Under the pieces are notes generated by a model. It ran no database searches. It worked only from the letters and a program-made list of their open reading frames with translations, and was not told the DNA's origin. The translations under genes were made by a program, and so were the position numbers. Of a DNA stretch of 64,000 nt, positions 1-64,000 are shown piece by piece. Source of the stretch: Gaiella occulta (GTDB lineage: Bacteria > Actinomycetota > Thermoleophilia > Gaiellales > Gaiellaceae); contig NZ_QQZY01000004.1 of NCBI RefSeq assembly GCF_003351045.1, forward strand, positions 62,001-126,000, given 5' to 3'. Within the stretch, counting starts at the first letter, position 1; every line of letters starts with the position of its first letter.

Positions 1-162
1 GTCGCCGGAGCGATCCGCGACGCCTACGAGGGCCGCTTCGACCTCGACGAGATGGGGCGGAGGGGCCGCGCCTACGTCGAGCGCGAGGCCGACCGCGAGG
101 TCGCCGTCGCGCGCTACCGGGATGTGCTGGCCCGGCTCGTCCCCTCGAGCAGCGCCCGGTAG
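1..162 (+). CDS. Glycosyltransferase, GT4-type, C-terminal fragment (cut by window edge)
   Basis: Frame 1 is open from the first base to a TAG stop at 160-162 and gives the last 53 residues of a protein. The tail has the look of a GT4 C-terminal helix pair: an acidic/basic helix ending in a repeated VARYRDVLARL-like segment, as in WbuB-type enzymes that end after the UDP-sugar-binding domain. The N-terminal part with the catalytic motifs lies outside the window, so the assignment rests on the tail and the locus. Its last 49 bases overlap the end of the convergent gene at 114-1316. Confidence 0.6.
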   Translation, partial: VAGAIRDAYEGRFDLDEMGRRGRAYVEREADREVAVARYRDVLARLVPSSSAR

Positions 163-1316
163 AGCCGGTCGACGTCGTCGACGAGACGCGCGACGGCGTA
201 GCGCCGCAGCACCCGCTCCCGTCCTGCCTGCCCGAGCCGCTCTCCGAGTGCCGGGTCGGCCGCGATCTCCGCCAGGCGCGCCGCCATCACGGCGGTGTCT
301 CCCACCTCGACGAGGAAGCCGTCGACGCCGTCGCGGACGACGTCGGCGACGCCGCCCACGTTCGTGGAGACGACCGGCCTCCCTGCCGCGAGCGCCTCGA
401 TGATCGTCACCGGCGTCCCTTCGCTCACCGATGTCAGGACGACGGCGTCGGCCACGGCATACCAGCGTGCGACGTCCTTCTGGTAGCCGAGGAAGAACAC
501 GTCTCGCGCGACGCCGAGCTCCTTCGCGCGCAGCTCCAGGCGCTCACGGTCCGTTCCGTCCCCGACGAGCAACAGGCACGCGTCGACCCCACGTCCGCGC
601 AGCGCCACGAGCGCGTCGATCAGGTCGTCCGTCCGCTTCACCGCGGTCATGCGCCCGAACCAGCCGACGACGAATCGTCCGGGAGCGATGCCGAGCTGCC
701 GCCGCGCCTGCGCGCGGTCGACGGTCGTCGCCACGCGCGGCTCGAGGTCGATGCCGAGGCGGACGACGGCGAATCTCCGCCCCGGCGCGATCCCGATCTC
801 GACCAGATCGTCGCGCACCTGCGGGCTGACCGCGACCAGCACGTCGGTGCCGCGGGCGAAGGCTCGCTCCACCGCGCGGAACAGCCACGTCCCGAGGCTG
901 CCGAAGTACCCGCGCAGCACGTGGCCGTGATAGGTGTGGATCACGACGCGCGGCCGGGCGCTCCCGGCGAGGAGGGCCGCCAGGCGCCCGACGGCGCCCG
1001 CCTTGGCGGTATGGGTGTGCAGGATGTCGGGCTCCGTGCGGCGGATCTCTCGCGCGAGCCGAGCCGCGGCGACGAGATCGCGCAGCGGCGCGATCTCCCG
1101 CGAGAGGCCGGCGACGCGCACGACCTCCACGCCCTCGCTCTCGGCGACGAACGCCATCGATTCCTCGCCCCTGGCGACGTCGCCGGCGACGAGAGTCGTG
1201 TCGTAGCCGCGCTCTGCGAGCCCGCGCGACAGGTAGGCGACGTGCAGCGCGGGGCCGCCGACGTTGAGCCGGGCGATCACGCGCAGCACGCGGATGCGGT
1301 CGGCGGGCTGATCCAC
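114..1316 (-). CDS. Glycosyltransferase family 4
   Basis: A 400-residue GT-B enzyme that probably moves a sugar from a nucleotide donor onto a lipid-linked glycan at the inner face of the membrane. The N-terminus carries the GT4 acceptor-side glycine motif (LNVGGPALH), followed by an HTHTAKAG segment. The C-terminal half has VGWFGRMTAVKRTD and the E-x7-E motif EGTPVTIIE. An ATG at 1343 is in frame, but I chose GTG at 1316 because TAGGCT (1324-1329) ends 7 bases upstream of it, the leaderless spacing seen across the window. The gene is divergent from the GT2 gene at 1397. Confidence 0.85.
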   Translation of the reverse strand: MDQPADRIRVLRVIARLNVGGPALHVAYLSRGLAERGYDTTLVAGDVARGEESMAFVAESEGVEVVRVAGLSREIAPLRDLVAAARLAREIRRTEPDILHTHTAKAGAVGRLAALLAGSARPRVVIHTYHGHVLRGYFGSLGTWLFRAVERAFARGTDVLVAVSPQVRDDLVEIGIAPGRRFAVVRLGIDLEPRVATTVDRAQARRQLGIAPGRFVVGWFGRMTAVKRTDDLIDALVALRGRGVDACLLLVGDGTDRERLELRAKELGVARDVFFLGYQKDVARWYAVADAVVLTSVSEGTPVTIIEALAAGRPVVSTNVGGVADVVRDGVDGFLVEVGDTAVMAARLAEIAADPALGERLGQAGRERVLRRYAVARLVDDVDRLYRALLEGTSRASTSR

Positions 1317-1323
1317 GGCGGCG

Positions 1324-1329
1324 AGCCTA
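1324..1329 (-). promoter_or_regulatory. TAGGCT -10 hexamer, leaderless promoter
   Basis: On the minus strand TAGGCT is followed by 7 bases and then GTG at 1316. No Shine-Dalgarno sequence is visible. It is one of about 18 TANNNT boxes in the window placed 6-8 bases from a start codon. Confidence 0.55.
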
Positions 1330-1384
1330 CCGATGCAGTCCACCCGGCGCCCGGGAGCCGGGCGGGAGCCGTGGCCGGCAAGGC

Positions 1385-1390
1385 TACACT
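1385..1390 (+). promoter_or_regulatory. TACACT -10 hexamer, leaderless promoter
   Basis: TACACT, then 6 bases, then the GTG at 1397. It is divergent from the TAGGCT box at 1324-1329, so the 80-base intergenic region serves both strands. Confidence 0.55.
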
Positions 1391-1396
1391 CGCCCG

Positions 1397-2506
1397 GTGC
1401 CCGTCCTGAAGACGCTGTTCTGGGGCTCGCTCGGCGCGCTCGCGTGGACCCACGCCGGCTATCCCCTCGCCGCCGAGATCGCGGCCAGGCTGCGGCCGCG
1501 GCCGGTGCGCAAGGACCCGGGAGCGGAGCCGGCGGTGACGGTGATCGTCGCCGCCCACGACGAGGAGACCGTCATCGAGCGGCGCCTCGAGAACCTGCTG
1601 GCGCTCGACTACCCGGCGCAGAAGCTCGAGGTCGTCGTCGCCTCCGACGCGTCCGGCGACCGCACCAACGAGCTCGTCCTCGCCGTGGCGGAGCGGGAGC
1701 CGCGCGTGCGGCTGCTCGACTGCCCGCGCGGCGGCAAGGTGGCGGCCCAGAACCGGGCCGTGCGCGAGACGGCGAGCGAGGTCGTCGCCTTCTCCGACGC
1801 CAACGCGACGTGGGCGCCCGACGCGCTCCGGCACCTCGTCGCCAACCTCGCCGATCCCGACGTCGCCTACGTGTGCGGGCAGCTGCGCCTCGAGGCCGCC
1901 GACGGCTCGAACCGCGAGGGGCTCTACTGGCGCTTCGAGATGCGGCTGCGCGAGGCCGAGTCGAAGCTCGGCTCGATCACCGGCGGCAACGGCTCCATCT
2001 ATGCGCTCAACCGTGCCGACTACGTCGAGGTCGACCCCACCTGGGGCCACGACCTCTCCTTCCCCTACCGCATGGTGCAGGCGGGTCGCCGAGCCGTGTA
2101 CGAGCCGGCGGCGCACGCGCTCGAGAAGCCGACGCCGACGAACGAGACCGAGTACCGCCGCAAGGTGCGCATGTTCGAGCACTGCTGGGAGATCACGCTG
2201 CGCGGCTCGATGCTCCGGCGGCTGCCGCCCGGCTACCTCGTCGAGGTCGTCTCGCACCGGCTGCTGCGCTACGGCAGCGGCGTCCTCCACCTCTCGCTCC
2301 TCGCCGCGAACGTGGCGCTCCTCGGCGACGGCCGGGCCTACGGCATCGTGCTGGCCGGGCAGGTGGCACTCCTCGCTGCCGCCGCCGCCGGCGTGCCCAT
2401 CGCCCGCTACTACGTCCTCGTCACGTGGGCCACGGTCGTGGCGCTGTGGAACTACCTGCGCCGCGGCGTGCCCGCCACGTGGGAGGCGCCCGAGGGGACG
2501 CGGTGA
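1397..2506 (+). CDS. Glycosyltransferase family 2, membrane-anchored
   Basis: A 369-residue GT-A enzyme. VIVAAHDEETVIERRLENLL starts the nucleotide-binding fold at about residue 50, DASGDRT supplies the first acidic pair, and DANATWAPDAL is the DxD-like metal site near residue 133. The fold is followed by hydrophobic segments in the last 80 residues (LLAANVALLGDG; VALLAAAAAGVPIARYYVLV), so the enzyme is probably held in the cytoplasmic membrane and extends a lipid-linked chain. It opens an operon: its TGA overlaps the GTG of the phosphoglycosyl transferase gene by 4 bases. Confidence 0.88.
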   Translation: MPVLKTLFWGSLGALAWTHAGYPLAAEIAARLRPRPVRKDPGAEPAVTVIVAAHDEETVIERRLENLLALDYPAQKLEVVVASDASGDRTNELVLAVAEREPRVRLLDCPRGGKVAAQNRAVRETASEVVAFSDANATWAPDALRHLVANLADPDVAYVCGQLRLEAADGSNREGLYWRFEMRLREAESKLGSITGGNGSIYALNRADYVEVDPTWGHDLSFPYRMVQAGRRAVYEPAAHALEKPTPTNETEYRRKVRMFEHCWEITLRGSMLRRLPPGYLVEVVSHRLLRYGSGVLHLSLLAANVALLGDGRAYGIVLAGQVALLAAAAAGVPIARYYVLVTWATVVALWNYLRRGVPATWEAPEGTR

Positions 2507-3084
2507 ACCGCGCGCTCGACATCGCCACGGCAGGCCTCGGCCTCGTCGTCGCGAGCCCGCTGCTCGCCCTCTCGGCGCTCGCCGTCAAGCTCGAGGACGG
2601 CGGGCCCGTCCTCTTCCGCCAGACCCGGGTCGGACGTGACGGCGTCGACTTCGAGCTGCTCAAGCTGCGCACGATGGTGGTGGGTGCCGAGCGCACGGGG
2701 GCCGGCTACGCGGTCGACGCGGGCGACAGCCGCATCACCCGGGTCGGCCGCATCCTGCGCAAGACGTCCGTCGACGAGCTGCCGCAGCTGTGGAACGTCA
2801 TCCGCGGAGACATGAGCCTGATCGGCCCGCGGCCGACGCTGCGCTACCAGGTCGAGCGCTACACCGAGCGCCAGCGCAAGCGGCTCGCCGTGCGGCCCGG
2901 GCTGACGGGCTGGGCGCAGGTGCACGGGCGCGCGACGCTCCCGTGGGACGAGCGCATCGAGCTCGACGTCTGGTACGTCGAGCACCGCTCGCCCCTCGTC
3001 GACCTGAAGATCCTGCTGCGCACGCCGCTTGCGCTCTTCGGCGGCACCTACAGGGGCGGGCGAGGAGGGTGGAGGCCCTCCTGA
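2503..3084 (+). CDS. Polyprenyl-phosphate phosphoglycosyl transferase (short, PglC/WcaJ-core type)
   Basis: A 193-residue enzyme of the bacterial sugar transferase family (PF02397), which moves a sugar phosphate from a nucleotide sugar to undecaprenyl phosphate and so starts a glycan. It has the full catalytic core: a re-entrant membrane helix at residues 5-25, FELLKLRTM, the catalytic Asp-Glu in [20 protein letters not shown], and [13 protein letters not shown]. It lacks the long N-terminal membrane and Rossmann part found in the second enzyme of this family at 23049. The GTG start overlaps the upstream stop (GTGA). Confidence 0.9.
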
Positions 3085-3096
3085 GGGAGGGGCGGC

Positions 3097-3102
3097 TACC
3101 CT
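3097..3102 (+). promoter_or_regulatory. TACCCT -10 hexamer, probable leaderless promoter
   Basis: TACCCT is followed by 8 bases and GTG 3111, just after the end of the preceding gene at 3084. It would allow the ATP-grasp operon half to be transcribed on its own. The spacing is one base longer than the usual 6-7 here. Confidence 0.4.
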
Positions 3103-3110
3103 CTGCTTCC

Positions 3111-4082
3111 GTGACCGCGGTCCTGTTCACCTGCGCCGGCCAGCGCGTCGACATCGTGACGGCGTTCGGGCGTGCGGGAGCCACCACGATCGCCTCCGAC
3201 GTCGATCGGCTGGCGCCCGCGCTGTACCACGCCGACCGCAAGGCGCTCGTCCCGCGGGTCGACGACCCCGGCTACGTCGCCGCGCTCGCGGCGCTCGTCG
3301 CCGAGCACGACGTCCGCCTCGTCGTGCCGCTCACCGACCTCGACCAGGAGATCCTCTCGGAGCACCGATCCGAGCTCGCGCCCGCGCTCGTCCTCGCGCC
3401 GGCGCCCGAGATCTGCCGGACGATGGGCGACAAGTACCTCGCGCACGCCTTCTTCGTCGAGCGCGGCATCGACAGCCCGCGTACGTGGCTTCCGGGGGAC
3501 GTGCCCGCCGATGCCCGTTACCCGCTGCTCGTGAAGGTGCGCGAGGGGTTCGGGTCGCGGCACATCTACCGCGCCGACGACGAGGAGCAGCTGGCCTTCT
3601 TCCTCCGCTACACGACCGTCGACTCGATGGTGCAGGAGCTGTGTCTGGGCGAGGAGTTCTCGATCGACGTCTTCTGCGACCTCGACGGCCGCTGCCTCAA
3701 CGCGATTCCGCGCACGATGATCCAGTCGAAGGGCGGCGAATCGATCAAGGGCATGTCGATCCGCGATGCCGAGCTGGTCGAGCACGGCGCCCGCGTGGCG
3801 GAGGCGATCGGGATCGTCGGCCCCGCGAACGTCCAGTGCTTCCGCGAGCCAGACGGGGCGCTGCCCGTCACGGACGTGAACCCGCGCTTCGGCGGCGGCT
3901 TCCCGCTGCCGCTCGCGGCCGGCAGCCGCTATCCCGAGCTCGCGCTCGCGCTGGCGCGCGGGGAGCGGCCCGAGCCGCGCCTCGGGGACTACCGTGCCGG
4001 CGTCGTCATGACCCGGTTCTTCTCGGATCTGTGCCTCGTCGGCGACGGCGTGCTGCGTCCCGTCGAGGCGAAGGACGCGTGA
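3111..4082 (+). CDS. ATP-grasp domain protein (carboxylate-amine ligase fold)
   Basis: A 323-residue protein with the pre-ATP-grasp Rossmann-like part at residues 1-100, then an ATP-grasp core. YPLLVKVREGFGSRHI is the ATP-binding lysine and glycine loop, SMVQELCLGEEFSIDVF follows, and PVTDVNPRFGGGF carries the metal-binding Asp and Asn. CarB- and PylC-like enzymes of this fold join a carboxylate to an amine through an acyl phosphate. In a polysaccharide locus the substrate may be an amino-sugar or a sugar acid; the sequence does not say. The next gene overlaps its stop by 4 bases. I chose GTG 3111 because it sits just after the preceding gene and gives a standard N-terminus. Confidence 0.8.
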   Translation: MTAVLFTCAGQRVDIVTAFGRAGATTIASDVDRLAPALYHADRKALVPRVDDPGYVAALAALVAEHDVRLVVPLTDLDQEILSEHRSELAPALVLAPAPEICRTMGDKYLAHAFFVERGIDSPRTWLPGDVPADARYPLLVKVREGFGSRHIYRADDEEQLAFFLRYTTVDSMVQELCLGEEFSIDVFCDLDGRCLNAIPRTMIQSKGGESIKGMSIRDAELVEHGARVAEAIGIVGPANVQCFREPDGALPVTDVNPRFGGGFPLPLAAGSRYPELALALARGERPEPRLGDYRAGVVMTRFFSDLCLVGDGVLRPVEAKDA

Positions 4083-5350
4083 ACCGGACGCTCCTCGCCG
4101 CCGCGGCCGCGCTCGCTGCGATCGTGCTCCTCGGGGCGGGCTTCGCCGCCGGCTACGTCGTCGCCAAGCGCGGCGAGAGCGCCGACGTGCGCGGCAACGC
4201 GACCCAGGAGTTCGTGCCGACCCAGGCCCCGGCGCCGAAGCCGCTTCCGGGTGTCGCCTGGCCGACCTGGGGCTTCGACGCGACGCGCAACCGCGTCTCG
4301 CCGTACGCCCACAAGCCGCCCTACCGCGTCGCGTGGACGTTCCGCGCGCGCACCCTGCTCGAGTTCCCGCCCGCGATCGCCTACGGCAACCTCTACGTGA
4401 CGAACAACTCGGGCGTCACCTTCGCCGTCGATGTCCGCAGGGGCACGCAGGTGTGGCAGCGTCGCTCCGGCCGCTGTGCCGCCTCGAGCCCGGCGGTCGA
4501 CGGCAAGGTCGTCTACCAGGCGTTCCTCAACCGGCCGCCCTGCAACTCGTCCCGCTCACCGGAGCGTCTGAGCGGCGAGGTGGTCGCCTTCGACGCGCTC
4601 AGCGGCAGGGTGCGCTGGCGCACCGAGATCGGGCCGACCGAGTCGTCCCCGCTCGTCCACCAGGGGCGGGTCTACGTCGGCGACTGGCGCGGCACGATCT
4701 ACGCGCTCGACCAGCGCACGGGAACGGTGCGGTGGACGTTCCGCACGGGCGGCCGCGTCAAGGGCGCGCTGGCGGCGCTCGGCAACCGGCTCTTCGCCGG
4801 CTCCTACGACGGCCGCCTGTACGCGCTCGACAGCCGCACCGGGGCGCTCCAGTGGCGGTCGTCGTCCCAGGATCGGCTCGGCGGGCGCGGCCGCTTCTAC
4901 TCGACGCCGGCCGTCGCCTACGGCCGCGTCTTCATCGGCTCGACCGACGGCAAGGTGTACGCCTTCGGCGCGACGACCGGCGACCTGCTGTGGTCGCGCT
5001 CCACGGGCGGCTACGTCTACTCGTCCCCGGCGGTGTGGGAGCGGCTCGTCTACGCGGGCTCGTACTCGGGCGCGCTGTACGCGATCGACGCCGCCAGCGG
5101 CGAGACTGCGTGGCGCTTCGCGGCCGGAGGGCCGATCTCGGGCGCGCCGACGGTGATGGGCGGGCTGGTGTACGTCGCCACCCTCGGCGGCCGCACGTAC
5201 GCCGTCGACGCGCGCAGCGGACGTCGGGTGTGGTCGTTCCCGGACGGCCAGTACTCGCCGATCGTCGCCGACGCGGACACCGCCGTCCTCGTCGGAAGGG
5301 CGAGGCTGTACGGTCTGCGCGCGCGCCAGCCGCTAGAGTCGGCGCGATGA
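4079..5350 (+). CDS. PQQ-like beta-propeller repeat protein, membrane-anchored, outside the cell
   Basis: A 423-residue protein with an N-terminal membrane anchor (residues 4-27, then a positively charged KR) and no lipobox. The rest is about seven blades of the PQQ/BamB type, each with an ALD.RTG...W segment: YALDQRTGTVRW, YALDSRTGALQW, YAFGATTGDLLW, YAIDAASGETAW, YAVDARSGRRVW. BamB-like propellers are protein-interaction scaffolds; I see no catalytic residues of a quinoprotein dehydrogenase. Its place between an ATP-grasp enzyme and a Wzz-like protein suggests a role in polysaccharide assembly or display. It overlaps the upstream and downstream genes by 4 bases each. Confidence 0.85.
   Translation: MNRTLLAAAAALAAIVLLGAGFAAGYVVAKRGESADVRGNATQEFVPTQAPAPKPLPGVAWPTWGFDATRNRVSPYAHKPPYRVAWTFRARTLLEFPPAIAYGNLYVTNNSGVTFAVDVRRGTQVWQRRSGRCAASSPAVDGKVVYQAFLNRPPCNSSRSPERLSGEVVAFDALSGRVRWRTEIGPTESSPLVHQGRVYVGDWRGTIYALDQRTGTVRWTFRTGGRVKGALAALGNRLFAGSYDGRLYALDSRTGALQWRSSSQDRLGGRGRFYSTPAVAYGRVFIGSTDGKVYAFGATTGDLLWSRSTGGYVYSSPAVWERLVYAGSYSGALYAIDAASGETAWRFAAGGPISGAPTVMGGLVYVATLGGRTYAVDARSGRRVWSFPDGQYSPIVADADTAVLVGRARLYGLRARQPLESAR
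5334..5339 (+). promoter_or_regulatory. TAGAGT -10 hexamer inside the preceding gene
   Basis: TAGAGT is followed by 7 bases and ATG 5347. It lies within the last codons of the propeller gene, so an internal leaderless start for the Wzz-like gene is possible in addition to read-through. Confidence 0.4.
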
Positions 5351-6246
5351 GCGAGACCCGTTCGGTACCCGACCTCGACGGCGAGCGCGAGATCGACCTG
5401 CGCTCCGCGTGGGAGCGGGCGGCGGCACGCTGGTGGCTGCCGGTCGGCGGCCTCGTCGCCGGCGCCGTGCTCGGTGTGCTGCTCTCGGTCGGCGGCGGCG
5501 ACGTCTACAGGGCGAAGACGCTGCTCTACATGGGACAGCCGTTCACGACCTCGGGCGGAGGGCAGATCCAGAGCCTCGCCACGAACCCGAAGACGGTGAG
5601 CGAGATCGTGCGCTCGGAGTCGGCGCTGCGCCGGGCGGCCGCCGCCAGCGGCCTGCGCGTCGGGCAGCTGCGCGGCAACGTGACCTCGCAGGCGATCGTG
5701 AGCACCGGCCAGGGGAAGAACGTCTCGCCGCTCGTCGAGATCACGGTGCAGGCGCCGGCCCCCGGGAAGGCCGCGAAGGCCGCCGACGCGCTCGCGACCG
5801 CGGTGATCGACCAGGTCTCGACGTACGTCGACGAGAAGATCGCGCTGCTGCGGCGCCAGATCACGTCCAGCAACCTGGAGCTCGGGCAGATCGACGAGCG
5901 CGTCAGCGGCGCGGAGAGCCAGCTGCAGCAGATTCGCGCCGACAAGACCCTTTCGTCCGTCGAGAAGCTGATCGCGATCGGGAGCCTCAACTCGACGATC
6001 GGCTTCGCCGAGCAGCGCCGCGGCACGGTGCAGCAGGAGCTGTTCCAGAACCAGCAGCTGCTCTCGCTCGCCGAGAACGTCGAGAAGAGCAAGATCGTGC
6101 AGCCGGCGCTCGCCGTCCGCACCACCGCGACGAGCCGGCGCAACGCCGCCGCCGTCGGCGCGCTCCTCGGCCTTCTGCTCGGCGCGCTCGCCGCGTATCT
6201 CGCGGATCCGCTGCTCGCGCGGCGGAACGCGCTGCCGCGGGTCTGA
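5347..6246 (+). CDS. Wzz-like chain-length / polysaccharide co-polymerase protein
   Basis: A 299-residue protein with the classic co-polymerase layout. A cytoplasmic tail (1-28) precedes a first membrane helix (about 29-48), then an external part rich in predicted coiled coil (SNLELGQIDERVSGAESQLQQI region, about 175-205), and a second membrane helix near the end (NAAAVGALLGLLLGALAAYL). Wzz proteins set the chain length made by a Wzy polymerase. No C-terminal tyrosine-kinase domain is attached. ATGA overlap with the propeller gene; the GT2 gene follows after 3 bases. Confidence 0.82.
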   Translation: MSETRSVPDLDGEREIDLRSAWERAAARWWLPVGGLVAGAVLGVLLSVGGGDVYRAKTLLYMGQPFTTSGGGQIQSLATNPKTVSEIVRSESALRRAAAASGLRVGQLRGNVTSQAIVSTGQGKNVSPLVEITVQAPAPGKAAKAADALATAVIDQVSTYVDEKIALLRRQITSSNLELGQIDERVSGAESQLQQIRADKTLSSVEKLIAIGSLNSTIGFAEQRRGTVQQELFQNQQLLSLAENVEKSKIVQPALAVRTTATSRRNAAAVGALLGLLLGALAAYLADPLLARRNALPRV

Positions 6247-6249
6247 CGG

Positions 6250-7194
6250 ATGCTCGAGGGCAAGCGCGTCGCGGTCGTCGTCCCCGCCTACGCCGAGGAG
6301 CATCTCGTCGCGGAGACGCTGCGCGGCATCCCCGACTTCGTCGACCGCGTCTACGTCGTCGACGACGCCTCGCCCGACGCGACCGCCGCGCGCGCGCGCG
6401 AGGTGGGCGACCAGCGTGTCGAGGTGATCGTGCGCGAGCGCAACGGCGGTGTCGGCGCGGCGATCGTGACCGGCTACGAGCGGGCGCGCGACGAGGGCAT
6501 CGACGTCACGTGCGTGATGGCCGCCGACAACCAGATGGACCCGGCGGAGCTCGTCGCGATCGCGGGCCCGGTGGCGCGCGGCGAGGCCGACTACACGAAG
6601 GCGAACCGCCTCATCACGGGCGAGGCGTGGAGGCTGATCCCCCGCTCCCGCTACCTCGGCAACGCGGTGCTGTCGCTGCTCACCAAGGTGGCGTCCGGCT
6701 ACTGGCACGTGGCCGACTCGCAGGCCGGCTACACGGCGATCTCGCTCGACGCGCTGCGCCGCCTCGACCTCGAGCGCGTGTACCGCCGCTACGGCTTCCC
6801 GAACGACGTGCTCGTGCACCTCAACGTGATCAGCGCCCGCGTGCGCGACGTGCCCTCGCGGCCGATCTACGGGGTGGGAGAGCGCTCCGGCATCCGCATC
6901 CGCTCGGTCGCGCCCCGCATCGCCTGGCTCCTGTTCAAGGGCTTCTGGTGGCGGATGAAGGAGAAGTACGTGATCCGCGACTTCCACCCGCTCGTGTTCT
7001 TCTACGTGCTCGGCGCGCTGATGAGCGTGCTCGGCGTGCTGCTCGGGCTCGTCGTCGCGGTGTCGCGCCTCTTCTACGGCAACGAGATCACGACCCCGAC
7101 GATCGTGCTCGTGGCGCTGCTCCTGATCTCGGGCACGCAGTTCACGCTGTTCGCGATGTGGTTCGACCAGGAGTCGAACAAGGAGCTGCGCTGA
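6250..7194 (+). CDS. Glycosyltransferase family 2, dolichol-phosphate-mannose-synthase-like
   Basis: A 314-residue GT-A enzyme. VVVPAYAEEHLVAETL opens the fold, VVDDASPDATA and the metal site AADNQMDPAELV fit the DPM1/GtrB group, which transfers a hexose from a nucleotide sugar to polyprenyl phosphate at the inner face of the membrane. Two C-terminal hydrophobic segments (VFFYVLGALMSVLGVLLGLV; IVLVALLLISGTQFTLFAMW) anchor it, as in GtrB. The product would serve as donor for the GT-C-like membrane enzymes in this locus. It closes the operon that began at 1397. Confidence 0.88.
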   Translation: MLEGKRVAVVVPAYAEEHLVAETLRGIPDFVDRVYVVDDASPDATAARAREVGDQRVEVIVRERNGGVGAAIVTGYERARDEGIDVTCVMAADNQMDPAELVAIAGPVARGEADYTKANRLITGEAWRLIPRSRYLGNAVLSLLTKVASGYWHVADSQAGYTAISLDALRRLDLERVYRRYGFPNDVLVHLNVISARVRDVPSRPIYGVGERSGIRIRSVAPRIAWLLFKGFWWRMKEKYVIRDFHPLVFFYVLGALMSVLGVLLGLVVAVSRLFYGNEITTPTIVLVALLLISGTQFTLFAMWFDQESNKELR

Positions 7195-7270
7195 CGCAGG
7201 CTCGGGTGCGGCGGCGGCGCGCAGCCGTGCCGGGGTGCCGGCGTCCGTCCGCGGCGGTGCGGAACGTCAC

Positions 7271-9640
7271 CTACCCGGGGGGATCGGTGCGGCAGGGCAG
7301 AAGCCGCAGCGAGACCGTACGCGGAGCGTTGCCGATCTTGACGACGATGCCCCGTCGCCGCGAGGTCTCGACCGTCCACCCGGACGGCACGAGCGGCAGC
7401 CGCGCCGCCGTCCGGCGGGTCAGCGTCGACGATCCGCTCTCGACGCCGCACGTGCGCCTCGCGCCGAGGACGACGAGCTGCTGCTCCCTGCGGGCGCGCG
7501 AGATCGTGACGCGGGTGACGCCGTCGCCGTCCGTGCGCGCGGTCAGGGTCGAGCCGCGGTCGGCGGCGCGCGCCGTCGTAGCGGCGGCCGGCGCCAGGAG
7601 CCACCCCTGCCGGTCGCCGCGGACGAGGTCGTCCACCCGCCACGGGTCCTGCCACAGAGCCGGAGTGCGGGCGTTGAAGGCGAGCGCGCTCCCGCGCCGC
7701 AGGTAGAGCGGGAAGTCGGCCCTGCCCGAGGTCCGCTCGACGGTCGCCGGCCCGCGGGTCGCCGCTCCGGTGAACATGTCGACCCACGTGCCGGCAGGCA
7801 GGTAGACCGAGGTCGTCGTTCGGCCGTCCGCGCCGCCGCTCGTCGTTACCGGCGCCGCGAGCAGGCCGGCTCCGACGGTGAACTCGAGATCATGCTTCCA
7901 CGCCCGCTCGTCGGCGGGCCAGGTGAGGCCGAGCGGCCGGATCACGGGGATCCCCGTGCGGCTCGCCTGCCGGGCCAGCTCGTAGAGCGCGGGAACGAGC
8001 TCGTAGTGCAGCGTCGCCGCTGCGCGGAAGGGCTCGACCGCGTCGTCGCCGAGCTCCCAGAACCTCGCGTTCGGGCCGTCGCCGCCCACCTCGAAGATGG
8101 GGGTCAGCGCCGCGAACTGCGCCCAGCGGGCGAAGACCTCCGCCGTCAGCGTGCCGCCGCTGTAGCCGCCGACGTCGGATCCCCAGACCGGCGCTCCCGC
8201 GACGCCTGCGGTCTGGGCGGCCCGTATCGACGCGGACAGGCCTGTGAACGTCTGCGGCGCGTCCGGCCCGACCACGCCGGGCAGCAGCGACGAGGAGCCG
8301 GGCACGAAGGCGCGGAAGAGGGAGCCGAACGGACGTCCGCCCATCGCGTCGCGGGCGGCGCGGGCATAGAGGAGGGGGTACTGCGCCTGAATCGGCCCCC
8401 CGGGCCCCGCCGCGAGCCGCGCGTCCTCGAGGTCGACCTCGTCGCCCCGGTCTCCCTTGAAGCCGTCGACGCCCAGCTCGACGAGGCGGCGGAGGCTCTC
8501 CGTGAAGTCGGCCCGTGAGGCCGGCAGCGTGAGGTCGCGCAGGAAGATCTGGTCGTCACCGGTCAGCCAGCCGTCGGGGAGCGAGGGCTCGGCGCAGGAG
8601 GGGCGCCTGATCTGCGGCGAGATCCACAGCATGAAGCGGACGCCCGCCGCGTGCACCGCGTCGATCATCCCCTTCGGGTCGGGGAAGACGACGGGATCGA
8701 AGCGCAGGGCGCCGTAGCACGTGCTCGCGTTGGCCCCGACCTCCCACGGATTGTCGAGCAGGATCCAGCCGAGCGGCAGCTGCCGTGACCGCATCTGCTC
8801 GATGTCGTCGAAGAGCTCGCCGGGCCCCGTCACGCGGTCGCGCCACTTGATCAGCGCGAGCTGCGGCAGCCACGGCGCGCGCGGCCGTCCGACCTGGGCC
8901 GCGTAGCGCTCGATCACGCGCGCGATCGTGCCGGGGACGATCTCGAACGAGAGGGACGCGGCCTTGAGGCAGAGGCGTACCGCCTCGATCGCCCGCCCCA
9001 CCGAGCACGGCGGCTGGCCGAGGTCACAGGCGAAGTTCGCGTCGTCGACGGCGCCTGGGAAGCCGATGCGTCCCACGGCGTGCGTCGAGAACCACGCACC
9101 GAAGCCACCGCTCGAGGCGAAGAACGGGCTCGGGGAGGAGCTCCCACAGGCGCTCCAGACCTTCAGCGGCACGACCGTGCGGCGCATGTCGACCCAGCGG
9201 GTGCGCTGCCCGGTGCCGAGGAAGTGGTCGCGGCTCGAGGCTGCCAGGGTGACGCGGACCGCCTGCACCCCGGCGGGCGACGAGAAGCGCCAGCGGACGG
9301 CGAGCCCCGGCCCCACGCGGCGCACCGTCACGATCGCGGTTCTGCCGCCGGGCTCGTCCGTCGCGACGGTGTAGGTGCTCCCGCCCGAGAACCCCTTGCG
9401 GGTGAGCAGGCGGGTGAGGCGGTGCTCGACGCCGTCGGAGGTGACGTAGACGAGCGGCGTGGTAGCCCCCCCGAAGGCGGTGACGTGCTTCCCGGCCGCG
9501 ATCGCGACGACGCGGAAGGGCGCGGCCTCCACGCTCCAGGTGGCTTCCTCCCTCGTGTCTGCGCTCCCCGAGCCCCCGTCGGCGAGGGCGAGCAGGAAGA
9601 GGGCGCCGAGCGCGCTCGCGAGTCGATGGATACGCGGCAC
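7271..9640 (-). CDS. Secreted glycoside hydrolase family 31 (alpha-glycosidase)
   Basis: A 789-residue protein with a signal peptide (hydrophobic ALGALFLLALA after a basic start). The GH31 barrel holds the nucleophile region DGFKGDRGDE near residue 395 and the acid/base region PVWGSDVGGYSGG near residue 488. The downstream HDLEFTVGAGLLAAPV and YLPAGTWVDMFTG segments are typical of the post-barrel beta domain. GH31 enzymes retain configuration and cleave alpha-glucosides, alpha-xylosides or sulfoquinovosides; the exact substrate cannot be read here. The nearby UDP-xylose-type synthase gene makes alpha-xylosides an option. Start is GTG 9640, with no TANNNT box at leaderless spacing. It is convergent with the GT2 gene at 6250. 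Confidence 0.88.
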   Translation of the reverse strand: MPRIHRLASALGALFLLALADGGSGSADTREEATWSVEAAPFRVVAIAAGKHVTAFGGATTPLVYVTSDGVEHRLTRLLTRKGFSGGSTYTVATDEPGGRTAIVTVRRVGPGLAVRWRFSSPAGVQAVRVTLAASSRDHFLGTGQRTRWVDMRRTVVPLKVWSACGSSSPSPFFASSGGFGAWFSTHAVGRIGFPGAVDDANFACDLGQPPCSVGRAIEAVRLCLKAASLSFEIVPGTIARVIERYAAQVGRPRAPWLPQLALIKWRDRVTGPGELFDDIEQMRSRQLPLGWILLDNPWEVGANASTCYGALRFDPVVFPDPKGMIDAVHAAGVRFMLWISPQIRRPSCAEPSLPDGWLTGDDQIFLRDLTLPASRADFTESLRRLVELGVDGFKGDRGDEVDLEDARLAAGPGGPIQAQYPLLYARAARDAMGGRPFGSLFRAFVPGSSSLLPGVVGPDAPQTFTGLSASIRAAQTAGVAGAPVWGSDVGGYSGGTLTAEVFARWAQFAALTPIFEVGGDGPNARFWELGDDAVEPFRAAATLHYELVPALYELARQASRTGIPVIRPLGLTWPADERAWKHDLEFTVGAGLLAAPVTTSGGADGRTTTSVYLPAGTWVDMFTGAATRGPATVERTSGRADFPLYLRRGSALAFNARTPALWQDPWRVDDLVRGDRQGWLLAPAAATTARAADRGSTLTARTDGDGVTRVTISRARREQQLVVLGARRTCGVESGSSTLTRRTAARLPLVPSGWTVETSRRRGIVVKIGNAPRTVSLRLLPCRTDPPG

Positions 9641-9673
9641 GGCTCAACGATCGTCGTCCCGGGTGTGGATTCC

Positions 9674-9757
9674 GTAAGGAGCGGCGGTGTCTTCTGTAAG
9701 GAGCAGCGGCGCCGGCGCCCGCGGACGCCGAGCGTGTACGTGAGGATGCTGTAAGGA
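9674..9757. repeat. Three direct copies of GTAAGGA between divergent genes
   Basis: GTAAGGA occurs at 9674-9680, 9696-9702 and 9751-9757, in the 157 bases between the divergent GH31 and decarboxylase genes. Start-to-start spacings are 22 and 55 bases. They could be operator copies for a regulator of both genes; nothing more can be shown from sequence. Confidence 0.35.
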
Positions 9758-9784
9758 TCTTCGCGCGCCGCCCGACGGGCCGGG

Positions 9785-9790
9785 TAGCAT
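9785..9790 (+). promoter_or_regulatory. TAGCAT -10 hexamer, leaderless promoter
   Basis: TAGCAT is followed by 7 bases and ATG 9798. It lies 27 bases after the last GTAAGGA repeat, so a protein bound there would sit in the -35 region. Confidence 0.5.
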
Positions 9791-9797
9791 CGCCGAG

Positions 9798-10736
9798 ATG
9801 CCCACGTCCGTGGTCACCGGCGGTGCCGGCTTTCTCGGCTCGCACCTCTGCGAAGCGCTTCTCGCCCGCGGTCATCGTGTGATCTGCGTGGACAACCTCG
9901 AGACCGGATCGCTCTCGAACATCGAGCACCTGCGCGGCTCCCAGTTCGTCTTCCGCCCGCACGACATGACGGTGCACGTCCAGATCGACGAGCCCGTCGA
10001 CTTCGTCTACCACCTGGCGAGCCCGGCGAGCCCGATCGACTACCTGCGCCTGCCGCTGCAGACGCTCAAGGTCGGCTCGTACGGCACCCACAACGCGCTC
10101 GGCCTCGCGAAGGTGAAGCGGGCGCGCTTCCTGCTCGCCTCGACGAGCGAGGTGTACGGCGACCCCCAGGTGCACCCGCAGCCGGAGACGTACTGGGGCC
10201 ACGTCAACCCGATCGGGCCGCGCGGCGTCTACGACGAGGCGAAACGGTACGCCGAGGCGCTCACAATGGCATACCACCGCCAGCAGGGCGTCGACACCGC
10301 GATCGTCCGCATCTTCAACACCTACGGGCCCCTGATGCGCCCGCACGACGGCCGTGCGATCCCGACCTTCATGCGCCAGGCGCTCGAGCAGAAGCCGCTG
10401 ACGGTGTTCGGCAGCGGCTTGCAGACGCGGAGCTTCTGCTACGTCGACGACCTCGTCCGCGGTCTCATCCTGCTCGCGGAGTCGGGCGAGCACCTGCCGG
10501 TCAACATCGGCAATCCGACGGAGATGTCGTTGCTCGAGCTCGCCGAGACGGTCATCCGCGTCACCGGCTCGACGAGCCAGATCGTGTTCGAGGCGCTTCC
10601 CGTCGACGATCCGCAGGTGCGCCAGCCCGACATCACGCGCGCGCGGCAGCTGCTCGGCTGGGAGCCGCAGGTCGGCCTCGAAGAGGGGCTGCAGAAGACG
10701 CTGGCATCGCTCGGCAGGGAATCGGCGCGTGCGTAG
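9798..10736 (+). CDS. UDP-glucuronate decarboxylase-like NAD-dependent epimerase/dehydratase (UDP-xylose synthase type)
   Basis: A 312-residue short-chain dehydrogenase of the extended type. [11 protein letters not shown] binds [14 protein letters not shown] holds the catalytic Ser/Thr-Ser-Glu, and [13 protein letters not shown] is the YxxxK motif. The stretch [19 protein letters not shown] and [11 protein letters not shown] are characteristic of UXS, which oxidises and decarboxylates UDP-glucuronate to UDP-xylose. [16 protein letters not shown] then leads into the substrate domain. It would supply a pentose for the polysaccharide. The GH-A gene starts inside its 3' end. Confidence 0.85.
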
Positions 10737-11889
10737 AGCCGCTCTCGTCGTGGCGACGCTGACGGTCGCCGGCTCGATGCTGCTCGCGTCGACGGCGCAG
10801 GCGTCGAAGTTCATCCAGCCCGGCATCCTCGACGACGCCCAGATCCTGTACGGCAACCCCGACAAGGTCTTCCCGATCCTGCAGCAGATGAACACGAAGC
10901 TCGTCCGCGTCAATCTCTGGTGGGGCGGGCCCGCACTGACGGTGGCGAGCCGCAGGCCCGCCAACCCGACCAACCCGAACGACCCGGCGTACGACTGGGC
11001 CACCTACGACCGCACCGTCACCTACGCGGCGAAGTTCGGCATGAAGGTCGTGCTCTCCATCCTCGGCACGCCGCGCTGGGCGAACGGCGCCAGGGGGTGG
11101 AACGTCGCTCCGACCAACGCCTCCGACCTGAGGAGCTTCGCCGTCGCCGCGGCGAGGCGCTACAGCGGCCTCCACGCCGGCCCCGACGGGACGCCGCTGC
11201 CGCGGGTGCCGTACTGGCTCGTGTGGAACGAGCCGAACAATCCCGTGTTCCTGAGACCCCAGTACGCGAAGGTGCGCGGCTCCTGGCAGATCGTCAGCGG
11301 CCGCGCGTACGCGCAGATGTGCAACGCGGTCGTCCAGGGTGTCCACTCGGTCAGCCGCGACCTCAAGGTCGGCTGCGGCGTGACGGGCCCGCGCGGGAAC
11401 AACAACCCCAACTCGCCGCGCCCGTCCGTGTCGCCGCTGCCGTTCCTGCGGGCGATGCACGCAGGCGGCGCGCGCGGCTACGACGCCTACGCGCACCACC
11501 CCTACTACGGCTCGGTCAAGGAGACGCCGGCGACGCCTCCGCCGCCGCCTCCGCGCGGGCAGCCGGCGACCGCGGTCACGCTCGGCAACTTCCAGCTTCT
11601 CACGCGGGAGCTCGCGAGGCTCAGGATCCGCGCGCGCATCTGGGTGACCGAATACGGCTACCAGACGAACCCGCCCGACAGAGTGCTCGGCGTCTCGTGG
11701 GCCGATCAGGCCACGTACATGAAGCAGGCCTACGCGAAGCTCAAGGCCAATCCGCGCGTCGACATGTTCATCTGGTTCCTCCTGCGCGACGAGACCCGCC
11801 TCAACGGCTGGCAGTCCGGCCTCTACACCGCATCCGGCGCGCGCAAGGACGCCCGCGAGGCCTTCGAGGGCCTCGCGAAGAAGAAGTAG
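10729..11889 (+). CDS. Secreted glycoside hydrolase, clan GH-A (cellulase-like barrel)
   Basis: A 386-residue protein with a signal peptide ending near STAQA (residues 22-26). The barrel shows the two clan GH-A glutamates: the acid/base in [10 protein letters not shown] (near residue 165) and the nucleophile in [11 protein letters not shown] (near residue 305). An HHPYYG loop lies between them. A proline run at about residues 265-272 is a likely loop. The family within the clan (GH5, GH39 or a related one) is unclear, and so is the substrate. GTG 10729 overlaps the upstream stop by 8 bases, so translation is probably coupled to the decarboxylase. Confidence 0.82.
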
Positions 11890-11895
11890 GAAGGG

Positions 11896-12282
11896 CTACC
11901 CGCCGAACGACGCGCGCCGCTCGAGATCCCCGGGATCCACGAGGTGGCCGTCGCGCTCCACGTACCCGTCCTTGCCGCCGACGACGACGAGCACGAGATC
12001 GTCGTCGCCGACGTTCGACACCTTGCGCGGCGTCGTGGACTCCACGTGGCACAGCCCTCCCGGCCCGAGCACGCGCGCCTCTCCGTCCACCTCGAAGCGC
12101 GCGGTTCCGCGGTGGACGAAGTACAGCTCGTCCTGGTGGTCGTGGTAGTGCAGGAACCCTTCCTGGCCGGGCGGGTAGACGATCGCGTTGACGCCGAACG
12201 CGGTCACCCCGAGCTCGCGCCGGATCTTGCGGAACCCGGGGCCCTCGCCCAGCTCGTCGATCGTGCCGAAGCTGTGTCCCAT
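11896..12282 (-). CDS. Cupin-domain protein
   Basis: A 128-residue single-domain cupin. The two conserved motifs are visible: G(X)5HXH(X)3-4E as FLHYHDHQDELYFV, and the second motif as GPGGLCHVESTTPRKV. Three histidines and one glutamate could bind a metal. Cupins in sugar loci are often epimerases or isomerases, but this short form with a storage-type fold gives no firm function. Start is ATG 12282, chosen over an upstream in-frame ATG because AGGAG lies 5 bases before it. It sits 2 bases after the epimerase stop and ends a minus-strand operon. Confidence 0.82.
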   Translation of the reverse strand: MGHSFGTIDELGEGPGFRKIRRELGVTAFGVNAIVYPPGQEGFLHYHDHQDELYFVHRGTARFEVDGEARVLGPGGLCHVESTTPRKVSNVGDDDLVLVVVGGKDGYVERDGHLVDPGDLERRASFGG

Positions 12283-12284
12283 CC

Positions 12285-13223
12285 TCACTCCTCTCCGAGC
12301 AGTGTCTCGATCGTCCGTCGCAGGCCGTCCTCGAAGCCGACCGTGGGCTCGAAGCCGAGCAGATCTCTTGCCGCCGTGACATCGGCCCACGAGGCGCGCA
12401 CGTCGCCGGCCCGCTCCGGCGCGTGCTCCTTCAGCACCGGGCGACCGAGCAGCCGGCCGATCGTGTCGGCAAGGTCGTTCACCGTCTGCGAGCCGCCCGT
12501 GGCGACGTTGAGGATCTCGCCGCTGACGACGGGGGCGTCGCCGGCGAGCAGGTTCGCGCGCACGACGTTCTCGACGTAGGTGAAGTCGCGCGACTGCTCG
12601 CCGTCGCCGTGCACCGTCACGGGCCTGCCCTCCACGATCGCGCGGATGAACCGCGGCACGACCGCCGCGTATTGGCTGTTCGGGTCCTGGCGCGGGCCGA
12701 ACACGTTGAAGTAGCGCAGCGAGATCGTCTCGATCGCGTAGACGCGGCTGAAGCTCGTGCAGAAGCGCTCCGCGGCGAGCTTTGCGACCGCATACGGCGA
12801 GATCGGGTCGGGCGCCTGCCCCTCGGTGCGCGGCAGCGCGCCACCGTTGCCGTAGACCGACGACGACGAGGCGTTGACGACGCGCCTGACGCCCTCGTCT
12901 CGCGCTGCCAGCAGGACGTTGAGCGTCCCCTCCACGTTCACGGCCGTCGTCGTCAGCGGATCCTGCACCGAGCGCGGCACCGACGGGAGAGCGCCGACGT
13001 GGAAGACGAGCTCGGACCCGCGAACCGCCGTGTGCACCCGCTCGTACGAGCGCAGGTCGCCCTCGACGACCTCGACGTCGCCGGCGATCTCGGCGAGGTT
13101 GTCGCGATTGCCCGTCGCGAAGTTGTCGAGCACGCGCACGTGGTCGCCGCGCTCGAGCAGCGCACGGACGAGGTTCGACCCGATGAACCCCGCGCCGCCG
13201 GTGACGAGCACCGTGCGGCTCAT
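12285..13223 (-). CDS. UDP-hexose / UDP-N-acetylhexosamine 4-epimerase (WbpP-like)
   Basis: A 312-residue extended SDR. TGGAGFIGSNLV binds NAD, ASSSSVYG and PYAVAKLAAE give the catalytic Ser and YxxxK. The segment RYFNVFGPRQDPNSQYAAVVPRF is the typical sequence of the WbpP/TviC group, which acts on UDP-GlcNAc/UDP-GalNAc and the matching uronates; plain GalE usually differs here. It would feed N-acetylgalactosamine-type residues into the glycan. ATGA overlap with the methyltransferase gene upstream. Confidence 0.87.
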   Translation of the reverse strand: MSRTVLVTGGAGFIGSNLVRALLERGDHVRVLDNFATGNRDNLAEIAGDVEVVEGDLRSYERVHTAVRGSELVFHVGALPSVPRSVQDPLTTTAVNVEGTLNVLLAARDEGVRRVVNASSSSVYGNGGALPRTEGQAPDPISPYAVAKLAAERFCTSFSRVYAIETISLRYFNVFGPRQDPNSQYAAVVPRFIRAIVEGRPVTVHGDGEQSRDFTYVENVVRANLLAGDAPVVSGEILNVATGGSQTVNDLADTIGRLLGRPVLKEHAPERAGDVRASWADVTAARDLLGFEPTVGFEDGLRRTIETLLGEE

Positions 13224-13930
13224 GCCGGGCGCTCCGCGACCACGTGGAAGTTCGCGAACAGCGTCCCCGGGCCGGGCTCGCGAAGCTGGGCCGAACGGCG
13301 GTCGACGGCGGACGCGACGGAGTTGATCGCGGCGACGAGGGGCCGCGCCAGGATGCCCGCGTGGGCCCGGCGGGCGGCGAGATCGAGGTAGAGCGAGGCG
13401 ATCATTCCCAGGCAGGCTGTGGTGCCGGAGGCGGGGGTCACCCTAACCGAAGCCCAGTCCGCGTTGTCGCGGAAGAGCTTCTCGAGCCCCGTGTGCGTCC
13501 AGCGCCAGTAGTCGGCCGGCGACGGGTGGTATGCCATCACGCCGTGCGTCGAGACGAGCACGCGGCCACCCGCTGCGGTGACCCGCGCCAGCTCCGAGAC
13601 GGCCCTGGCCGGGTCGTCGCAGTGCTCGAACACCTGGATGCAGATCGCGACGTCGTAGGCCGCGTCCTCGACCGGAAGCTCCTCCACGGAGCCCTCGAGC
13701 TCGGCGCGCGGGTTGGGAGCCGGGTCGACGCCGACGTAGGCGCTCGCGTAGGGCGCGAACAGGGGCTCGTAGGGCTTCTGGCCGCAGCCGACGTCGAGCA
13801 GTCGATACGGCCCGAGATCGGCGTGGGCTCGTGCGGCCTCCTCGGCGAGCCAGCGGGCGAGCGGCGCGCGCACCGCGTACGTTGGCATCGAGCGCGACGG
13901 GTGCAGGCGGGGATCCGAGCCGTCACTCAA
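13220..13930 (-). CDS. Class I SAM-dependent methyltransferase
   Basis: A 236-residue Rossmann methyltransferase. LLDVGCGQKPYEPLF is the SAM-binding motif I, VGVDPAPNP motif II, DVAICIQVFEHCDDP the post-II region and LARVTAAGGRVLVSTHGV motif III. It may methylate a sugar or act on a lipid-linked intermediate. TTG 13930 is used here, overlapping the ligase stop by 8 bases and keeping a DPRLHPSR stretch; ATG 13888 is the other candidate and would shorten the protein by 14 residues. ATGA overlap with the epimerase downstream. Confidence 0.85.
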   Translation of the reverse strand: MSDGSDPRLHPSRSMPTYAVRAPLARWLAEEAARAHADLGPYRLLDVGCGQKPYEPLFAPYASAYVGVDPAPNPRAELEGSVEELPVEDAAYDVAICIQVFEHCDDPARAVSELARVTAAGGRVLVSTHGVMAYHPSPADYWRWTHTGLEKLFRDNADWASVRVTPASGTTACLGMIASLYLDLAARRAHAGILARPLVAAINSVASAVDRRSAQLREPGPGTLFANFHVVAERPA

Positions 13931-15275
13931 GGACGCACGCGAGGCCGAAGGCCATCCAGGTGAGAGCCGCCAGTGGGATGCCCGGGACGAGACCCAGCCC
14001 GCCCCAGACGCCCGCGGCAACGAGCAGCCAGGCGACCCCGACGAGGGCGAGCGGTGTCGCGCGGGAACGACGGAGGCCCTTGACGAGGGCGGTCGCGAAC
14101 GCGGCGGCGAGGGCTGCAAAGCCGACCAGGCCGAGATCGGCCAGCGTTTGCAGGTACGCGTTCTGCACACCCCACCGGTGCTCCGGGGACGGGAAGGCCT
14201 CGGCCGGCACGTCCGGGAAGCGGCGGTGCGCGGAGCTCAGGTACGGCGTGTAGGCGAAGTCGTCGGAGGAGGCCTGCCAGCCCACGCCGACGATCGGGTG
14301 GTCGAGGAAGATACGCACGCCGATGTATCCAAGCAGGGTTCGGTGCGCGTAGCTCTGTACAGCGGTCGACTGGGCGGCGCGATCGCGGAGGCCGATGAAC
14401 TCGGCGAATCGCTCCAGCGCCGTCGCCCGCATCGCGGCCGTGCCGGCGGTGACGGCGAGGACGACGCCTGCAACGGCTGCCGCGTCGCGCAGCCGCAGAC
14501 TCCGACCGCGCAGCGAGACGGCGAGGATCGCCGCCCCCGCGAGCCAGAGCCCGATCACGCCGCTCATCGCACCGGAGAGAACGAGTCCGAGGGACCCGCC
14601 GGCCAGCGCTGCGGCAGACCATGGCCCTCCGAGCGGCGCCCTGCGCAGCGTCAGGCCGACCAACCCCACCGCGAGCGCGGCCCCCGAGAGCGCGGCGAAG
14701 TCGTGGATCCCGAGAAACGACGGCTCTCGCTGCCCCGGGCGCTTCCCCTCGAACTCGCTCACGAGCCCCGCGAACTGAAGAGCTCCCCATGACGATGCGA
14801 CGAGGCTCCAGGCGACGAGGGCACGCAGCAGGAGCACCCCGTCCCGCCGCGAGGCGACGAGGACGATCGTCGCGGGCGCGAGAAGGGCGTACCAGCCGAA
14901 CTTCGCCGCGCTCACGAGATGCGCTGCGAGGGCGTAGTCGTCGCCGCGGGCTATCGGCGCGAAGCTCTGCAGGACGATGATCGCAAGGAACGTACCCGCG
15001 GCCGCGAGGGGCCATGCCGAGGCGCGCAGCGACCCGGGCCCCTCTCGCGCGAGCCGGACGGCGGCGGCGACGACGGCAGAGGCGATCGCGGCGTCGGCGA
15101 GGGTGACGTCGATCGAGGTCGAGCGAAGCCCGATCGAGAGCGTCGGCTGGTATCTCGCGTGCAGGAAGACGAGCGGGACAGCCGCGGCGAGGATCAGCGT
15201 CCCGCCCGAGGGCCGCCGGTCGACCGACGTGGTGCCGGCGGTCGGAGCCGGGGTCGAGACCGTCTGGGACGCCAA
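13923..15275 (-). CDS. O-antigen ligase / Wzy-like polymerase family membrane protein
   Basis: A protein of about 450 residues with about ten membrane segments. Its large external loop carries LGYIGVRIFLDHPIVGVGW and HRWGVQNAYLQTLADLGLVG, the pattern of the Wzy_C family, in which a histidine-containing loop acts on undecaprenyl-linked glycan outside the membrane. In this locus, with a flippase divergently next to it and a Wzz-like protein upstream, a polymerase role is likely. TTG 15284 would add three residues, but it lies inside the TATAGT box at 15284-15289, so TTG 15275, 8 bases after that box, fits a leaderless start better. First gene of a four-gene operon. Confidence 0.85.
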   Translation of the reverse strand: MASQTVSTPAPTAGTTSVDRRPSGGTLILAAAVPLVFLHARYQPTLSIGLRSTSIDVTLADAAIASAVVAAAVRLAREGPGSLRASAWPLAAAGTFLAIIVLQSFAPIARGDDYALAAHLVSAAKFGWYALLAPATIVLVASRRDGVLLLRALVAWSLVASSWGALQFAGLVSEFEGKRPGQREPSFLGIHDFAALSGAALAVGLVGLTLRRAPLGGPWSAAALAGGSLGLVLSGAMSGVIGLWLAGAAILAVSLRGRSLRLRDAAAVAGVVLAVTAGTAAMRATALERFAEFIGLRDRAAQSTAVQSYAHRTLLGYIGVRIFLDHPIVGVGWQASSDDFAYTPYLSSAHRRFPDVPAEAFPSPEHRWGVQNAYLQTLADLGLVGFAALAAAFATALVKGLRRSRATPLALVGVAWLLVAAGVWGGLGLVPGIPLAALTWMAFGLACVLE

Positions 15276-15283
15276 CGCCGCCA

Positions 15284-15291
15284 ACTATACT
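15284..15291. promoter_or_regulatory. Shared bidirectional -10 element (TATACT / TATAGT)
   Basis: Eight bases hold TATACT on the plus strand (15286-15291) and TATAGT on the minus strand (15284-15289). The plus box is 11 bases before ATG 15303 (flippase); the minus box is 8 bases before TTG 15275 (ligase). One AT-rich island in GC-rich DNA thus probably serves both strands. Confidence 0.5.
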
Positions 15292-15302
15292 GGCCGGTCG
15301 TC

Positions 15303-16607
15303 ATGCGCTCGCGGCTTCTCTGGCGTCGTTCGGCGACGGCCGCGGGGCTCTACTCCGCGGTCGCGCTCGGTATCGCGGGGACGGTCGTCGCGTCGAGGGT
15401 GCTCGGCCTCGAGCGCTTCGGCCTCTACGCGACCGCTCTCGCCGTGGCGTCGTTCCTCCAGACCTTGCTCGACCTCACGGTCGAGGAGTCGCTGACGAAG
15501 TACGGATTCCGCTACGTCGCCGCCGAGGACTGGGGGCGCCTCCACCGCCTGTTCGCACGTGCGCTGCAGCTCAAGCTCGCCGGCGGCGCGCTTGCCGGCG
15601 CGGCGCTCCTCGCGCTGGCGCCGCTCGCGGACGTGGTGTTCGGCGCCGAGGGGCTGACGGCCGCGGTGCTCGTGTCCGCGGGGCTCCCTCTCGTGCAGGC
15701 GCCCGAGAACGTGGCCGCGACGGCCCTGCTGCTGCGTGGGCGCTACGACCTGCGCGGCGCCTACATGGCGTTCGCGATGGGGCTGCGGCTGGCCGCGATC
15801 GCGATCGGCACGCAGTTCGGGATCTGGCAGACGGTCGCCCTCATCGTCGCCGCGCAGGCGATCTCGACGGGCGCCGTCGGCGCCGTCGGCCTCGCCGCGT
15901 ACCGGCGCTTCCCCGCCGCGCCGCAGCGGCCGCTCGGCGACGACCGGCGTGAGATCGTCTCCTTCGTCGCGCAGTCGAGCCTCGCCACCGGCATGCTCTC
16001 CCTCCGCACCACGCTCGCGCCGCTCTTGCTCGGCGTCGTCGCCGGGCCGACCCAGGTCGGCCTCCTGCGCATCGCCCAGGCACCGCAGAGCGGCCTCACG
16101 GCCGCGAGCTCGCCGGTGCGCCTGGTGCTGCTGACCGAGCAGACGCGCGACTGGGAGCGGGGACAGGAGCGCGACGTCGTCGCCGGCGTCCGCCGCTACA
16201 TGCTCGCCGCCGGAGCGCTGATGACCGTTGCGGTGCCCGTGTTCATGCTCGCGATGCCGTGGCTCGTACGGGTCGTCTTCGGGTCGGACTACGCGAACGC
16301 GGTCACCGCGGCCAGGGTCATCCTCGTTGCGGCCGCCGTGCAGCTCGTGCTCGGCTGGACGAAGTCGCTGCCGGTCACGATCGGCCGGCCGAGGCTGCGC
16401 ATCCTCACGCACGGGATCGAGACGGCCGTCCTGCTCCCGCTCGTCGTCGCGTTCGGTGCGATCTGGGGCGTCAGCGGCGCCGCGATCGCGATGCTCGTGG
16501 CGACGATCGTCTTCGCCGCCGTCTGGGCGGTCGTGCTCGCGCGGCTCGCGACCGAGGTGGAGGAGCGCCACGCGGCGGCGGCGAGCGGGAGCGCTCCGGC
16601 GGCGTGA
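15303..16607 (+). CDS. Polysaccharide flippase (Wzx-like, MOP superfamily)
   Basis: A 434-residue protein with 12 or so membrane helices and no large soluble domain, matching the Wzx/MOP length. The first helices (GLYSAVALGIAGTVVASRVLGLERFGLYATAL) show the family pattern of an early glycine-rich helix followed by a GLERFGLYA turn. Wzx proteins flip undecaprenyl-diphosphate-linked oligosaccharides to the outer face. It heads a five-gene operon: the next four genes are GT4 enzymes, each overlapping the one before by 4 bases. A second flippase is at 33461. Confidence 0.86.
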   Translation: MRSRLLWRRSATAAGLYSAVALGIAGTVVASRVLGLERFGLYATALAVASFLQTLLDLTVEESLTKYGFRYVAAEDWGRLHRLFARALQLKLAGGALAGAALLALAPLADVVFGAEGLTAAVLVSAGLPLVQAPENVAATALLLRGRYDLRGAYMAFAMGLRLAAIAIGTQFGIWQTVALIVAAQAISTGAVGAVGLAAYRRFPAAPQRPLGDDRREIVSFVAQSSLATGMLSLRTTLAPLLLGVVAGPTQVGLLRIAQAPQSGLTAASSPVRLVLLTEQTRDWERGQERDVVAGVRRYMLAAGALMTVAVPVFMLAMPWLVRVVFGSDYANAVTAARVILVAAAVQLVLGWTKSLPVTIGRPRLRILTHGIETAVLLPLVVAFGAIWGVSGAAIAMLVATIVFAAVWAVVLARLATEVEERHAAAASGSAPAA

Positions 16608-17740
16608 AGGTGCTCATCGTCTCCGGGATCTGGCCGCCGGACGTCGGCGGGCCGGCGAGCCACGCGCCCGAGCTGGCGGCGTTCCTCCGCGCCCGGGGAC
16701 ACGGCGTCGAGGTCGTCACCACGGCCGCCGCCGATCCGGCGCCGCAGCCCTACCCCGTGCACCACGTCAGCCGCTCGCTGCCGCCCGCGGCGCGCCACGC
16801 CGCCGTGGCGGCGCTCGTCGCCCGCCGCGCCCGGCACGCCGACGTCGTCTACGCGACGACGATGCTGCGGCGTGCCGCCGTCGGCGCGGCGGCGGCGCGG
16901 CGGCCGCTGGTCGTCAAGGTGACGACCGACGAGGCGTACGAGCGAGCACGCCGAGCGGGCCTCTTCGCCGGAAGCCTCGTCGACTTCCAGTCCGCACGCG
17001 GCGGTGTGCGCGTTCGCGCGCTCAGGCGCACGCGGACGCTCGCGATCCGCCGCGCCCGCCACGTCTTCTTCCCGAGTGCCTTCCTGCGCGCGCTCGCGCT
17101 CGACTGGGGCCTCGCGCCGGAGCGGACGTCGGTGCTCCCCAACCCTGCCCCGCCGCTGCCCCCGTTCGAGCCTCGCGCGCAACTGCGCGCCCGGCTCGGG
17201 CTCGACGGTCCCACCCTGGCGCTCGCCGGACGGCTGACCGCGGCAAAGGCCGTCCCCGTCGCCCTCGAGGCGCTCTCGCGGGTGCCGGGCGTCTCGCTCG
17301 TGATCGCCGGGGACGGGCCCGACCGCGACGCGCTCGAACGCGCCGGCGCCGCACTCGGCCTCGGCGACCGAGTCCGCTTCGTCGGCGGCCTGCCGCGCGA
17401 CGACGTGCTGCGCCTCTTCCACGCCGCCGACGCGGCGCTCCTGTCGTCGGCCTGGGAGAACTTCCCCCACACGGTCGTCGAGGCGCTGGCCGCGGGCGCG
17501 CCGGTGATCGCGACCGCGGTCGGCGGGGTGCCGGAGGTCGTGCGGGAGGGAGACAACGGGCTGCTGGTGCCGGCCGGCGACGCGGCGGCGCTCGCCGCGG
17601 CGATCGAGCGCTACTTCGCGGACGACGCTCTGCGCGCGCGGCTGCGCGCCGCCGCGGCACCCTCCGTCGCCGACCATGCGCCCGAGCGCCTGCTCGGCCG
17701 GATCGAGGAGGCGCTGCGGGAGGAGGTCGCACGCGCGTGA
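16604..17740 (+). CDS. Glycosyltransferase family 4
   Basis: A 378-residue GT-B enzyme. WPPDVGGPASHAPELAAFL is the N-terminal glycine-rich acceptor motif, LALAGRLTAAKAVPVALEAL starts the donor domain, and ENFPHTVVEALAAG is the E-x7-E motif. TAVGGVPEVVREG and LLVPAGDAAAL follow in the usual order. The start is GTG 16604 in the GTGA overlap with the flippase gene, so its product likely builds the oligosaccharide that the flippase moves. Confidence 0.88.
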   Translation: MKVLIVSGIWPPDVGGPASHAPELAAFLRARGHGVEVVTTAAADPAPQPYPVHHVSRSLPPAARHAAVAALVARRARHADVVYATTMLRRAAVGAAAARRPLVVKVTTDEAYERARRAGLFAGSLVDFQSARGGVRVRALRRTRTLAIRRARHVFFPSAFLRALALDWGLAPERTSVLPNPAPPLPPFEPRAQLRARLGLDGPTLALAGRLTAAKAVPVALEALSRVPGVSLVIAGDGPDRDALERAGAALGLGDRVRFVGGLPRDDVLRLFHAADAALLSSAWENFPHTVVEALAAGAPVIATAVGGVPEVVREGDNGLLVPAGDAAALAAAIERYFADDALRARLRAAAAPSVADHAPERLLGRIEEALREEVARA

Positions 17741-18861
17741 AGCGGAGACTGCTGATGGTGGGGCGCACCCGCTATGCGCTGCCTCTCGACGGCTCGCTCG
17801 CCCGCAAGTTCGATGCGCTCTCGGCCGAGCTCGACGTGCGCGTGCTCGCGGCGAGAGCGCGCGGCGCGGGCGCTCACGACCCGCGCTTCCGGCTCTACGG
17901 CCCGGTCGCTCCCGGCAAGCTCGAGGGCGCAGCGTTCTGGTTGCTGCTCCCGTTTCGCGTCGCGCGTGAGCTCCGCGCCACGCGTCCCGACGCGGTGCTC
18001 TCGCAGGGGGGGCACGAGACGGCGCTCGTGCTGCTCGGCCGCGCGCTCGCGCGCGTCCCGGCGAAGGTCGTGATGGACGTGCACGGCGACCCGGGCGCGG
18101 CGACGCGTCTCTACGGCTCGCGCGCGCGCGCGGCGCTCGCGCCGCTGGGAGACCTGCTCACCCGTCTCGCGCTGCGCAGGGCGGACGCGGTGCGGACGAT
18201 CTCGCCGTACACCACGGGTCTCGTCCGCGAGCGCGGTGTCGAGGCGGCGGCGACGTTCCCCGCCTTCATGGATCTCGATCCCTTCCTCGCCGCGCCGGCG
18301 CAGCCGCCGCCGCAGCCTCCGACCGCGCTCTTCGTCGGCGTGCTCGAGCGCTACAAGGCGGTCGACGTGCTCGCCGACGCCTGGCGCGTCGTGGCCGAGC
18401 GAGTCCCCCGGGCACGGCTGCGCATCGTGGGCAGGGGCTCGATGGCGGCGGCGGTGGAGGAGCTCGTCGCGGAGCTGCCCGGCAGCGTCGAGTGGACCCC
18501 CCGCCTCTCGACGCCGCAGGTTGCCGCGGCGCTCGACGATGCGACGGTGCTCGTGCTGCCCTCCCGGTCGGAGGGGCTCGGTCGTGTCGTGATCGAGGCG
18601 TTCTGCCGCGGCCGTGGCGTCGTCGCGAGCCGCGTCGGCGGCATCCCCGATCTCGTCGAGGACGGCGTCAGCGGCCTGCTCGTCGAGCCCGGCGACGCGG
18701 ACGCGCTCGCGGACGCGATCGTGCGGGCGCTCACCGAGGCGGGCCTCGCCGAGCGGCTCGGCAAGGCCGCCCGCCTCGCCGCCGATCCGTGGCTCGCGTC
18801 CCCGCAGGAGTACGCGCGGCGCGTGCGTCGCCTCGTCGACGACGTCGTGGAGGGAAGGTGA
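17737..18861 (+). CDS. Glycosyltransferase family 4
   Basis: A 374-residue GT-B enzyme. The N-terminal domain is less typical than in its neighbours: YALPLDGSLARKFDAL replaces the glycine loop, and VVMDVHGDPGAATRLYG lies near residue 110. The donor domain has LFVGVLERYKAVDVLADAW, then SEGLGRVVIE (E-x7-E) and SRVGGIPDLVEDG. The start is GTG 17737 in a 4-base overlap with the gene before it. Nothing here tells the sugar or linkage. Confidence 0.86.
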   Translation: MKRRLLMVGRTRYALPLDGSLARKFDALSAELDVRVLAARARGAGAHDPRFRLYGPVAPGKLEGAAFWLLLPFRVARELRATRPDAVLSQGGHETALVLLGRALARVPAKVVMDVHGDPGAATRLYGSRARAALAPLGDLLTRLALRRADAVRTISPYTTGLVRERGVEAAATFPAFMDLDPFLAAPAQPPPQPPTALFVGVLERYKAVDVLADAWRVVAERVPRARLRIVGRGSMAAAVEELVAELPGSVEWTPRLSTPQVAAALDDATVLVLPSRSEGLGRVVIEAFCRGRGVVASRVGGIPDLVEDGVSGLLVEPGDADALADAIVRALTEAGLAERLGKAARLAADPWLASPQEYARRVRRLVDDVVEGR

Positions 18862-19880
18862 CGCGGCTCGTCTTCATCACGCAGCAGGTCGATCCCGAGA
18901 GCCCCGTGCTCGGCGCCACGGTGGCGAAGATCCGGGCGCTTGCCGGCCTCGTCGACGAGGTCGTCGTGATCGCCGACGGCGCCGTCGAAGGCGCGCTGCC
19001 GGCGAACTGTCGCGTCCGCACGTTCAGGGCGCCCTCGCGCGCCGGCAGGGGAGCACGGTTCGAGGCGGCGCTCGCGCGGGAGCTCGGGCGGCGGGCGCGG
19101 CCCGCGGCGCTCGTCGCGCACATGTGCCCGATCTACGCGCTGCTCGCGGCGCCGCTCGCCCGCCCGCTCGGCGTCCGCGTCCTCCTCTGGTACACGCACT
19201 GGCGCGCGAGCCGGCTGCTGGCGGCGGCGGAGCGCGTCGCGAGCGCCGTCATCACCGTCGACCGCCGCTCCTTTCCGCTCGCGTCGCGCAAGGTCGTGCC
19301 GATCGGCCACGGCATCGACCTCTCCGGCTACCCGTGCGTCGACCGGCCCGCCCGCGACGCGCTCGCGCTGCTGATGCTCGGGCGCACGTCTCCGGCGAAG
19401 GGCATCGCCACCGTGATCCGGGCGGTGGCGAGCGTCCCCGACGTGGTGCTCGCCCAGTACGGCCCCTCGCTGACCGACGAGGAGCGCCGGCACCGCGTCG
19501 AGCTCGAACGTCTGGTCGCCGAGCTCGGCGTCGGCGACCGGGTCGCGATCGGGGACGGGGTGGCGGCAGGCGAGGTGCCGGGGCTGCTCGCCGCCGCCGA
19601 CTGCCTCGTCAACAACATGCGCTCCGGCGCCACGGACAAGGTGGTGTTCGAGGCGGCGGCGACGTGCCTGCCGGTGCTCGCGTCGAACCCCGCCCTCGAC
19701 ACCCTGCTCCCGCCTCATCTCCTCTTCCCCCGCGACGACGCGGCGGCGCTCGCGGCACGCATCGGCGAGATCGCCCGCGCCGACCGCGCCGCGATCGGGC
19801 GGGAGCTGCGCGCAAGGGTCGAGCGTGCCCACTCCGTCGAGAGCTGGGCCGAGCGTGTGCTCGCGGTGGCGGCGGCGTGA
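18858..19880 (+). CDS. Glycosyltransferase family 4-like, first Glu of the E-x7-E motif missing
   Basis: A 340-residue GT-B protein. VFITQQVDPESPVLGATVAKIRAL starts the acceptor domain; LLMLGRTSPAKGIATVIRA starts the donor domain. In the place of E-x7-E it reads GATDKVVFEAAA, so the first glutamate is a glycine while the second is kept. Some GT4 members tolerate this, but the substitution may alter donor binding. The start is GTG 18858 in a 4-base overlap. The context (third of four GT4 genes behind a flippase) supports a working enzyme. Confidence 0.82.
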   Translation: MTRLVFITQQVDPESPVLGATVAKIRALAGLVDEVVVIADGAVEGALPANCRVRTFRAPSRAGRGARFEAALARELGRRARPAALVAHMCPIYALLAAPLARPLGVRVLLWYTHWRASRLLAAAERVASAVITVDRRSFPLASRKVVPIGHGIDLSGYPCVDRPARDALALLMLGRTSPAKGIATVIRAVASVPDVVLAQYGPSLTDEERRHRVELERLVAELGVGDRVAIGDGVAAGEVPGLLAAADCLVNNMRSGATDKVVFEAAATCLPVLASNPALDTLLPPHLLFPRDDAAALAARIGEIARADRAAIGRELRARVERAHSVESWAERVLAVAAA

Positions 19881-20992
19881 CGCGCGCTCCGGTCGTGCTC
19901 CACGTGGGCAAGGTCTCCGGCATCTCCGGCTCGGAGAAGCACCTGCTGCTCCTGTTGCCCGCCCTGCGCGCGCTCGGCGTCGACGCGCGCTTCGCGCTGC
20001 TGCACGAGGACGAGCCGGGGGCGATGGAGTTCGCCCACCGGATGACGGCGGCCGGTGTGCCCCTCGACGCGATCCGGCTCCCGTCCGCCGCCGATCCGCG
20101 CGCGTACCGGCGTCTGCTCGCGCTGATTCGACGCGACCGTCCCTCGATCGTGCACACCCACCTCGTGCATGCGGACTTCCTCGGGCTCAGCGCAGGCCGT
20201 CTCTGCCGTGTGCCCGTCCTCGTCAGCACGAAGCACGGCTTCAACTCCTTCAGGGAGTCGCGCCTGTTCGCGCGCGCCGATCGCGCCGTCGGCCGCCTGG
20301 CCGAGCCGCACATCGCGATCTCGCACGGCCTCGCGCGCTACCTCGCCGAGACGGAAGGGTTCCGCGAGGACGCGTTCACCGTGATCCACTACGGCATCGA
20401 GCCGGGCCCGCCGCCGCCCCCGCCGCAGCCGGGCTCGGCGCCGCGGCTCCTCTGCGTCGGGCGCCTCGTGCCCATCAAGGGCCACGACGTGCTCCTGCGC
20501 GCGTTCGCTCTGGCCCGCGACGCCGTCCCGGGCCTCGAGCTCTCGCTCGCGGGCGCCGGGCCGCTCGAGGGCGCGTTGCGGCAGCGGGCCGGCGAGCTCG
20601 GGCTGGCCGGGGCCGTGCGCTTCCTCGGCCTCGTCTCGCCGATCGGGCCTGCGATGGAGGAGGCGGCGATCGTGGTCGTCCCCTCCCTCGGCGAGGGGTT
20701 CGGCATGGTCGCGCTCGAGGCGATGGAGAGGGGGCGCGCCGTGATCGCGAGCGACGTGGGAGGGCTGCCCGAGATCGTCGGCGACGGCGAGACGGGCCTG
20801 ATCGTCCCGCGAGGAGACGCCGCCGCGCTCGCCGGCGCGATCGCTCGACTCGCGGCAGACCCCGAGCGCCTGGCCGCGATGGGCGCTGCGGGACGCGCGA
20901 GGGCGCTCGCCGAGTTCGGACAGGAGCGGTGCACGGAGCTGACGGCCGAGCTCTACGGCAGGGCGCTCGGGCGTGCGGGCGCGTCGGAGTAG
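19877..20992 (+). CDS. Glycosyltransferase family 4
   Basis: A 371-residue GT-B enzyme. HVGKVSGISGSEKHLLLLLPAL holds the N-terminal motif with the conserved GSEKH, and VHTHLVHADFLG and STKHGFNSF follow. The donor domain has LLCVGRLVPIKGHDVLLRAF and GEGFGMVALEAMERG (E-x7-E), then SDVGGLPEIVGDGETG. A proline run lies in the interdomain hinge near residue 178. It ends the flippase operon, and its last 40 bases overlap the convergent membrane gene at 20953. Confidence 0.88.
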   Translation: MTRAPVVLHVGKVSGISGSEKHLLLLLPALRALGVDARFALLHEDEPGAMEFAHRMTAAGVPLDAIRLPSAADPRAYRRLLALIRRDRPSIVHTHLVHADFLGLSAGRLCRVPVLVSTKHGFNSFRESRLFARADRAVGRLAEPHIAISHGLARYLAETEGFREDAFTVIHYGIEPGPPPPPPQPGSAPRLLCVGRLVPIKGHDVLLRAFALARDAVPGLELSLAGAGPLEGALRQRAGELGLAGAVRFLGLVSPIGPAMEEAAIVVVPSLGEGFGMVALEAMERGRAVIASDVGGLPEIVGDGETGLIVPRGDAAALAGAIARLAADPERLAAMGAAGRARALAEFGQERCTELTAELYGRALGRAGASE

Positions 20993-22236
20993 CCCCGGGC
21001 GCGCCGCCAGAGGCGCTCGACGGCGAACGCCGCGAGCAGCGCGAGCAGGAAGTCCCACGGCACGCGGTAGCGCACGGTCCCGGCGAACACCATCGCCATC
21101 AGCGTGTTGTACGACTCGAGCAGCACGGCGAGAGCGAGGAAGCGGCGAGGCGCGAAGAAGCAGCCGGCGATCGCGAGCGCGTAGATGACGATCATGTACA
21201 TCGGTTCGACGGAGCGCCGCGCCGTGTCGGCGATCCCCTTCCGGCCTGCGTCGTCGGTGGCGACGCTGAACGTCGGCTGCCACAGCAGCCAGGTCGCCTG
21301 TGCCGCCAGCCTCGCCTTCTCCCCGGGATGGTCGCGCCAGAACCGCAGCACCTGGCGCTGGTAGAAGCGCGACTGCGCGCACTCGTCGACGTGCACCGGC
21401 CTGCCTGTCCGCAGCGCGATGTCGGCCGCGCGTTCGGGCCACGGCGGCACGCCCGCCAGCTCGGGCACGTCGTCGATCCACTGCCCGCGCTTCAGCACGT
21501 CGTACGTGGCGAGGTTGTTCGCCTTCCAGAGCGCGCGCGTGTCGGTCGTGATCGCGAGGCAGCCCACCCGTTTCTCGTTGCGAACGGCCCACGGCGCCAC
21601 GACCGCCGCCGCCGCGACGAGGACGGCGAGGCTGCCGAGCAGCGCGGCCCGGCGTGTCCGCGAGGGCCAGGCCACGTATGCCGCGAGCACGAGCGGGAGC
21701 AGAGCAAGGCGGGAGTTGCCGAGCACGGCCAGGCCGACGACGGCCCCCGTCGCCGCGGCGAGCAGACGCGAGCGCCGCTCGTAGGCCAGCAACGCGAGCA
21801 GCGTGATCGCCGCGAGCAGGAAGCCGTCGAGGATCTCCCGGTTGACGTGGACGTCGTGCCAGACGACGTACGGGTGCAGCGTCGTCAGCAGAGCGGCGAC
21901 GAGGCCGACGCGCGTCGAGCGCAGGCGCCGTCCGATCTCGAGCACGAGGAGCGCGGTCGCCACCGCGACGGCGGTCTGCGCGAGGCCGACGGCGAGCCAT
22001 GCATGCCCGAAGGGCCAGTACAGAGCGGCGAGGAAGAAGGCGTAGAGCGGCTGCGTGTAGCCGGACGGCACGCCCGGCAGAAAGCCGAACGTGCCGCTGT
22101 GGACGAGCGTCAGCGCGAAGCGGTCGCTCTTCTCGACGAAGTTCTCGAGGATCGCTCCGCGCTCGAAGGCCAGGACGAGCAGCCGAGGCAGCGCCGCAGC
22201 CAGGGAGACGATCGCGACGGCACGAGACCGGGGCAC
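20953..22236 (-). CDS. Multi-membrane GT-C-like glycosyltransferase
   Basis: A 427-residue membrane protein with about ten helices. After the first helix comes an external loop (about residues 20-55) with ENFVEKSDRFALTLVHSG and FLPGVPSGYTQPLYAFFLA, a layout like the Dol-P-Man/ArnT group, where loop acids take part in catalysis using a polyprenyl-phosphate sugar as donor. The GNSRLALLPLVL and TTDTRALWKANNLATYDV segments fit such proteins. Start GTG 22236 is inferred; no leaderless box is at standard distance. The 29 bases to the divergent gene at 22266 hold GATAC/GTATC. Confidence 0.75.
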   Translation of the reverse strand: MPRSRAVAIVSLAAALPRLLVLAFERGAILENFVEKSDRFALTLVHSGTFGFLPGVPSGYTQPLYAFFLAALYWPFGHAWLAVGLAQTAVAVATALLVLEIGRRLRSTRVGLVAALLTTLHPYVVWHDVHVNREILDGFLLAAITLLALLAYERRSRLLAAATGAVVGLAVLGNSRLALLPLVLAAYVAWPSRTRRAALLGSLAVLVAAAAVVAPWAVRNEKRVGCLAITTDTRALWKANNLATYDVLKRGQWIDDVPELAGVPPWPERAADIALRTGRPVHVDECAQSRFYQRQVLRFWRDHPGEKARLAAQATWLLWQPTFSVATDDAGRKGIADTARRSVEPMYMIVIYALAIAGCFFAPRRFLALAVLLESYNTLMAMVFAGTVRYRVPWDFLLALLAAFAVERLWRRARGYSDAPARPSALP

Positions 22237-22265
22237 GGGCTCAGGCCCGCGATACTTGTCGGTGA

Positions 22266-23039
22266 ATGCCCGGCACAGCGAAACCGTACGCGGTGCTCTC
22301 GTGTCACGTCGAGCGCATCCTCGACGACCGCGTCTGGCATGCCTACCTCGAGCTCGTCCGCCGCCGGCCCGGGGGCTTCGTCGTGGCCTCGCTCGTGCGC
22401 CCGGCCGACGCGGCGCACGGGGAGAGCGAGCGAGTGTGGCTCGAGCGCGCGCGCCTGCTCGCCGCGGAAGGCCCGTTCGGCCATCACACGCACTGGACGA
22501 GCCCGGATCACGCCCGTCCGGCGGACGACGAGGACACCGCCGCGAGGGTCCTGCGCGAGGGAGCCTGGCTGCGCGGGCACGGCCTCGAGCCGACGGTCTT
22601 CTGCGGCGGCGGCTGGTACACGGACGCGTCCGTCGCAGGGGCGTGCGCCCTGCTCGGCTATGTCGACTGCACGCCGCGCATGGCGCGCCCCACGTACCTT
22701 CCCGAAGGGGCTCCGTGGGCACAGCTAGGCGCGCCCGCCCGCGTCGAGACCGCACACGGCGACGTGCTCGCGATCCCGACCACGCGCTCGCTCGGCGATC
22801 TCGTCCGCGCGGCCGCGCGCCCGTCCCGGCTGCCGGAGCCGGTGGTGCACGGGTACCTGCACGACACCGACCTGCTCGATGCTCGCCGGCGCCGTGCGCT
22901 CGTCGTCGCGCTGACGGCCCTCGGCCGCCGCTACGCCGTCGGCGAGATCGACGGGTGTGCCGCCCGCGTGGCCGAGTCGGCCGTCCGCGTGCCGTGGCAG
23001 GCCGTCGCGCGCGGTCGGGCGTCTGGCGGGGAGGAGTAG
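22266..23039 (+). CDS. Polysaccharide deacetylase-like protein
   Basis: A 257-residue protein of the NodB-like barrel type as far as I can see. The N-terminal VLSCHVERILDDRVWHAYLELV holds an early Cys-His, GHHTHWTSPDHAR gives the HxH-like metal motif near residues 75-80, and FCGGGWYTD and VHGYLHDTDLL fit later barrel strands with an Asp-His pair. The usual TFDDG motif is not present in standard form, so catalytic type is unclear; it may remove N- or O-acetyl groups from the glycan. ATG 22266 lies 9 bases after GATACT. Confidence 0.6.
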   Translation: MPGTAKPYAVLSCHVERILDDRVWHAYLELVRRRPGGFVVASLVRPADAAHGESERVWLERARLLAAEGPFGHHTHWTSPDHARPADDEDTAARVLREGAWLRGHGLEPTVFCGGGWYTDASVAGACALLGYVDCTPRMARPTYLPEGAPWAQLGAPARVETAHGDVLAIPTTRSLGDLVRAAARPSRLPEPVVHGYLHDTDLLDARRRRALVVALTALGRRYAVGEIDGCAARVAESAVRVPWQAVARGRASGGEE

Positions 23040-23042
23040 AAT
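23037..23042 (+). promoter_or_regulatory. TAGAAT -10 hexamer overlapping a stop codon, leaderless promoter
   Basis: TAGAAT is followed by 6 bases and GTG 23049. Its first three bases are the TAG stop of the deacetylase-like gene, so the stop codon and promoter share sequence. Confidence 0.55.
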
Positions 23043-23048
23043 CCCGGG

Positions 23049-24566
23049 GTGCCGACCAAGGCCGCGCCGCCGGCGCCGACAGAGCGCCCGGAGCCCGCCC
23101 CGGAGTCCCCCGCCGCGGCGGACGCCCGCTCGTCCCGCATCTACATCCTCTCCCGCGGACCTCTCCTGACGCTCGTGCGCCGGCTCTTCAGCGTCGTGTC
23201 GCTCGCGGCGCTGGACGTCGTCGGGCTCGCGCTCGGGATCTACATCGCTCTCGTGCTGCGCTCGTTCCTCTACGGCAAGCCCGTGTTCTGGGCGCTGCTG
23301 TGGCGGGAGGGGCCGGCGCAGTGGCTCAAGTTCCTCGCCCCCGTGTGCCTGCTCGTGTTCTTCCAGGCCGGCCTGTACGCGTCGCGGGAGCGCCGGCCGG
23401 GGAGCGGGCGCGTCGTCTCGTCGCTCGTGCTGGTGGCGTTGATCGTGCTCGCCTTCGGCCTCGGCACGAGCTACGACTTCACGACGACGGGTCTGATCCC
23501 GACCGCGGTCGTCACGTGCGCGATCATGATCGGGCTTCTGCGGGCGGCGTACGAATCCCTCTCGCTCGAGCTGATGAAGCTGTCCGGGATCCGCCGGCGG
23601 GTCGTGCTCGCCGGGGCGGGTGAGAGCCTGCGCCGGCTGCAGCGTGAGCTCGGCGCGTCGCGTGGCGGCATCGCCTACGACCTCGTCGGCGCCGTCTCGG
23701 CCGCCGCTGAGACCGGCCTCCCGCAGCTCGGGACGTCGCTCGACGACATCCCCGCCGTCCTGGAGCGCGAGCGTCCCGACGAGCTCATCTTGACGGAGTC
23801 CGACTTCGACGAGCGCACCGTCCTCGACGTGGTCGAGCGCGCGCACCGTGCAGGAGTTCGGGTGAGGCTGGCGCCGAACACGACGGAGCTCCTGGTGCAG
23901 AAGGGCGAGTACGTGCCCGGCACCGGGGTGCCGCTGTTCGAGCTGCGCCCGCCGATCCTGACCGGCTGGGACTGGGCGCTGAAGCGGGCGTTCGACCTGA
24001 TCGCCGGTGCGACCGTCGCCGTCGTCGGGCTTCCGCTGTGGCTGCTGATCGCGGCGGCGATCAAGCTCGACTCGCATGGCCCCGTGCTCTACGTCGACCG
24101 GCGGGTCGGTGTCGGGGAGCGCGAGTTCGGCATGCTCAAGTTCCGGACGATGGTCGAGGACGCGGCGGCACGGCAGAGCGAGCTGGAGCAGCTCAACGAG
24201 GCCTCGGGTGCGCTGTTCAAGATCCGCGACGACCCGCGCGTCACCCGCGTCGGCCGCGTCCTGCGCCGCCTCTCCCTCGACGAGCTGCCGCAGCTCGTCA
24301 ACGTCCTGCGCGGACAGATGAGCCTCGTCGGCCCGCGGCCGCTCCCGTTGCGGGACTACGAGCGGCTGCAGGACTGGCACCGTGCCCGCTACCGGGTGCT
24401 GCCCGGCATGACCGGACTGTGGCAGATCTCCGGCCGCTCGGGCCTGTCCTTCGACGATCTCGTGCGGCTCGACTTCACGTACCTCGAGAACTGGTCCGTC
24501 TGGCTCGACATCTCCATCATCGTGAAGACGATCCCCGCAGTGCTCTCGCGGCGCGGCGCGTACTGA
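23049..24566 (+). CDS. Polyprenyl-phosphate phosphoglycosyl transferase (long, WbaP-like)
   Basis: A 505-residue enzyme that starts glycan synthesis on undecaprenyl phosphate. A proline-rich cytoplasmic tail (1-35) leads to four membrane helices, then a Rossmann-like domain (VVLAGAGESLRRLQREL, about 180-290), then the catalytic PF02397 core. FGMLKFRTMVEDA, SLDELPQLVNVLRGQMSLVGPRP with the Asp-Glu pair, and LPGMTGLWQISGR are intact. The length and layout match WbaP/CpsE. It is the second of three possible initiating enzymes, after 2503 and before 48553. Leaderless start at GTG 23049. Confidence 0.92.
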   Translation: MPTKAAPPAPTERPEPAPESPAAADARSSRIYILSRGPLLTLVRRLFSVVSLAALDVVGLALGIYIALVLRSFLYGKPVFWALLWREGPAQWLKFLAPVCLLVFFQAGLYASRERRPGSGRVVSSLVLVALIVLAFGLGTSYDFTTTGLIPTAVVTCAIMIGLLRAAYESLSLELMKLSGIRRRVVLAGAGESLRRLQRELGASRGGIAYDLVGAVSAAAETGLPQLGTSLDDIPAVLERERPDELILTESDFDERTVLDVVERAHRAGVRVRLAPNTTELLVQKGEYVPGTGVPLFELRPPILTGWDWALKRAFDLIAGATVAVVGLPLWLLIAAAIKLDSHGPVLYVDRRVGVGEREFGMLKFRTMVEDAAARQSELEQLNEASGALFKIRDDPRVTRVGRVLRRLSLDELPQLVNVLRGQMSLVGPRPLPLRDYERLQDWHRARYRVLPGMTGLWQISGRSGLSFDDLVRLDFTYLENWSVWLDISIIVKTIPAVLSRRGAY

Positions 24567-24584
24567 TCCCTCTCCCGCTCCGCC

Positions 24585-24590
24585 TAGACT
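24585..24590 (+). promoter_or_regulatory. TAGACT -10 hexamer, leaderless promoter
   Basis: TAGACT is followed by 7 bases and GTG 24598, in the 31-base gap after the WbaP-like gene. Confidence 0.55.
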
Positions 24591-24597
24591 TGCCGGA

Positions 24598-25803
24598 GTG
24601 AAGGCCCCGAAGATCCTCGCCGTCGCCTCCGCCGTCGACCTCGACTTCCGCTACGGCTGCACGCCCGCGTGGTGGCAGCTGTGGAAGGGCATGTACGAGA
24701 CGGGCGTCGATCTCGTCGTCACGCCCTACAGGGGGCGCCCGGTCGAGAGCCCGTGGTGGCGCACGGCGCCGAACCCGACCTTCCGCGAGGGCGAGGCCTA
24801 TGCGGCCCTGCGCGACGGGCTCGCACGCCTGAAGGGCGACCGCTACCTGCGCCGCGGCGAGGACTCCCCCGACGAGTCCGCGCTCGACCGGCTCACACGC
24901 GAGACGATCTGGCGCGTCGTCACGCCCCGCTGGCGCCGCCACCTGGAGCGGCTCGTCGCGCGGGAGCGGCCCGACGCGGTCGTCGTCTTCACCGTCCCGA
25001 TGGCGCACTTGCGCGGCATCCCGACGGCGCTGCGCGAGCGCTTCGGCATCCCCGTCGTCTTCTACGACGGCGACGTGCCGATGAGCCTGCCGGAGTTCGG
25101 CGGCATGGACACCGGCTTCAACTACTACCACGGCGCCGACCCGTCGGAGTACGACCTCGTGCTCTCGAACTCCGAGGGCGGCATCCCGCGCCTGCTCGAG
25201 CTCGGGGCGCGCCGCGCGGAAGCGGTGTTCTGGGGCGCCGACCCGGAGCTCTTCGCGCCGCAGCCGGTGGAGAAGGAGATGGACGTCTTCTTCTACGGCT
25301 ACGGCGACAAGTTCCGGCGCGAGTGGACACAGGCGCTGGTCGGCGAGCCGAGCCGGGCGGCGCCGGAGATCGACTTCGCGCTCGGCGGCCGCGACTTCCG
25401 GGGCGACAGCGGGAACGCGCGCGAGATCGGCGACGTCCCGTTCAACGTGTTCGCCCGGGCCATCTCCGCTGCGCGCATCAACCTCAACGTGACCCGGCGC
25501 TCGCACGCGACCGTGCCGCTCTCCTCCACCTGCCGCCCGTTCGAGCTCGCCTCGGCCGGCGCGGCGATCGTGTCCAACCCGCATGCGGGCATCGAGCGGT
25601 GGTTCGAGCCGGGCAGCGAGATCCTCGTCGTCGAGGACGCCGCCCAGGCGCTTGACGCCTACCGGCTGCTGCTCGGCGACCCCGCCCAGGCTCAGGCGAT
25701 GGGAGCCAGGGCGCGGGAGCGCGTCCTGGACGAGCACAGCTACGCGCACCGCGCGCGCCTGGTGCTCGACCTCGTCGGGCTCGATGCGCCGGTGGCCGCG
25801 TGA
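24598..25803 (+). CDS. CgeB-like glycosyltransferase (GT-B fold)
   Basis: A 401-residue protein. The N-terminal half has a W-rich segment (TPAWWQLWKGMYE) and VVVFTVPMAHLRGIPTAL; the middle DGDVPMSLPEFGGMDTGFNYYHGADPSEYDLVLSNSEGG reads as the family of CgeB/DUF3880 proteins. The C-terminal half has HATVPLSSTCRPFELASAGAAIVSNP and EILVVEDAAQALDAY, which match the glycosyltransferase group-1 C-terminal domain with an E.RTFE-like site. It probably adds a sugar in the same pathway as the next gene, with which it overlaps by 4 bases. Confidence 0.75.
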   Translation: MKAPKILAVASAVDLDFRYGCTPAWWQLWKGMYETGVDLVVTPYRGRPVESPWWRTAPNPTFREGEAYAALRDGLARLKGDRYLRRGEDSPDESALDRLTRETIWRVVTPRWRRHLERLVARERPDAVVVFTVPMAHLRGIPTALRERFGIPVVFYDGDVPMSLPEFGGMDTGFNYYHGADPSEYDLVLSNSEGGIPRLLELGARRAEAVFWGADPELFAPQPVEKEMDVFFYGYGDKFRREWTQALVGEPSRAAPEIDFALGGRDFRGDSGNAREIGDVPFNVFARAISAARINLNVTRRSHATVPLSSTCRPFELASAGAAIVSNPHAGIERWFEPGSEILVVEDAAQALDAYRLLLGDPAQAQAMGARARERVLDEHSYAHRARLVLDLVGLDAPVAA

Positions 25804-26531
25804 GAGCCGCGCGCGTCATCGCGGTCGTGCCGGCCCACAACGAGGCCGGGGCGATCGGCGGCGTCGTCGACGGGATCCGCTCGCTCCACCCGCACTTCGA
25901 CGTCGTCGTGATCGACGACGGCTCGACCGACGACACGGCTGCGGTCGCCGCGGCGCGGGGTGCCGCCGTCGTCTCGCTGCCGTTCAACCTCGGGATCGGC
26001 GGGGCCGTCCAGACCGGCTTCAAGTACGCGCTCGAGCAGGATTACGAGCTTGCCGTGCGTCTCGACGGCGACGGTCAGCACGATCCGGCCGAGCTGCCGA
26101 GACTGCTCGCTCCGATCGAGCGCGGCGAGGCCGACATCGTCACGGGCTCGCGCTTCGCGAGCGGCGACGGCGACTACCGGCCGCCGCTCGCGCGCCGCAT
26201 CGGCATCAGCTGGTTCGCCGGTCTCGTGTCGTTGCTGACGCGCCGGCGCGTCACCGATACGACGTCCGGCTTCCAGGCGATGAACCGCAAGGGCATCGCC
26301 CTGTTCGCAGACGACTATCCGAACGACTACCCGGAGGTCGAGGCGACGGTGCTCGTGTTCAAGCACCGGCTCCGGCTCACCGAGGTGCCCGTACAGATGC
26401 GGGAGCGCGAGCACGGGCAATCCTCGATCACGGTCGTCCGCTCGATCTACTACATGGTCAAGGTGACGCTGGCGCTGTTGATGGCGATGATGCGCAAGGT
26501 CGCGGCTCCGGCGGAGGAATCGCGCCGATGA
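25800..26531 (+). CDS. Glycosyltransferase family 2, polyprenyl-phosphate hexose synthase type
   Basis: A 243-residue GT-A enzyme of the DPM1 group. AVVPAHNEAGAIGGVVDGI opens the fold, VVIDDGSTDDTA and the metal-binding RLDGDGQHDPAELP are textbook, and ITGSRFASGDGDYRPP-like and DTTSGFQAMNRKGI segments follow. It lacks the C-terminal membrane pair of the 6250 gene. Members load a sugar onto polyprenyl phosphate. It is paired with a DUF2304 protein, which is common next to such genes. GTGA overlap upstream, ATGA overlap downstream. Confidence 0.9.
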   Translation: MRAARVIAVVPAHNEAGAIGGVVDGIRSLHPHFDVVVIDDGSTDDTAAVAAARGAAVVSLPFNLGIGGAVQTGFKYALEQDYELAVRLDGDGQHDPAELPRLLAPIERGEADIVTGSRFASGDGDYRPPLARRIGISWFAGLVSLLTRRRVTDTTSGFQAMNRKGIALFADDYPNDYPEVEATVLVFKHRLRLTEVPVQMREREHGQSSITVVRSIYYMVKVTLALLMAMMRKVAAPAEESRR

Positions 26532-26935
26532 CTCCGATCAGGGTCTCGATCGCGGCGTCGATCGCGTCGCTGCTGCTGCTCCTCGTCGTCCTGGAGCTCA
26601 TCCGCGGCCGCAGGCTCAAGGAGAAGTACGCACTCCTGTGGCTCGTGACCGGGATCGTGTTGCTCGTGCTGTCGGCGTGGCGCGACGGCCTCAACACCAT
26701 CGCCGGATGGCTCGGAGTGGCCACGTACCCGCCCGCGATCCTGTTCGCGGTGGCGACGCTGTTCGTGATCGTCGTGCTCCTGTACTACTCCACGGTGCTC
26801 TCGCGGCTGGCGGACCAGAACACGATCCTCGCCCAGCGCGTCGCCCTGCTCGAGCAGCGGCTGTCTGCCCGCTCCGGCGGCGGGCCCGGCGAGGTTGACG
26901 GCGGGCCGCCGCCGGCGGTCTCCGAGACGAGGTAG
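26528..26935 (+). CDS. DUF2304 membrane protein
   Basis: A 135-residue protein with three membrane helices (residues 8-26, 37-53 and 68-90) and a cytoplasmic tail with a short coiled coil (QNTILAQRVALLEQRL). The pattern LKEKYALLWLVTGIVLLVLS is the DUF2304 signature. Genes of this family commonly follow a GT2 polyprenyl-phosphate sugar synthase and may form a complex with it; the role is not established. ATGA overlap with that GT2 gene. It ends the operon. Confidence 0.82.
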   Translation: MTPIRVSIAASIASLLLLLVVLELIRGRRLKEKYALLWLVTGIVLLVLSAWRDGLNTIAGWLGVATYPPAILFAVATLFVIVVLLYYSTVLSRLADQNTILAQRVALLEQRLSARSGGGPGEVDGGPPPAVSETR

Positions 26936-27049
26936 AGCGGTCGCCCCTGCGCCTCGTCGCTCGTTCACGTTCCGAGCATCAGGATGGACACGAGGCGGCG
27001 ACTCCGAGGCTCGTGGCGAGGACCGCACGCCGTCCGGGTCGCGTGCTCG

Positions 27050-28687
27050 TCACGGCGCGCGCACCGGCGGGCTGATCACGAAGATGTCGCCGGCCGAGGG
27101 GTCGTCCTTCGAGTTCGCTCCTGCCGCGACGCGATACGTGACGCCCGGCTCCGGTGAGCCGTCGAGGTAGGCGCCGGCTCTCGTCGTCTCGACGACCGTC
27201 GAGACGAGCGAGCACCTGCTCGCGCCGAAGCGCTCGCAGCTCACGTCGGCTCCCGGTCGCAGCGTGCGAAACACTCTGTAGAAGACGGGGCGGAAACGTC
27301 CTCTGTCCTCCCATGTCAGGTGCACGGACTTGCCGACGCGCTGCGCGCGCACCTGGAGGTACGAGCCGTCGACGGGCGTCAGCAGGCCGTTGATCTCGAC
27401 CGCTCGCTCGGGCCCACGTTGGGGCGCGGCCGTGGCGAGCACCACGATCGGCACGAGTCCCAGCACGATTCCCCAGACCACGACGACCGGCGTCCTGAAA
27501 GGCGCACTCTGCGGAGCGGTGAGGCGGCCGCCGAGGCGACGGCTGAACGTGGGAACGAGGAGTGGAATGCCGGCGAGGAGGACGAGGTATGCGGGCCAGG
27601 CCGGCATCACGAGCCGCCAGAAGCTTCCTGTTTCCACACTGGCGACAGCCGACGACCCCTTCACGAAGACGTAGGCGAGCGTCCAGGAGAGGAGCAGCCC
27701 CGCCGCAGGCACGGAGCGCCGCGCCACGGCGACCGCTCCCGCGAGCGGCACCCACTGCGCGAGCCTGGCGCTCCAGAAGAACTCGCGCAGGTTGGACATG
27801 TTCTGCTTCCACACTCCCCAGTCGATGTGCGTGTAGCGGTCGATCGACGCCTGCACGGCGATGCTCCCGGCGCCGGCGGCCTCGTGGGCGGCCCCGAGCG
27901 AGAAGAGCGGTATCTGGCCGAGACCGCGCTGTTTCCACAGTGCGAGCGTGATCGCCGCGGGTGCCAGGGCGACGGCGAACGCGAGTCCCTGCCGCCAGCG
28001 TCGCGCGAGGAGATACGCGAGCAGGGCGCCGGCGAGGAAGAGCGCGTTGGCGGGCTTGAGCGCGAGCGCCCAGCCGGCGACGAGACCCGCCAGGCAGCCC
28101 TGCGAAAGCCGGGGCGACTCGAGCGAGCGCAGCACCAGGGCCGCCGCCACGACCACCGTGACCAGTGAAGGGTAGTCGGCGAGCTGCGTGAGCCCGAGTG
28201 CCTGCGGGAGGAACTGGTCGACCCACTGCTCGTGATAGCGGTCGATGAAGAGCGGGATCGATGCGAAGGGTGCTGCGACCCACAGGGTCGCAGACCACAG
28301 ACCGAGGATCCGGCCTCCGATCCGCTGGCCGATGTCGAAGACGGCGAGCAGCGCGATGGGCCCGAGAACGAGGACGTCGAGGGCTATCGTCGCCGGCAGG
28401 GTGCTCACGAACGCAGAGCCGCCGACGACCGAGAAGGGCGCGAGCATCAAGGGCCAGCCGTAGCCGACGAGTGCGTACGGCAGCGTTCCGCCCTGGAGCA
28501 GCCAGCCCGTGGTGTAGAGCCAGATCTGGTCTCCGCCCTGGTAGGTGAGCCAGCCGTTGTGCTCGATCGACCGGAAGAACAGCGCTGTCGCGAGGATCTG
28601 TGTGATCGCGAGGGTCACGAGCACCGCCTTCCAGCGCGAGACGAGCGCGTCGCACAGCCGCGTGCCGAGCCGGACGGCGGCCCTCAT
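27050..28687 (-). CDS. Multi-membrane protein with C-terminal fibronectin-like domain, GT-C-like
   Basis: A 545-residue protein. Residues 15-440 have about ten membrane helices with an early external loop ([20 protein letters not shown]) and [19 protein letters not shown]; residues 450-545 form a soluble beta-rich tail ([38 protein letters not shown]) that resembles a fibronectin type III fold. The membrane part is like GT-C glycosyltransferases, but I do not see a clear Asp-Glu loop motif, so the enzyme role is inference. The ATGA overlap with the fucose synthase gene suggests work on the same fucose-containing glycan. Confidence 0.68.
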
Positions 28688-29601
28688 CGATGCCGGGCCC
28701 GGTACCACTCGACCGTTCGCGCGATCCCCTCGCGCAGCGGCACGCGCGCCCGGAAGTCGAACAGCTCCTCGGCCCGCGTCGTGTCGAGCTTGCGGCGCGG
28801 CTGCCCGTTGGGCCTCGACGTGTCCCAGACGATCTCGCCGTCGAAGCCCGTCGCCTCGCGGACGAGCTCCGCGAGGTCGCGGATCGAGATCTCCTCGCCC
28901 GTGCCGAGGTTCACCGGGGCGGCGCCGTCGTAGCGCGCCGCGGCCAGCATCAGCCCCTCGACGCAGTCGTCCACGTAGAGGAACTCGCGCGTCGGCGTGC
29001 CGTCGCCCCACAACGTGATCGAGCCCTCGCCTCGCCCCCGCGCGTCGATCATCTTGCGGATCAGCGCGGGGATCACGTGCGACGTCTCGAGGTCGAAGTT
29101 GTCGCGCGGCCCGTACAGGTTCACCGGCAGCAGGGTGATCGCGTTCGTCCCGTACTGCGCCCGGTACGACTGCGCGCCGACGAGGATCGCCTTCTTGGCG
29201 ACGCCGTAGGGGGCGTTGGTCTCCTCGGGATAGCCGTCCCAGAGGTCGTCCTCCCGGAACGGCACGGGCGCGAACTTCGGATACGAGCAGATCGTCCCGG
29301 CGACGACGAGCTTCGGCGTCGCGTGCAGGCGCACCTGCTCGAGCACGTGCGCCCCCATCATCAGGTTCGCGTACCAGTAGCGGCCCGGGTTCGCGCGGTT
29401 CGCGCCGATGCCGCCCACCTCGGCCGCGAGGTGGAAGACGAGCTCCGGCTCCACCTCGTCGAAGAGCCGGGCCGTCGCGGCCATATCGGTCAGGTCGGTG
29501 TCCGCTCTGCGGGGTACCACGACGTCGTGCCCGTCGGCGGCGAGACGCTCCACGAGGTGGGAGCCGAGGAAGCCTGCGCCGCCGGTGACAAGAACGCGCA
29601 C
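28684..29601 (-). CDS. fcl: GDP-L-fucose synthase
   Basis: A 305-residue extended SDR that turns GDP-4-keto-6-deoxymannose into GDP-L-fucose (epimerase and reductase). [15 protein letters not shown] binds [58 protein letters not shown] and [12 protein letters not shown] are the standard GFS sequence, including the YxxxK site and the Cys in TICSYP. The GMD-like gene lies directly upstream, 40 bases away, which gives a complete GDP-fucose route. It has its own leaderless promoter and overlaps the next gene by 4 bases. Confidence 0.92.
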
Positions 29602-29607
29602 GCCGCA

Positions 29608-29613
29608 AGGCTA
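29608..29613 (-). promoter_or_regulatory. TAGCCT -10 hexamer, leaderless promoter
   Basis: On the minus strand TAGCCT is followed by 6 bases and GTG 29601. It sits in the 40-base gap after the dehydratase gene. Confidence 0.55.
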
Positions 29614-29641
29614 CCGGCGCGTCCGGCGAGGCAGCGCTCGC

Positions 29642-30781
29642 TCAGGTCAGCGTGGGAGCGCCCGTCGGCAGCCAGTCGACCCTGCCGATCCAGCGCTCGC
29701 GGTTCTCGGCGTACCAGCGGATCGTCTGCAGCAGCCCTTCCTCCCACGACACCTTCGGCGCCCAGCCGGTCTCGCGGGTGAGCTTCTCGTGGCCGACGCG
29801 CAGCGCCATCACGTCGCTCGCGCCCGGCCGGTAGCGCTTCGGCGTCGTCGTCACGGTGCGCCCGGCGGGCCAGAAGCCGTGCTCCTCGCCGATGCGGAGG
29901 ATCATCTCGACCCAGCCGGCCATCGAGATGTTCTCACCCTGCCCGTAGACGTAGACGTCGCCCGGCTTGCCGTGTGCCGCGACGGTGAGGTGCCCGCGTA
30001 CACCGTCGCTGCAGAAGCAGAAGTCGCGCAGCGGCTCGAGGTTGCCGAGCTCGATCGTCTCGCGCGTGAGCGCCTGCGTGATGATCGTGCCCGTCACGTA
30101 GCGCGGGTTCTGGCGCGGCCCGTAGTTGTTGAACATGCGCGTGACGACGCCGGGCACGCCGAACGCGTCGTGGTAGTTCATCGTCAGGAAGTCGGCCGCC
30201 ACCTTGGCGGTGGCGTAGATCGACTTCGGGTTGATCGGCGAGCGCTCGTGCAGGATCAGGCCGCCCGCATCGTCGAAGTCGTGGTGGTGGGAGACGTCGT
30301 CGCGCACGTTCCCGTACTCCTCCGAGGTGCCGGCGGTGTCGAACTTCTCGAGCTCGAGCCCCCAGTCGACGATCGACTGCAGCAGGTTGAGCGTGCCCAC
30401 CGTGTTCGCCATCACCGTCTCGTAGGGGCGATGCCACGACTCGCCCACGTGCGCCTGCGCGCCCAGGTGGAAGACGTAGGGCCTGTCCGGCGCCTGCTTC
30501 AGCTCGCGGACGAGGTAGTCGATCGAGGTGCGGTCGGTGAGGTCGGCGAAGTGCACCTCGAGCCGGTTGCGGAGGTGCCCGATGTTGTTGAGCGCTCCGC
30601 TCGAGGTGGCGCGCACGAACGCGTGCACGTTCGCCCCGAGCTCGACGAGCGCGTCGGTGAGGTGGGAGCCCATGAAGCCGTCGGCGCCGGTGACGAGCAC
30701 GGTGCGGCCGGAGTAGGCGTCCCCGAAGTCGGCCCGGAGGTGGTCGAGAGCCTGCCGGCTCCAGATCATGTTCGTGGGCAC
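29642..30781 (-). CDS. NAD-dependent nucleotide-sugar dehydratase, GDP-mannose 4,6-dehydratase-like
   Basis: A 379-residue extended SDR. VTGADGFMGSHLTDAL binds NAD, TAGTSEEYGNV gives the Thr-Ser-Glu active-site group and SIYATAKVAADFL the YxxxK motif; RMFNNYGPRQNPRYVTGTIITQAL follows. The sequence is not the classic GMD (no GQDGSYL start), so CDP- or dTDP-hexose dehydratase cannot be excluded. The link to GDP-L-fucose synthase favours GDP-mannose. GTG 30781 is preferred to ATG 30769 because TACGCT ends 7 bases upstream of it. Confidence 0.83.
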   Translation of the reverse strand: MPTNMIWSRQALDHLRADFGDAYSGRTVLVTGADGFMGSHLTDALVELGANVHAFVRATSSGALNNIGHLRNRLEVHFADLTDRTSIDYLVRELKQAPDRPYVFHLGAQAHVGESWHRPYETVMANTVGTLNLLQSIVDWGLELEKFDTAGTSEEYGNVRDDVSHHHDFDDAGGLILHERSPINPKSIYATAKVAADFLTMNYHDAFGVPGVVTRMFNNYGPRQNPRYVTGTIITQALTRETIELGNLEPLRDFCFCSDGVRGHLTVAAHGKPGDVYVYGQGENISMAGWVEMILRIGEEHGFWPAGRTVTTTPKRYRPGASDVMALRVGHEKLTRETGWAPKVSWEEGLLQTIRWYAENRERWIGRVDWLPTGAPTLT

Positions 30782-30788
30782 GCGGGCA

Positions 30789-30794
30789 AGCGTA
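30789..30794 (-). promoter_or_regulatory. TACGCT -10 hexamer, leaderless promoter
   Basis: On the minus strand TACGCT is followed by 7 bases and GTG 30781. It is divergent from the TACCTT box at 30825-30830. Confidence 0.5.
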
Positions 30795-30824
30795 GCCGGT
30801 TCGGCGTCCCTCCTCCGGCTGCGA

Positions 30825-30830
30825 TACCTT
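30825..30830 (+). promoter_or_regulatory. TACCTT -10 hexamer, leaderless promoter for a six-codon ORF
   Basis: TACCTT is followed by 6 bases and ATG 30837. That ATG does not start the methyltransferase but a short ORF that ends on its start codon. Confidence 0.5.
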
Positions 30831-30836
30831 CGCGCG

Positions 30837-30857
30837 ATGACCGCGGAGGGCCGTTGA
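30837..30857 (+). CDS. Six-codon upstream ORF (MTAEGR), coupled to the methyltransferase
   Basis: ATG 30837 begins six codons and a TGA at 30855-30857. The stop shares bases with the TTG start at 30854 (TTGA), the geometry used for termination-reinitiation in the surrounding operons. The TANNNT box 6 bases upstream makes the ATG the likely first codon of a leaderless transcript. A GGAGGG run (30845-30850) inside it may help reinitiation. A chance occurrence is possible. Confidence 0.45.
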   Translation: MTAEGR

Positions 30858-31753
30858 CTTCCCACCTGAGGGCGCTGTGGGTGCTCGAGCGAGTCGCCGG
30901 CGCGCTTCGGCGCGTCGGCCTCGGCGCGATGGTCGACGCGGTCGGTCGGCGCATCGCTCCGACCGTCGGCACGTTCGACGTCGAGATCGACGGGCTCCGG
31001 CTGCACGGCGATCACATCGGCCAGCTCTACTACGTGCGTGAGCTGCTCCAGTCGGATCGGGAAGGGGCGTTCGTCGAAGCGCTCTGCGCCTCGATAGAGC
31101 GCGGCGCGACGGTCCTGGAGGCAGGTGCGCACATCGGGTACGTCACGCTCCAGGCCGCACGAGCCGTCGGCGGGAGCGGCAGGGTGATCACGTTCGAGCC
31201 CAATCCCCGGACGGTTCCGCTGATCGAGCGGAGCCTGGCCGCCAACGGGCTCACGGACCGTGTCACCCTCGTGCCGCTCGCGCTCGGGGATGCCGCCGGC
31301 CGGCACGTCTTCCACATCAGCGGCGGCGGTGACACGAGCAGCCTGCACCGGCCCGACGGAGATTCGCAGCAGGTCGAGGTCGAGGTCACCACGGTGGACG
31401 AGTGGCTCGATCAGGAGGTGCGCGTCGACGTCGTCAAGCTCGACATCGAGGGCGGGGAGGTCGCCGCACTCCGGGGCATGCGACGAACGCTCGAGCGCGC
31501 CGGGCCGGGACTGATTGTCTTCGCGGAGTGCAACCCCGGGATGCTCGAGCGGGCCGGTAGCTCGAGCGAGGAGCTGTTCGCGACGCTTCGCTCCCACGGG
31601 CTCGAGATCATGTGGATCGACGAGAGCCGGAGGATGCCCCGACCTCTCGAGGAGGCGGACTGGTCGCACGGCTACGTCAACCTCTTCTGCCGGCGCGCCG
31701 CAAGCGGTCGCGGCCGCGACTTCGGTCCCGATCGGGCGGCGAGCCGTAGCTGA
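30854..31753 (+). CDS. FkbM-family methyltransferase
   Basis: A 299-residue SAM-dependent methyltransferase. TVLEAGAHIGYVTLQAARAVG is the SAM-binding motif I, VITFEPNPRTVPLIERSLAANG motif II, and VDVVKLDIEGGEVAALRGM is the FkbM hallmark with the KxDIEG sequence. Such enzymes O-methylate sugars or polyketide side chains; a sugar is likely here. TTG 30854 is the only workable start I found, with GGAGGG 3 bases before it and a six-codon ORF ending on it. It is divergent from the dehydratase gene. Confidence 0.88.
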   Translation: MTSHLRALWVLERVAGALRRVGLGAMVDAVGRRIAPTVGTFDVEIDGLRLHGDHIGQLYYVRELLQSDREGAFVEALCASIERGATVLEAGAHIGYVTLQAARAVGGSGRVITFEPNPRTVPLIERSLAANGLTDRVTLVPLALGDAAGRHVFHISGGGDTSSLHRPDGDSQQVEVEVTTVDEWLDQEVRVDVVKLDIEGGEVAALRGMRRTLERAGPGLIVFAECNPGMLERAGSSSEELFATLRSHGLEIMWIDESRRMPRPLEEADWSHGYVNLFCRRAASGRGRDFGPDRAASRS

Positions 31754-31821
31754 GGCTGCGGGTCGCTGATGCGGAGCGGGAGTCGGTCGAGGTCGCGGCG
31801 GTGCAGCTCGGTACGGCTGAC

Positions 31822-31827
31822 TATGGT
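31822..31827 (+). promoter_or_regulatory. TATGGT -10 hexamer, leaderless promoter
   Basis: TATGGT is followed by 7 bases and GTG 31835. It supports that start over an ATG at 31769 that would add 22 arginine- and serine-rich residues unlike a methyltransferase N-terminus. Confidence 0.5.
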
Positions 31828-31834
31828 CTGTGCC

Positions 31835-32503
31835 GTGACGCGGCATCCGTCCGAACCCTGGGCGGGGGGCTACTACGGCCAGAGCCGGCCGGAGTTGGTC
31901 GCCCTCCTGCCTCGTCCGCTCGGGCGGGTCCTCGACGTCGGCTGTGGCGAAGGCCGAGTCGCAGCAGGCCTTCGAGCCGCGGGCGCGTCGTGGATCACCG
32001 GCGTCGAGATCCACGCTCCCTCTGCCGAGCGGGCGGCGCGCTCGCTCGACGAGGTCTTCGTCGGCCGCCTCGAGGAGCACATCGGCGGATTCGACGGGGT
32101 GTTCGACACGATTCTCCTCTACGACGTCCTCGAGCACCTGCCCGATCCCGCCTCGGCCCTGGTGGCGCTGCGGGGCGTCGCGGCGCCGGGGGCGCGCGTG
32201 CACGTGTCGCTCCCGAACGCCCGCCACTGGTCGCTCGTCCGCGACCTGGCCCTCAGGGGCACGTTCGGCTACACGGACGCGGGGCATCGCGACCGCACCC
32301 ACCTTCGCTGGTTCACCCGACGCGACATCGTCTCGTTGCTGGAGCAGTGCGGGTGGCACGTCGAGCGTGTCGACCACCTGCCCCTGCGGCGCGTATCGGC
32401 ACTCGCCTCGCGACTTACCTCGGGGCTGACGGCGGAGTTCCTCGTGTACCAGTGGTTTCTGCTCGCCCGGTCGCGTGAAAGTGCGCCGGAAGGCGCCCGC
32501 TGA
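31835..32503 (+). CDS. Class I SAM-dependent methyltransferase
   Basis: A 222-residue methyltransferase. GRVLDVGCGEGRVAAGLRAAG is motif I, TGVEIHAPSAERA motif II, DTILLYDVLEHLPDPASALVAL the post-II region and VSLPNARHWSLVRDLALRG motif III. The LPNARHWS and LRWFTRRDIVSLLEQCG pieces fit the methyltransferase group found with glycosyltransferases. The target is probably a sugar or a lipid-linked glycan. Its last 89 bases overlap the end of the convergent GT2 gene. Confidence 0.86.
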   Translation: MTRHPSEPWAGGYYGQSRPELVALLPRPLGRVLDVGCGEGRVAAGLRAAGASWITGVEIHAPSAERAARSLDEVFVGRLEEHIGGFDGVFDTILLYDVLEHLPDPASALVALRGVAAPGARVHVSLPNARHWSLVRDLALRGTFGYTDAGHRDRTHLRWFTRRDIVSLLEQCGWHVERVDHLPLRRVSALASRLTSGLTAEFLVYQWFLLARSRESAPEGAR

Positions 32504-33443
32504 GGCGCAGCACGAGCAGCCCGTACTGGCGGCGGAGCGCGGTCGCGAGCGAGACGGTTGCCAGCTCGAACGGAGCGCGCAGCGGCGCTGCTCTCCGTCC
32601 GGCACGCCGTCCCCTCGCGCGGGCGCGGATCGGGCCGAGCTCGCGGCGCACGACCAGGTGGATGGCGAGCACGGGCCAGTCGAGCAGCGCGATCCGCATG
32701 CGTGTTCCGATCCCCCGCTGTGCGACCCGATACTTCGCGAGCACGTACGCGCGACCGAACGCCTCGAGGCGACGCTGCAGGGGCGAGCTCGCCCCCAGCG
32801 TCGCACTGTGAGCGTGCAGGGCACGCGCGCTCGGGGCCCGCTCGCAGCGCCAGCCGGCGAGTCGCAGCCGGAGTGCGAGATCGACGTCCTCCCAGTAGGC
32901 GAAGAGGGTCTCGTCGAAACCGCCGGCGGCGCGGAACGCGTCGATCCGGTATGCGGCCGCCCCGCCGCACGGGCCGACGGGCGCCGGCGCCTCGGCCACG
33001 CGTGCAACCGGTTCGTTCCAGAGGACGTCCCAGGATCGGAGCGTCGCGTCGAGCTCGATGCCCGCCGAGTCGACGAGCTCCGGCGCCGACGCCTGCAAGA
33101 GCACGCCGGCGACCATTCCGACCTGCGGATCGGAGAACGGCTCGAGTATCCGCTCGAGGAACTCCGGCTCGCAGATCGTGTCGTTGTTCACGAGTACGAT
33201 CACGTCCGCATCCTGTGCGCCGGCGACGCCCCGGTTGACGGCGCGGCCGAAGCCGAGGTTGCGATCGTTCCGTACGAGGCGCGCGTGCGGGAAGCGGGAC
33301 GCCATCATCTCCGCCGTCCCGTCGCGGGAAGCGTTGTCGACGACGACGACGTCGTGGGGTACGGTCTGCTCCGCGAGGCTCGCGAGGGCCCGCTCGAGCA
33401 GATCGCGGGCGTCGAGAGTCGGGATGACGACGCAGGCCTTCAC
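32415..33443 (-). CDS. Glycosyltransferase family 2, rhamnosyltransferase-like
   Basis: A 342-residue GT-A enzyme. VVIPTLDARDLLERALASL opens the fold, VVDNASRDGTAEMM is the first acidic motif, LVNNDTICEPEFL the metal site, and AYWEDVDLALRLRLAGW the acid of the WbbL-type rhamnosyltransferases. The last 90 residues include a hydrophobic stretch (LLDWPVLAIHLVV) and a basic tail. Start GTG 33443 has TAAGGT 9 bases upstream. The 17-base gap to the divergent flippase gene is too short for separate promoters, so control elements overlap. Confidence 0.88.
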   Translation of the reverse strand: MKACVVIPTLDARDLLERALASLAEQTVPHDVVVVDNASRDGTAEMMASRFPHARLVRNDRNLGFGRAVNRGVAGAQDADVIVLVNNDTICEPEFLERILEPFSDPQVGMVAGVLLQASAPELVDSAGIELDATLRSWDVLWNEPVARVAEAPAPVGPCGGAAAYRIDAFRAAGGFDETLFAYWEDVDLALRLRLAGWRCERAPSARALHAHSATLGASSPLQRRLEAFGRAYVLAKYRVAQRGIGTRMRIALLDWPVLAIHLVVRRELGPIRARARGRRAGRRAAPLRAPFELATVSLATALRRQYGLLVLRLSGRLPAHFHATGRAETTGTRGTPPSAPR

Positions 33444-33460
33444 TAGCGTGTGACCTTACT

Positions 33461-34939
33461 GTGAGCGCCGAGAACACACCCGTGGACGTCCTGCGCACAC
33501 CCGAGGCCGGAGGCCGGGTGATTCGCGGGGGCGCGCTGCGGGCGGCCGGCTACGGCGCGGGCATGGTAGTCGGCGCGCTCACGGCGGTCTTCCTCACCCG
33601 CGGCCTCGGCGTCGACGATTTCGGCCGCTACGGCACGGTGGCGGCGCTTCTCGGCATCGTGTCGACGATCACCGACGCGGGGCTGACGGCCGTCGGCAGC
33701 CGCGAGCTCGCGATCCGCCCGCCCGGGCGAGCCCGTCAGGAGCTGTTGCGGCAGCTCGTCGCCCTTCGCGTCGTCGCCAGCTTCCTCGCCGTGCTGGCCG
33801 CCGCCGGCTTCGCCGTCGTCGCCGGCTACGACGCGACGATGGTGTGGGCGACCCTGCTCGGCGGCCTCGGCGTCCTGCTCGTCAACACGCAGGCGACGGC
33901 AATGATGCCGCTCTCCGTCGAGCTGCGGCTCGGAGCCGTGACGGCGTTCGAGCTGCTCAAGCAGGCCCTGACGCTCGCCGGCGTCGCGGCACTGGCCCTG
34001 GCCGGTGCGTCGCTGCTGCCCTACTTCGCCGTGCAAGCGATCGTGGGCGGGCTCGTGTTGCTTCTGACGCCGCCGCTCGTCGGTGGCGTCCGCGTGCTGC
34101 TGCCGCGGCTCGAACGGGCGTCCGCGCTCTCGCTGCTGCGCGAGGCGCTGCCGGTCGCGGTGGCGATCGCGATGAACGTGCTGTACCTGCGCCTGCTCGT
34201 GATCATGGTGTCGCTGCTCGATGGCGACACCGAGACCGGCTACTACGCCACCGCGTTCCGCGTCTTCGAGATGCTCGTCGGACTGCCCACGCTCGCGCTC
34301 TCCGTCGCGCTCCCCCTGCTCGCGGTCGCCGCTGCCGAGGATCTCGAGCGGCTGCGCTACGGGTTGCAACGAACGCTGGAGCTGGCGGTCGTCGCCTCCG
34401 GCGGCATCGCGCTCGTGACGGTCGCGCTCGCGCCGGCCGTCCCGCTCCTGTTCGGCGACGAGTTCGCCGGAGCAGTGCCGATGCTCCGGATCCAGGCGTG
34501 GGCGCTCATTCCCCTGTTCGCCGGGCAGGTGCTCGGGCTCGCGCTCCTGTCGCTTCGCCGGCAGCGGGCGCTCGCGCTCGGGAACGCGCTCGCCGTGGTC
34601 GTCGTCGTCGCGGTCGGGCTCGCTCTCATCCCTCCCTACGGCGGCGTGGGGGCGGCGATCGCCGGGATCGCCGCCGAGGTCGCGCTGTGCGCGACGCTCG
34701 TCGCCCTCCTCGTTCGGGCCGCTCCCGCGACCGCGCCCGGCTTCGGCTTCCTGTGGAGACCGGGCCTGGCGCTCGGCGCCGGGGCCGCGCCCCTGCTCGT
34801 GCCGGGGCTCGGCGCCGCGGTCGCAGGTGTTCTCTCGGTCGCCGCGTTCGCCGTCGTCGCACTCGTCGCGCGCGCGGTTCCCGTCGAGGTGTTCGAGGCG
34901 CTGGCGCGGCGCGATCCCAGCTCCCGGGGCGGCTCGTGA
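33461..34939 (+). CDS. Polysaccharide flippase (Wzx-like), second copy
   Basis: A 492-residue protein with about 14 membrane helices. GAGMVVGALTAVFLTRGLGVDDFGRYGTVAALLG is the standard Wzx/MOP opening, and YYATAFRVFEMLVGLPTLALSVALPLLAVAAAEDLERLRYGLQRT the central helix pair. It is not a close copy of the 15303 protein, so it probably moves a different oligosaccharide. A GT4 gene overlaps its stop by 4 bases. Start GTG 33461; TAGCGT at 33444-33449 is 11 bases upstream. Confidence 0.87.
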   Translation: MSAENTPVDVLRTPEAGGRVIRGGALRAAGYGAGMVVGALTAVFLTRGLGVDDFGRYGTVAALLGIVSTITDAGLTAVGSRELAIRPPGRARQELLRQLVALRVVASFLAVLAAAGFAVVAGYDATMVWATLLGGLGVLLVNTQATAMMPLSVELRLGAVTAFELLKQALTLAGVAALALAGASLLPYFAVQAIVGGLVLLLTPPLVGGVRVLLPRLERASALSLLREALPVAVAIAMNVLYLRLLVIMVSLLDGDTETGYYATAFRVFEMLVGLPTLALSVALPLLAVAAAEDLERLRYGLQRTLELAVVASGGIALVTVALAPAVPLLFGDEFAGAVPMLRIQAWALIPLFAGQVLGLALLSLRRQRALALGNALAVVVVVAVGLALIPPYGGVGAAIAGIAAEVALCATLVALLVRAAPATAPGFGFLWRPGLALGAGAAPLLVPGLGAAVAGVLSVAAFAVVALVARAVPVEVFEALARRDPSSRGGS

Positions 34940-36033
34940 CACGGCCCCGCGTCGTCGTCCTGCGCGGGCACAGCGCCAACCCGTGGGAGCTGCGGCCGTG
35001 GGAGCTGCTCGCCGACCGCTTCGACGTCGTCGTCGGCGTCACCGGGTCGAACGCCTATGACCTCTCGGCCGGCAACGTGCAGCGGCTACCGGTCCGTGCG
35101 CTGCGCGACCGTCTGCCCGCCGGGCGGATCGGCGATCTCGCCGTGCTCGCGCTCGGCGACCGCTACCTCGGGCTGGAGGAGGCGCTGGCCGGGGCCGCCA
35201 TCGTCCACAGCGCCGAGCTCGGCGTCTGGTTCAGCGGCCAGCCCGCGGCGCTGAAGCGGAAGCTCGGCTACCGGCTGGTGCTGACGGTATGGGAGACGAT
35301 CCCGTTCCTCGACACGTATCGCCGCTCGCGGGGAAGGCGGTACAAGCGGCTCGCGGTCGCCGAGGCCGACCTCATGCTCGCCGCGACCGACCGCGCACGA
35401 CGGTGCCTCCTGCTCGAAGGCGTCCCGGGGGAGCGGGTGGTCGTGTCGCCGCCCGGAATCGACGCCGAACGGTTCAGCAGCGCCGCCGGCGCCGCCGGGA
35501 CCGGTGCCCTCGTCGTCTCACCGGGACGGCTCGTATGGGAGAAGGGTCATTACGACGTCGTCAGGGCGCTCGCGGCGCTCGACGCCGACGTTCGCCTGTT
35601 GATCGTCGGAGCAGGGCCGGAGCGCGAGCGGCTGCTGCGCTACGCCGCAGAGCTCGGGCTCGCAGGACGCGTCGAGATTCGAGCCGTCCCCTACGGCGAG
35701 ATGCCCGGGGTCTTCGCGTCGGCGGCGTGTGTCGTGCTCGCCAGCCTTCCCGTGCCGCTGTGGGAGGAGCAGTTCGGGATGGTGCTGGCGGAGGCGATGG
35801 CGGCCGGAGCCCCGATCGTCGCGAGCTCGTCGGGGGCGATTCCCGAGGTGCTCGCCGGCTCCGGGGCGGCGCTGTTCTCTCCCGGCGACTGGCCGGCACT
35901 GGCCGGGCTGATCGGCGAGCGGCTCGGCGGGGGCAGGCTTTCCTACCCGCGGGCGATCGTCGAGCGCTACTCCGCGCGCGCGGCCGCCGAACGGCTTGCC
36001 GCCGCCTACGAGCGCGTGCTGAGCGACCTGTAG
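34936..36033 (+). CDS. Glycosyltransferase family 4
   Basis: A 365-residue GT-B enzyme. RGHSANPWELRPWELLADRF is an unusual acceptor-side opening that recurs in GT4 proteins of actinobacteria. The donor domain has VVSPGRLVWEKGHYDVVRAL, then EEQFGMVLAEAMAAG (E-x7-E) and SSSGAIPEVLAGSG. It is coupled to the flippase gene by GTGA, so it most likely makes part of that flippase's substrate. Its 3' end overlaps the convergent GT4 gene by 28 bases. Confidence 0.87.
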   Translation: MTRPRVVVLRGHSANPWELRPWELLADRFDVVVGVTGSNAYDLSAGNVQRLPVRALRDRLPAGRIGDLAVLALGDRYLGLEEALAGAAIVHSAELGVWFSGQPAALKRKLGYRLVLTVWETIPFLDTYRRSRGRRYKRLAVAEADLMLAATDRARRCLLLEGVPGERVVVSPPGIDAERFSSAAGAAGTGALVVSPGRLVWEKGHYDVVRALAALDADVRLLIVGAGPERERLLRYAAELGLAGRVEIRAVPYGEMPGVFASAACVVLASLPVPLWEEQFGMVLAEAMAAGAPIVASSSGAIPEVLAGSGAALFSPGDWPALAGLIGERLGGGRLSYPRAIVERYSARAAAERLAAAYERVLSDL

Positions 36034-37070
36034 GCGTCTTCGTGTCGCTGTGCTGCCGCGTCCCACGTGAAGGCGGCCGCCCGCTCGAGACCTCGCCGCG
36101 CGAGCTCGTCCGCCCGCGCCAGCGCCGCCTCGACGCCGGCCGCGATCGCGCGCGGATCGTCAGGCTCGAACAGCACGGCGGCGTCGCCGCACACCTCCGG
36201 CAGAGACGCGGCATTCGATGCTGCCACGGGCGTGCCGCAGGCCATCGCCTCGAGCGGCGGCGCGCCGAACCCCTCGTAGAGGCTCGGGAATACGAGGCAG
36301 GCGGCCCGCCGATAGAGCCCGACGAGCTCGGCCTGCGGCACGGCCCCTCGTGCCTCGACGCCGGGCGGGCCGGCAAGCGCCTCGCTGCCGCCGCCCGTGA
36401 GCACGAGCCGGAGCTCGGGGCGATCGCGCCGCAGCAGGGCGAACGCCTCGAGCAGACGCCGATGGTTCTTGTGGGGCCATGTGCGCGCCGGGTAGAGCAG
36501 AAACGGCTCGCGCTCGCTTCCGTCGGGGCGGAACTGCGCGTGGTCGACGCCGTGGTGGATCACCCGCACCCGGCTCTCCTCCAGCCCGAGCTTCTCGAGC
36601 GCGCGGCCGCGCACGAACGCGGTCGGCACGACGACGATGTCGGCTCCGCGTGCGGCCCGGTCGTACGCGACCTTCCGGTATGCGCGCTCGGCGCGCGAGA
36701 ACAGGCCGGGTACGTCGAGGTGCTGGACGTCGTGCAAGGTGATCACGACGCGCGCGGGCAGCCGCGGCAGCGGCACCGTGAACGGGTAATGGACGACGTC
36801 GATGCCGCGGTAGCGCAGGCGCATCGCGCCGGGCGATGCCAGCGCGCGGGCGACGCCTCGCAGCTTCGCGGCCGCCGTCGTGCCCGAGCGGTACTCGTCC
36901 ACGACCTCGGTCGGCAGCCCCTCGCCCGCGTCGCGTGCGATCGCCGGCACGAACGCGGTCACGTCGAGCAGCCGCCGCGCGGCGAGGGCGCGGCAGAGCG
37001 AGCGGGCGTAGGTCTCGCTACCGCCCATCGCGCCGGGCACGAGCGTGAGCATGGAGAGGGCGACACGCAC
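36006..37070 (-). CDS. Glycosyltransferase family 4
   Basis: A 354-residue GT-B enzyme. [18 protein letters not shown] is the N-terminal glycine motif, [21 protein letters not shown] the typical HD-loop of the mannosyl/rhamnosyl-like subgroup, [19 protein letters not shown] starts the donor domain and [15 protein letters not shown] is E-x7-E. It resembles the tandem trio at 41953-45028. Start GTG 37070 is taken because it fits the fold; TATAGG (37081-37086) lies 10 bases upstream, so the leader is short or absent. Confidence 0.87.
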
Positions 37071-37094
37071 GGGGAAGCATCCTATAGCCGGGGC

Positions 37095-37100
37095 TAGAAT
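37095..37100 (+). promoter_or_regulatory. TAGAAT -10 hexamer, leaderless promoter
   Basis: TAGAAT is followed by 6 bases and ATG 37107. The 36-base gap to the divergent GT4 gene must hold both promoters. Confidence 0.55.
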
Positions 37101-37106
37101 GGCCCG

Positions 37107-37517
37107 ATGCCCGGCGAGAGCGACGAAAACGACGCGGCTGCAGGGGTTTCGGCTCCCGAGCCGGTGGATGTCGAGGCGCTGATCGAGGCGCTGCGCGAGG
37201 AGGTGCGCCGCTCCGGCGCCGATCCCGGCGGCGCACACGGCGACGGCTCCGACCGCCGCGCCGCACGCGACGAGGCCGAGCGGCTGTGGCCCGTCTCCGC
37301 CGACCGCTCCCTGCGCCTGCGGCCGGGGGTGCGCGGGGGTGTCGGAACCCCGGTCAAGGCGGTGCTGCGCAAGCTCATGCGCTGGTACGTGGAGCCGCTC
37401 GCCTACGACCAGCGCTCGTTCAACGCCGCCGTCCTGCGCCTGATCGACGACCTCCAGGAGCAGGTCGAGCGGCTGCAGGCCGAGGTGGCGCTTCTTCGCG
37501 ATGCGAAGAGCCGCTAG
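37107..37517 (+). CDS. Small charged protein with C-terminal coiled coil (unknown function)
   Basis: A 136-residue soluble protein with no membrane helix or signal peptide. Residues 1-75 are acidic and low in complexity. Residues 80-135 hold RKLMRWYVEPLAYDQRSFNAAVLRLIDDL and then a clear heptad region (QEQVERLQAEVALLRDA). The WYVEP..Q..FN..V stretch recalls the N-terminal part of some glycosyltransferases and methyltransferases in actinobacterial surface loci, here as a separate protein. It may recruit the GT4 enzyme encoded 12 bases downstream. I assign no function. Confidence 0.7.
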   Translation: MPGESDENDAAAGVSAPEPVDVEALIEALREEVRRSGADPGGAHGDGSDRRAARDEAERLWPVSADRSLRLRPGVRGGVGTPVKAVLRKLMRWYVEPLAYDQRSFNAAVLRLIDDLQEQVERLQAEVALLRDAKSR

Positions 37518-37529
37518 CGGGTGCCTTCC

Positions 37530-38555
37530 GTGAGAATCGCGGTCTGCAGGCCCCAGGTGCCCTTCGCCCACGGAGGGGCGGAGATCTTCACCGACACCCT
37601 CGTCGAGCAGCTGCGTGCCCGCGGCCACGAGGCCGAGATCGTGTCCGTGCCGTTCAAGTGGTACCCCGGCGCCCGCGTGCTCACGCAGGCGTTCACATGG
37701 CGCCTGCTCGACCTGACCGAGGCCGACGGCAGGCCGATCGACATGGTCGTGGCGACGAAGTTCCCGTCCTACGTGGTGCGTCATCCCGAGAAGCGCGTCT
37801 GGCTCGTGCACCAGTTCCGGCAGGCGTACGAGCTCGACCGCAGCGAGCTCGGACAGTTCGGCGAGGCGCCCGAGGAGCGCGCGCTGCGCCGCAAGGTGCA
37901 GGAGCTCGACCGCGTCACGCTCGGCGAGGCGACCCGCCTCTTCGCCACCTCGCGGAACGTGGCCGGACGGCTCGAGCGCTCGACGGGGCTCGTCGCCGAG
38001 GTGCTTCCGCATCCCGCGCAGGCACTCGCGTACCGCAACGACGGCCACGGGGACTTCGTGCTGTCCGTCAACCGGCTCGACCGGGCCAAGCGCGTCGACC
38101 TGCTGGTGGAGGCGGCGGCCGCCGACCCGTCGCTGCGGGTCGTGATCGCCGGCGACGGGCCCGAGCGCGCGCGGCTCGAGCAGCTTGCGCACGCGCGCGG
38201 CGTGGGCGGGCGCGTCCGCTTCGCGGGCCGCGTCTCCGTGGAGGAGCTCGCGGACCTCTACGCGACGTGCTTCGCCACCTTCTACGCGCCGGTCGACGAG
38301 GACTTCGGGCTCGGCCCGTACGAGTCGTTCCTGTCCGGCAAGCCCGTGATCACCGCCACCGACGCCGGCGGGCCGCTCGAGGTCGTGCGCGACGGATCGA
38401 CCGGCGCCGTCGTCGACCCGGAGCCGGCGGCGGTCGCGCGGGCGGCGGCATGGCTCCGCGACCATCCGGACGAGGCCGCCGCCTACGGCCGCACCGGCAA
38501 CGCGATCGCCGTCGAGGTGACGTGGGAGAGAGCGATCGCAAGGCTGCTCGCGTGA
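37530..38555 (+). CDS. Glycosyltransferase family 4
   Basis: A 341-residue GT-B enzyme. RPQVPFAHGGAEIFTDTLVEQL is the N-terminal glycine motif and VWLVHQFRQAYELDRSELG follows. VLSVNRLDRAKRVDLLVEA starts the donor domain; the E-x7-E site reads DEDFGLGPYESF. TDAGGPLEVVRDGSTG closes it. GTG 37530 begins exactly at the first beta strand; GTG 37521 would add three residues. No leaderless box is present, so it is probably read with the coiled-coil gene. Confidence 0.86.
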   Translation: MRIAVCRPQVPFAHGGAEIFTDTLVEQLRARGHEAEIVSVPFKWYPGARVLTQAFTWRLLDLTEADGRPIDMVVATKFPSYVVRHPEKRVWLVHQFRQAYELDRSELGQFGEAPEERALRRKVQELDRVTLGEATRLFATSRNVAGRLERSTGLVAEVLPHPAQALAYRNDGHGDFVLSVNRLDRAKRVDLLVEAAAADPSLRVVIAGDGPERARLEQLAHARGVGGRVRFAGRVSVEELADLYATCFATFYAPVDEDFGLGPYESFLSGKPVITATDAGGPLEVVRDGSTGAVVDPEPAAVARAAAWLRDHPDEAAAYGRTGNAIAVEVTWERAIARLLA

Positions 38556-38614
38556 GCGCCGCCGCCCGGTGTTCACGGCTCCGTGCTGAACGAGCTTCGT
38601 GGCGCTCCGTCGAG

Positions 38615-38620
38615 AGGAGG
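38615..38620 (+). promoter_or_regulatory. Strong Shine-Dalgarno sequence AGGAGG
   Basis: AGGAGG lies 8 bases before GTG 38629 and decides that start over an in-frame codon at 38599. It is the clearest ribosome-binding site in the window and contrasts with the many genes that have none. Confidence 0.75.
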
Positions 38621-38628
38621 ACGGCGCG

Positions 38629-39867
38629 GTGAAGGTGGCGCTGTTCACCCCGATGCCGCCGGAGCGCTCCGGCATCGCCGACTACTCGGCCCTGCTGCTC
38701 CCGGCGCTGCGCGAGCGCTGCGACGTCGTGGTCGCGAAGCGCGGCGGCAAGCGGGCGCCGCGCGGCACGGATCTGTGCGTCTACCACGTCGGCAACAACC
38801 CGGACGCGCACGGCTGGATCGTCGAGGCGCTGCGCCGCACCCCCGGGGTGGTCGTGCTGCACGACTTCGTGCTCCACCACCTCGTCGCCGGGCTCACGAT
38901 CGGCCGCCGCGACGGCCACGGCTACCTCGACGCGATGGAGCGCGAGGGGGGCGTCGTCGGGCGCCTGCTCGGCCACGCCGTGCTCGACAAGCGCATCCCG
39001 CCGCTGTGGGAGAACCGCCCGCAGGACTTCCACCTCGCCGGCGAGGTGCTCGACCTCGCCACCGGCCTCATCGTCCACTCGCGCTACGTGCGCGACCGCG
39101 CGCGGGAGGCGGGCTACGGCGGGCCGGCGTGGGTGATCCCGCACCCGGCCTTCCCCGTGCCCGGCGGCCCGGCGGCGACCGTCGCCGGCGAGCCGCTGTT
39201 CGGCACGTTCGGCAACGTGAACGCCAGCAAGCGCGTCCCGCAGCTGCTCGAGGCGTTCTCGCGCGTCCGCAGGGGGCGCCCCCGCGCCGGGCTCCTGCTC
39301 GTCGGCGCCGCCTCTCCCGGCTTCGACCTCGACCGCCGCCTGCAGCGGCTCGGGCTCGACGGCGGCGGCATCGAGCGCGAGGGCTTCGTCGACGAGAGCC
39401 GCCTGTGGGCGCTGATGAAGGCGGCCGACGTGCACGTGAACCTGCGCTCGCCGACGATGGGCGAGACCTCCGGCACCGCGATCCGGGCGCTCTCCCTCGG
39501 CAAGCCGCTCGTCGTCAGCGACGTCGGCTGGTTCGCGGAGCTGCCGGACGAGGTGGCGCTCAAGGTGCCGGTCGGCGAGCGGGAGGTCGAGCACCTCGTC
39601 GTCGCCCTGGAGCTGCTCGCCTCGCGGCCGGACGTGCGCGACGCGATGGGAGCGGCCGCGGCGGAGCTCGCCCGCCGCGAGCACGACCTCGACCGCGTCG
39701 CCGAGCTGTACGTCGCCGCGCTCGAACAGGCGGCAGGCGGGGGCGCCGTCGCGGACGCGGTGCTCGGTGACGTCGCGCGCGCGGCCGCGGAGGTCGGGAT
39801 CGGCGCGGACACGCCGGAAGCCGCCGAGATCGCACGTCGACTGTCCGAGGTCGAGCTTGGGCGCTGA
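38629..39867 (+). CDS. Glycosyltransferase family 4-like, second Glu of the E-x7-E motif missing
   Basis: A 412-residue GT-B protein. FTPMPPERSGIADYSALLLPAL is the acceptor-side opening of a subgroup that often pairs with surface glycans, and VVVLHDFVLHHLVAGL follows. The donor domain has LFGTFGNVNASKRVPQLLEAF. At the usual E-x7-E position it reads GETSGTAIRALSLG: the first Glu is present, the second is Ala. SDVGWFAELPDEVALKVPVGE follows. Ala is seen in related GT4 subgroups, so it need not be inactive. The next gene starts 11 bases inside its 3' end. Confidence 0.84.
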   Translation: MKVALFTPMPPERSGIADYSALLLPALRERCDVVVAKRGGKRAPRGTDLCVYHVGNNPDAHGWIVEALRRTPGVVVLHDFVLHHLVAGLTIGRRDGHGYLDAMEREGGVVGRLLGHAVLDKRIPPLWENRPQDFHLAGEVLDLATGLIVHSRYVRDRAREAGYGGPAWVIPHPAFPVPGGPAATVAGEPLFGTFGNVNASKRVPQLLEAFSRVRRGRPRAGLLLVGAASPGFDLDRRLQRLGLDGGGIEREGFVDESRLWALMKAADVHVNLRSPTMGETSGTAIRALSLGKPLVVSDVGWFAELPDEVALKVPVGEREVEHLVVALELLASRPDVRDAMGAAAAELARREHDLDRVAELYVAALEQAAGGGAVADAVLGDVARAAAEVGIGADTPEAAEIARRLSEVELGR

Positions 39868-41956
39868 GCTCGCGCTCAGGCTGCGCGCCGTACCGCCGTG
39901 GATGTGGCTCGCCGCGATCGTCGCCGCGTCGTTCGGCATCCGTGCGTGGCTGGCGCGCGGGATGATGTCCCCGTTCATCGTCGTCGACGAGATCATCTAC
40001 TCGGAGCTCGCGCGCAGCTTCGCGGCCGGCGGCGACTTCCTCGTCCGCGGTGTGCCCACGAGCGGCTACGGGATCGTCTACCCGGTTCTCATCAGCCCGG
40101 CCTACGCGCTGTTCGACGCGCTCCCGAGCGCGTACGGCGCCGTGAAGACGATCAACAGCCTGCTCATGTCGCTGGCGGCGATCCCGTCCTACCTGCTCGC
40201 GCGGCGGATGCTTCCCGTCGGGCTCTCGCTCCTCGCCGCCGTGCTCGCCGTCGGGCTGCCGTCGCTCGTGTACACGGCCACGGTGATGACCGAGAACGCG
40301 TTCTACCCGCTGTTCCTCCTTCTCGTCTGGCTGCTCGTGCGCATGCTCGAGCGTCCGAGCGCCGGCGCTCAGGCCGCGCTGCTGCTCGTGCTCGCGATCG
40401 CCTTCGAGACACGGGTGCAGGCGCTCGCCCTCGTACCCGCCATTCTCGCCGCGCCGGCGCTGCTCGTCCTGTTCGAGCGGCTCCCGCTTCGCTCGGGGCT
40501 GCGTCCGTACCGGCTCGTGTACGCGCTGCTCGTCGGCGGCGGGATCGCCCTCGTCCTGCTCGAGGTCGTGCGCGGCCGCTCGCCGCGGGAGCTGCTCGGA
40601 GCCTACGGAGGCGTCGGCGACGGCAGCTATCCGCTCGGCCCGGTGCTGCGGTACGCGGCGTGGCACCTGGAGGAGCTGACCCTGTACATGGGCGTGTTGC
40701 CGCTCGCCGCATCGATCGTGCTCGTCGGCCTCGTCCGGCGGCAGCCGCGGCCGGTGCAGGCGTTCGTCGCGGCGGCGCTCCCGGCTGCGCTGTTCATGAC
40801 GGTCGCGGTCGCGGCGTTCGTCTGGGAGAACATCCCGACCCGCATCCAGGAGCGGAACCTGTTCGTGATCGTGCCGCTGTTCGTGCTCGCGACGCTCGTC
40901 TGGGTGCACCGCGGCGCTCCGCGGCCGCCCGCTCTCGCGCTGCCCGCCGCCGTGCTCGCGGTCGCGATGCCGCTGTTCTTCCCGTACCCGCGCTTCATCG
41001 AGACGGGGGCGATCTCCGATGCGCTGGCCCTGCTCCCGATCTGGGCGATGTTCGGGCACCTGCTGTTCGACTCGATCGACTGGACCATTTTCGCCGCGTC
41101 CGCCGCCGCCGGCCTGCTCTTCCTGCTCGTGCCGGTGCGCTACGCCCTCGCGGTGCCTCTCGTCGTCCTCGCCTGGTGGGTTGCGGCGATGAAGCCGATC
41201 TGGTTCGGGCCGTATCCATACGGCTTCAAGCAGGCGGGCGCCGGGGCCCTCTTCCAGGGCATCCGCGTGCCCGACCGCGACTGGATCGACGCCGCCCTGC
41301 CCGCGGGCGCGACGGCGGCCGCGGTGTGGACGGGCAGCCCCGACCGGTTCGTGGTCAACGTCAACGAGTTCTTCAACCGCAAGCTCGCGCGCGTCTACTA
41401 CACGGGCGCGCCGACGCCCGGCAACCTGCCCGAGACGAAGCTCGACTTCGACCCGGCGACGCGAGCATTCACGCTCGCGGGCGGTACGCCGTTCGCACCC
41501 AGGTACGTGCTCGTCGACAACTCGATCGACCCGGGCGGCGAGATCGTGGCCCGCGACGGGGAGCGCGGGATGACGCTCTGGCGGCTCGACGGGCCGTTCG
41601 CCTCGGTCTCGCGGGTCGAGGGCCTGTACCCGAACGACACCTGGTCGGGCGAGACGGTGGTGTACACGCGCGGGCGCTGTCGCGGCGGCACGGTCGCGGT
41701 CGGGATCTGGACCGATCCGGGTCTCTTCAAGGAGCCGCAGGTCGTGACGGCGACGCAGAACGGGCGCGTCACGGGCCGATTCACCGTCGACCCCACGGGG
41801 CGCCGCGGCACCTTCCGCGTGCGGCTCGAGCCGGTCGACGGGCGATGCCGTGTCGAGTACGCGGTATCGCCGACGGCGAACCCCGCCGTCGTGCTCGGCA
41901 ACGGCGACGACCGCGTGCTGGGCGCCCACTTCGACGGCTTCGTCCTCGAGCGATGA
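39857..41956 (+). CDS. GT-C-like membrane glycosyltransferase with C-terminal beta domain
   Basis: A 699-residue protein. Residues 15-450 hold about 12 membrane helices; the first external loop has FIVVDEIIYSELARSF, the Asp-Glu motif seen in ArnT/PMT-type enzymes that use polyprenyl-phosphate sugars. Residues 470-699 are soluble and beta-rich (RFVVNVNEFFNRKLARVYYTGAP, TVAVGIWTDPGLF), probably outside the cell. It is paralogous in layout to the 46403 protein. TTG 39857 overlaps the previous gene by 11 bases; a start at ATG 39901 would cut the N-terminal tail. ATGA overlap downstream. Confidence 0.78.
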   Translation: MGAELALRLRAVPPWMWLAAIVAASFGIRAWLARGMMSPFIVVDEIIYSELARSFAAGGDFLVRGVPTSGYGIVYPVLISPAYALFDALPSAYGAVKTINSLLMSLAAIPSYLLARRMLPVGLSLLAAVLAVGLPSLVYTATVMTENAFYPLFLLLVWLLVRMLERPSAGAQAALLLVLAIAFETRVQALALVPAILAAPALLVLFERLPLRSGLRPYRLVYALLVGGGIALVLLEVVRGRSPRELLGAYGGVGDGSYPLGPVLRYAAWHLEELTLYMGVLPLAASIVLVGLVRRQPRPVQAFVAAALPAALFMTVAVAAFVWENIPTRIQERNLFVIVPLFVLATLVWVHRGAPRPPALALPAAVLAVAMPLFFPYPRFIETGAISDALALLPIWAMFGHLLFDSIDWTIFAASAAAGLLFLLVPVRYALAVPLVVLAWWVAAMKPIWFGPYPYGFKQAGAGALFQGIRVPDRDWIDAALPAGATAAAVWTGSPDRFVVNVNEFFNRKLARVYYTGAPTPGNLPETKLDFDPATRAFTLAGGTPFAPRYVLVDNSIDPGGEIVARDGERGMTLWRLDGPFASVSRVEGLYPNDTWSGETVVYTRGRCRGGTVAVGIWTDPGLFKEPQVVTATQNGRVTGRFTVDPTGRRGTFRVRLEPVDGRCRVEYAVSPTANPAVVLGNGDDRVLGAHFDGFVLER

Positions 41957-43023
41957 GAATCGCCGTCGACGTCTCGCCACTGTCGCATCGGCGCACCGGC
42001 ATCGGCAACTACATCCGCGGCTCTCTGGCGGGCCTCGTCGCGGCTGCCGGCGCCAGCCACGAGGTCGTCGCCTTCGCACCCACGAGCCTCGCCGGGCCGC
42101 CGCGCATCCGGACGGCCCTCGACGGGATCGCCGTGCGGCAGCTGCTCTGGCCGCTGCCCGCGTCCCACGCCGTCCGTACCGCGTGGAGCCGTCTCGGCCA
42201 TCCGTGCGCCGAGCGGCTTCTCGGGCGCTTCGACGCACTCCAGTTCACGGACTGGATGTACCCGCCGCAACGCGCGGGTGTGCGCTCGACCGTCATCCAC
42301 GATCTCGTCCCGCTGCACTACCCGGAGCTCGTGACGCCGCGCACGCGCTCGATGCACACGCGCAAGTACGAGAACGCGGCACGGACCTGTGACGTGATCT
42401 TCACGAACTCCCGCTACACCGCCGCTGACGTGTCCGCCACGCTCGGGGTCGCGGCCGACAGGATCGTCGTGGCGCCTCCCGGCCTCGCGCCGGGCCTCAC
42501 GGCGGACGGGCCGGCGGCCGACCGCGGCCGACCGTACGTGCTCGGGATCGGCACGCTCGAGCCGCGCAAGAACCTGCGCAGGCTCGTCGAGGCATGGCGC
42601 TTGCTCGACGGCGAGCTCGCTCTCGTGCTCGCCGGCGGCGCCGGCTGGGGCGAGCGGGAGGGACTCGACGACCCGGGCATCCAGCGTCTCGGCTACGTCA
42701 CAGACGACGAGGTCGCCCGCCTCTACCGCGGCGCCGCCGTCTACGTCTACCCGTCGCTGTTCGAGGGCTTCGGGATGCCGATCGTCGAGGCGATGGCCTG
42801 TGGCGCGCCGGTCGTCGCGTCGGCGCATCCGTCGCTGGACGAGGCGTGCGGCGACGCGGCGGTGCGCGTCGACCCGCTCGATGCGGAGGCGATCGCCGCC
42901 GGGATCCGCGACGCGGTCGAACGGCGAGAGGAGCTCGTCCGGCTCGGCCTCGCCCACGCGGCGGCGTTCGCCTGGAGGACGACCGGCGAGATCATGCTTC
43001 GTGCCTACGAGGAGCGGACGTGA
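41953..43023 (+). CDS. Glycosyltransferase family 4 (tandem paralog 1)
   Basis: A 356-residue GT-B enzyme, first of three related genes in a row. IAVDVSPLSHRRTGIGNYIRGS is the N-terminal glycine motif, VIHDLVPLHYPELVTPRTR the HD loop, LGIGTLEPRKNLRRLVEAW opens the donor domain and FEGFGMPIVEAMACG is E-x7-E. This subgroup includes mannosyl- and rhamnosyltransferases. Overlaps of 4 bases on both sides tie it to its neighbours in one operon. Confidence 0.89.
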   Translation: MRIAVDVSPLSHRRTGIGNYIRGSLAGLVAAAGASHEVVAFAPTSLAGPPRIRTALDGIAVRQLLWPLPASHAVRTAWSRLGHPCAERLLGRFDALQFTDWMYPPQRAGVRSTVIHDLVPLHYPELVTPRTRSMHTRKYENAARTCDVIFTNSRYTAADVSATLGVAADRIVVAPPGLAPGLTADGPAADRGRPYVLGIGTLEPRKNLRRLVEAWRLLDGELALVLAGGAGWGEREGLDDPGIQRLGYVTDDEVARLYRGAAVYVYPSLFEGFGMPIVEAMACGAPVVASAHPSLDEACGDAAVRVDPLDAEAIAAGIRDAVERREELVRLGLAHAAAFAWRTTGEIMLRAYEERT

Positions 43024-44009
43024 GAGTCGGGATCGACGTGGCACCGCTGCAGCAGGACGCTGCCGGCACGTCCCGCTGGATACGCGGCCTGCTCGGCGAG
43101 CTGGAGAAGAGAGACGGACTCGAGCTGCGACGGCTGACATGGGGCGGCCCGGGCCGCTGGACGGCCGTCGCGCGGGATGTGCTCTGGTACCCGGTGCTGC
43201 TCCCGCGGGCGGCGCGTCGAGCCGGGATCGACGTGCTCCACTGCACCATCTTCCGCGCGCCGAGGCGCTCCCGCGCGCCGGTCGTCGTCACCGTCCACGA
43301 TCTCGCCGTGCTGCGCTACCCGGAGGCGTTCCCGGCCTGGACGCGCCTGTACGCGCACACCGGCCTGCGCCCTACGATCCGCGCCGCGCGCCGTGTGATC
43401 GCCGTATCCGAGTTCTCGCGGCGCGAGACGGCGGAGCTGTGCGGCGTCGATCCCGACCGCATCGACGTCGTCCCGAACGCGGTCGACCCCGTGTTCACCA
43501 CCGCCGGCCGCGCCGCCGAGGGCGACTACGTGCTCGCCGTCGGCACCCTCGAGCCGCGCAAGAACCTGCCGCGGGCGATCGAGGCCGCGCGGCTCGCCGG
43601 CGTCGAGCTGCGCGTGGTCGGCGCGCGCGGCTGGGGCGGCGTCGAAGCGGAGGGCGCGGGAGTGCGCTGGCTCGGCCGCGTCGCGGACGAGGAGCTCGCA
43701 GCGCTCTACCGCGGCGCCCGCTGCCTCGTCTACCCGTCGCTGTACGAGGGCTTCGGCATCCCCGTGGCCGAGGCGATGGCCTGCGGCGCGCCGGTCGTGA
43801 CGAGCCGGGACAGCGCGATGGCCGAGGTCGCGGGGTCGGCGGCGGTGCTCGTCGATCCGCTCGACCCCCGCTCGATCGCCGCCGGGATCGGCGAGGTGTC
43901 GGAGCGGGGCGACGAGCTGCGGCGGCTCGGGCTGGAGCGCGCTCCGCTGTACACATGGTCGCGGGCGGCCGAGGCGGCCGTCGCGTCGTACGAGAGGGCG
44001 TGCGCGTGA
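43020..44009 (+). CDS. Glycosyltransferase family 4 (tandem paralog 2)
   Basis: A 329-residue GT-B enzyme, slightly short for the group. IDVAPLQQDAAGTSRWIRGLL is the N-terminal motif, VTVHDLAVLRYPEAFPAWTR the HD loop, LAVGTLEPRKNLPRAIEAA opens the donor domain, and YEGFGIPVAEAMACG is E-x7-E. It is clearly related to the genes on both sides. The start is GTG 43020 in the 4-base overlap with paralog 1. Confidence 0.89.
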   Translation: MRVGIDVAPLQQDAAGTSRWIRGLLGELEKRDGLELRRLTWGGPGRWTAVARDVLWYPVLLPRAARRAGIDVLHCTIFRAPRRSRAPVVVTVHDLAVLRYPEAFPAWTRLYAHTGLRPTIRAARRVIAVSEFSRRETAELCGVDPDRIDVVPNAVDPVFTTAGRAAEGDYVLAVGTLEPRKNLPRAIEAARLAGVELRVVGARGWGGVEAEGAGVRWLGRVADEELAALYRGARCLVYPSLYEGFGIPVAEAMACGAPVVTSRDSAMAEVAGSAAVLVDPLDPRSIAAGIGEVSERGDELRRLGLERAPLYTWSRAAEAAVASYERACA

Positions 44010-45028
44010 GCGTCCCGCTCGTCGTCATCGACGCCGACGTGCTCGGCCGCCGCCGCACCGGCGACGAGACGTACGTGCTCAACGTGTTGCGGGAGCTGCC
44101 GGCGCTCGCCGGCGCGGCCGGGCTGCGGCTCGCGGCCGTGACCCGCGCGCCCGAGCTCGTCCCTCCCGGCATCGAGGCGATCCGCCTCGACGTGCCCAGC
44201 CAGGAGCTGCGGATGGCATGGGCGCTGCCGCGCCTGCTCAGGCGCTCCGGTGCGTCGCTCGTGCACACCCAGTACGCGCTGCCGCTGCGCAGCCCGTGCC
44301 CGGCTGTCGTCACGATCCACGATCTCTCGTTCGAGCGCCGTCCCGAGTTGATGCGTCGCCGCGACCGCCTCGTCTTCCCGCGCATCGTGCCGCGATCCGC
44401 CCGGCGCGCCGCGCGGGTGCTCACCGTGTCGGAGCGCTCGAAGCGCGACCTCGTCGAGCTGTACGGCCTCGCGCCCGCCGCGATCGTGGTGACGCCCAAC
44501 GGCGTCGATCCCGCGTTTCGCCCCGGCAGCGGGGGAACGCGGGACTACGTGCTGTCGGTGGGGGCGATCCAGGCGCGCAAGAACCAGCTCGCCGCTCTCG
44601 AGGCGGCGCAGGAGGTCGGACTGCCCTTCGTCGTCGTCGGGCCCGAGAAGGATGCCGCGCTCGCCCGGGAGCTGCGCGAGCGAGGCGCGACGCTGCGCGG
44701 CTACGTGACCGTCGAGGAGCTTGCGGCGCTCTACCGCGGCGCCGCGTGTCTCGTGCAGGCATCGAGCTACGAGGGCTTCGGACTGCCCGTGCTGGAGGCG
44801 ATGGCGAGCGGGACGCCGGTCGTCACCGTGCCCGACCCGGCCTTGCTCGAGGTCGCCGGCGGCGCGGCGGTCGTCGTCGAGGGCGGCGCTCTCGCCGGCG
44901 GTATCCGGCAGGCGCTCGCCGACCATGATCGCCTCGTCGCCGCGGGGCTCGAGCGCGCACGCGCCTACTCGTGGACGGCTACCGCGGAGAGGACGCTGGC
45001 CGTGTACCGCGAGGTGATCGGGCGGTGA
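44006..45028 (+). CDS. Glycosyltransferase family 4 (tandem paralog 3)
   Basis: A 340-residue GT-B enzyme. IDADVLGRRRTGDETYVLNVL is the N-terminal motif, VTIHDLSFERRPELMRRRDR the HD loop, LSVGAIQARKNQLAALEAA opens the donor domain and YEGFGLPVLEAMASG is E-x7-E. The donor-site opening differs from the two paralogs upstream (GAIQARKNQ against GTLEPRKNL), which hints at a different donor sugar. GTGA overlap on both sides. Confidence 0.89.
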   Translation: MSVPLVVIDADVLGRRRTGDETYVLNVLRELPALAGAAGLRLAAVTRAPELVPPGIEAIRLDVPSQELRMAWALPRLLRRSGASLVHTQYALPLRSPCPAVVTIHDLSFERRPELMRRRDRLVFPRIVPRSARRAARVLTVSERSKRDLVELYGLAPAAIVVTPNGVDPAFRPGSGGTRDYVLSVGAIQARKNQLAALEAAQEVGLPFVVVGPEKDAALARELRERGATLRGYVTVEELAALYRGAACLVQASSYEGFGLPVLEAMASGTPVVTVPDPALLEVAGGAAVVVEGGALAGGIRQALADHDRLVAAGLERARAYSWTATAERTLAVYREVIGR

Positions 45029-45780
45029 GCGTCTCCGCCGTCGTCGTCTCGCACGGCCACGCGCGCGAGCTCGAGCGGTCGCTGCCGGCGCTGCTGCCGC
45101 AGGTGGACGAGCTCGTGCTCGTGGCGAACGTGCCCGGGTCGGCCGGCGACGTCCCGGCCGGCGTCAGGGTGATCGAGAACCGCCGTCCGCTGTCGCTCTC
45201 GGCCAACGTGAACCTCGGGGTCGCGTCCACCTCGGGCGAGCTCGTGCTGTTCTCGAACCCGGATGCGCTGGCGGCGCCCGACGCGGTCGCGATCCTGGCG
45301 TCGTTCATGGCCGAGCATCCGCGCTGCGGCGTCGCCGGCCCGCAGCTGCTGTGGCCCGACGGCAGCCGGCAGCCCTCCCGCCGCCGCTTCCCGACGGTCG
45401 GGGGCACGATCGTGCGCCGCACGCCCCTGCGGCGCCTGCGCGGACCTTTCGCGCAGCGCGACCACTACCTGCTCGACGAGCGGCCGGCCGCGCCCGTCCC
45501 CGCCGACTGGATGCTCGGCGCCTTCCTCCTGCAGCGACGCGCGATGCTCGACGAGATCGGCGGCTGGGATCCGGGCTTCCGCCACTACGTCGAGGACATC
45601 GACCTCCAGTACCGCGCCGCGCGGGCCGGCTGGGAGCGCTGGTACGTGCCCGCTGCCGTCGTCACCCACGATTACGCGGCGGTGATCGACCGCACCTTCT
45701 TCTCGCGGCACACGTGGTGGCATCTACGCGGGATGGCGCGATTCGTGCGCAAGCATCCCGAGCGGCTCACGGCGCTGTGA
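45025..45780 (+). CDS. Glycosyltransferase family 2, rhamnosyltransferase-like
   Basis: A 251-residue GT-A enzyme. SAVVVSHGHARELERSLPALL opens the fold; LVLFSNPDALAAPDAV holds the metal site as NPDA, and HYVEDIDLQYRAARAGW the catalytic acid of WbbL-type enzymes. It is short because the GT2 core is followed only by a brief tail. GTG 45025 is in the 4-base overlap with paralog 3. It acts in the same operon as three GT4 genes and a methyltransferase. Confidence 0.87.
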   Translation: MSVSAVVVSHGHARELERSLPALLPQVDELVLVANVPGSAGDVPAGVRVIENRRPLSLSANVNLGVASTSGELVLFSNPDALAAPDAVAILASFMAEHPRCGVAGPQLLWPDGSRQPSRRRFPTVGGTIVRRTPLRRLRGPFAQRDHYLLDERPAAPVPADWMLGAFLLQRRAMLDEIGGWDPGFRHYVEDIDLQYRAARAGWERWYVPAAVVTHDYAAVIDRTFFSRHTWWHLRGMARFVRKHPERLTAL

Positions 45781-46406
45781 GCAAGGCGGACCAGTACGCC
45801 CGCAGCGCCGCCGGCTGGAGCGACGCGCAGTACGCCGACGCGCGCGCCTACCTCGCGCAGCGGGCACGGCTGGTGGTCGGCCTCGGCCCCCGTCTCGTTC
45901 CCGGAGAGACCGTGCTCGACCTTGCCTGCGGCGACGGAGGGCTCGGCTCGCACCTGCGTCGGGCGGGCCTGCTCTACCGCGGCGTCGATGCCACGCCGGA
46001 GATGGCGGCCGAGGCCGAGCGGCGGCTCGGCGCCGGCGTTGCCGTCGGAGACCTGAACGAGTTCGTCCCGGCGGAGCCCGTGGCGGCGACGACGCTCTTC
46101 CGGGCGCTCTACTACGTCGTCGACCGGCCTGCGTTCTTTCGCCGTGTCGCGGGCTTCACGAGCCGCAAGCTCGTGTTCGACCTCGATCCCCGCCGCTACG
46201 AGCCCGCCACGGTGCTCGCCGAGCTACGGGCGGCAGGCTTCGACCGGTTCGCGCTGCGCCCGTTCTTCGTCCCGCAGACGCGTGCTCTGCCGCGGCCGCT
46301 CGGCGCGGCTCTGCGCGGCGTGGGGAGGGTCGGCCCGATCGCCCGCCTCGTGCTGCGCCGCCGCTTCACGTACGTCGTCGCCGCCTGGCGGGATGACGAC
46401 CGCTAG
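45777..46406 (+). CDS. Class I SAM-dependent methyltransferase
   Basis: A 209-residue methyltransferase and the last gene of the operon from 38629. TVLDLACGDGGLGSHLRRAG is motif I, YRGVDATPEMAAEAERRLG motif II, and LFRALYYVVDRPAFFRRVAGF the post-II region. The C-terminal half turns basic (LRRRFTYVVAAWRDDDR). It may cap or decorate the chain. Its TAG stop is the plus-strand half of a CTAG palindrome whose minus-strand half is the stop of the gene at 46403. Confidence 0.84.
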   Translation: MSKADQYARSAAGWSDAQYADARAYLAQRARLVVGLGPRLVPGETVLDLACGDGGLGSHLRRAGLLYRGVDATPEMAAEAERRLGAGVAVGDLNEFVPAEPVAATTLFRALYYVVDRPAFFRRVAGFTSRKLVFDLDPRRYEPATVLAELRAAGFDRFALRPFFVPQTRALPRPLGAALRGVGRVGPIARLVLRRRFTYVVAAWRDDDR

Positions 46407-48556
46407 CGTGGCTCGAAGCCGAACGAGACCTGCACGCCCAGCTCGCGCCGGTCGCTGAGACGCGGGTCGACGTTCGCGGGGACGAACGTGTCGGCCGTCA
46501 CCTCGACGCGCCAGGGGCCGCGCGGGGCGGGCAGCAGGACGGCCTGCTCCCCGCCGGGGCAGGGCCGCACGCGCACCTGGCGCTGCGCGGTGACGGCGGC
46601 GAGACGAGGCTGTCTGTCGGCACCGATCGTGAGCGGGCCGATCTTGACGATCACCCCGCCCGGGATCGGGGCGTTCGTGCAGAAGGCGGCGCGCGAGAGC
46701 TCGACCCGGGCGCTCCCCGCACCGTCGCTGGCCGACGTGAAGCGGTTGTATGCGCTCGTTCGCCCCATCCAGCCGTCCGAGAAGACGCCGCTCTGCGAGT
46801 AGGCGAGCTTGAGCGGCGCGCCTCCGAGCCGGTACAGGATCGTCGTGCCGATCTGCTCGACCACGGGCGCCTGGAGCGTCACCCCGTTCAGGGCCAGCGC
46901 GAACTGCGTGCCGGGAGAGGGCGTCAAGGTTCCGTCGCTGCTCGACAGGTCGGGGGTCAGAGTTGGCCCCGGGCCGGGCGCGGGGGCAGTGGGGTCGACG
47001 CTCCACACCTTCTTGATCGACCGGTTCCAGAACTCCGTCAGCCAGAGCCCGGTCGGGTCGGTCACCTGCTGGCCGACGATCACGACACTGCCGTTCCCCG
47101 TGGCGCGATCGACCCAGTTGTACGGCCTGGTCAGGTTGAGGGCCATCCGCTCCGAGAACGCGCGCTCGCCCCGGGCCGCGTAGATCTCGTTCGTCAGGTT
47201 CCAGCCGAGCACGAGCGCCGCGAGCGCGACGACGCCGGCGCGCGCCCACTGCGCGTTGAAGCGAGCGAGCGGGCGCAGGCCGAGCAGGAGGAGCGTCGAG
47301 ACGGCGGCGATGAGGACGAGCGCCGTGTCGATGCGGCCGGACGTCCAGCGCAGCTCCCGGTTCGCGAGCGCGAGGATCGAGAGCCCGTGCGCCTCGTAGT
47401 AGGGGTACTGGTCGAGCTTCGTCGGTGTCGAGGAGACGAGGTAGAGCACGGCGGCGCCCGCCGGCAGCACGGCCCACCAGCGCGCGTCGCGGCGCGCGAG
47501 CAGCACGGCCGTGCCGGTGAACAGCAGCGGGCACAGGTAGATGAGGTTGCGCTCGACGACGAGGCTCGAGAAGATCGTCGACAGGTACGCGCCCTTGACG
47601 GCGGCGTACCACCAGAGCGCGACGAGGCTCGTCGCCGTGACGATGCCGAACGCACGCAGGCCGGGATCCTGCCGGTCGCGGCGGTGGCGGATGAGCACCG
47701 CGAGCGTGGCGACGAGCGGGACGACGCCGACGCCGATCGCCAGGGCCCCCATCGCCCACACCCCGTAGTCGAAGATGCGTCCCTTCCAGAAGGCCGTCGT
47801 CGTCGCCCACTCCTGCGAGCGCCAGCCCATGAACGACGAGAACGCGAACACGGCGCCGAGCGCCAGCAGCGCCGCCCCTGTCCAGTCCCAGGCGTCCCAC
47901 GTGGAGCGCCAGCGTCGCATCGCGTCGGCCTGCCATCCGAGCACGAGCAGCGAGAGCAGGAAGGCGCCGACGAGCGCCACGAGCTGGGAGCGGGTCGCGG
48001 CGGCGAGGACGCCTCCGCCGAGCGCGAGCGCAACCGTCGCCCGGGTCGGCCGGCACACGGCGCGGACGAAGAGGTACAGCGCGAGCGTCGCCGCAGGGTA
48101 GGCGAACGGCTCCTCGACGAGGATCGGCGCGTACGAGAGGGCCGGCGCCGCGATCGTCGCGACGGCGGCGAACATCGCCCACGGGCGGCTGACGGCGAAG
48201 CGTGCGATTCCGTACGCCGGGAGGATCGCGAGGGCCATCACGAGCGCCTGCACGTACTTGACCGTGTCGTAGGCGCCGGACACGGACTGGATCCGCCACG
48301 CCGGTGCGGTCAGGTAGGGAACGAGCGACATGAACCCGTACGGCTCGCCACGGCGCGCCGGGTGGCCGGTCTCCGCGATCGCGCGCGAGATCTGCGTGAA
48401 CTCGAGCTCGTCGGTGAAGATCGTCGGCGTCTCGCGTCGCCACGCCTGCCAGGCGTAGAGCAGCGAGAGAGCGAAATAGGCGGCGAGGAGGGGAACGAGG
48501 GTGTCGAGCGGCAGCCGCTCGAGCAGGCGCGAGGCGCGTCTGGCGGCGGAGGTCAC
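46403..48556 (-). CDS. GT-C-like membrane glycosyltransferase with C-terminal beta domain
   Basis: A 717-residue protein. About 12 membrane helices fill residues 20-460. The first external loop carries TIFTDELEFTQISRAIAETG with the Asp-Glu pair expected of enzymes that take sugar from polyprenyl phosphate, and EPYGFMSLVPYLTAPAWRI. Residues 480-717 form a soluble beta-rich region (YNRFTSASDGAGSARVELSRAAFC). It shares layout with the 39857 protein, which is transcribed toward it on the other strand. GTG 48556 overlaps the upstream WecA-type gene by 4 bases. Confidence 0.78.
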   Translation of the reverse strand: MTSAARRASRLLERLPLDTLVPLLAAYFALSLLYAWQAWRRETPTIFTDELEFTQISRAIAETGHPARRGEPYGFMSLVPYLTAPAWRIQSVSGAYDTVKYVQALVMALAILPAYGIARFAVSRPWAMFAAVATIAAPALSYAPILVEEPFAYPAATLALYLFVRAVCRPTRATVALALGGGVLAAATRSQLVALVGAFLLSLLVLGWQADAMRRWRSTWDAWDWTGAALLALGAVFAFSSFMGWRSQEWATTTAFWKGRIFDYGVWAMGALAIGVGVVPLVATLAVLIRHRRDRQDPGLRAFGIVTATSLVALWWYAAVKGAYLSTIFSSLVVERNLIYLCPLLFTGTAVLLARRDARWWAVLPAGAAVLYLVSSTPTKLDQYPYYEAHGLSILALANRELRWTSGRIDTALVLIAAVSTLLLLGLRPLARFNAQWARAGVVALAALVLGWNLTNEIYAARGERAFSERMALNLTRPYNWVDRATGNGSVVIVGQQVTDPTGLWLTEFWNRSIKKVWSVDPTAPAPGPGPTLTPDLSSSDGTLTPSPGTQFALALNGVTLQAPVVEQIGTTILYRLGGAPLKLAYSQSGVFSDGWMGRTSAYNRFTSASDGAGSARVELSRAAFCTNAPIPGGVIVKIGPLTIGADRQPRLAAVTAQRQVRVRPCPGGEQAVLLPAPRGPWRVEVTADTFVPANVDPRLSDRRELGVQVSFGFEPR

Positions 48557-50364
48557 TCGGCGGTTGCCTCGGCGCAGGGCGCCATCGTCTCGGTACGGCG
48601 GTGCACGAAGCGGCAGGGCACAGCCGCGTCCGCGCACGCCAGGACGATCCGCTCGAGGCGGTCGTCGGGGGCGTTCGGGATCGAGACGAGCACCTCGCGC
48701 GCCCCCGTCGTCTCGAGCGCGGACGCGATCTCGTGCGTGCCGCCGATCACCCCGACGCCCTGCACGCGACGGCCGCGGAGAGCCGGGTTGTCGTCGATGA
48801 AGGCGACGACCCGCGCAGATGTGTCCTCGCGCAGCTCGCGGACGAGGCTGCGGCCCGCTCGCCCGGCGCCGACGACGATGACCCGGCGCCGGGCGCCACG
48901 TGCGCGCAGGCCCGCGAGCTCGGGAGCGAGGCGCAGCGCGAGTCGGGAGGCGGAGACGATCGCCGCGCAGACGACCGCGTCGACGGCGAACACCCGCGCG
49001 GGGAAGTCGCCGAGCGGTCTCGTCGCGACGACCACCCCGAATGCCAGCACCTCCGAGATCGCGACGGCGGTAGCGATCGCGAGGGCGTCACGGGGCGCGG
49101 CGTAGCGCCAGACGCGCCGGTAGACGCGGAAGGCGACGAACACGACGTATCGCATGCCGAGCACGACGGGCAGCGAGCCGAGGAACACGGAGCGCTGGAG
49201 GTCGGTGCCCTCTCCGCCGACGACGACGAGGTACGAGAGGAGGAACGACGCGCAGACGGCGACGAAGTCCACGAGCACCTCGACGAGTCGACGCGGCTCG
49301 AACGTGAGCGCGCGCCGCAGCGACGTGTCGCCAACCTGGCCGCGGCGCCTGCGCTCGTCGAGGTCGCTCAGGAAGCCGCCGAACTGCACGAGCAGCACGA
49401 AGGTCAGCAGGACCCCGACGGCCGTGATGCGCGGATCGTCGAGCACGTTGTAGGCGACGCTCGTCGCCCCGAGCGCGACGGCGATGATCGCGAGGAGCCC
49501 GACCGCCTTCCGCTCCGAGAGGCCGAAGTACACGAGCCGGTGCGAGGTGTGATCCTTGCCCCCCTGCGTGACGGGACGGCGCTCGGCGATGCGCACGATC
49601 GTGACGAGCGTCGTGTCGAGGATCGGAATCGCGAGGACGAGCAGCGGCAGGAGCATCGTGGCGACCGTCGTCCCGGCGGTCGTCCAGCTCGCGGCGAGAC
49701 CGAGCGCGGCGAGCAGGAATCCGAGCACCTGGCTCCCCGAGTCGCCCATGAAGACGAGAGCGTCGCCGCCCGGACGCAGATTGAAGGGAAGGAATCCCGC
49801 GCACGCGAACCCGAGCGAGAGGGCGAGCACGAGCACGAGGCGGTTGGGGTGCACCGTGACCGCGTCGATCGCGAAGTACGCGCACGCGACGGTGGCGAGG
49901 GTCGCCGCGAGGCCGTCCATGTTGTCGAGCAGGTTGAACGCGTTCGTCATGCCGACGAGCCAGACCAGGGCCACGACCGTGGCGACGACGTCGTTCCCGA
50001 TCAGGTCGACGCGCAGCCCCGAGGAGACGGCGAGCCCCGCCGCCAGGAACTGGGCCGCGAGCTTCGCGGCGGGGCTGAGGTGGCGCATGTCGTCGATCAG
50101 GCCGGCGGCGAACAGGACGGCGCAGCCGGCGAGGACGCCGGCAAGCGTCCAGCTCGCCTCGACGGCGCCCGCCGCGACGGCGGCGCCGGCAGCGGCGGCG
50201 ATGCCGGCGAAGATGCCGGCGCCGCCGAAGGTGGGCGTGGGCCGGTCGTGCCAGCGCTCGCCCGTGGGCGCGGCGACGAGCCGTCCGCGGAACGACGAGC
50301 GGAGAAGGCCCCAGAGGACGGTGGACGCGACCGGTAGGGCGGCGATCGTGACGGCCGCTCTCAC
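48553..50364 (-). CDS. WecA/MraY-like phosphoglycosyl transferase fused to a CapD-like N-terminal region
   Basis: A 603-residue fusion. Residues 1-330 are a polyprenyl-phosphate HexNAc-1-phosphate transferase with about ten helices: FGGAGIFAG, GLIDDMRHLSPAAKL, NAFNLLDNMDGLAA, ALVFMGDSGSQVLGF and TSHRLVYFGL are the family sites. Residues 350-470 are four more helices, and 480-603 a Rossmann domain (VIVVGAGRAGRSLVREL, VAFIDDNPALRGRRVQG) as in CapD/PglF and WbaP. The SDR dehydratase or sugar-transferase part that normally follows is absent. Start GTG 50364 by a leaderless TACCCT; GTGA overlap downstream. Confidence 0.87.
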   Translation of the reverse strand: MRAAVTIAALPVASTVLWGLLRSSFRGRLVAAPTGERWHDRPTPTFGGAGIFAGIAAAAGAAVAAGAVEASWTLAGVLAGCAVLFAAGLIDDMRHLSPAAKLAAQFLAAGLAVSSGLRVDLIGNDVVATVVALVWLVGMTNAFNLLDNMDGLAATLATVACAYFAIDAVTVHPNRLVLVLALSLGFACAGFLPFNLRPGGDALVFMGDSGSQVLGFLLAALGLAASWTTAGTTVATMLLPLLVLAIPILDTTLVTIVRIAERRPVTQGGKDHTSHRLVYFGLSERKAVGLLAIIAVALGATSVAYNVLDDPRITAVGVLLTFVLLVQFGGFLSDLDERRRRGQVGDTSLRRALTFEPRRLVEVLVDFVAVCASFLLSYLVVVGGEGTDLQRSVFLGSLPVVLGMRYVVFVAFRVYRRVWRYAAPRDALAIATAVAISEVLAFGVVVATRPLGDFPARVFAVDAVVCAAIVSASRLALRLAPELAGLRARGARRRVIVVGAGRAGRSLVRELREDTSARVVAFIDDNPALRGRRVQGVGVIGGTHEIASALETTGAREVLVSIPNAPDDRLERIVLACADAAVPCRFVHRRTETMAPCAEATAE

Positions 50365-50371
50365 GCGTCGA

Positions 50372-50377
50372 AGGGTA
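50372..50377 (-). promoter_or_regulatory. TACCCT -10 hexamer, leaderless promoter
   Basis: On the minus strand TACCCT is followed by 7 bases and GTG 50364. It is divergent from the TACAAT box at 50416-50421. Confidence 0.5.
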
Positions 50378-50415
50378 GTGCCTGCTGCGGCGGGGTGCCG
50401 GGCAAACCCCGCCCC

Positions 50416-50421
50416 TACAAT
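50416..50421 (+). promoter_or_regulatory. TACAAT -10 hexamer, leaderless promoter
   Basis: TACAAT is followed by 6 bases and ATG 50428. It rules out a start at 50395, which lies upstream of the box. Confidence 0.6.
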
Positions 50422-50427
50422 CCGTCG

Positions 50428-51231
50428 ATGCGCGTCTACGCCGACCTCTACCGCTATCGCGAGCTGTTCGGAAGCCTCTTCCGGCGCGACCTGCGCGCGA
50501 AGTACAAGGGCTCGGTGCTGGGGCTCGCCTGGTCGCTCGCGCTGCCCGTGCTGCTGATGCTCGTCTACCTCGTCGTCTTCTCGGTGCTGTGGAAGGCGAC
50601 GCCGACGAAGGCCGTCGACCGCTACTGGCTGTTCCTCCTCAGCGGGCTGCCGCCGTGGGTGTTCTTCGCGACGTCGCTGCAGTCGGCGTCCCGCAGCCTG
50701 ATCGAGAACGCGAACCTGATCCGCAAGGTGCGGTTCCCGCGCCAGCTCGTGCCGCTCTCGATCGTCGCCACGCAGGTCGTCGCGTTCGCGGTCATGCTCG
50801 CCATCGTGCTCGCCCTGTGCGTCGCCGTGCTGCCGCGCGCGCGCGGCGCCGCCTGGCTCGCGCTGCCGCTCGGCGCGCTGTTCGTGCTCTTCGTCGCGGG
50901 GCTCGCGCTCGCCGTCGCCTCGGCGAACGCCGTCTTCCGCGACGTCGAGTTCGTGGTCGCCGCGGCGCTGCTGCCGCTCTTCTTCCTCACGCCGGTGCTG
51001 TACGGGCTCGAGGGGCTGCCGGTCGCCGCCACGCACCCGTGGCTGATCGACGTCATCCACTGGGCCAACCCGCTCACGCCGCCGATCCAGGCGATCCGCG
51101 CACCCCTCTTCTTCGGCGCCGCTCCCGCGGCCGGCGACGCCGTCTACTTCCTCGTCGAGACGGCGGCCGCGTTGCTCCTCGGCGCCTGGGTGTTCACGCG
51201 CGTCGACGACCGGATCGCGGCGGAAGTCTGA
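50428..51231 (+). CDS. wzm: ABC-2 type polysaccharide exporter, membrane subunit (Wzm-like)
   Basis: A 267-residue permease with six membrane helices. The amphipathic start ELFGSLFRRDLRAKYKGSVLGLAWSLALPVLLM is the hallmark of Wzm/TagG-type subunits, and LSGLPPWVFFATSLQSASRSLIENANLIRKVRFPRQ lies before helix 3. VIHWANPLTPPIQAIR closes the family pattern. It would export a lipid-linked polymer with the ATPase at 53061. Between the two lie a gene on the other strand and hemE, so the pair is split in an unusual way. Confidence 0.9.
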   Translation: MRVYADLYRYRELFGSLFRRDLRAKYKGSVLGLAWSLALPVLLMLVYLVVFSVLWKATPTKAVDRYWLFLLSGLPPWVFFATSLQSASRSLIENANLIRKVRFPRQLVPLSIVATQVVAFAVMLAIVLALCVAVLPRARGAAWLALPLGALFVLFVAGLALAVASANAVFRDVEFVVAAALLPLFFLTPVLYGLEGLPVAATHPWLIDVIHWANPLTPPIQAIRAPLFFGAAPAAGDAVYFLVETAAALLLGAWVFTRVDDRIAAEV

Positions 51232-52012
51232 CCTCGATGCGCCCGTCGAAGAGGCCGTCCTCGCCCAGGTAGGCCGGCAGGCCGAGATGCGCGCCCGGCT
51301 CGGCGCCCTCGAGCAGCGAGGGGAGCAGCAGCGGCCGGCCGAAGCGCGGGTTGCGGCCGCCTCCCGCCGCCCATGCGGCGAGCTCGCGGTCCTTCTGCGC
51401 CGGGACGACCGCTCCGCCCACGGCCGCCCAGCCCTCGGCATGCGCGTCGAGCAGGCGCCGCGACCAGTCGGGTGCCGGCAGCGCTCCCGCGACGAGATAC
51501 GCGACCGCCTCGGCGTCGCCGTCGACGACGGGCTCCTCCTGCGCGGCGAGCGCCGCGCTCGTCTGCGCATGCGCGCCGCCCGCGACCCGCACGGCGAGCG
51601 TGCGCGCCGCGATCCGCGGTGCCACCTCCACCGCGATGTCGAGCGTGGCGCAGCCGATCTCCGAGAACCAGAAGCGGTGCTCCTCGACGAGGTCGAACGA
51701 GAGCCGGTAGGGCCCCGGCGGCCGGGGCGCGCGCACGGGCACGTCGAGCTCGACCGTCTCGCCCGGGGCGACCGGACGCGGGAACGCGGTGCGCTCGCCG
51801 TCCCACACGATCGGGTTGCCGAGCGGGTCGAGCCAGTGGTAGGCGAGCTGCACGCCCGTATCGCCGTGCGAGTGCCAGGCGGCGCTGCCCGCGTTCTCGA
51901 GCGCGACGCGCGCGCGGCCGGGGGCTCCCGCCCGCGGCGGCTCGAGCGACCAGGCCCGCCAGCGGGGCGCGAGCGGCCCGGGCGGGACGGGATGCTCGCC
52001 GACGCGCTCCAC
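51194..52012 (-). CDS. Ig-like-domain protein next to the ABC exporter (unknown function)
   Basis: A 272-residue protein with no signal peptide or membrane helix. Residues 30-125 read as an immunoglobulin-like fold: ARVALENAGSAAWHSHGDTGVQLAYHWLD, ETVELDVPVRAPRPPGPYRLSFDLVEEHRFWF. That sequence is like the carbohydrate-related beta domains attached to Wzt or surface-sugar enzymes. The C-terminal half (130-272) is alanine-rich and I do not recognise it. Start GTG 52012, 9 bases after TAGAGT. It sits on the opposite strand between Wzm and hemE, and overlaps the end of wzm by 38 bases. Confidence 0.68.
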   Translation of the reverse strand: MERVGEHPVPPGPLAPRWRAWSLEPPRAGAPGRARVALENAGSAAWHSHGDTGVQLAYHWLDPLGNPIVWDGERTAFPRPVAPGETVELDVPVRAPRPPGPYRLSFDLVEEHRFWFSEIGCATLDIAVEVAPRIAARTLAVRVAGGAHAQTSAALAAQEEPVVDGDAEAVAYLVAGALPAPDWSRRLLDAHAEGWAAVGGAVVPAQKDRELAAWAAGGGRNPRFGRPLLLPSLLEGAEPGAHLGLPAYLGEDGLFDGRIEVRLPPRSGRRRA

Positions 52013-52020
52013 GGTGGGGC

Positions 52021-52027
52021 TACTCTA
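52021..52027. promoter_or_regulatory. Shared bidirectional -10 element (TACTCT / TAGAGT)
   Basis: TACTCT (52021-52026) is 6 bases before GTG 52033 of hemE on the plus strand. On the minus strand TAGAGT (52022-52027) is 9 bases before GTG 52012. Only 20 bases separate the two divergent genes, so one element must serve both. Confidence 0.55.
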
Positions 52028-52032
52028 GCCGT

Positions 52033-53064
52033 GTGGCCGAGCCCCTCTTGGTGCGCGCCGCCCGGCGCGGGCCCGTCGAGCGAACGCCGGTGTGGTTCAT
52101 GCGCCAGGCGGGCCGCTCGCTGCCCGAGTACCGCGCGATCCGCGAGAAGCACGCGTTCTTCGAGGTCGCCAGCACGCCCGAGCTGTGCGCCGAGGTGACG
52201 CTGCAGCCGGTGCGGCGCCACGACGTCGACGCCGCCGTCATGTTCGCGGACATCATGACCCCCGTGCTCGGCATGGGCCTCGACGTCAGGCTCGTCGAGG
52301 GGGTCGGCCCGGTCGTCGACAGGCCGGTGCGCACGATGGCCGACGTGGAGGCGTTGCGCGTGCCCGATCCGGAGGAGGCGTTCGCGCCGGTGCTCGAGGC
52401 CGTGCGCCTCGTCCGCGGCGCGCTCCGCCCCGACCAGGCGGTCGTCGGCTTCTGCGGAGGGCCGTTCACCGTCGCCGGCTACCTCGTCGAGGGCAGGCCG
52501 AGCCGCGAGTTCGCCGTCACGAAGCGGCTGATGCTGACCGAACCCGCCGTCTGGCATGCGCTGCTCGCCAGGCTCGCCGACACGTTCGCCGCCTACGTGG
52601 CGGCGAAGGCGCGCTCCGGCGCGGACGTGATCCAGCTGTTCGACTCGTGGGTGGGGGCGCTGTCGCCGGCCCACTACCGCACGTACGTGGCGCCCTACTC
52701 GGCTCGCATCCTGGCGGCCGTCGACGTGCCCACGATCCACTTCGGCACCGGCACGGCGACGCTGCTCGAGGAGATGGCCGCCGCCGGCGGCGACGTGATC
52801 GGGCTCGACTGGCGCATCCCGCTCGACGCCGGCTGGGACAGGGTGCCCGACCGCGCCGTACAGGGGAACCTCGATCCGGCTGTCCTGCTCGCCCCCTGGG
52901 AGCGCATCGAGGCGGAGGCGCTCGACGTGCTCGCGCGGGCCGCCGGCCGGCCGGGGCACATCTTCAACCTCGGTCACGGCGTGCTCCCGTCGGTCGACGC
53001 CGACACCCTGACGCGGCTCGCCGCGCTCGTGCGCGAGCGCTCGGCGGCTCCGGTGCCCGCGTGA
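52033..53064 (+). CDS. hemE: Uroporphyrinogen decarboxylase
   Basis: A 343-residue cytoplasmic enzyme that removes four carboxyl groups from uroporphyrinogen III to give coproporphyrinogen III in heme synthesis. The N-terminal substrate site RTPVWFMRQAGRSLPEYRAIREKH is fully conserved, FADIMTPVLGMGLDVRLVEGVGP carries the catalytic Asp, GFCGGPFTVAGYLVEG follows, and FNLGHGVLPSVDADTL ends the barrel. GTG 52033 is fixed by the leaderless box. Other heme genes are not near; instead its stop overlaps the GTG of the Wzt gene by 4 bases. Confidence 0.96.
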   Translation: MAEPLLVRAARRGPVERTPVWFMRQAGRSLPEYRAIREKHAFFEVASTPELCAEVTLQPVRRHDVDAAVMFADIMTPVLGMGLDVRLVEGVGPVVDRPVRTMADVEALRVPDPEEAFAPVLEAVRLVRGALRPDQAVVGFCGGPFTVAGYLVEGRPSREFAVTKRLMLTEPAVWHALLARLADTFAAYVAAKARSGADVIQLFDSWVGALSPAHYRTYVAPYSARILAAVDVPTIHFGTGTATLLEEMAAAGGDVIGLDWRIPLDAGWDRVPDRAVQGNLDPAVLLAPWERIEAEALDVLARAAGRPGHIFNLGHGVLPSVDADTLTRLAALVRERSAAPVPA

Positions 53065-54266
53065 GGCCCGGGTCGATCCTCGCCGACGCCGTCTCGCGCC
53101 GCTTCCGCGTGCACGCACGCGAGACCCGCACCCTGAAGGAGCTCCTCGTCGCGCGCGGGCGCACCGGCGGCCACGACGTATGGGCGCTCCGCGACGTCTC
53201 GCTCGAGATCCGCCCGGGCGAGGCGGTCGGGCTCGTCGGCCGCAACGGCTCCGGCAAGTCGACGCTGCTGCGGGTGCTGGCCGGGATCATCAAGCCGACG
53301 GCGGGACGCGTCGAGGTGGGCGGCCGCATCGGCTCGCTGCTCGAGCTCGGCGCCGGCTTCCACCCCGACTTCAGCGGGCGCGAGAACGTGTTCCTGAACG
53401 GCTCGATCCAGGGGCTGCGCCGCGCCGAGATCAGCGAGCGCTTCGACGAGATCGTCGCCTTCGCCGAGCTCGAGCATGCGATCGACCGGCCGCTGCGCAC
53501 CTACTCGTCCGGCATGGCGATGCGCCTCGGGTTCGCCATCGCCGCCTTCCTGCGGGCGGACGTGCTGCTGCTCGACGAGGTGTTCGCGGTCGGCGACGAG
53601 AACTTCCAGCGCAAGTGCTTCGGCGTCATCGCCGAGTTCAAGAACGGCGGCGGCACGATCCTGTTCGTGTCGCACGACGCGCGGGCGGTGGAGCGCCTGT
53701 GCGAGCGCTCGCTGCTCCTCTGCGACGGCGAGAAGGTGTACGACGGCCCGACGCACGAGGCGATCGTCCGCTACCGCCGCCTGCTCGCAGACGACCTCGA
53801 CCCGGCCGAGCGCGGCGGCGGCTTGCGCGAATGGGGCAGCGGCGAGGCCGAGATCGTCGGCGCCCGGCTGCTCGGGGCCGCCGGCGAGGAGCGCGAGCAG
53901 TTCCTCGCCGGAGAGCCGATCGCCGTCGCCGTCTCGATCGAGGCGCACGAGCAGCTTCCCGCCCCCGCGCTCCATCTCCAGATCCGCGACACGACCGGGC
54001 TGCTCGTCGCCGAGGACACGCTCGACACCGCGTCCGTCGGTTGGCCGGCCGCGCCCGGGCGCTTCGACGTCCGCCTCGACGTCGAGCGGCCGCCGCTCGC
54101 GTTCGGGCGGCTGCACGTGCGCCTCGGGCTCGTCTCGGCCGACGGTCGCACGCTGCACCAGCTCGACGACGCGCTCGGCTTCCTCGTCTACCCTGACGGG
54201 GACGAGCGTGGCCTCGTCCGTCTCGGAGGAACCTGGAGCAGCGACGCGAAACGGTGGAGCCGATGA
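53061..54266 (+). CDS. wzt: ABC transporter ATPase for polysaccharide export (Wzt-like)
   Basis: A 401-residue protein. Residues 1-250 are the ATPase: GLVGRNGSGKSTLLRVLAG is Walker A, LRTYSSGMAMRLGFA the signature, DVLLLDEVFAVGDENFQRK Walker B with the D-loop, and ILFVSHDARAVERLCER the switch His. LKELLVARGRTGGHDVWALRD before it is typical of Wzt/TagH. Residues 270-401 form a beta-sandwich like the Wzt glycan-binding domain, which recognises the polymer end before export. Partner Wzm is at 50428. Coupled to hemE by GTGA and to the next small gene by ATGA. Confidence 0.93.
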   Translation: MRPGSILADAVSRRFRVHARETRTLKELLVARGRTGGHDVWALRDVSLEIRPGEAVGLVGRNGSGKSTLLRVLAGIIKPTAGRVEVGGRIGSLLELGAGFHPDFSGRENVFLNGSIQGLRRAEISERFDEIVAFAELEHAIDRPLRTYSSGMAMRLGFAIAAFLRADVLLLDEVFAVGDENFQRKCFGVIAEFKNGGGTILFVSHDARAVERLCERSLLLCDGEKVYDGPTHEAIVRYRRLLADDLDPAERGGGLREWGSGEAEIVGARLLGAAGEEREQFLAGEPIAVAVSIEAHEQLPAPALHLQIRDTTGLLVAEDTLDTASVGWPAAPGRFDVRLDVERPPLAFGRLHVRLGLVSADGRTLHQLDDALGFLVYPDGDERGLVRLGGTWSSDAKRWSR

Positions 54267-54547
54267 GCTACAAGACCTGTCCCGACTGGCCCGAGCTGAT
54301 GCAGATCGCGCCCGACCTGCAGTTCAAGCACATGACCGTCGCGGAGGCGCAGCTGCCGTTCGACGTGCTGTCCAGGATCTCGCACTCCTCGCTCGGCGAG
54401 ATCGACATCTGCTGCGACCTCGAGCATCACGTCTACAACGCGACCCATACGGATGCCGAGGTCGCGGCCGCTCTCACCGGAACGCACTGGTTCGAGGTGC
54501 ACGAGTGGGCCACCTCCGGCCCCGGCGCCCCCTCGCACGCAGCCTGA
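54263..54547 (+). CDS. Small conserved-looking protein of unknown function
   Basis: A 94-residue soluble protein. It has three cysteines (TCPDWPEL near residue 6, and the adjacent pair in IDICCDLEHHVYN) and several histidines (LEHHVYNATHTD, GTHWFEVHEWA), so it could bind a metal, though no known motif fits. I do not recognise the family. Start ATG 54263 lies in an ATGA overlap with wzt, which is better than the ATG nine bases upstream. The 107 bases after it lead to the F420 cluster. Confidence 0.65.
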   Translation: MSYKTCPDWPELMQIAPDLQFKHMTVAEAQLPFDVLSRISHSSLGEIDICCDLEHHVYNATHTDAEVAAALTGTHWFEVHEWATSGPGAPSHAA

Positions 54548-54642
54548 CGCCGGCGGCCGCTCCCGCGCCGGGATATCGACCATGCGCGTCACGCGTTCGC
54601 GCGACGTCGCGACACGTGACGAGCGTGTGACGACTCTGTGTC

Positions 54643-54648
54643 TACTCT
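54643..54648 (+). promoter_or_regulatory. TACTCT -10 hexamer, leaderless promoter of the F420 cluster
   Basis: TACTCT is followed by 6 bases and ATG 54655. It is the only promoter-like site before four F420 genes, so they are probably one transcript. Confidence 0.58.
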
Positions 54649-54654
54649 CAGCGC

Positions 54655-55239
54655 ATGCCCACCGTCGTCGTCCCGTTCCGCTCCGGCGGCAAGAGCCGGC
54701 TGCCGGCCGAGCTTCGCGTCGAGGTCGCGCTCGCGATGCTCGGCGACGTGCTCGAAGCGGCTGCCTGCTACGCCGATCGCGTGCGGCTCGTGACCGACGA
54801 CGGCGCGGCGGCGGTCGTGGCGGAGGCGCTCGCGGTCGAGGTCGTCGCCGACCCGGGGGGCGGCCAGGGGGCCGCGGTGCTGGCGGCGCTCGCGGGAGTC
54901 GACGGCGTCTGCCTCGTCGTCAACGCCGACGTGCCGCGCCTGCGGCCCTCCGACCTCGCGGCCCTCGCGATCGCGCCGCGGGGCGGCGCCGTCGCGATCG
55001 TCGCGGCCCGCGACGGTACGACGAACGCGCTCGGCCTCCCCTACGCGGAGGCGTTCCGGCCGCTCTACGGGCCGGGCAGCGCCGCGCAGTTCAGGGCCCA
55101 CGCCTCGGCGCTCGGCCTCGTCCACCACGATCTCGGGCTGCCGAACCTGCAGGACGACGTGGACACGCTCGACGATCTCGACCGGGTGGGGCTCCGCGCG
55201 GGGCCGCGCACGCGCGCGGTGTGCGAGGCGGTCGCATGA
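54655..55239 (+). CDS. cofC: 2-phospho-L-lactate (or phosphoenolpyruvate) guanylyltransferase
   Basis: A 194-residue nucleotidyltransferase that uses GTP to activate 2-phospholactate or PEP in coenzyme F420 synthesis. The N-terminal VVPFRSGGKSRLPAELR is the GTP-loop signature, VVADPGGGQGAAVLAAL and LVVNADVPRLRPSDLAAL follow with the metal-binding Asp, and DGTTNALGLP and YGPGSAAQFRAHASALGL are diagnostic for CofC. In actinobacteria the substrate is usually PEP (FbiD); sequence alone does not decide. Its stop overlaps cofD by 4 bases. Confidence 0.93.
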   Translation: MPTVVVPFRSGGKSRLPAELRVEVALAMLGDVLEAAACYADRVRLVTDDGAAAVVAEALAVEVVADPGGGQGAAVLAALAGVDGVCLVVNADVPRLRPSDLAALAIAPRGGAVAIVAARDGTTNALGLPYAEAFRPLYGPGSAAQFRAHASALGLVHHDLGLPNLQDDVDTLDDLDRVGLRAGPRTRAVCEAVA

Positions 55240-56147
55240 AGGTCGTGCTCCTCAGCGGCGGCGTCGGCGGGGCCAAGCTCGCCGCGGGCCTCCACGACGT
55301 GCTCGACCCCGGCGCGCTGACCGTGATCGGCAACGTCGGTGACGACCTCGAGGTGCTCGGCCTGCACGTCTCACCCGACCTCGACTCGGTCCTGTACGCG
55401 CTCGCCGGCCTCAACGACGGCGAGCGCGGCTGGGGCCGTGCGGGGGAGACCTGGAACGCGCTCGCCTCGGCGCGGGCCTGGGGAGGCGAGGGCTGGTTCA
55501 TGCTCGGCGACCTCGACATCGGCCTCCACCTCGTCCGCTCCCAGGCGCTGCGTGCGGGAGAGCCGCTGTCGGCGGTGACGGCGCGGCTCGTCGAGGCGGC
55601 CGGCCTCGCGACGCGGCTCGTCCCCGCCAGCGACGATCGCCTGCGCACCTTCCTCGTCACCCCTGCGGGGACGCTCCCCTTCCAGGAGTGGTTCGTCGCC
55701 CGCGGCCATCGCGACGAGGTCGACGCGCTCGTGTTCGAGGGCGCGCGGGAGGCCCGTCCCGCGCCCGGCGTGCTCGACGCGCTCGCCGCCGCCGACGCGA
55801 TCGTGATCGCACCGAGCAACCCGTACGTGTCGATCCACCCGATCCTGGCCGTGCCGGGGATCCGCGAAGCCCTCGCGACGCGGGCGGTCCGCTGCGTCGC
55901 CGTCAGCCCGCTCGTCGGCGGCCGCGCCGTCAGGGGCCCGCTCGACCGTATGCTCACGCGCATGGCCGGCGGCACGACCCCAGCTCATGTAACAAACTGT
56001 TACGAGGATCTGCTCGACGCGCTCGTGATCGACCGTGCGGACGCGCCCGGCGCCGGCGAGGTTCCGGTCGTCGTCGCCGACACCCTGATGACAGACCGCG
56101 AGGCGGCCCGCCGGGTCGCACTGACCACACTGGAGGCAGCATCGTGA
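55236..56147 (+). CDS. cofD: 2-phospho-L-lactate transferase
   Basis: A 303-residue enzyme that joins the activated phospholactate or phosphoenolpyruvate unit to the deazaflavin Fo to give F420-0 or its dehydro form. The N-terminal LLSGGVGGAKLAAGL and IGNVGDDLEVLGLHVSPDLDSVLYALAG, GWFMLGDLDIGLHLVR and IVIAPSNPYVSIHPILAVPGI are the conserved CofD/FbiA sites. The length matches the family. ATGA overlap with cofC and GTGA overlap with npdG. A TAACAAACTGTTA inverted repeat lies in its 3' part, at about 55,989-56,001. Confidence 0.95.
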   Translation: MKVVLLSGGVGGAKLAAGLHDVLDPGALTVIGNVGDDLEVLGLHVSPDLDSVLYALAGLNDGERGWGRAGETWNALASARAWGGEGWFMLGDLDIGLHLVRSQALRAGEPLSAVTARLVEAAGLATRLVPASDDRLRTFLVTPAGTLPFQEWFVARGHRDEVDALVFEGAREARPAPGVLDALAAADAIVIAPSNPYVSIHPILAVPGIREALATRAVRCVAVSPLVGGRAVRGPLDRMLTRMAGGTTPAHVTNCYEDLLDALVIDRADAPGAGEVPVVVADTLMTDREAARRVALTTLEAAS

Positions 56148-56770
56148 AGATCGGCCTGATCGGCGGTACCGGCGGCTTCGGCACGGCCCTCGCCGTGCGC
56201 CTGCGCGAGGCGGGCTACGACGTCGTCATCGGCTCGCGGGACGCCGAGCGCGCGCGCGCGGTCGCCGCCGGCCTCGGCGTGGACGGGGCGACGAACGAGG
56301 ACGCCGCGCGTGCCGCCGACCTCGTCGTGCTGGCGACCAAGGCGGACGGCGCCGTCGACACCGCACGCTCGCTGCGCGAGGCCATCGGCACGACGCCGCT
56401 GCTGTCGGTCGCCGCGGAGCTCGTGTTCAGCAAGGAGGGCGTGCTCCCGACTGCCGAGGCGACGTCGATCGCGCAGCGCATCCAGGATGTCGTCGACGGC
56501 CCGGTCGTCGCCGGGCTGCACTCGCTCGCCGCGTCGAACCTCGGCGGCGAGGTCGCCCCCGACGAGGATGCGCTCGTGTGCGGCGACGACGCCGACGCGA
56601 AGGCGCTCGCGCTCGAGCTCGCCGGCAAGGTCACCTCCGGCCGGGCCGTCGACGCCGGTCCACTCGCGAGCGCCCGCGCGCTCGAGGGGATGACCGCGGT
56701 GATCGTCAACGTGAACAGGCGCTACAAGGCGCACGCCGGCCTGCGCATCACCGGCGTCGACGCTCGCTGA
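56144..56770 (+). CDS. npdG: NADPH-dependent F420 reductase
   Basis: A 208-residue enzyme that moves hydride between NADPH and F420, linking the cofactor pool to metabolism. IGLIGGTGGFGTALAVRLREAG is the dinucleotide loop, VVIGSRDAERARAVAAGL follows with the Ser-Arg that selects NADPH, and GLHSLAASNLGG and VCGDDADAKALALEL are typical of the group. GTG 56144 overlaps cofD by 4 bases. Its place among the synthesis genes suggests production and use of F420 are controlled together. Confidence 0.93.
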   Translation: MKIGLIGGTGGFGTALAVRLREAGYDVVIGSRDAERARAVAAGLGVDGATNEDAARAADLVVLATKADGAVDTARSLREAIGTTPLLSVAAELVFSKEGVLPTAEATSIAQRIQDVVDGPVVAGLHSLAASNLGGEVAPDEDALVCGDDADAKALALELAGKVTSGRAVDAGPLASARALEGMTAVIVNVNRRYKAHAGLRITGVDAR

Positions 56771-56790
56771 GCGCCGCACGAGACGTCGTC

Positions 56791-57558
56791 TTGAATCACC
56801 ACGATGCTCGGGCGCCCGCCGACGTTCGCGTGATCGGCCTCGCCGGCCTGCCCGAGCTCGAGCACGGCGACGACCTGGGACATCTGATCGCTGCGGCGGC
56901 GGCGCGGGTGGGCGGGCTCGAGCCGGGGGACATCGTGGTCGTCGCGCAGAAGGCGGTCTCGAAGGTCGAAGGCCGGGTCGTCCACCTGGAGGACGTCGAG
57001 CCCTCCGCGCTGGCGGCGGAGCTCGCGGGCGCCGACGGCGATCCGCGCCAGGTGGAGGTGATCCTCCAGGAGTCGGCGGAGATCGTGCGCTCCCGCCCGC
57101 CGCTCGTCATCGCGCAGACCCGCCACGGGTTCGTCTGCGCCTCGGCCGGCGTCGATGCCTCCAACGCGAAGGGGCCGGGGACGCTGATCCTGCTGCCCGT
57201 CGACCCCGACCGCTCCGCCGCGCGCCTGCGCGAGGAGATCGAGCGGCGCACGGGCGTTGCTCCCGGGGTGATCGTGAGCGACTCCTTCGGGCGGGCCTGG
57301 CGGCAGGGGACGACCGACGTCGCCCTCGGCATCGCGGGCATCGCGGCGCTGCGCGACCTGCGCGGCACGCGCGACTCCCGCGGCTACGAGCTGCGCTCGA
57401 CGCTGATCGCCGTCGCCGACGAGATCGCCGGCGCCGCCGAGCTCGTGATGGGAAAGGCGGCCGGCGTGCCGGCGGCGATCGTGCGCGGCGTGCGGGCCCC
57501 GGGCGACGGCCGCGGCGTCGACCTCCTCATGCCGCGGGAGCGCGATCTGTTCCGGTAG
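56791..57558 (+). CDS. cofE: Coenzyme F420-0:L-glutamate ligase
   Basis: A 255-residue enzyme that adds glutamate residues to F420-0 using GTP. GDIVVVAQKAVSKVEGRVV and the glutamate-ligase core SAGVDASNAKGPGTLILLPVDPD are strongly conserved; GVIVSDSFGRAWRQGTTDVALGIAG and ELVMGKAAGVPAAIVRG complete it. It is the short form without the C-terminal nitroreductase-like domain of FbiB. The start is uncertain: TTG 56791 keeps the whole first strand (VRVIGLAGLPE), while GTG 56830 would cut two residues from it. The nearest gene upstream ends 20 bases before. Confidence 0.92.
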   Translation: MNHHDARAPADVRVIGLAGLPELEHGDDLGHLIAAAAARVGGLEPGDIVVVAQKAVSKVEGRVVHLEDVEPSALAAELAGADGDPRQVEVILQESAEIVRSRPPLVIAQTRHGFVCASAGVDASNAKGPGTLILLPVDPDRSAARLREEIERRTGVAPGVIVSDSFGRAWRQGTTDVALGIAGIAALRDLRGTRDSRGYELRSTLIAVADEIAGAAELVMGKAAGVPAAIVRGVRAPGDGRGVDLLMPRERDLFR

Positions 57559-57567
57559 CGCTCCACC

Positions 57568-57599
57568 TGGGGGAAAACCCCCACGCTCGCTCAGCGTGG
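57568..57599 (+). terminator. Two overlapping hairpins after cofE
   Basis: TGGGGG-AAAA-CCCCCA forms a hairpin at 57568-57583. CCACGCT at 57581-57587 also pairs with AGCGTGG at 57593-57599. The two share bases 57581-57583, so they exclude each other in full form. There is no T-run. Most likely this ends the F420 transcript; an attenuator ahead of the cupredoxin gene is possible. Confidence 0.5.
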
Positions 57600-57655
57600 A
57601 CACCGATGCGGCCCCTGCGGTGCCGGATCTACCGTCGGGACTGTCAACACCACAC

Positions 57656-57662
57656 AGAGGAG
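57656..57662 (+). promoter_or_regulatory. Shine-Dalgarno sequence AGAGGAG
   Basis: AGAGGAG lies 9 bases before ATG 57672 and selects it over an upstream ATG at 57606, which also lies before a cysteine- and arginine-rich stretch unlike a signal peptide. Confidence 0.7.
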
Positions 57663-57671
57663 TGCACCACT

Positions 57672-58079
57672 ATGCGCAAGCTTCCGGTACTCGTCGTCGC
57701 GGCCAGCGTCGCCGCAGTCTCCGTCGGAGCTCTGACGGCGGGCGCGGTGACCACGAAGAAGACGGTGGCGGTCGGCCTGAACGAGTTCAACATCCTGCCG
57801 GCGGCGCAGGGGGCGCCGGCAGGCAAGGTCACGTTCTCGGTCAAGAACACGGGCAAGGTCGAGCACGAGTTCGTCGTCCTCAAGACCGCGAAGCCGGCGG
57901 GCAGCCTGCTCAAGGGCGCCGAGGCGGCCGAGGACGGGAACGTCGGCGAGATCGGCTCGGTGAAGCCGGGTGAGACGAAGAAGCTGACGCTGACGCTCAA
58001 GGCGGGCCACTACTCGCTGCTCTGCAACCTGCCGGGGCACTACAAGGCCGGGCAGTTCGTCGACTTCTACGTTCGCTAG
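57672..58079 (+). CDS. Secreted cupredoxin (plastocyanin-like) with Gln in the axial position
   Basis: A 135-residue exported blue-copper protein. Residues 1-24 are a signal peptide (KLPVLVVAASVAAVSVGALTAGA). The mature part has the first copper His in VEHEFVVL and the C-terminal loop LLCNLPGHYKAGQF with Cys, then His five residues on. Ten residues after Cys, where Met is usual, there is Gln, as in stellacyanins, which would lower the redox potential. It probably carries electrons outside the membrane; the copper nitrite reductase-like protein at 62314 is a possible partner. It is a single gene between two hairpins. Confidence 0.85.
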   Translation: MRKLPVLVVAASVAAVSVGALTAGAVTTKKTVAVGLNEFNILPAAQGAPAGKVTFSVKNTGKVEHEFVVLKTAKPAGSLLKGAEAAEDGNVGEIGSVKPGETKKLTLTLKAGHYSLLCNLPGHYKAGQFVDFYVR

Positions 58080-58090
58080 GTCGTCCGTCG

Positions 58091-58141
58091 CGCTCGCGGA
58101 GGCGCCGGCCGGCGAGCACCGGCCCGGCGCCTCCGCGAGCG
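58091..58141 (+). terminator. 18-bp perfect inverted repeat, terminator-like
   Basis: CGCTCGCGGAGGCGCCGG at 58091-58108 is matched exactly by its complement at 58124-58141, with a 15-base loop that can itself pair (CCGG/CCGG). No T-run follows; the right arm ends 1 base before the TAGACT box of the next gene. It probably ends the cupredoxin transcript. Confidence 0.65.
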
Positions 58142-58142
58142 A

Positions 58143-58148
58143 TAGACT
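58143..58148 (+). promoter_or_regulatory. TAGACT -10 hexamer, leaderless promoter
   Basis: TAGACT is followed by 6 bases and ATG 58155. The 18-bp inverted repeat occupies the position where a -35 element or activator site would be. Confidence 0.58.
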
Positions 58149-58154
58149 GCGGCC

Positions 58155-59210
58155 ATGCGGAGATACGCGATCTGGGGAACGGCGACCTCTCCCGGCCACG
58201 AGGCCTGGGTGCGGTCGATCGGCGAGGCCTTCGAGGCCGACGGGTTCGTGCGGGTCGACGACCACGCCGAGGCCGACTTCGTGCTCAACATGTTCGACCC
58301 CGCCGACCCGAAGGCGTTCCGCCGCTCGTCGCGCGGCACCTATTCGGCGTCCTTCTACGAGCTCGAGGACGAGCCGGAGGACGTGCTGCGCACGAGCTAC
58401 CCGAACCTCGTCCGCACGCTCGCGAACGTCGTCGTCCTCCACGTGCCCGGCAAGGGCGTCTGGTTCACGACGATGGAGCGCGGCACCTACAAGATCTCCG
58501 ACGACCCGGCCGAGGTGTTCGAGCGGCTGGCGCCGCTCGCGAAGTCGAAGCTCGTCATCGACAACGAGTTCGTCCCCGATCTCGAGCCCGAGCTGTGGGA
58601 CGGCGACGAGGTCACGGCGGACATCGCCGCCGGCGGGAAGCGCATGCAGGAGCTCGACCTGCTGCCCGCGCCGTTCCCGGTGCACGAGTACCTCGACGAG
58701 CGCGACCTGCGCCACGTGATGCGCCTCTACCAGGTCGGCGGCCTCTCCTACGGCAACCTGTCGGCCCGCAAGGACGCGACGCGGTTCTGGATGAGCGCGA
58801 GCGGCGTCGACAAGTCCCGGCTCGAGGTCCCCGGCCGCGACATCCTGCTCGTGACCGGCTACGACGAGCCGAACGCGAAGATGATGATCAGCGTGCCGCC
58901 CGGGATCGAGCCGCGGCGCGTGTCCGTCGACGCGATCGAGCACTGGATGATCTACCGGGCGCACCCGGACGTCGGCGCGATCCTGCACGTGCACGCCTGG
59001 ATGGAGGGCATCGCCGCCACCGACATCAACTATCCGTGCGGAACGCAGGAGCTGGCCGAGTCCGTCGCCGCGCTGATCGCCCGCGAGCCCGATCCCGCGC
59101 ACGCGGTGATCGGCCTGCGCAACCACGGCATCACCGCCACGGGCGACAGCCTGACGGAGATCCTCGACCGCATCGAGTCGAGCATCCTGCGCCAGGTGCC
59201 GATGACCTAG
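58155..59210 (+). CDS. Class II aldolase/adducin-family protein with an extra N-terminal domain
   Basis: A 351-residue protein. Residues 170-340 are the aldolase-type domain: LYQVGGLSYGNLSARKD is the phosphate-binding GN.S motif, ILHVHAWMEG gives two metal histidines and LRNHGITATGDSL the third. Fuculose-phosphate and rhamnulose-phosphate aldolases and related epimerases use this fold with zinc. Residues 1-150 (FEADGFVRVDDHAEADFVLNMFDPADPKAF; VVVLHVPGKGVWFTTMERG) form a second domain that I do not recognise. Its stop shares CTAG with the stop of the VKOR gene on the other strand. Confidence 0.84.
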   Translation: MRRYAIWGTATSPGHEAWVRSIGEAFEADGFVRVDDHAEADFVLNMFDPADPKAFRRSSRGTYSASFYELEDEPEDVLRTSYPNLVRTLANVVVLHVPGKGVWFTTMERGTYKISDDPAEVFERLAPLAKSKLVIDNEFVPDLEPELWDGDEVTADIAAGGKRMQELDLLPAPFPVHEYLDERDLRHVMRLYQVGGLSYGNLSARKDATRFWMSASGVDKSRLEVPGRDILLVTGYDEPNAKMMISVPPGIEPRRVSVDAIEHWMIYRAHPDVGAILHVHAWMEGIAATDINYPCGTQELAESVAALIAREPDPAHAVIGLRNHGITATGDSLTEILDRIESSILRQVPMT

Positions 59211-59632
59211 CCCTCGCCGCGCGACCCGGCCGTCCGCAGTCGCAGCAGCGCCAGCACGGCCAGCAGCGGCACGAGCACGACGTCGTTGACGATGCACCAG
59301 ACGCAGACCGCGTCGATCACGAACAGCTGCAGCAGCACGAGGTAGGCGGCGAAGGCGGCCGCCGACAGCGCGAGCGCCGCGGTGAGCGTGCGCGCGAGCT
59401 CCGACCCCCACAGGGTCAGCGCGAGCGCCGCCGCCCAGGCCGCGAGGCCGAGCACGGCGACCGGGACGCCCGCGAGCACGGCGTACTCCGACTCCCGCAC
59501 GGTCTCGCAGCCGCCTCCTCCCGTGCAGATGAGCGCCGCCGGCCGGTAGTGGACGGCGGTCAGGTACCCGGCGACCGCGACGCCTGCGGCCGAGACGCCG
59601 AGCAGGGCGAGCCGCAGCGCGCGGTCGCTCAT
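59207..59632 (-). CDS. Vitamin K epoxide reductase family (VKOR) disulfide-forming membrane protein
   Basis: A 141-residue protein with four or five membrane helices. The outer cysteine pair is in CTGGGGCETVRESEYAVLAGVPVAVLG, the conserved Ser/Asn region follows, and the quinone-side pair is CVWC near residue 117. Bacterial VKOR takes electrons from a DsbA-like partner and passes them to quinone. The DsbA-like gene lies 28 bases upstream on the same strand, so the two should form one disulfide-making system for exported proteins. Confidence 0.9.
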   Translation of the reverse strand: MSDRALRLALLGVSAAGVAVAGYLTAVHYRPAALICTGGGGCETVRESEYAVLAGVPVAVLGLAAWAAALALTLWGSELARTLTAALALSAAAFAAYLVLLQLFVIDAVCVWCIVNDVVLVPLLAVLALLRLRTAGSRGEG

Positions 59633-59660
59633 CCTCCGTCGCGGCCGCTCCGGCCCGGGC

Positions 59661-60422
59661 TCATCCCTGCAGCGCGCCGTCGAGCGCCGGCCGGAAGGCG
59701 TCCGGCGTCAGCGACGCCGGTTGCAGCTCGTACGGCTCGCCGGCCCCGACGCCGATGTAGAACCACGGCGTGCCGGGGACGCGGCGCCGGGCCGCCTCGG
59801 CCGCGACGGCGGCGATCTCCTTCGCGATCCCGGCGCTGTGCGCGTCGCGCTTCACCTTCGCCGCGTCGAGGTCCGGCACGCGGCCGAGGATCTCGTCGAC
59901 CTTCGCGTCGGTCACCCAGCCGCTGTTCTCCTCGCCCTGCTCCCGGTAGAAGAGCTCGACGACGTGCCAGAGCCTGTTCTGCCTGCCCGCCGCGAGGGCG
60001 ACGCGGAGCGCCTTGTCGGAGTCCGCGCCGAGGAAGGCGAGGCCGCGGAAGTCGAGCTTCACCTTGCCCGGCCTGACGTACTCCTCGACGATCGTCTGCA
60101 GCGCGTCCTCGGTGTAGCGGCGGCAGATGGGGCATTGCAGGTCCTCGTACTGGAGTAGCCGTACCGTGGCGTCCGGGTTGCCGAGCACGGTGCCGTGCTG
60201 GGGGATGCCGTCGAGGAAGGCGATGCCGCCCGAGGCTCCGGCTCCGGTCGTCCGTCCCTCCGTCGAGCCCTGTGCCGGCGCGGTGCTCGTGCCGCCACCG
60301 CCGGAGAGGACGATGCTGCCGACGATCAGCGCCGCCGCGACGAGCGCCGCGACGGCGATCGCGAGCACGAGGTTCCGGTCGGGACCCCTTCGCGTGGCCG
60401 GCGGCCTCGGCACGGGTGGCAT
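59661..60422 (-). CDS. DsbA-like thioredoxin-domain protein, membrane-anchored
   Basis: A 253-residue protein. An N-terminal helix (residues 18-40) anchors it with the rest outside, a Gly/Thr-rich linker follows, and residues 85-250 form the thioredoxin-type domain with the active-site CPIC in YEDLQCPICRRYTEDAL and cis-proline in RRVPGTPWFYIGVG. The all-helical insert (LWHVVELFYREQGEENSGWVTDAKVDEIL) is that of the DsbA family. It would oxidise cysteines and be reoxidised by VKOR. ATG 60422; CAGACT lies 6 bases upstream, a weak form of the leaderless box. Confidence 0.9.
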   Translation of the reverse strand: MPPVPRPPATRRGPDRNLVLAIAVAALVAAALIVGSIVLSGGGGTSTAPAQGSTEGRTTGAGASGGIAFLDGIPQHGTVLGNPDATVRLLQYEDLQCPICRRYTEDALQTIVEEYVRPGKVKLDFRGLAFLGADSDKALRVALAAGRQNRLWHVVELFYREQGEENSGWVTDAKVDEILGRVPDLDAAKVKRDAHSAGIAKEIAAVAAEAARRRVPGTPWFYIGVGAGEPYELQPASLTPDAFRPALDGALQG

Positions 60423-60466
60423 CCCCGAAGTCTGCCTACGGCCGTGTCCGCGCGCGCGGGGACCGT

Positions 60467-60472
60467 GATAAT
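60467..60472 (+). promoter_or_regulatory. GATAAT -10 hexamer, leaderless promoter
   Basis: GATAAT is followed by 6 bases and GTG 60479. It deviates from TANNNT at the first base but has the same spacing, in the 56-base gap to the divergent DsbA-like gene. Confidence 0.5.
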
Positions 60473-60478
60473 CCCGGC

Positions 60479-61609
60479 GTGGATCGCGACAACCGCAGAC
60501 GCGCCCTCGTCGATGCCGGCATCGCGATCACGTCCGAGCTGTCGCTCGACGTCATCCTGCAGAAGCTGGTGACCATCGCGGCCGAGCTCACGGATGCCCG
60601 CTACGCCGCGCTCGGCGTGATCGACCGGGCCGGGACGGAGCTCGAGCGCTTCGTCACGCACGGTGTCACGGATGCCGAGCGCAAGGCGATCGGCGAGCCG
60701 CCGCGTGGCCGCGGCATCCTCGGCGTTCTCATCCACGATGCCCGGGTGCTCCGCCTCGACGACCTCACGCGCGATCCCCGCTCGGTCGGGTTCCCGGCCA
60801 ACCACCCTCCGATGCGATCCTTCCTCGGCGTGCCCGTGATGACGCGAGGCGTGGCGTTCGGCAACCTCTATCTGGCGGAGAAGCAGGGGGCGGACGCGTT
60901 CACGGAGGAGGACGAGGAGATCGTCACGCTCCTCGCCGCTCAGGCGGCCGTCGCGATCGAGAACGCACGGCGCGTCGAGCGCGACGCGCTGCGGCGGGCG
61001 GTGCTCGCCCAGGAGGTGGAACGGCGGCGCCTCGCGCGCGAGCTCCACGACGAGACCGGCCAGGCGCTGACGTCGATCCTGCTCGGGCTCGCGGTGGTGG
61101 AGCGCGCGGAGTCGCTCGGCGACGCGCGCGCCGCCGCCGCCGACCTGCGCGAGCTCGTCGTCTCGACCCTGCAGGACGTGCGGCGCCTGGCCGTCGAGCT
61201 GCGCCCCTCGGCCCTCGACGACTTCGGTCTCGTGCCGGCGCTCAGGCGTCTCGGCCAGACGGTGCGCGAGGGGAGCCGCCTCGACGTGCAGGTCGAGGCG
61301 CGGCTCGGCGACGAGCGCCTCGAGCCCGAGCTCGAGACGGCGGTCTATCGCATCGTGCAGGAGGCGCTCACGAACGCGGTCAAGCACGCGGACGCACACC
61401 ACGTCAGCGTCGTGCTGACGCGAAAGAATGAGATGGTGTCGGTCGTGATCGAGGACGACGGTCGGGGATTCGAGCCCGCTGCGCCACGCGGCGGCGGCCT
61501 CGGCCTGCTCGGGATGCGGGAGCGCGTCGAGCTGCTCGACGGCACGCTGTCGGTCGAGTCCGCGCCCGGCGCCGGCACGACCCTGTTGCTGGGGCTGCCG
61601 ATCCGATGA
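60479..61609 (+). CDS. GAF-domain sensor histidine kinase (NarL/DesK type)
   Basis: A 376-residue cytoplasmic kinase. Residues 10-165 are a GAF sensor (VILQKLVTIAAELTDARYAALGVID; SFLGVPVMTRGVAFGNLYLAEK). Residues 175-250 are the dimerisation part with the phosphorylated His in RRLARELHDETGQALTSILLGL. The ATPase at 280-375 has DDGRGFEPAAPRGGGLGLLGMRERVELL and an N-box QEALTNAVKHADAH. The GAF cavity could hold a small ligand or heme, as in DevS-like kinases, but no ligand can be read here. GTG 60479 follows GATAAT. ATGA overlap with the regulator gene. Confidence 0.92.
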   Translation: MDRDNRRRALVDAGIAITSELSLDVILQKLVTIAAELTDARYAALGVIDRAGTELERFVTHGVTDAERKAIGEPPRGRGILGVLIHDARVLRLDDLTRDPRSVGFPANHPPMRSFLGVPVMTRGVAFGNLYLAEKQGADAFTEEDEEIVTLLAAQAAVAIENARRVERDALRRAVLAQEVERRRLARELHDETGQALTSILLGLAVVERAESLGDARAAAADLRELVVSTLQDVRRLAVELRPSALDDFGLVPALRRLGQTVREGSRLDVQVEARLGDERLEPELETAVYRIVQEALTNAVKHADAHHVSVVLTRKNEMVSVVIEDDGRGFEPAAPRGGGLGLLGMRERVELLDGTLSVESAPGAGTTLLLGLPIR

Positions 61610-62244
61610 GCATCCGGGTGCTCATCGTCGACGATCACCCGATCGTCCGCACCGGGCTCCGCCTGCTGCTCGAGCGCGAGGACGACGTCGAGGTCGTGGC
61701 CGAGGCGGGATCGGCGGACGAGGGCGTGCGCGCGGCACGGCTCGAGAAGCCCGACGTGGTCCTGCTCGACGTCGTGATGCCGGGCCGCAGCGGCATCGAG
61801 GCGTGCGCGGAGACGATCGAGGCGTCGAAGGGGCGGGTGCTCGTGCTGTCCATGCAGGACGACCCGTCCTACGTCCGCGAGGCCTTCGCGGCGGGCGCGA
61901 GCGGGTACATGCTCAAGGAGGCCGCCGACGCCGAGCTCGTGCAGGCGGTGCGAGAGGTCGCCGCCGGTGGCCGCTACGTGCACCCGACGCTCGGCGCGCG
62001 CCTCGCCCAGGCCGAGGTCGAGGCTGCCCGCCGTGCCGCCAGCGACCCGCTGTCGGATCGCGAGCGCGAGGTCCTGCGCCTGCTCGCCCTCGGGCACACG
62101 AACCAGGAGATCGCCAGGACGCTCTTCATCTCGGTGCGGACCGCCGAGACGCACCGAGCGCACATCATGCAGAAGCTCGGGCTCGGCACGCGCGCCGAGC
62201 TCGTGCGCTACGCGCTCGCGAACGGCCTCCTGGAGGATCCGTGA
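61606..62244 (+). CDS. Response regulator with LuxR/NarL-type DNA-binding domain
   Basis: A 212-residue regulator. The receiver domain has the acidic pair in LIVDDHPIVRTGLRLLL, the phosphorylated Asp at residue 55 in VVLLDVVMPGRSG, and the switch Thr/Ser plus Lys in VLVLSMQDD and YMLKEAADAEL. The C-terminal helix-turn-helix is LSDREREVLRLLALGHTNQEIARTLFISVRTAETHRAHIMQKLG. It is paired with the kinase by ATGA. Its targets may include the neighbouring DsbA/VKOR or nitrite reductase-like genes; no binding site could be defined. Confidence 0.94.
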   Translation: MSIRVLIVDDHPIVRTGLRLLLEREDDVEVVAEAGSADEGVRAARLEKPDVVLLDVVMPGRSGIEACAETIEASKGRVLVLSMQDDPSYVREAFAAGASGYMLKEAADAELVQAVREVAAGGRYVHPTLGARLAQAEVEAARRAASDPLSDREREVLRLLALGHTNQEIARTLFISVRTAETHRAHIMQKLGLGTRAELVRYALANGLLEDP

Positions 62245-62313
62245 CGGTCGCGCCGCCGCGAATCCTCCAGGGACGTCCGCCGGCACCCGTGGCGCGGGCG
62301 CGAAGCGGATGCG

Positions 62314-63399
62314 CTATTGCGACGCCGCTTCCTTCGGCTTCCCGACCTCGAGCAGGCCGACCTGGCCGAGATCGACGTGCGCGAACGCGTGCGAGACGAA
62401 CGGGTAGAGGCCCGGCTCGTCGATCTTCACCTCGAACACGCCGCCGCCTCCCGCGGGCACGTCGACGGTCTGGACGCCGTTCAGCACGTGCGCCGGGTTC
62501 ATGTCCCCGTTGGGGTAGACGTTGTCGAAGACGGTGCCGACGACGTGGAACGCGGTCGTCAGGCTCGGCCCGGCGTCGACGACGTAGAACCGCACCAGGT
62601 CGCCCGGATCGGCGGTGAGCGGGTGCTCGACGTACTGGTGGGCGTAGCCGTTGAACGCCGTCCAGTCGGGCATCATCGCCCGCGCCTTGTTCATGTCGAG
62701 CTGTGCGGGCGTGTCGAGCCCGTCGCTGCCCAGGTACCACTCGCCGGCGACGAGGACGTACTCCTTGTCCGCCTTCGGCAGGGGAGTCGCCGGGTCGACG
62801 ACGATGGCGCCGTACATGCCGTTCGCGATGTGGGCGAGCACGGGCTTGGTGCCGCAGTGGTACATGAAGACGCCCGGGTCGTCCGCCTTGAAGCGGAAGG
62901 TGAAGGACTTCCCCGGCATCACGTCGACGAACGCCTCGTTGGGCGCGATCCTCGCCGCGTGGAAGTCGATCGAGTGCGGGATGGCGCCGTCGTTCGTGAG
63001 CGTCATCTCCACCGTCTGGCCCTGGCGCGCGTGCACGATCGGACCGGGCGCGCCGCCCTCGAAGCCCCACGCCTGGTACGACACGCCCGGGGCGATCTGG
63101 ATCGTCACGTCCTTCAGCACCATGCGCACCTTCACGACGGGTCCGGGGGTCAGGGGCGGGAGCTCCGCGGGGTAGGGCTTGTGCGCGAGGGCGAGCTCCT
63201 TCGCGTTCTCCGGCGCGACGCCGGCGAAGCTCTGGCCCTTCGGCGTCGTCGCAGAGGCGTTCGCCGTGTTCTCGTGCCCGCTGCCAGCGGCCGCCGGCGA
63301 GACGTCGTCGTCGAGGGCCCGATTCGACGCGACGACGGCGGCGACGAGGATCACGACGGCGGCGACGAGAGCGCCGAGCCCAAGCATGAGAGTCTTCAT
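62314..63399 (-). CDS. nirK: Copper-containing nitrite reductase-like two-domain multicopper oxidase
   Basis: A 361-residue exported protein with an N-terminal membrane segment (residues 2-24). Domain 1 has PHSIDFHAA (type-1 His, the catalytic Asp and a type-2 His, near residues 140-147) and MYHCGTKPVLAHIANGMYG (type-2 His, then type-1 Cys, His and Met). Domain 2 has FHVVGTVFDNVYPNG with the catalytic His and FVSHAFAHVDLGQVG with the third type-2 His. All NirK ligands are thus present. Two-domain laccase-like oxidases are the alternative. ATG 63399 is chosen because AAGGAG lies 5 bases upstream. Confidence 0.85.
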   Translation of the reverse strand: MKTLMLGLGALVAAVVILVAAVVASNRALDDDVSPAAAGSGHENTANASATTPKGQSFAGVAPENAKELALAHKPYPAELPPLTPGPVVKVRMVLKDVTIQIAPGVSYQAWGFEGGAPGPIVHARQGQTVEMTLTNDGAIPHSIDFHAARIAPNEAFVDVMPGKSFTFRFKADDPGVFMYHCGTKPVLAHIANGMYGAIVVDPATPLPKADKEYVLVAGEWYLGSDGLDTPAQLDMNKARAMMPDWTAFNGYAHQYVEHPLTADPGDLVRFYVVDAGPSLTTAFHVVGTVFDNVYPNGDMNPAHVLNGVQTVDVPAGGGGVFEVKIDEPGLYPFVSHAFAHVDLGQVGLLEVGKPKEAASQ

Positions 63400-63404
63400 T
63401 GCTG

Positions 63405-63410
63405 CTCCTT
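63405..63410 (-). promoter_or_regulatory. Shine-Dalgarno sequence AAGGAG
   Basis: On the minus strand AAGGAG is 5 bases before ATG 63399. It favours that start over an in-frame upstream ATG at 63432. The nitrite reductase-like gene is therefore one of the few here with a real leader. Confidence 0.7.
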
Positions 63411-63536
63411 CCGAGGACGGGTGTTTCTCCATCGCAGAGTGGAAGAACAGCCCCGCGCTCACATCCGGGGAGGCGCCGATCGCGATTGCGGGCTTCCCCC
63501 CATGCGCGGCGCGGCGGGCGCCTCGAAGATCCAGCT

Positions 63537-64000
63537 GTGGACGGAGAAACGCGACGCCACCGTGCGCTTGCAGAGCCCGCGCGCACGCGCCTGCTGGAGC
63601 ACCTGCGCGGGTCGGCGCGCCCGCTCTCGGCCGACGAGCTCGCACGCGTCCTCTCCCTGCATCCGAACACGGTGCGGGCGCATCTCGACGTGCTCGGCGA
63701 GGCCGGCCTCGTCGACGCCGTGGTGGAGCGCCGAACGCGACCCGGTCGGCCGCGACGCCTGTTCAGCGCCGTGCCCGACGAGGCGGAGCGCGAGCACGAG
63801 ATGCTCGCCTCGGCGCTCGCCTCTTTGCTCGAGCCGCTTCCCGACGGCGACGGCCTCGCCGCCGCCGCCGGCCGCAGCTGGGGGCACGTGCTCGTCGAGC
63901 GCCTCGAGCCCGGGCAGCCGGCCACGGCCGAGGCGGGCCTCGAGCGCGTGGCGTCGCTCCTGCGCCGCCGTGGCTTCGCGCCGGAGCTCGGCCGCGACCG
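63537..64000 (+). CDS. Helix-turn-helix transcriptional regulator (ArsR/MarR-like), N-terminal part
   Basis: The frame from GTG 63537 stays open to the window end, giving 154 residues of a longer protein. Residues 10-75 are a winged helix: PARTRLLEHLRGSARPLSADELARVLSLHPNTVRAHLDVLGEAGLV, with a basic wing RRTRPGRPRRLFSAV. The part after it (ASALASLLEPLPDGDGLAAAAGRSWGHVLVE) is like regulators with a C-terminal sensory domain that follow this HTH. It is divergent from the nitrite reductase-like gene, 137 bases away, and may control it. Confidence 0.8.
   Translation, partial: MDGETRRHRALAEPARTRLLEHLRGSARPLSADELARVLSLHPNTVRAHLDVLGEAGLVDAVVERRTRPGRPRRLFSAVPDEAEREHEMLASALASLLEPLPDGDGLAAAAGRSWGHVLVERLEPGQPATAEAGLERVASLLRRRGFAPELGRD

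Follow-up and report, generated by a model that had tools for sequence, protein, structure and literature searches.

A six-codon ORF lies directly upstream of a gene coding for an FkbM-family methyltransferase in the window (the whole stretch of 64,000 nucleotides that was analyzed), and its stop codon overlaps the start codon of this gene. It is likely, from its layout, to be a member of the class of coupled leaderless small ORFs already known from mycobacteria. In the reading we prefer, to which we give about an even chance, this mini-ORF would be a passive ribosome-delivery start: The 5' end of the mRNA would lie at its ATG, ribosomes would have two entry routes, and the arrangement would be an evolutionary variant of the directly leaderless start found in relatives of the gene. 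Most likely, it is neither a sensor nor a throttle.

Organization of the start region

The features of the region are listed in Table 1. The layout described in the initial annotation, TACCTT followed by six bases, an ATG frame and a TGA which shares bases with a TTG start, is found exactly in the sequence between positions 30825 and 30857. The spacer between TACCTT and the ATG at 30837 is CGCGCG. With six codons the mini-ORF falls inside the 5–50 codon range of Shell et al. 2015, it is not annotated as a gene. Its junction with the methyltransferase gene is TTGA rather than RTGA: The four-base overlap is the same, with a TTG start. A feature overlooked by the initial annotation is the GGAGG inside the mini-ORF, whose center is placed 7 bases, and its end 4 bases, before the TTG at 30854.

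Table 1. Position, strand and supporting evidence of the features found around the mini-ORF (numbering of the window).
Feature	Position	Strand	Evidence
Divergent gene of the NAD-dependent sugar-nucleotide 4,6-dehydratase type, leaderless-type GTG start	29642..30781	-	Pfam PF16363, E 2e-64; NCBIfam matches below equivalog cut-offs
TACGCT, -10 box for the GTG start of the divergent gene, 7-base spacing	30789..30794	-	In-frame leaderless list, start 30781
-10 hexamer TACCTT (TANNNT), putative methyltransferase promoter	30825..30830	+	Sequence; TANNNT 6–7 bases before in-frame starts enriched genome-wide
Leaderless-type mini-ORF of six codons, ATG ACC GCG GAG GGC CGT TGA (MTAEGR*)	30837..30857	+	Sequence; ATG at commonest leaderless spacing
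Shine-Dalgarno (SD) sequence GGAGG, within the mini-ORF	30845..30849	+	Sequence; SD-like core commoner in coupled starts
TTGA, TTG start overlapping the mini-ORF stop TGA (30855–30857)	30854..30857	+	Sequence; homologue N-termini here or one codon upstream
FkbM-family methyltransferase, 299 aa, TTG start	30854..31753	+	Pfam PF05050, E 3e-21; TIGR01444, E 6.6e-29
TATGGT, -10 box for the next methyltransferase gene (GTG at 31835), 7-base spacing	31822..31827	+	In-frame leaderless list
Next gene, class I methyltransferase, own leaderless-type promoter	31835..32503	+	Family profile searches; leaderless list

The frame opened by the TTG codes for the FkbM protein and ends at 31753. The assignment of this protein to its family is clear: TIGR01444 gives 101 bits (cut-off 37.7) and PF05050 gives 76.7 (cut-off 22.7). 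The gene is divergent from its neighbor, so it needs a promoter of its own. On its + strand, the stretch from the start of the divergent gene to the ATG at 30837 contains no TANNNT other than TACCTT. These two facts, together with the spacing peak of leaderless genes described below, suggest that transcription of the methyltransferase gene probably starts at or near this ATG. A scan for the sigma-70 consensus gave no match, since it demands a -35 box, and scoring with a promoter weight matrix added no discrimination to that given by TANNNT itself.

The two neighbors also have leaderless-type promoters. Those of the divergent gene and of the mini-ORF are placed back to back (30779–30839): The GTG at 30781 and the ATG at 30837 are just 55 bases apart, and both -10 boxes (30789–30794 and 30825–30830) are found between them. 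The next methyltransferase probably starts at the GTG at 31835, preceded by TATGGT and 7 bases, rather than at the ATG at 31769 which opens the longest ORF.

Leaderless signature of the genome

According to Zheng et al. 2011 (PMC3160421), leaderless genes led by TANNNT account for over 20 percent of the genes of Actinobacteria. The organism studied here appears to belong to this phylum, as the best matches of its RpoB fragment are a group of RNA polymerase chains from Streptomyces and mycobacteria. We have read about 1.22 Mb of the own genome in stretches, a first sample of 823 kb and 400 kb which were held out. A codon model, seeded on known genes, was used for gene calling, and the distance of TANNNT before ATG or GTG was measured. 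With about 0.56 sites per kb of strand, approximately one per 1.8 kb, the hexamer is rare. In the first 823 kb it is found 6 and 7 bases before in-frame starts at 69 and 41 sites respectively, compared with about 1–7 at distant spacings. The peak is sharp, 6 bases is the commonest spacing, and there is a shoulder up to 9 bases. The held-out 400 kb show the same peak, with 48 and 27 sites, and so do two related genomes (G004 and G024). Leaderless genes of this genome are thus marked by a TANNNT at 6–7 bases from their in-frame start. GGAGG is also above background at its gene starts, at spacings of 4–10 bases.

Homologues of the methyltransferase

A protein search was carried out in 40 relatives, six of them of the same genus, and then in class and phylum samples of about 400. 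The methyltransferase gene is absent from every genome of the same genus that was searched. The nearest homologue (L002, 48 percent) belongs to another family of the same order. Searches of genome contigs, viral contigs and plasmids found only distant FkbM proteins. A DNA search with the 241-base start region against 399 relatives found only the own genome and short chance matches of GC-rich sequence.

The nearest homologue aligns without gaps from the TTG of the window, and the start of another (L037), also aligned without gaps, falls at the TTG position too. In two others (L038 and L039) the start is one codon before it, by ungapped extrapolation. Such coincidence of N-termini makes the TTG a well supported protein start of the methyltransferase.

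The initial annotation proposed to look in related genomes for the ATG, its frame and the overlap. A leaderless ATG is in fact present at the nearest homologue (TACCCT, 7 bases, ATG ACC GCC AAG), but there the gene itself begins with it, in frame. The starts of L038 and L039 are of the same direct kind, with TAAGGT and TAGGGT respectively, followed by 6 bases and an in-frame GTG AGC. None of the homologues has the mini-ORF: Those with a recognizable promoter (these three) are directly leaderless, in frame. By the criterion which the initial annotation set itself, this counts in part against its interpretation. Changes of initiation mode between orthologues have been described by Zheng et al. 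2011 (PMC3160421).

Coupled small ORFs in the genome

In order to count similar cases, a coupled ORF was defined as one opened by an out-of-frame ATG or GTG at a spacing of 6–7 bases and terminating on NTGA at the start of a gene; expected counts were derived from spacings of 11–25 bases. Nine coupled ORFs are found in the 1.22 Mb of the own genome, while about 2.0 are expected (Poisson p 2e-4), or 8 against 2.0 when the discovery site is left out (p 0.001). Seven of them are found in the first 823 kb, where about 0.9 are expected. The held-out 400 kb contain 2 against 1.07 expected, a weak result. As for the relatives, G004 has 1 (1.33 expected) and G024 has 3 (0.67 expected). The excess is thus clear in the first sample and weak in replication, so there is an appreciable chance that any given case, including the present one, is accidental. 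The chance rate is about 0.1 coupled ORF per 64-kb window.

An SD-like core is found in 6 of the 9 coupled starts and in 19 of 192 directly leaderless starts (Fisher p 1.3e-4). As a group, coupled starts are therefore not bare starts which rely on reinitiation alone. Two other coupled genes of the own genome code for a PHP-like protein (C1:521344) and an MFS-like transporter (C1:500748), named by eye. Some of their relatives are directly leaderless, and none of those examined has a coupled ORF. A gene for RNase J with a coupled ORF was also considered as a test of conservation. It was dropped: It is an extra paralogue, whose identity to the copies of all relatives is only about 50 percent. This second, divergent copy is located outside the window, at about 244394–246117 of contig C4 of the own genome (loci L050 and L051), the other copy is at C2:198032. 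Upstream of the C4 copy there is a leaderless-type ORF of 19 codons which ends on GTGA, with a strong SD. In a different part of the same assembly, also outside the window (contig C1, about 329540–332185), a DnaB-like helicase gene appears by eye to contain an in-frame intein between SGCLAGETPVYL and IVHNSIEQDADLVMF.

Translation of the methyltransferase

According to the delivery reading, the TACCTT promoter would produce an mRNA beginning at the ATG at 30837, or within a base or two of it. In the first route, a ribosome would bind the 5'-terminal AUG, translate six codons and terminate on UUGA. The GGAGG it has just crossed would keep the terminating ribosome in place, allowing it to restart on UUG. 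The second route would be ordinary SD-led binding within the 17-base leader. A ribosome placed on the AUG would cover both the SD and the UUG, so we infer that ribosomes on one mRNA would use the two routes in turn. The sequence shows the layout and the SD, and comparisons show the family of the protein, the genome-wide leaderless signature and where the TTG falls relative to homologues. From these we infer where transcription starts, that the mini-ORF is translated, that ribosomes are handed over and that no regulatory role is involved. Loading on the ATG followed by hand-over at TTGA, as suggested in the initial annotation, is plausible and fits the promoter architecture. On the other hand, the ribosome was said there to reinitiate at a weak TTG, while the TTG need not depend on reinitiation, since GGAGG is found at a workable distance.

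Two points count against delivery: The SD alone could explain translation of the methyltransferase, and the enrichment of coupled ORFs is weak in the held-out sequence. The gene may simply be SD-led, with a short 5' leader of about 17 bases or less, and its ATG would be there by chance, its translation having no effect. We regard this as a possible explanation, although the less probable one. The spacing of GGAGG is within the range enriched at gene starts, out-of-frame ATG or GTG codons at the leaderless spacing are only modestly above chance, and there is little coupled excess in G004 and G024. However, such an explanation leaves it to coincidence that the distance of the ATG is the one most common among leaderless starts and that its ORF ends exactly on a start codon. 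Furthermore, mycobacterial ribosomes initiate at an RTG placed at the 5' end (PMC4633059), so that, if transcription starts there, one would not expect the ATG to be left untranslated.

Coupled mini-ORFs might also be transient intermediates between leaderless and SD-led initiation, a more general idea which we consider rather unlikely. A few bases gained between a leaderless promoter and its gene would put the two out of frame; a 5' RTG with an ORF ending on NTGA, plus a new SD, would then preserve translation of the gene.

It is improbable that a one-base deletion, either real or due to an assembly error, masks an ordinary leaderless gene (MTAEG-x-LTSHL...). One extra base would join the frames of the ATG and the methyltransferase, the relatives of this gene have a directly leaderless start which is in frame, and the genome is a draft in 34 contigs, with no match to 16S rRNA in its assembly. 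A missing 16S rRNA is common in metagenome-derived genomes. Nevertheless, homologue N-termini are found at the TTG or at the codon before it, not six codons upstream. A well-placed SD would be unexpected if the start were directly leaderless (10 percent of genes with such starts have one), and an error within any given 17 bases is rare.

The initial annotation suggested that the mini-ORF keeps synthesis of the methyltransferase low or makes it responsive to translation conditions. Its layout resembles that of coupled uORFs, and leaderless initiation responds to the state of the ribosome in other bacteria, which counts in favor of such a role, but we find it very improbable: MTAEGR contains no run of any special or sensing codon, RNA folding of the 5' region is no stronger than that of shuffled sequences (z-scores 0.2 to 1.0), the mini-ORF is not conserved in homologues and the SD permits independent initiation. 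With no sensing codons, no structure beyond shuffles and no conservation, nothing points to regulation.

Taken alone, the delivery start adds modestly to annotation, by placing the likely 5' end of a single message. If true, it means that the architecture of coupled leaderless small ORFs is not confined to mycobacteria but is found in a further actinobacterial lineage, and with TTG as the start. Together with its directly leaderless relatives, it would also be a concrete case of a gene changing its initiation mode.

Comparison with known systems

The initial annotation mentioned leaderless uORFs in mycobacteria, but no case like the present one. In fact, coupled leaderless small ORFs with an RTGA overlap were already described by Shell et al. 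2015 (PMC4633059), who found them over-represented in mycobacteria. For leaderless initiation in these bacteria, it is both necessary and sufficient that transcription starts at an RTG. A role in ribosome delivery is proposed in a 2025 review (PMC12548453). The small ORFs of Mycobacterium tuberculosis and M. smegmatis share with our case a 5' RTG (here at a predicted 5' end), an ORF of 5–50 aa and a TGA which overlaps the next start (NTGA); their peptide sequence is unconserved (PMC4633059). Here the downstream start is TTG instead of RTG, the lineage is a different actinobacterial one, and homologues lack the coupled linkage itself.

Regulatory leader peptides and attenuator uORFs are recognized by conserved sensing codons or by alternative structures, neither of which is found here. 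The polycysteine attenuators (Canestrari et al. 2020), in the account cited in PMC9094748, have a leaderless short ORF upstream as in our case, but MTAEGR has no run of cysteine or of other sensing codons, and no attenuator structure was seen.

Short uORFs involved in translational coupling (PMC12548453) present the same four-base overlap between stop and start, with the SD inside the upstream ORF. Their upstream ORF has SD-led entry, while here entry would be leaderless. Finally, the genes described by Zheng et al. 2011 (PMC3160421) have TANNNT about 10–12 bases before the start, as is the case here, and their orthologues differ in initiation mode. In our case both signals are found at one gene, joined by the mini-ORF.
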